A DNA stretch of 16,629 bases, from the NCBI GenBank assembly GCA_946479705.1, contig CAMLHI010000020.1, positions 1 to 16,629 of the forward strand. The letters run 5' to 3'. Below, in pieces: positions 1 through 16,629 of the stretch; within the stretch, counting starts at the first letter, position 1; every line of letters starts with the position of its first letter. The notes below the pieces were generated by a model. It had not been told where the DNA came from, searched no databases, and worked only from the letters and a program-made list of their open reading frames with translations. The DNA comes from an uncultured Oxalobacteraceae bacterium (GTDB taxonomy: Bacteria; Pseudomonadota; Gammaproteobacteria; Burkholderiales; Burkholderiaceae). Made by a program: the position numbers and the translations under genes.

Positions 1-159
1 GAGTTTGCTCCCTCGCGAACCTGCACTTTAAGCGACAAGTTTAGCGCATTGGATGCGCGCTGTCTGAGGCGCTAGAACCGGAATTCGTGGTTCCGGCATT
101 GGCACGACGTTTTCGTCGAATGCCTTCGCGAACGGTGCCGACACCTGCGCCGCGCTTGA
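1..159. other. Left-edge stretch with no convincing gene
   Basis: Only short overlapping frames of low plausibility are present. Two small inverted repeats can be seen: CCGGAA/TTCCGG around 79-97, and CGACG-TTTT-CGTCG at 105-118. The second lies downstream of the RES toxin gene, which reads on the minus strand, but it has no following T-run, so calling it a terminator would be a guess. Confidence 0.4.
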
Positions 160-735
160 CTAAGCCGACGTAACTCGAATCCCGTACTGCCGCTGAAAAT
201 GCGGCCAATACAAATGCCGGTCCAGCACGATATCGGCCACCAGACCCAGCTTTGAAGCGCAACGGTCAAACAGTGCCAGGCACAGTCCCGGATAGTTATT
301 GCGCGACGGGTAGAGGATGCCGTCGATCTCCGCCTGCGCGTAGGCCTGGTTGCCGACGCGCTGGGTATGTCGGTAGTCGCGGCTGGTGAGCTGGTTCAGG
401 TTCAGGCCCAGCTGAGCGGCCATGACGCCGGGCGCGTTCAAATCCAGCACGGTGAGCGGGTCGAACACGGCGAGATCTCGCACCAGGCGCTCTCTGAGCT
501 CGTGCTGCGTCATCAGGTGCGGCGCGCGGTACCAGCGGTGGCTGTGAAAGGCCGATTCCATCAGCGCGGTCGGCAGATCAAAAGCGGCGTACAGTACGCC
601 GTACTGGCCGGCCGGGTCATCGTACCGGTTACCGGCGCAGCCGAAATAGAGTTCGCTGCCGGCATATGCAATGCGGCTAACGTGGAGTAGCGAGGTACCT
701 TGGGCGATGGTGGTGGTCGGCAGGAGTACGGTCAA
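160..735 (-). CDS. RES-domain toxin of a RES/Xre-type toxin-antitoxin pair
   Basis: This 191-residue protein is a RES-domain toxin. Characterised family members degrade or modify NAD+ (NAD+ phosphorylase or ADP-ribosyltransferase-like activity) and stop growth when the antitoxin is lost. The residues that name and define the fold are visible: Arg21 (SRIAYAG), the segment RYDDPAGQYGVLYAAFD at about 37-53 with Tyr49, Glu60 (ALMESAF) and Ser144 in ILYPSR. The length is about normal, so the active site looks complete. The start is a TTG whose first bases overlap the antitoxin TGA stop (TTGA, 4-bp overlap). No in-frame ATG occurs before residue 59, which would lie beyond the active-site Arg and Tyr. 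A weak TTG start after an overlapping antitoxin fits antitoxin-first, toxin-limited translation. The family assignment is firm; the exact reaction is inferred from relatives. Confidence 0.9.
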   Translation of the reverse strand: MTVLLPTTTIAQGTSLLHVSRIAYAGSELYFGCAGNRYDDPAGQYGVLYAAFDLPTALMESAFHSHRWYRAPHLMTQHELRERLVRDLAVFDPLTVLDLNAPGVMAAQLGLNLNQLTSRDYRHTQRVGNQAYAQAEIDGILYPSRNNYPGLCLALFDRCASKLGLVADIVLDRHLYWPHFQRQYGIRVTSA

Positions 736-1352
736 GGATGGATTCCGAGTGCGTCGAGCACGGACGCGGTCAAGCGCTCCACGCTGGCCGGGGTGACGGC
801 CTCGACCGCAGCCTTGCCGCCGAAGCGCTCGCTGCCCATGCCGAGCGCGTCGTACAGGGTCCAGGCATCGAGCCCGGGCGCGCCCGCCAGCACGGCCTGC
901 GTCAGCGCCAGCGGCGCGGGAGCCAGCTGCCAGTCGGGAATGTGAATGCCGCGCCCGCCAACGCTGAGCGCGAGCAGCTTGCCTGCCTTGATGAGTTTAT
1001 AGATCTGCTGGCGCGACTTGGCCGCCAGCGCGGCATAGCGCGTCAGCGGCAGATTGCCGGGCCGGTTGAATTCGGCCAGCTGGGCGATACGGCCCTGCTG
1101 CGCTTCGGTGGCGCTGGGATGCCAGGGCTCGACCGGCTGTGCCTCGGGCCGCGCGCGCAGGCGCGCCAGCAGGTCGGCGCGTTCCTCCGGCGTGGCCAGG
1201 CGCGCCGTTTCGGCCCCGACCTTCGAGGCCACCAGTTCGTCGAGCAGTTGGCGAAAGCGACGCTCGTCGCGGATCACCACGGCCTGACGAAAACGGTCAA
1301 GCTCGTCCGCCGAAATGGGCGGCGTGGGGAGACAAGCTAAAGCGGCATGCAT
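732..1352 (-). CDS. Antitoxin partner of the RES toxin (Xre/MbcA/ParS-like C-terminus)
   Basis: The 206-residue protein precedes the RES gene and overlaps it by 4 bp, the usual antitoxin-first order. Its last 55 residues (about 150-206), with GLDAWTLYDALG, a glycine turn and ending VLDALGIHP, resemble the toxin-binding DUF2384 region of MbcA/ParS/Xre antitoxins. The middle (about 103-142, RYAALAAKSRQQIYKLIKAG followed by a basic strand) looks like a helix-turn-helix with a wing, closer to MerR/excisionase-type than to the classical Xre fold. The N-terminal 100 residues are Arg/Glu-rich and probably helical. An excellent ribosome-binding site AGGAGGT (1358-1364) sits 5 bases before the ATG. 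It probably neutralises the toxin by direct binding and represses its own promoter, which carries a direct repeat. The role is inferred mainly from context plus the C-terminus. Confidence 0.78.
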   Translation of the reverse strand: MHAALACLPTPPISADELDRFRQAVVIRDERRFRQLLDELVASKVGAETARLATPEERADLLARLRARPEAQPVEPWHPSATEAQQGRIAQLAEFNRPGNLPLTRYAALAAKSRQQIYKLIKAGKLLALSVGGRGIHIPDWQLAPAPLALTQAVLAGAPGLDAWTLYDALGMGSERFGGKAAVEAVTPASVERLTASVLDALGIHP

Positions 1353-1381
1353 GGCGCACCTCCTGAATATGTAGCGAAGTC

Positions 1382-1409
1382 ATTATACCGCATTTGTCGC
1401 TGATGTCGC
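1382..1409 (-). promoter_or_regulatory. Sigma-70 type promoter of the toxin-antitoxin operon
   Basis: Read on the minus strand there is a perfect TATAAT (1387-1382) 29 bases before the antitoxin ATG. A -35-like GCGACA (1409-1404, four of six matches to TTGACA) lies 16 bases upstream. This is the clearest promoter in the window. The poor -35 box lies in repeat sequence that could be an operator. Confidence 0.7.
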
Positions 1410-1418
1410 ATTTGTCGC
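1389..1418 (-). repeat. 12-bp direct repeat overlapping the promoter, probable operator
   Basis: GCGACAAATGCG occurs twice on the minus strand, at 1418-1407 and 1400-1389, an 18-bp period with a 6-bp spacer. One copy covers the spacer between the -35 and -10 boxes; the other overlaps the -35 box and extends upstream. Position and spacing suit an operator bound cooperatively by the antitoxin or the toxin-antitoxin complex. Binding is inferred. Confidence 0.6.
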
Positions 1419-1437
1419 CTGCAAATGTTACCCCCAG

Positions 1438-2388
1438 TCAAAACCGCGTTTCCCGCGCCGAGCGCAGGAATTCGTCCAGGATGGGGGTGCAGTCGAGCAG
1501 GTCGGCCCCGCCTGCGCGATGGAATTCCGGATGCCACTGCAGGCCCATGACGAAATCGGCACGGTGGTAGCGGATCGCTTCGACGATGCCGTCCGGATGC
1601 GACATGGCTTCGACGTGGATATCGCGCCCCAAGTCCTTGACCGCCTGATGGTGAATCGAATTGACCACCGCCCCCTTCATCTTGGGAAACATGCGCGCCA
1701 GCGTGGACCCGGGCGCGAACTCGATCGCGTGGCGGTGCGCGTCATAGTCGCTGTGCACATGGGCCAGCGCGTCCGGCACATTGGTGGCCACGTCCTGGTA
1801 CAGGCTGCCGCCGAAGGCCACGTTGATCAGCTGGCAGCCGCGGCAGATGCCCAGCACCGGCTTGCCGGCATCGACAAACTCGTGCAGCAGTTCCAGTTCG
1901 TACACGTCGCGCGCGCGGTCGCCATTCCACTCGGGCCGGGTGGGCGATTCCGAATAGGTCTGGGGCGACACGTCGGCGCCGCCCTGCAGTACCAGCCCGT
2001 CCAGGTGGCGGGCGTAATGGCGCAGGGTGATGTTACTGGGGTGCAGCAAGCCATTGGTATTCACCGTCGGAATCATGAACACCAGCACGTCGCGCGACAT
2101 CACCCACTGGGCGATCGATTCTTCGAGGTACTGCAGGTTCTTGCTGCGCAGGCCGGTCGAGCCCGGCTCGGGGTGAAAGATCCGCGCCGAAATACCGATG
2201 CGCAGGGTGCGGCGCATGTAGTCGCGCCCGATCTTGTCGCGCAGGGCGCGCCAGCGCGAGGCCAGCACGCGCCGCGCCAGCGCCAGCGCGGTGTCGTCTT
2301 CTTTCTGGTAGCGCGGGCGCGTTTCGGCGGCGCGCCGGTCGGGCACCCGCGGCGCCTTGGGAGGATCGGATTGTTCGTTGTCGGCCAT
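1438..2388 (-). CDS. Gamma-glutamyl-GABA hydrolase family protein (class I glutamine amidotransferase, peptidase C26)
   Basis: The 316-residue protein has the PuuD/peptidase C26 fold. Members hydrolyse gamma-glutamyl amides such as gamma-glutamyl-GABA in putrescine catabolism. The oxyanion and substrate segment LQGGADVSPQ (134-143), the nucleophile elbow GICRGCQ (180-186, Cys182) and the His-Glu of QWHPE (284-288, His286, Glu288) are all present, so it should be catalytic. About 60 charged residues precede the domain, which starts near LRIGISAR (62-69); this is longer than PuuD. No good ribosome-binding site precedes the ATG at 2388. Met58 is an alternative start that would give a standard-length enzyme. 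No putrescine-pathway genes are adjacent, so the substrate is open. The gene stands 87 bp downstream of the double-receiver gene on the same strand. Confidence 0.85.
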   Translation of the reverse strand: MADNEQSDPPKAPRVPDRRAAETRPRYQKEDDTALALARRVLASRWRALRDKIGRDYMRRTLRIGISARIFHPEPGSTGLRSKNLQYLEESIAQWVMSRDVLVFMIPTVNTNGLLHPSNITLRHYARHLDGLVLQGGADVSPQTYSESPTRPEWNGDRARDVYELELLHEFVDAGKPVLGICRGCQLINVAFGGSLYQDVATNVPDALAHVHSDYDAHRHAIEFAPGSTLARMFPKMKGAVVNSIHHQAVKDLGRDIHVEAMSHPDGIVEAIRYHRADFVMGLQWHPEFHRAGGADLLDCTPILDEFLRSARETRF

Positions 2389-2391
2389 TGT

Positions 2392-2417
2392 TTGCAGGGA
2401 TGGGTTAACACCTGCAA
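2392..2417 (-). promoter_or_regulatory. Inverted repeat just upstream of the hydrolase ATG
   Basis: TTGCAGG (2392-2398) and CCTGCAA (2411-2417) form a perfect 7-bp inverted repeat with a 12-base loop. Its proximal arm ends 3 bases from the ATG at 2388. In RNA it would occupy the place where a ribosome-binding site is expected, and none is seen. It may be an operator or a translational control hairpin, or the true start may be downstream. Confidence 0.35.
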
Positions 2418-2475
2418 TAGTAGCCCGCCACGCTGAGCCGCACGATTCAAGCCGTGCAAAAATGCCACTGCTCTG

Positions 2476-3303
2476 TCAGCTTGGCAAGGACAGCAGGCGC
2501 TTGACCGCGCCCAGCAGGTGGCGGTCGGCCACCGGCTTGTCGAGCAGGCCGCGCACTCCGGCGGCCTTGCCGCGCACCGGATCGTAGGGGCAAGCCGGCC
2601 CGACCAGCAGCACCACGGCGATGCGCGCGCCTTCCGGTCCCTCCTTGATCCCCGCGCACAGGGCGTAGGGATCGATCCCCGGCATCGACGTATTGACGAT
2701 CACCAGCGCCACCGGGGTTTCCTCGCACAGGCGCAAGGCGGTGGGGGCGCTGTCGGTCCATTCGATGGCGCGCTTGCGCGCTCCCAGCAGCTTGGCCAGG
2801 TGGTCGCGCAGGGCGCCGCGCTGGTCGACGATGAGCACGGCGCCATCGGGCGGACCGCGCCGGCGCCGCGCATACTCGGCCGGATCGGTCACGTCCAGGT
2901 CCAGCCGCACCTGGCGGCGCCGCTCGGGAATCGGGCCGATCCCGCGCGCGCTCAGGCGCGCCACCGCCTCGGCGCGCTGGGCCACCAGCAATTCCATCTG
3001 GCGCCACAGGCGCTCTGCGTCGAAGGGCCGCGCCAGCTGGGCGTACGGCAAGTCGGCCGGGGCCGCGCCGACCACCAGCGCCGGCTGCACCGTGCCGGGG
3101 CTGAGCGCCACCAGCTCGGCGATCGCCTTCAGGCTGTCGCCGTTGGCGATATACAAATCCGGTTCTTGCAAACTGGCGTCCAGCAGGCAAGAATACGCCG
3201 GGCCGCTGGCGGGGGCCTGCGCCAGCGCGGCGCACAGGGCGGCCGCGTCCGCCGGCGAAAAGCCCATCAGACGCACGCCGAAGGGAAACCTGGTTGCATG
3301 CAT
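2476..3303 (-). CDS. Tandem degenerate receiver-domain protein (pseudo-response regulator)
   Basis: I start at ATG 3303 (275 residues); an in-frame TTG at 3318 would add five residues. The C-terminal half (about 153-273) is a receiver domain: strand AVLIVDQRG (155-163), strand ALVIVNTSMPGID (199-211) and LLDKPV (253-258, Lys256). At the phospho-acceptor position there is Asn204 instead of Asp, and only one acid of the acidic pair remains (Asp160). The N-terminal part (about 9-110) shows the same layout in weaker form: VRLMGF, DLYIANGDS with Asn54 at the acceptor site, and ARPFD with Arg92 in place of the Lys. No output domain is visible. It probably works by phosphorylation-independent protein binding; no partner can be named. 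It is divergent from parE across a 130-bp gap. Confidence 0.7.
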   Translation of the reverse strand: MHATRFPFGVRLMGFSPADAAALCAALAQAPASGPAYSCLLDASLQEPDLYIANGDSLKAIAELVALSPGTVQPALVVGAAPADLPYAQLARPFDAERLWRQMELLVAQRAEAVARLSARGIGPIPERRRQVRLDLDVTDPAEYARRRRGPPDGAVLIVDQRGALRDHLAKLLGARKRAIEWTDSAPTALRLCEETPVALVIVNTSMPGIDPYALCAGIKEGPEGARIAVVLLVGPACPYDPVRGKAAGVRGLLDKPVADRHLLGAVKRLLSLPS

Positions 3304-3375
3304 AGTAGAAAGACACAAAAGTTAAGGGGCGCAAAGCCCGCGCTGGGGCAATCGTATCATTCGGCCCAATCCGCC

Positions 3376-3404
3376 CTGCCCTTTTCCGCTCGACAAGATA
3401 GAAT
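3376..3404 (+). promoter_or_regulatory. Candidate promoter for parE-parC
   Basis: TAGAAT (3399-3404, five of six matches to the -10 consensus) lies 29 bases before the parE ATG. A weak -35-like CTGCCC (3376-3381) is 17 bases upstream. It sits in the 130-bp gap shared with the divergent double-receiver gene. The -35 is poor, so this is tentative. Confidence 0.3.
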
Positions 3405-3433
3405 GCGCAGGCATCCGCATAAAGACATCAGAT

Positions 3434-5437
<2,004 letters not shown>

Positions 5438-5490
5438 TGACCATCCGCCGTCCGCGCCCCGCGCGCGGACAGCGGCAGAGATAAGCACCC

Positions 5491-7806
<2,316 letters not shown>

Positions 7807-7811
7807 CTCAA

Positions 7812-7828
7812 GGGCACCTCGAATAACC
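7812..7828 (+). repeat. Left terminal inverted repeat of the IS5-like element
   Basis: GGGCACCTCGAATAACC matches the inverted right end GCGGACCTCGAAAAACC at 14 of 17 positions. The core ACCTCGAA is identical. It begins 5 bases after the parC stop. Confidence 0.6.
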
Positions 7829-7981
7829 GTGATTTCGCCGGCGTAAGCGATTCGATCACTTGAAACGTGCCTGAACCAGGATGGTGTGAGCCGTCCTTTT
7901 TATGGACAGAGCTGGTGGCAGTGTTGGCACGCCAGACGGACCGCAGCGTCAAAACGCCTCGACCTTCGCGGCCCTGTTGGC

Positions 7982-7985
7982 CTAG
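7982..7985. repeat. CTAG target duplication, left copy
   Basis: CTAG abuts the left inverted repeat of the IS1182-family element. An identical CTAG follows the right repeat at 9524-9527, consistent with a 4-bp target duplication. CTAG is a palindrome, so direct and inverted repetition cannot be told apart. Confidence 0.6.
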
Positions 7986-8001
7986 GAGTGTGCGCGGCAG
8001 A
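7986..8001 (+). repeat. Left inverted repeat of the IS1182 element
   Basis: GAGTGTGCGCGGCAGA pairs with the reverse complement of 9508-9523 at 14 of 16 positions. Confidence 0.75.
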
Positions 8002-8007
8002 GCCTCT

Positions 8008-8047
8008 GTCATCCGATTTCAAGGTGTAAACGTTGAGGTCGGATGAC
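8008..8047 (+). promoter_or_regulatory. Hairpin sequestering the transposase start codon
   Basis: GTCATCCGA (8008-8016) and TCGGATGAC (8039-8047) are perfectly complementary over 9 bp with a 22-base loop. The right arm contains the ATG of the transposase (8043-8045), and the Shine-Dalgarno-like GAGG (8035-8038) lies directly beside the stem. Only transcripts starting upstream of 8008, such as readthrough from parC, would contain both arms. This resembles the protection against external transcription known from IS10 and IS50. Confidence 0.6.
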
Positions 8048-9368
8048 GACGAGCTACCTTCCTTATGATCCGCAGCAACAAATGCTGCTTCCTCACGCGT
8101 TGCAAGACTGGCTGCCTGAAGGCCACCTTGCCTACTACATCAGCGACACGGTCGACACCTTGGATCTGAGTGCCTTCCATGCCCGTTACGCAGGCGGCGG
8201 GCCGCGCAACCAGCCCTTCCATCCGGCGATGATGCTCAAAGTGCTGATTTACGGGTATGCGACCGGCGTGTTCTCGTCGCGCAAGCTCGCGCGCAAGCTC
8301 CATGAGGACGTGGCGTTCCGTGTGCTCGCGGCCGGCAACTATCCGGCCCATCGGACGATTTGCGATTTCCGAGCCTTCCATTTGAAGGAACTGTCCGAGC
8401 TGTTTGTCCAGGTGGTCAAGCTGGCCCGCGAGTGCGGCTTGGTCAAGCTGGGCACGATTGCGGTCGATGGCACCAAGATCAAGGCCAACGCTTCGCGCCA
8501 CAAGGCGATGAGCTACGAGCGCATGAAGAAGGCCGAGCTGGAGTTGAAGGCGCAGATCGATGCCCTGCTGGCCAAGGCCAAGGCCGCCGACCAGGCCGAG
8601 AAGAACGAACCGGAACTGGACATTCCCGCCGAAATCGAGCGCCGCAGCGAGCGTCTGGCGGCGATTGAAGCGGCCAAAGCGCGACTGGAGGAGCGTCAGC
8701 GCCAAGCCGACATTGAGCGCGGCCCCTCGGACGACGAGGACGGGCAAGGCGGCGGCACCGGCGAGGGCAAGAAGAAGTCACGCTACAAGTACAAATTCGG
8801 CGAGCCCAAGCCCAAGGCGCAGGACAATTTCACCGACCCCGAAAGCCGCATCATGAAGCGTGCCGGCGGCGGCTTCGACTATTGCTACAACGCGCAGACG
8901 GCGGTGGACGACACGGCGCATATCATCGTCGCCGCCGAGCTGACCAACAGCGGCGCCGACAGCCGCCAATTGCCGGCTGTGCTGGCGGCGGTCAAGGCCA
9001 ATACGGGCGACGATCCGCACCAGGTCGTCGCCGACGCGGGCTATCGCTCAGAGGCAGTGTTTGAAGCGCTCAGCGGCCATCCTGCCGACATCATCGTTGC
9101 CCTCGGACGCGAAGGCAAACAAGAGATTGGCGTTGACCCGGCCAAGCGGCCGCTCACAGCAGCGATGGCCGAACGATTCAAATCGCCCACCACCCAGGAC
9201 GCCTATCGGCGGCGCAAATGGCTATCCGAGCCGCCCAACGGTTGGATCAAGCACGTATTGGGCTTCCGACAATTCAGCATGCGCGGCATCGCCAAGGCAC
9301 AGGCAGAGTGGAAACTCGTCTGTGCCGCGCTCAATCTGAAAAGAATGGCGAACATGATGGCCGCGTAG
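8043..9368 (+). CDS. IS1182-family transposase
   Basis: The 441-residue DDE transposase shows the IS1182-type N-terminus (YDPQQQMLLPHALQDWLPEGH), followed by the DUF772-like helical region HPAMMLKVLIYGYATGVFSSR (60-80) and the sentence-like motif PAHRTICDFRAFH. Candidate catalytic residues are Asp142 (AVDGTKIKANAS), Asp331 (VVADAGYRSE) and Glu396 (SEPPNGWIKHVLGFRQF). The insert between the first and second Asp is rich in Lys, Glu and Ala (about 150-270) and probably a coiled coil, as usual in this family. The reading frame is intact and the flanking inverted repeats are present, so the enzyme may be active. Translation from the ATG at 8043 may be limited by an upstream hairpin. The gene reads in the same direction as parC. 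Confidence 0.93.
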   Translation: MTTSYLPYDPQQQMLLPHALQDWLPEGHLAYYISDTVDTLDLSAFHARYAGGGPRNQPFHPAMMLKVLIYGYATGVFSSRKLARKLHEDVAFRVLAAGNYPAHRTICDFRAFHLKELSELFVQVVKLARECGLVKLGTIAVDGTKIKANASRHKAMSYERMKKAELELKAQIDALLAKAKAADQAEKNEPELDIPAEIERRSERLAAIEAAKARLEERQRQADIERGPSDDEDGQGGGTGEGKKKSRYKYKFGEPKPKAQDNFTDPESRIMKRAGGGFDYCYNAQTAVDDTAHIIVAAELTNSGADSRQLPAVLAAVKANTGDDPHQVVADAGYRSEAVFEALSGHPADIIVALGREGKQEIGVDPAKRPLTAAMAERFKSPTTQDAYRRRKWLSEPPNGWIKHVLGFRQFSMRGIAKAQAEWKLVCAALNLKRMANMMAA

Positions 9369-9376
9369 CCCGAAAA

Positions 9377-9415
9377 GGCGAGGAAACTCGCCCCATCAGC
9401 GCTCAGAAAAGCGCT
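9377..9415 (+). terminator. Two tandem hairpins after the transposase stop
   Basis: GGCGAG-GAAA-CTCGCC (9377-9392) is a perfect 6-bp stem with a GNRA tetraloop, 8 bases after the stop codon. AGCGCT-CAGAAA-AGCGCT (9398-9415) follows. There is no T-run, so intrinsic termination is unproven; the hairpins may instead stabilise the mRNA 3' end. Confidence 0.35.
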
Positions 9416-9507
9416 TCAGCATGAGTTTGAACCCGGCTTAGATAAACAACACTGACCGGGCATCGACTCGCCGCACCGTCAACTCATTTATCCTCGCCTA
9501 AATTTCG

Positions 9508-9523
9508 TCTGGCGCGCAGACTC
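9508..9523 (-). repeat. Right inverted repeat of the IS1182 element
   Basis: The reverse complement is GAGTCTGCGCGCCAGA, matching the left end at 14 of 16 positions. Confidence 0.75.
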
Positions 9524-9527
9524 CTAG
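9524..9527. repeat. CTAG target duplication, right copy
   Basis: CTAG directly follows the right inverted repeat and equals the left flank at 7982-7985. Confidence 0.6.
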
Positions 9528-9892
9528 TCTTGCTTCGTGCTCGCCATCGACATAACCCTTGTCGGCCAGGATGGTGCGATTCGTGTCGGCGGGATCATGC
9601 ACGTCTGCAAAATGGAGTGTGTCGTGTTCGCTGGCCGTGCTCACCTTAATCTTGCGCACCAGCTTGTAGCGCGTGTCGGCATTGGCCGACACCTTGTAGC
9701 CGAAGTAGGACTTGGCATTCGTCTTGGTCCAGCATGCGTCAAGGTCCTTCTTACGGCGCTTGGCCGGCTTCCAGTCGACTTGCATCGCGTCGTCGGCGAC
9801 GTTGGCCTTCTCTTCCTGGCTCAGCGACTGTTTGGGCGCCAGAACAATGCTGACGTCGATCGTCTGGCAGCCGCGCTATGTAGCCGTGCTAG
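9524..9892 (-). pseudogene. IS5-family transposase, middle fragment
   Basis: Reading down from about 9875, the frame encodes GCQTIDVSIVLAPKQ, then WKPAKRRKKDLDACWTK, KSYFGYKVSANAD, TASEHDTLHF and TILADKGYVDGEHEARL. These are the successive conserved blocks of IS5-family transposases, with the first catalytic Asp in TIDVS and the second in LADKGY. Just upstream, the sequence at about 9876-9889 reads HGYIA in another frame, which is the block expected next, so a small frameshift (probably a 2-base loss) is present. The fragment is cut by the IS1182 insertion at CTAG, and no recognisable catalytic-Glu region follows on the other side (7981-7812). It cannot encode a working enzyme. Confidence 0.85.
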
Positions 9893-9968
9893 GTCGGGAC
9901 AAGGCGGTTTCGGGGTCATCCCGACATGATGTGGCAATTGCCAATAGTTTACAACTGCTATTGTCATG
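9893..9968 (-). other. Palindrome-rich 3' flank of the SIR2 gene
   Basis: This short gap carries several overlapping dyads: GTCGGGA/TCCCGAC (9893-9899 and 9919-9925), TCGGG/CCCGA (9910-9914 and 9920-9924), the perfect 12-bp palindrome TGGCAATTGCCA (9932-9943), CAATAG/CTATTG (9942-9947 and 9958-9963), and CATGA/TCATG (9925-9929 and 9964-9968). It may be the terminator of the SIR2 gene, which ends at 9995 reading leftward, or the terminal structure of the cassette. There is no clear T-run. Confidence 0.4.
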
Positions 9969-9994
9969 TTCATTCGGGCTGAACAGTTACGGAC

Positions 9995-12900
9995 TCAGAT
10001 CCCCCGCCTCCTGGAGTAGTCTCTGAGACGCAGATAGCGGTGATCTTGCGTAAGCTTTGGCATGGCCTGCACGATCTCGCTTAGGCACTGTCCCAACTCT
10101 CCATATGTCCACTGCTGGCCGGCAATCACCGCGTTAAGTAGTAGCAATGCCTCCGCTGGGAATCGCCCGCACAGTTCAGATTTTTGCAATAGACGCACGA
10201 CGTAGTGCGGGTGCTCAAGCGGTAGCAGCCAGTCCTGCACCGCAGCCAATGCCGCGGGAAACTCGCCTCGGGCGGCAATGACCAGCCGCGCCAAGGATTC
10301 GGCGATTCTCGGGGTAGCCAAGTCGCGGGACTTAGGCCAGACTTCCTTCCAGAACGGCCGGACGCGGTTTTTCCAATAGTCCTCACGCTGGTCGGCGGCA
10401 CCGTCAAGCGCTTGAGAAAGCGCCTGTGCGGATACTTCAAGCCCTTCTTGCGGCAGCATTCCGATTGCGGATCGGAAGTCCTCCACTGCATACCCCCCTG
10501 TTGGGCCCAATGCCGCATAGGTTAGGAGCGTAGCGAACTGCTGGCGATGCTCGCCCAGATCAGCATAGTGGTTTGCGCTATCCAAGAACTGCGGCTTAAA
10601 GGCCTCCAACAAGGGCTGGTACAGGCGTGGTGACCACAGGAAGCCTTCCCACACGGCTTTTGCTTCCACCGAATTGCTCCAGCTGAACAGCGGTAACAAG
10701 TAATGTTCGGTCCAAGGGCGATCTACACGAAAAAAAGCGATCAGTCGCGACCCCAGCAGCACCCGCCCATGGCGAAACCTATCCACTTGCACGTTACAGA
10801 AGGCGGTGAAGAAGGGTTCGATGTCGGCTCGAAGAAGATCATTGTCGTTGGGGTGCTGTTTAAACCACAGATTGATTAGGGCTTGCGTGACATGCCCGAT
10901 TGGGTGGTTGATCGCGGAACCGACAGGGTCATAGGTTTCGGCGCCATTTCTGATGATGCGAGAACCCGCCGCTTCAAGCGGCAACGCCATTACACGGCGG
11001 CAAAGGTCAAGCAAAATGTCCTCGTGCCGGTTGCTCGACTTGGATGCGGCTTGTATCCACCATGTGACAGCATGCGCAATCTCGTGAAGTATGGTATCGG
11101 GCATGATCCCCACCAGGGGTGCGGCATACTGACAAGAGCGCAAGACTACGCCTTCTTCGGCCCAGGTCTGCAGTGCATCGCGCCATCTGCCGGCGGGCCA
11201 CACGCCATCCCGTGCCAAGTCGCATAGCGCGGACAAGCTATGAAAGAAGCGGGTGCGACAAACGTCGCTCCATGTATCTTCGTAAAACGGTCGCTGTTCA
11301 GGTATTGGCTTTCTCAGCCATTGAACGATATCACGCCGCTTTCGAGGCGCGATATCTACGTCGCGACTGTCTTCATAGTCCGGATCGCCCGTACCACTCA
11401 TCCAGTGCGAGAACTCATCACGCTCGTTTGCGGCTAACTGCCATTGAGGGTGTGCGTTGGATATGTCTTCCAAGCGGGCCTTTGCGGCCGCCCCCAATGC
11501 GAGGCCTGATTCGTTCAGTTTGGCCAAATGCAGCCAGACGGAGCGAGCAACGAAGCCCTGCCACCGATCCGACTCCAGGTCTTCCGGATACATCTCGCGC
11601 GGTGGGCCTGCAAGGATCGCCACCTCAAGACGTTCCTGTGCGTCCCCCGACAAATGCCGTCCCTGAAGTACGAACAACCTAAAAACCTCCCGTCCTGTAT
11701 TCGTGGACCAAAGCCACCACGTGCCATCGGCCAACAACCAATCCACCCATTGTTTGGGCGGGACGCATTCATCCTGGCTGGCGGAAAACAGGGCCAAGCG
11801 TTTGAAGCAGGGATACGGCAACTCAAACCATGCAGAGGCGATTCGTGTCGCGCGCGTACCATCGCTCGCACGAACGGCTATCCACGCATCACGCAGCAAT
11901 TCGATCAAGCTCACCCAGTCGTGGAAACCCCGGTTTTGCCAGTGTGGCGTAATGGAGGGAAGGTCCCAGTAAGAGCGGTCACTACGGTCGTCGGCCGCAC
12001 CCAACTCCCGCGATAGGTCCAATGCATCGCGCAACAGTTGCTGTAGGTCCTCAAGTAGCAGCGGCAAGGAAGCCCCCCAGCGCTCGTCTTCGATGTCGCG
12101 TAGAGCCGAGTGCACATGATTTGCGGCCAGCACGAGTTCCCAGTCGACTAACTGCCCGATTCGCGTGGGCACGCCAGTGCTCGAGTCGGCGTCGCCCCAA
12201 CGAAACGGCCTCTTCAACGTTACCTGAGGCGCGAGCAGTTCGCGCAACTCCAGGCGTAGTGGAGTTGTAAGTCCCTCTCTCTTAAGACGACCTTTCCAAC
12301 GATACAGGTCTGGATCGTGCCAAGGCGATTTCACCCGGCCGCTCAGCAAAAGGTGCCACAAGGTACGCATTAAGGGCCCAGGAATGGCCTCAGGGGAGTG
12401 CAAGCGAATTTCATCCAGCTCTGAAGTATTTCCGTCACGCTCCAGTGAAGCAAACCGATCTAGTTCGAGTTCGATCAGCCACAGCCATCGGTCATGCAGC
12501 TTTCCACCGCGTTCCGCAATCCAGATGAGCAGCCTCACGTCATTTAAATGGCGCACTAGCCAGCGAGCCAGTTCGAACATCACGTCATCCCACTGGGTGC
12601 CGGTGACGCCTCCAGAGGCCAGCGACATTGGTTGTGCGCGGTCATAGGACGCGGGTCGACGAATCAGGCTGAAGCGCAGTTTGGAATCGGTATCTTCGCG
12701 CGGCGTCACGTCGAAACGTGCCAGATCGCCGCGCCCAAACCTCTCGTCCGCAAAGGACTCCAGCAGCCAGTCCAGTGATGGGGCGGGGTTGAAATCAGCA
12801 AATCGTTTAGCCGGCAGTCCAGACTTGTCCGACAAGGCCCACAGCATCCGGCCAACGAAGTTGTCTGACTGTGTGCTGGCTTGCGGCCGGGCTAGGGCAT

Positions 12901-13822
12901 GTTTGACGACGATCGCCTCTTTGCCCTGTACCCCATCGCGGTAAGTGTCTGCCCAAGCGTGCAGGGTCTTGTGCAACGCTGAGTGGTCGTAACTAGTTGC
13001 GGGTACGCTATAAAGGATGGGTGTGACACCCTTGGCTTCCCATTCGAGGGTTTTCCGGGACTCTTGTCCTGGCTCGCAATCGCCCAGCGCCCAGGCCTGC
13101 GGCGTAACCTCGCCCAGCATTCTGTCGGCTGCCAATGCATCCATCATGTAGCGCAGTACCGGGTCGTTGATACTGTAGCCCACAAAGCAGACCACATAGT
13201 TTCGAAACAGCTCGCTCACAAAGCGTGCCGCCCAGCGTTCGGTGAGGTAGGCTAAGCCAAAATCACCACTTGTCACCACCAGACGATTAAGGGATGTGTC
13301 GTCCAACTTTTCAGGTAACAGTCCGTGCAGATAGACCAGCCCGTTCCAGCGGCTGTTCTTTGGGACCGGCAGCATTGGCGCGGCGTAAGTTTGGAAAGCT
13401 TGGCCCGTGCGTTTCGCCGCCACATGAAATACGCGGTCGAAGTTGGTGGTGACAAGCCGCAACGCGCCCTCGCGGCTTCGCGCCAAGCACAGCAGCGCAG
13501 CCTGCGAATCGGTGGCCCCCTTGCGGCGGAGATTAGGTTTCAGCGCGTGAGCAAGTGCTCGACGGACGGCCAGGCGCTGTCCGGGGAGGCGTCGTTCGAG
13601 CAGGTCAAGTGTGGCGTCGAACTGCCCGCGCTTGAACGCCTCACGCTCAATGTCTGAAAGTGTCGTGCCGTTAAGCCGGTAAATTTCATCCACCAGTCCA
13701 CTAAAGCCTGGCAGGCCGGCGGGATAGGAAATGCCAGCTCCACAGAAAAACACCACGCGGCCTTCCTCGTGTGCCTGCAAGAGTGCATCAGGGATGTCGG
13801 GACCATTGGTGACGAACTGCAC
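9995..13822 (-). CDS. SIR2-domain anti-phage defence protein, Dsr1-like
   Basis: The intact 1275-residue protein carries an N-terminal SIR2 domain (about 1-290): FFCGAGIS with GAGIS at 28-32, TTNFDR at 125-130 (Asn127), VYLHG with His166, and FVGYSINDPVLRYMM (213-227). Asn127 and His166 match in spacing the catalytic Asn/His pair of NAD+-hydrolysing defence sirtuins such as DSR2 (Asn133, His171). The remaining 980 residues, rich in Trp and Leu, look all-helical and have no domain I can name; in such proteins this part senses the phage trigger. Overall it most resembles the Dsr1 group, a single-gene abortive-infection system. The GTG start gives MQFVTNGPDIPD, the usual opening of these proteins; AGG lies 8 bases upstream, and the GTG abuts the TGA of the transposase fragment. 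Its composition is less GC-rich than its neighbours (34/60 against 42/60 in sample rows), pointing to transfer. NADase activity is inferred. Confidence 0.85.
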   Translation of the reverse strand: MQFVTNGPDIPDALLQAHEEGRVVFFCGAGISYPAGLPGFSGLVDEIYRLNGTTLSDIEREAFKRGQFDATLDLLERRLPGQRLAVRRALAHALKPNLRRKGATDSQAALLCLARSREGALRLVTTNFDRVFHVAAKRTGQAFQTYAAPMLPVPKNSRWNGLVYLHGLLPEKLDDTSLNRLVVTSGDFGLAYLTERWAARFVSELFRNYVVCFVGYSINDPVLRYMMDALAADRMLGEVTPQAWALGDCEPGQESRKTLEWEAKGVTPILYSVPATSYDHSALHKTLHAWADTYRDGVQGKEAIVVKHALARPQASTQSDNFVGRMLWALSDKSGLPAKRFADFNPAPSLDWLLESFADERFGRGDLARFDVTPREDTDSKLRFSLIRRPASYDRAQPMSLASGGVTGTQWDDVMFELARWLVRHLNDVRLLIWIAERGGKLHDRWLWLIELELDRFASLERDGNTSELDEIRLHSPEAIPGPLMRTLWHLLLSGRVKSPWHDPDLYRWKGRLKREGLTTPLRLELRELLAPQVTLKRPFRWGDADSSTGVPTRIGQLVDWELVLAANHVHSALRDIEDERWGASLPLLLEDLQQLLRDALDLSRELGAADDRSDRSYWDLPSITPHWQNRGFHDWVSLIELLRDAWIAVRASDGTRATRIASAWFELPYPCFKRLALFSASQDECVPPKQWVDWLLADGTWWLWSTNTGREVFRLFVLQGRHLSGDAQERLEVAILAGPPREMYPEDLESDRWQGFVARSVWLHLAKLNESGLALGAAAKARLEDISNAHPQWQLAANERDEFSHWMSGTGDPDYEDSRDVDIAPRKRRDIVQWLRKPIPEQRPFYEDTWSDVCRTRFFHSLSALCDLARDGVWPAGRWRDALQTWAEEGVVLRSCQYAAPLVGIMPDTILHEIAHAVTWWIQAASKSSNRHEDILLDLCRRVMALPLEAAGSRIIRNGAETYDPVGSAINHPIGHVTQALINLWFKQHPNDNDLLRADIEPFFTAFCNVQVDRFRHGRVLLGSRLIAFFRVDRPWTEHYLLPLFSWSNSVEAKAVWEGFLWSPRLYQPLLEAFKPQFLDSANHYADLGEHRQQFATLLTYAALGPTGGYAVEDFRSAIGMLPQEGLEVSAQALSQALDGAADQREDYWKNRVRPFWKEVWPKSRDLATPRIAESLARLVIAARGEFPAALAAVQDWLLPLEHPHYVVRLLQKSELCGRFPAEALLLLNAVIAGQQWTYGELGQCLSEIVQAMPKLTQDHRYLRLRDYSRRRGI

Positions 13823-14143
13823 TCAATGCCTCGCGTTGTATGATCGCTCCAGCGTCGCGCACGGACCCGTGCAGCCCTGGAAACTCAAGCGGTCCAACGG
13901 CTGGAATTCCACCGGCTCGTCGGAGAGGTTGAACAATTGCTGGATCCGCAAAATGGGCACTATCACTTCGGTCGGAAACGGCGGACGACCTCCGCGTTCT
14001 CGCCCCGGTCGCGGTGCCGCTTGATCGACCGAGGCGGCAAGCGCGGTGAAGTCAATATGCCGCTCCATGATTTGCATCATATCGCCAAGCCTGGACGGCT
14101 TGGCTTCGCGCTCCTGGGCGGCATACGGATTGGGTTTCATCAT
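13823..14143 (-). pseudogene. IS5-family transposase, N-terminal fragment
   Basis: The 106-codon frame matches IS5-family transposases for its first 88 or so residues: ERHIDFTALAASVDQ, GGRPPFPTEVIVPILRI and QQLFNLSDEPVEFQPLDRLS (the DUF772 helical domain). After LSFQ (near 13886) the homology stops and 17 unrelated residues follow to a TGA at 13823-13825. The missing part should hold about 60 further residues before the fragment resumes at about 9890. The TGA is immediately followed by the GTG of the SIR2 gene, so this fragment may act as a leader cistron. No transposase activity is possible without the catalytic residues. Confidence 0.8.
13859..13872 (-). promoter_or_regulatory. GC-rich dyad upstream of the SIR2 start
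   Basis: GCACGG-GT-CCGTGC (minus strand) is a perfect 6-bp dyad with a 2-base centre, 37 bases before the GTG and close to the point where transposase homology ends. It could be an operator for the defence gene or part of the cassette end. No good promoter hexamers accompany it. Confidence 0.3.
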
Positions 14144-14191
14144 GGCTGAGTCATCAAGATAGGTACGCCGACATCATGCCATGGCTGCAGA

Positions 14192-14208
14192 GGTTTTTCG
14201 AGGTCCGC
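14192..14208 (-). repeat. Right terminal inverted repeat of the IS5-like element
   Basis: The reverse complement GCGGACCTCGAAAAACC matches the left end at 14 of 17 positions. It lies 49 bases upstream of the transposase fragment's start and 12 bases from the stop of the following gene. The outermost bases are the diverged ones. Confidence 0.55.
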
Positions 14209-14220
14209 GGCCCGCACAGC

Positions 14221-14685
14221 TTACTTGGCAGCGGCCTTCTTCACGTCGGCCGCGGCTTCGATCTTTTTCTCTTTGGTCTTGGCGGCAGCTTCCGCCTTGT
14301 CGGCCGACGCCTCGACGGCGACTTTCTCGGCTTTCTTGTCGGCCTTGATCATCTTCTTCTCGGCCTTCAGGTTCGCTTCGCCGACCTTCTTCTCGGCCTT
14401 GGCTTCGGCCTTCATCTTGTCTTCCGGGTCGGCCTTGGCCACGTCAGCGCTGGCGTCAGCGTGCTTTTTCACGGCGTCGGCATGGGCCTTGGCCTTCTTG
14501 GCGTCGGCCTTGGCATGCGCCTTGGTGACTTTTTCGTCGGCCTTGGCATCGACCTTGGCTTCCTTCTCTTCCGCCTTGGCGACGGTCTTCTCGGCCTTGA
14601 CTTCCGCCTTGGCTACTTCAGGGGTCTGGGCGTAGACGGAGGTGGCAAACAGACCGGCGATCAGGGTGACGAGTAATTTGTTCAT
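14221..14685 (-). CDS. Secreted Ala/Lys-rich helical protein of unknown function
   Basis: The 154-residue protein starts with a standard signal peptide, MNKLLVTLIAGLFATSVYA, with probable cleavage before Gln20. The rest is almost only Ala, Lys, Glu, Asp and Val in short repeating units such as KAEAKAEKK and KADAKKAKAHA, which should form a long, very basic single helix or coiled coil. The composition recalls the helical domain of TolA and histone H1-like proteins, but no domain boundary or partner-binding motif is visible, so similarity may be compositional only. The true start is the ATG at 14685: the signal peptide begins there and GAGG (14694-14697) precedes it by 8 bases. The frame stays open far upstream only as a shadow of the neighbouring hydrolase. 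An 11-bp inverted repeat borders its ribosome-binding site. Confidence 0.75.
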   Translation of the reverse strand: MNKLLVTLIAGLFATSVYAQTPEVAKAEVKAEKTVAKAEEKEAKVDAKADEKVTKAHAKADAKKAKAHADAVKKHADASADVAKADPEDKMKAEAKAEKKVGEANLKAEKKMIKADKKAEKVAVEASADKAEAAAKTKEKKIEAAADVKKAAAK

Positions 14686-14697
14686 GGTTTTGACCTC

Positions 14698-14744
14698 TTC
14701 TGGAATGGGTGGGGAAACTTTTCGATTCAGTAACCATTCCAGAA
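14698..14744 (-). promoter_or_regulatory. 11-bp inverted repeat next to the ribosome-binding site of the Ala/Lys-rich gene
   Basis: TTCTGGAATGG (14698-14708) and CCATTCCAGAA (14734-14744) are perfect inverted copies with a 25-base loop. In the transcript the proximal arm ends exactly where the Shine-Dalgarno GAGG (14697-14694) begins, so folding could hinder ribosome access. As DNA it could equally be an operator site for a dimeric regulator. Confidence 0.5.
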
Positions 14745-14798
14745 TATGAGCAATCGATAACCAGATCTGTACGCTGGCGCACGTACATACCATGCATG

Positions 14799-16193
14799 CT
14801 AGTGGCGCAGCCCCGGCTTGCGGGCCGGCGCGGGTGCGGGCACTGGTGCGGGTGGAGCCGGCTCGGGTACCGGCGCGACGGCATTGCGGTACTCGTAGAA
14901 CGGCTGCTTGATGGTAATCGGCCGCACGTCCATGCGCAGGTAGTAGGCCGAATAGGCATCGTAGATGGCCGAGGCATAGCCCACGGATTCCTTGGTGCGG
15001 CTGAAGCGGAACTCGAAACCGAGGTCGGGCTGCAGGTCGCGCGGGCTGCCGAAGGCGATGCCGATGGCTTCCTGCTGGTCGCTGTCGACCAGCTTGGTCA
15101 TCAGGTCCACCACCGCCGTGTGGCCGAGGATATCGGCGGTAAACAGCGGCCCGCGGTAGTAGGGCGACTTCGGATCGAACTTGCCCTCGGCCTTGTCGGG
15201 CGAGGGCGTGGCCGTGTGGGTCTCGAAGCTGTAGTGGTCGCCGTTGTCGAGATAGCTGATCTTGACGTTGCTGACATTGAAGGCGCCCGCATCGGTACTC
15301 GCCTCGCTCAGGTCCAGCAGCAGCGCGCCCTTGTAGCCGATGATCTCCACGTCGCGGTCGGGCGAAATGATCATCGCCGTGTTCTCGTCGATGCCCAGGC
15401 CGAATTTGTAGTTCTTGGCCAGCATGGCCGGCAGCATGCGCGCGAAGCGCCCGCGCACCAGCAGGTGCTGGTCGACGAAGATGTCGTCGCCGATAAAGCC
15501 CAGGCCATAGGACAGTTCCATGCCGTCGGCCACGCCGCGCTTCAAGGTCGAGAGCACCGAGCGCACCTGGTAGAACATGGTCTTGCTCATCATGGCCGCG
15601 CCGGCGCTGGTGCCGGCGATCACGCCGCCGCGCCGGTACATCTCCCACAGGGCGTCGAGCACCACGGTATTGGTGCCGTCCGGCTTGCGCAGGGCCGCGG
15701 TGATGCGGGCCTGGTCGCCGCCCACGAAAAAGGCGCCGCCCGCCGCCGCCACTTCCTTGGCCAGTTCCGCGTCGTTGGCCGGCATGCGCGCATCGTTGCC
15801 GACGCGCCCAGCCACCGGTACCACGAAGGCATCGGCGCCGTAGGCGTTGAGCTGTTCGACGTCGGCCAGCGCGGCGCGCTCGGGATTATTCGACGCGGTG
15901 CCGAACACCGCGATCTTGGCGCCCGGACCGCCGGCCAGCGCCACGATGCGCTGCCACACCGGCGCGTTCTCGCCGCGCAGGCCGCCGCCGATGATGACGA
16001 GCGAACCTTTCGGCGCAGGCTGCGGCTTGTTGATCACGATGACCGGCGCGGGCGGCCTGTCCACGACGGGCGCCGGGGTGTTTTGTCCACGCGGTTGCGC
16101 CTGTTCCTGGACGGGCGCTTGCGGCTTTGCCTGCACGGTGGCGCTCAGCGCCATCAGAAGAATTCCTGCATATCGGCAGGCCAATTTCAGCAT
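14799..16193 (-). CDS. Secreted cyanophycinase-like serine hydrolase (peptidase S51 family)
   Basis: The 464-residue protein has a signal peptide (MLKLACRYAGILLMALSATVQA, cut before Lys23 likely), a Pro-rich linker to about 62, and a peptidase S51/cyanophycinase domain. Motifs are GSLVIIGGGLRG (63-74), FFVGGDQARIT (155-165), the nucleophile elbow AGTSAGAAMMS (193-203, Ser196), DQHLLVRGRFARM (241-253) and GIDENTAM (267-274). Cyanophycinases cleave the storage polymer multi-L-arginyl-poly-aspartate into beta-Asp-Arg dipeptides; secreted ones serve to use external polymer. The family also holds other exo-acting hydrolases, so the substrate is not certain. A Pro/Ala-rich tail (about 440-464) is unusual and may be a flexible linker. 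The start has no strong ribosome-binding site, though AAAAGGA lies 10 bases upstream. The Ala/Lys-rich gene follows 113 bp downstream on the same strand. Confidence 0.85.
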   Translation of the reverse strand: MLKLACRYAGILLMALSATVQAKPQAPVQEQAQPRGQNTPAPVVDRPPAPVIVINKPQPAPKGSLVIIGGGLRGENAPVWQRIVALAGGPGAKIAVFGTASNNPERAALADVEQLNAYGADAFVVPVAGRVGNDARMPANDAELAKEVAAAGGAFFVGGDQARITAALRKPDGTNTVVLDALWEMYRRGGVIAGTSAGAAMMSKTMFYQVRSVLSTLKRGVADGMELSYGLGFIGDDIFVDQHLLVRGRFARMLPAMLAKNYKFGLGIDENTAMIISPDRDVEIIGYKGALLLDLSEASTDAGAFNVSNVKISYLDNGDHYSFETHTATPSPDKAEGKFDPKSPYYRGPLFTADILGHTAVVDLMTKLVDSDQQEAIGIAFGSPRDLQPDLGFEFRFSRTKESVGYASAIYDAYSAYYLRMDVRPITIKQPFYEYRNAVAPVPEPAPPAPVPAPAPARKPGLRH

Positions 16194-16358
16194 CGGTCGT
16201 CATTCCTTTTATCGGGGCCATTGCACGTAAGTACAATGTTGCATGTTATTTCAGTAGCCCGTAGGCAAATGATACGCTGGATTCGGGATCAATGTCGCCG
16301 TGTTCGGCACGCCGGATTTGTGCCACACTTGCCATCGATGCCACAACCGCTAACTGCC

Positions 16359-16629
16359 ATGCACGTAAAAACCCACGACGTTTCCCTCCCCGGCAGCAGC
16401 ATGCACTGCCAGCTGACCAGCTACCACTTCGGCACGCCCGGGCGCGGCAAGAAAGTGTATATCCAGGCCTCGCTGCACGCCGATGAAGTGCCGCCCATGC
16501 TGGTGGCCCAGTTCCTGCGCAAGGAACTGGCGCGGCTGGAACCCCAGCTGCAGGGCGAAGTGATCCTGGTCCCCGCGGCCAATCCGATCGGGCTGGCCCA
16601 GGCCATCCATGGCGCGCCCTTCGGCCGCT
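16359..16629 (+). CDS. Succinylglutamate desuccinylase/aspartoacylase family protein, 5' part
   Basis: The first 90 codons of a gene running off the window end. The segment KKVYIQASLHADEVPPMLV contains His40 and Glu43, the HxxE zinc-ligand pair of M14-type succinylglutamate desuccinylase/aspartoacylase enzymes, which remove acyl groups from N-acyl amino acids. It is followed by the family's VPAANPIGL block (71-79). I chose ATG 16359; an in-frame ATG at 16338 would add seven residues, and neither has a clear ribosome-binding site. It diverges from the cyanophycinase-like gene across about 165 bp, so the two could serve one amino-acid or peptide use pathway, but that is speculation. The substrate cannot be inferred from this part. 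Confidence 0.8.
   Translation, partial: MHVKTHDVSLPGSSMHCQLTSYHFGTPGRGKKVYIQASLHADEVPPMLVAQFLRKELARLEPQLQGEVILVPAANPIGLAQAIHGAPFGR

What the first reader, a model, noticed from the sequence alone, without database searches (positions are those of the whole stretch)
9893..13886. One-gene SIR2 (Dsr1-like) defence cassette lodged inside an IS5-family transposase gene
Seen: IS5-type transposase blocks lie on both sides in the same orientation, with about 60 codons missing, and the only gene between them is an intact 1275-residue SIR2 protein of lower GC. Known: Dsr1/DSR2-type sirtuins are single-gene anti-phage systems. Inference: an IS5 element, or recombination between IS5 copies, acquired the defence gene as cargo, replacing the catalytic core. 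If the same junctions occur elsewhere, this would be an IS-derived defence carrier mobilised in trans by IS5 transposase.
Basis: partly seen in the sequence, partly recalled or inferred. Interest (0 to 1): 0.78.

Follow-up and report, generated by a model that had tools for sequence, protein, structure and literature searches.

The report
Antiphage gene stranded in dead transposon
An ordinary, intact antiphage gene (Dsr1) sits inside the wreck of a jumping gene and still carries the last few codons of a restriction-enzyme gene in front of it, so it looks like a piece broken off a larger defence operon and not the cargo of a new kind of mobile element.

Summary
An intact 1275-aa Dsr1 (NCBIfam NF041818, 2083.8 bits, cutoff 1400) lies between two halves of one kind of IS5 transposase gene in the same orientation, in a Massilia-like chromosome between parC and a convergent lysine/alanine-rich gene. 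About 41 codons are missing, not 60. Both IS5 ends survive (7812, 14208). But the IS5 is a fossil: relaxed constraint, a 3' deletion that removes the last catalytic motif, no target duplication. A younger IS1182 is nested in it. New here: the last 12 codons of an hsdS gene stand directly before Dsr1 (0 of 12,457 control stretches score as high). Of 27 other Dsr1 5' ends, 6 abut an hsdS tail, 2 of them with hsdR, hsdM and full hsdS. So Dsr1 most likely broke off an hsdRMS-dsr1 operon and came to rest in a dead IS5. Neither junction was found in plasmid records, and none of 21 other Dsr1 loci lies in this IS5. Mobilisation in trans is unsupported; the window's own genome is not held.

The parts
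5491..7806 (+). parC, left chromosomal neighbour; its stop lies 5 bp from the IS5 end
   Evidence: ORF; 80-83% protein identity to Massilia, Telluria and Janthinobacterium ParC in the closest named loci
7812..7981 (-). 3' end of the IS5 element: last codons, non-coding tail and perfect terminal inverted repeat (7812-7827)
   Evidence: blastn 85.1% over 47 bp (L087) and 92.5% over 40 bp (L086); interior part beats all 300 shuffles for 5 of 6 copies, 3 of 300 shuffles reach it for L097; repeat pattern
7982..7985 (.). CTAG, left copy of the IS1182 target duplication
7986..9523 (+). IS1182-family element nested in the IS5; transposase frame 8043-9368 (441 aa) intact
   Evidence: NCBIfam NF033551 383.3 bits, cutoff 270; ends shared with L144, L147, L148
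9524..9527 (.). CTAG, right copy of the IS1182 target duplication
9528..9889 (-). C-terminal part of the IS5 transposase gene (keeps the first two D motifs)
   Evidence: blastn 83% to L087; PF01609; NF033581 51.4 bits, below the 140-bit cutoff as a fragment
9890..9994 (-). 105 bp between the Dsr1 stop and IS5; no convincing relative found
   Evidence: not above shuffles; only 14-15 nt chance hits
9995..13822 (-). Dsr1, SIR2-domain antiphage protein, 1275 aa, GTG start
   Evidence: NF041818 2083.8 bits; PADLOC Dsr1 2433.5 bits; PF13289
13823..13858 (-). Last 12 codons of hsdS (ATLERSYNARH + stop), TGA directly before the Dsr1 GTG; holds the likely ribosome-binding site GAGG
13823..14143 (-). 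Open frame of 106 codons: IS5 N-terminal part fused in frame to the hsdS tail
13873..14144 (-). N-terminal part of the IS5 transposase gene (junction with the hsdS tail lies in 13858-13873)
   Evidence: blastn 76% to L086/L088; PF05598
14192..14208 (-). Left terminal inverted repeat of IS5, variant GCGGACCTCGAAAAACC (same variant in L098)
14221..14685 (-). Lysine/alanine-rich gene, right chromosomal neighbour (convergent with parC in relatives)
   Evidence: no Pfam family

Best explanation
Dsr1 here is a normal, probably working defence gene that was broken off a type I restriction operon (hsdR-hsdM-hsdS-dsr1) and ended up inside a dead IS5 copy between parC and a convergent neighbour. The break left the last 12 codons of hsdS, which contain the likely ribosome-binding site, attached to Dsr1. 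The stump of the IS5 transposase frame now runs in frame into these 12 codons and stops exactly at the Dsr1 start (TGAGTG), so Dsr1 is probably translated by coupling to this hybrid frame and transcribed from the IS5 end or further upstream (inferred). The protein itself would act as other Dsr1: a phage signal sensed by the large C-terminal part switches on the N-terminal SIR2 NADase, which consumes NAD+ (inferred from the family). The IS5 is a landing place, not the vehicle; an IS1182 jumped into it later. Shown: parts, ends, decay, hsdS tail, nested IS1182. Inferred: order of events, coupling, activity.
For: Dsr1 equivalog over full length, SIR2 motif residues invariant among 14 aligned Dsr1. 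hsdS tail: the window's 11-residue tail scores 18.75 against four reference tails, 0 of 12,457 control stretches reach it, maximum 16.5; the same with three tails or with L210 added, 0 of 12,429. The 38 nt upstream align, with gaps, to the hsdS end before Dsr1 in L114 better than all 1000 shuffles. hsdR, hsdM and full hsdS precede Dsr1 in L154 (= L114) and L197 (= L178); truncated hsdS tails precede Dsr1 in L174, L177, L181 and L210, so a leftover tail after loss of the restriction genes has arisen elsewhere too. IS5 decay: N part 68-70% aa identity with third-position share 0.42-0.54, against 89-97% and 0.61-0.74 between intact copies in the compared divergence range; C part 69-78% and 0.50-0.63 against 75-91% and 0.61-0.79. 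IS1182 with CTAG duplication inside IS5. Empty site: parC, then 81 to 365 bp, then the K/A-rich gene in L002, L003, L005, L007, L013, L047.
Against: The hsdS remnant is only 36 nt, and the ungapped nucleotide match to L114 is only 14 of 38. The window's own genome and close strains are not held, so the source operon and intermediate states are unseen. Twenty of 27 other Dsr1 5' ends have no hsdS tail and one (L182) is borderline, so the operon is one of several contexts. No sigma-70-like promoter was found near Dsr1. The IS5 C part also lacks stops over the piece compared, so the open frame of the N part is not evidence of selection.
Confidence: 0.72

Rival explanations
1. IS-derived defence carrier: an IS5 acquired Dsr1 as cargo and the 6.4 kb unit is moved in trans by IS5 transposase acting on the two surviving ends.
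For: Both terminal repeats are present, one perfect and one with two changes that also occur in L098; IS1182 and Dsr1 lie wholly between them.
Against: No matching target duplication; fossil-like IS5; no shared junction in the plasmid collection; 0 of 21 other Dsr1 loci lie in this IS5. IS5-family genes near other Dsr1: a distant one (28%) about 2.6 kb away in L156 and an annotated IS903B about 5 kb away in E. coli L173, neither bracketing the gene. No functional helper is known, since the genome is not held.
Confidence: 0.05
2. Two IS5 copies flanked a larger hsd-dsr1 segment (composite-transposon-like); later deletions removed the restriction genes and the inner halves of both copies, leaving two complementary stumps.
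For: The N part diverges more than the C part (end branches 0.39 and 0.16) and holding it in the L086 clade that the C part joins is disfavoured but not rejected (AU p 0.08); no target duplication; hsdS tail fused straight to IS5.
Against: The stumps are almost exactly complementary (41 codons missing, no overlap), which one interrupted copy explains more simply; in most comparisons with L086 the N region is the more variable one among intact copies too.
Confidence: 0.22
3. The hsdS resemblance is chance and Dsr1 was inserted into IS5 as a lone gene by ordinary illegitimate recombination.
For: Only 12 codons are involved; most other Dsr1 loci lack an hsdS tail.
Against: 0 of 12,457 control stretches and 0 of 2,448 ends of open frames score as high; same position, frame and zero spacing as in L174, L177, L181 and L210.
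Confidence: 0.06

Closest known systems
Dsr1 (defence-associated sirtuin 1; NCBIfam NF041818, PADLOC Dsr1)
   Same: Full-length equivalog match far above cutoff; single gene; N-terminal SIR2 domain, long C-terminal part; the 119 other proteins listed are 79-93% identical (4322 passed the E-value limit, best 120 listed).
   Different: Nothing in the protein. Context: inside a dead IS5, with an hsdS tail in front.
IS5 family, IS5_4-type transposase (NF033581), here a subgroup with ends GGGCACCTCGAAAAAC...GTTATTCGAGGTGCCC
   Same: Both ends, both halves of the gene, same orientation.
   Different: Broken by Dsr1 and by IS1182, third catalytic motif deleted, no target duplication seen.
IS1182 family (NF033551)
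   Same: Intact 441-aa transposase, paired ends, 4-bp CTAG duplication.
   Different: Ordinary copy; only a later passenger.
hsdRMS-dsr1 operons (L154, L197)
   Same: Dsr1 starts at or overlapping the end of hsdS.
   Different: In the window only 12 codons of hsdS are left, compare the truncated tails of L174, L177, L181 and L210.
Transporter IS / IS with passenger genes (recalled; paper listings only)
   Same: IS ends bracket a gene unrelated to transposition.
   Different: No evidence of mobility, recurrence or target duplication.

Membership tests
Dsr1 | Score above the curated NF041818 cutoff over full length | tested here: met
   2083.8 bits against 1400, residues 1-1271 on profile 1-1263
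Dsr1 | SIR2 domain with GAG, TTNFD and H-G motifs | tested here: met
   PF13289 1.1e-21; G28 A29 G30, T125 T126 N127 F128 D129, H166 G167 invariant in 14 aligned rows. Catalytic roles by analogy with DSR2 N133/H171 (PMC10973363, passages); DSR2 was not aligned.
Dsr1 | NADase activity and phage defence | not testable with these tools
   -
IS5 element, complete and mobile | Terminal inverted repeats at both ends | tested here: met
   7812-7827 perfect, 14192-14208 with two changes
IS5 element, complete and mobile | Uninterrupted transposase with all three DDE motifs | tested here: not met
   Split by Dsr1 and IS1182; third motif deleted
IS5 element, complete and mobile | Target duplication | tested here: not met
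   TTGA on one side, GGCC on the other; the flanking region between parC and its neighbour is mostly lost, so weak evidence
IS-derived defence carrier | Same unit at more than one site | tested here: inconclusive
   Not found; but the own genome and close strains are not held
IS1182 | Family transposase, paired ends, target duplication | tested here: met
hsdRMS-dsr1 operon | hsdS ending at the Dsr1 start | tested here: met
   12-codon tail only
hsdRMS-dsr1 operon | Intact hsdR, hsdM, hsdS | tested here: not met
   No such frames in the window

The most novel reading that the evidence does not exclude
Dsr1 began as a built-in guard of type I restriction operons, its start fused to the end of hsdS. 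It has escaped repeatedly when the restriction genes were lost, each time keeping a short hsdS stub because that stub is its translation start module. In this window the stub has been hooked to an IS5 gene start, giving the orphan a new promoter and a hybrid leader frame.
Probability: 0.25. Interest if true: 0.55.

Novelty: new member of a known kind. Interest (0 to 1): 0.34.

Why it matters
It shows how a defence gene can be stranded outside a recognisable island, and it corrects a tempting reading: IS sequence on both sides does not make a transposon. If the hsdS stubs before Dsr1 are kept by selection, they link Dsr1 to type I restriction systems and make a concrete test possible: whether Dsr1 is a guard of restriction that outlives its partner.

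Tried and rejected
Rejected: extension of IS5 homology through 13823-13872 or 9890-9994; neither clearly exceeds shuffles. Rejected: 60 missing codons and loss of the catalytic core in the Dsr1 gap. Rejected: open IS5 N frame as sign of selection, because the compared C part is equally free of stops. Not decided: one or two IS5 copies (the N part does not reject the L095/L097 clade, p 0.37, the C part does, p 0.0007). Led nowhere: promoter scan (0 sites, 1.7 expected); relatives of the 105 bp after Dsr1; solved structures (4 weak SIR2 matches, best KomC 9.5e-5); Dsr1 in phage records (no match). Papers: listings and passages of PMC10121019, PMC10952713 and PMC10973363; none of what I saw states the hsdS link, but I do not claim that it is unpublished. 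IS5 copies split by other DNA, judged by eye in the table (17 genomes with this subgroup or a fragment of it): two cases, filled by an IS4-family element, and by an IS630-family element plus a distant IS5 copy; no defence gene seen there. A viral scan for IS1182 gave five relatives, not examined further apart from the end of L203. An early doubt about the L177 tail (leave-one-out score 11.3, no tblastn hit) was resolved by a 23-residue comparison (37 against a control maximum of 20, 0 of 8,317); L182 stays borderline (3 of 12,429 controls as good).

Full report
What is in the sequence. The window is a chromosomal segment of a Massilia-like member of the Oxalobacteraceae: its ParC is 83% identical to that of Massilia horti and Telluria aromaticivorans. 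No genome is held for the window itself. In six relatives parC is followed by a convergent lysine/alanine-rich gene after 81-365 bp (L002, L003, L005, L007, L013, L047), with terminator-like hairpins in between (read by eye). In the window 6.4 kb lie there instead, from 7812 to 14208. None of the 80 parC loci holds Dsr1, this IS5 or this IS1182 in the stretch fetched.

The IS5 element. Relatives of the IS5 C part were found in 32 of 294 genomes of the family, 17 of them with a best match of 60-79% identity, two of these partial. The intact ones have a frame of about 343 codons and ends GGGCACCTCGAAAAAC...GTTATTCGAGGTGCCC, about 1.23 kb apart, several with short target duplications (read by eye). 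The window holds three blocks of such an element, all in one orientation: the left end and N part (14208-13873), the C part (9889-9528) and the 3' end with a perfect terminal repeat (7981-7812). Missing are about 124 bp where Dsr1 sits, and about 220 bp near the 3' end, which carry the third catalytic motif (motif role recalled). The flanks show no target duplication (TTGA and GGCC), and most of the spacer seen in the relatives is gone, so a deletion beside the element could explain this.

The element is a fossil. Against nine intact copies the window's N part has 68-70% amino-acid identity and only 42-54% of its differences at third codon positions; pairs of intact copies in the compared divergence range have 89-97% and 61-74%. 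The C part shows the same trend with some overlap, 69-78% and 50-63% against 75-91% and 61-79%. Whether both halves come from one copy is open: the C part groups with L086, L087, L088 and L092 (support 69/31), the N part is unresolved and holding it there gives AU p 0.08.

The nested IS1182. An intact IS1182-family transposase (NF033551, 383.3 bits, cutoff 270) lies in an element at 7986-9523 between two CTAG copies. L144, L147 and L148 share its ends; L144 and L147 also have CTAG beside the end, L148 has TTAG. On either side the IS5 sequence continues. It is thus a clean and younger insertion into the IS5.

Dsr1. The 1275-aa protein matches Dsr1 over its whole length (NF041818 2083.8 bits; PADLOC 2433.5 bits). 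GAG, TTNFD and HG motifs are invariant among 14 Dsr1. Of the 120 proteins listed (4322 passed the limit) the nearest apart from itself are 93% and 87% identical, on contigs of 5.5 and 12.3 kb at most, which I could not open. The mechanism is taken from the family: DSR2 NADase is activated by phage tail tube protein, and DSR1 stops phage without killing the cell according to a review that cites Garb et al. 2022 (passages of PMC10973363 and PMC10952713).

The left edge of the insert is hsdS. In L154 (the longer stretch around L114) Dsr1 directly follows a complete hsdR-hsdM-hsdS operon (Pfam), and its 38 nt before the start align with those of the window, with gaps, better than all 1000 shuffles (32 upstream regions were compared; L174, L177, L178 and L181 gave 3 to 10 of 1000, the best locus without an hsdS tail 13 of 1000). 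The window reads GCG ACG CTG GAG CGA TCA TAC AAC GCG AGG CAT TGA before GTG: ATLERSYNARH and stop. Tails of the same length and frame, with the stop touching the Dsr1 start, stand in L181/L198 (ATLERVFSEAY), L174/L195 (ALLERVFAGSS), L177/L196 (VTLVRLLSGEH) and L210 (ATLKRVFCGAH). Scored against four tails (L195-L198), the window reaches 18.75; none of 12,457 open stretches before a TGA in 32 parC-region loci does (maximum 16.5), nor any of 2,448 ends of open frames. Leaving out the oddest tail, or adding L210, does not change this (0 of 12,429). L210 came from a later search and itself scores 26 against the other three firm tails, control maximum 16.7.

How common it is. I gave 27 Dsr1 5' ends: those loci (392, 399 and 369 genomes) whose match starts at residue 1, except the remnant L127, which with L129 was looked at only and shows no such tail. 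Six of 27 abut an hsdS tail: L114 and L178 with full hsdS, hsdM and hsdR, L181 with about 137 matched residues, L210 with about 44, L174 with about 26, and L177, where only a 23-residue comparison carries it (0 of 8,317 controls). L182 is borderline. The other 20 show none, and none of the plasmid, E. coli and viral loci does. So the hsdS link is one recurrent context, not the rule.

Other Dsr1 loci and the carrier model. DNA similarity to other Dsr1 loci ends within a few bases of the gene borders in the search; the short hsdS tail was seen only on direct inspection. Among 21 other Dsr1 loci or remnants with flanks read as far as fetched (13, 8 new) none has this IS5 or the IS1182; L156 has a distant IS5 transposase (28%) about 2.6 kb away. 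In the annotated records an IS903B (IS5 family) is listed about 5 kb from Dsr1 in L173 and an IS3 element upstream in L166. Plasmid records give no match across either junction, and phage records none to Dsr1. Among 17 genomes with this IS5 subgroup or a fragment of it, I saw two copies split by other DNA, filled by other IS elements. There is thus no sign of a general carrier.

How it most likely works. Shown: an intact Dsr1 whose GTG touches the TGA of a 106-codon frame made of the IS5 N part and the hsdS tail. Inferred: the hsdS tail supplies the ribosome-binding site (GAGG six bases before the start), the hybrid frame couples translation, and transcription comes from the IS5 end or beyond; no sigma-70-like site was found, against 1.7 expected by chance. 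The order of events is inferred: IS5 first, Dsr1 with its hsdS tail next, IS1182 last; the relative order of the last two is not shown.

Verdict. Dsr1 is a known family, IS5 and IS1182 are known families, and the arrangement is best read as wreckage. The hsdS tail is the point worth following.

Noticed in passing
window 160-735 and 732-1352 (minus): A RES-domain protein (PF08808) preceded by a 206-aa gene with 4-bp overlap and no Pfam family: looks like a RES-type toxin-antitoxin pair. RES toxins consume NAD+ (recalled), as Dsr1 does, about 9 kb away.
   Followed up: partly
L157 5200-11551; L162 1848-8777; window 3434-13822: Dsr1 starts 22 bp after a gyrB-like gene in L157, a 58-residue Dsr1 remnant lies about 4.3 kb after a gyrB-like gene in L162 (gyrB by similarity to ParE and recall), and the window's Dsr1 follows parE-parC. 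Topoisomerase genes may mark insertion spots, or this is chance.
   Followed up: no
L197 9883-16447: hsdR, hsdM, a YhcG/DUF1016 nuclease gene, hsdS and Dsr1 in one run: a larger compound defence operon.
   Followed up: partly
L127, L129, L161, L215, L217: Short Dsr1 remnants (5' or internal pieces) in several genomes: Dsr1 is often lost by decay.
   Followed up: no
L171, L172, L173: E. coli Dsr1 sits right after a tyrosine integrase beside yjjG/rimI, with phage genes on the other side: an integrated element in the same spot in these three genomes.
   Followed up: no
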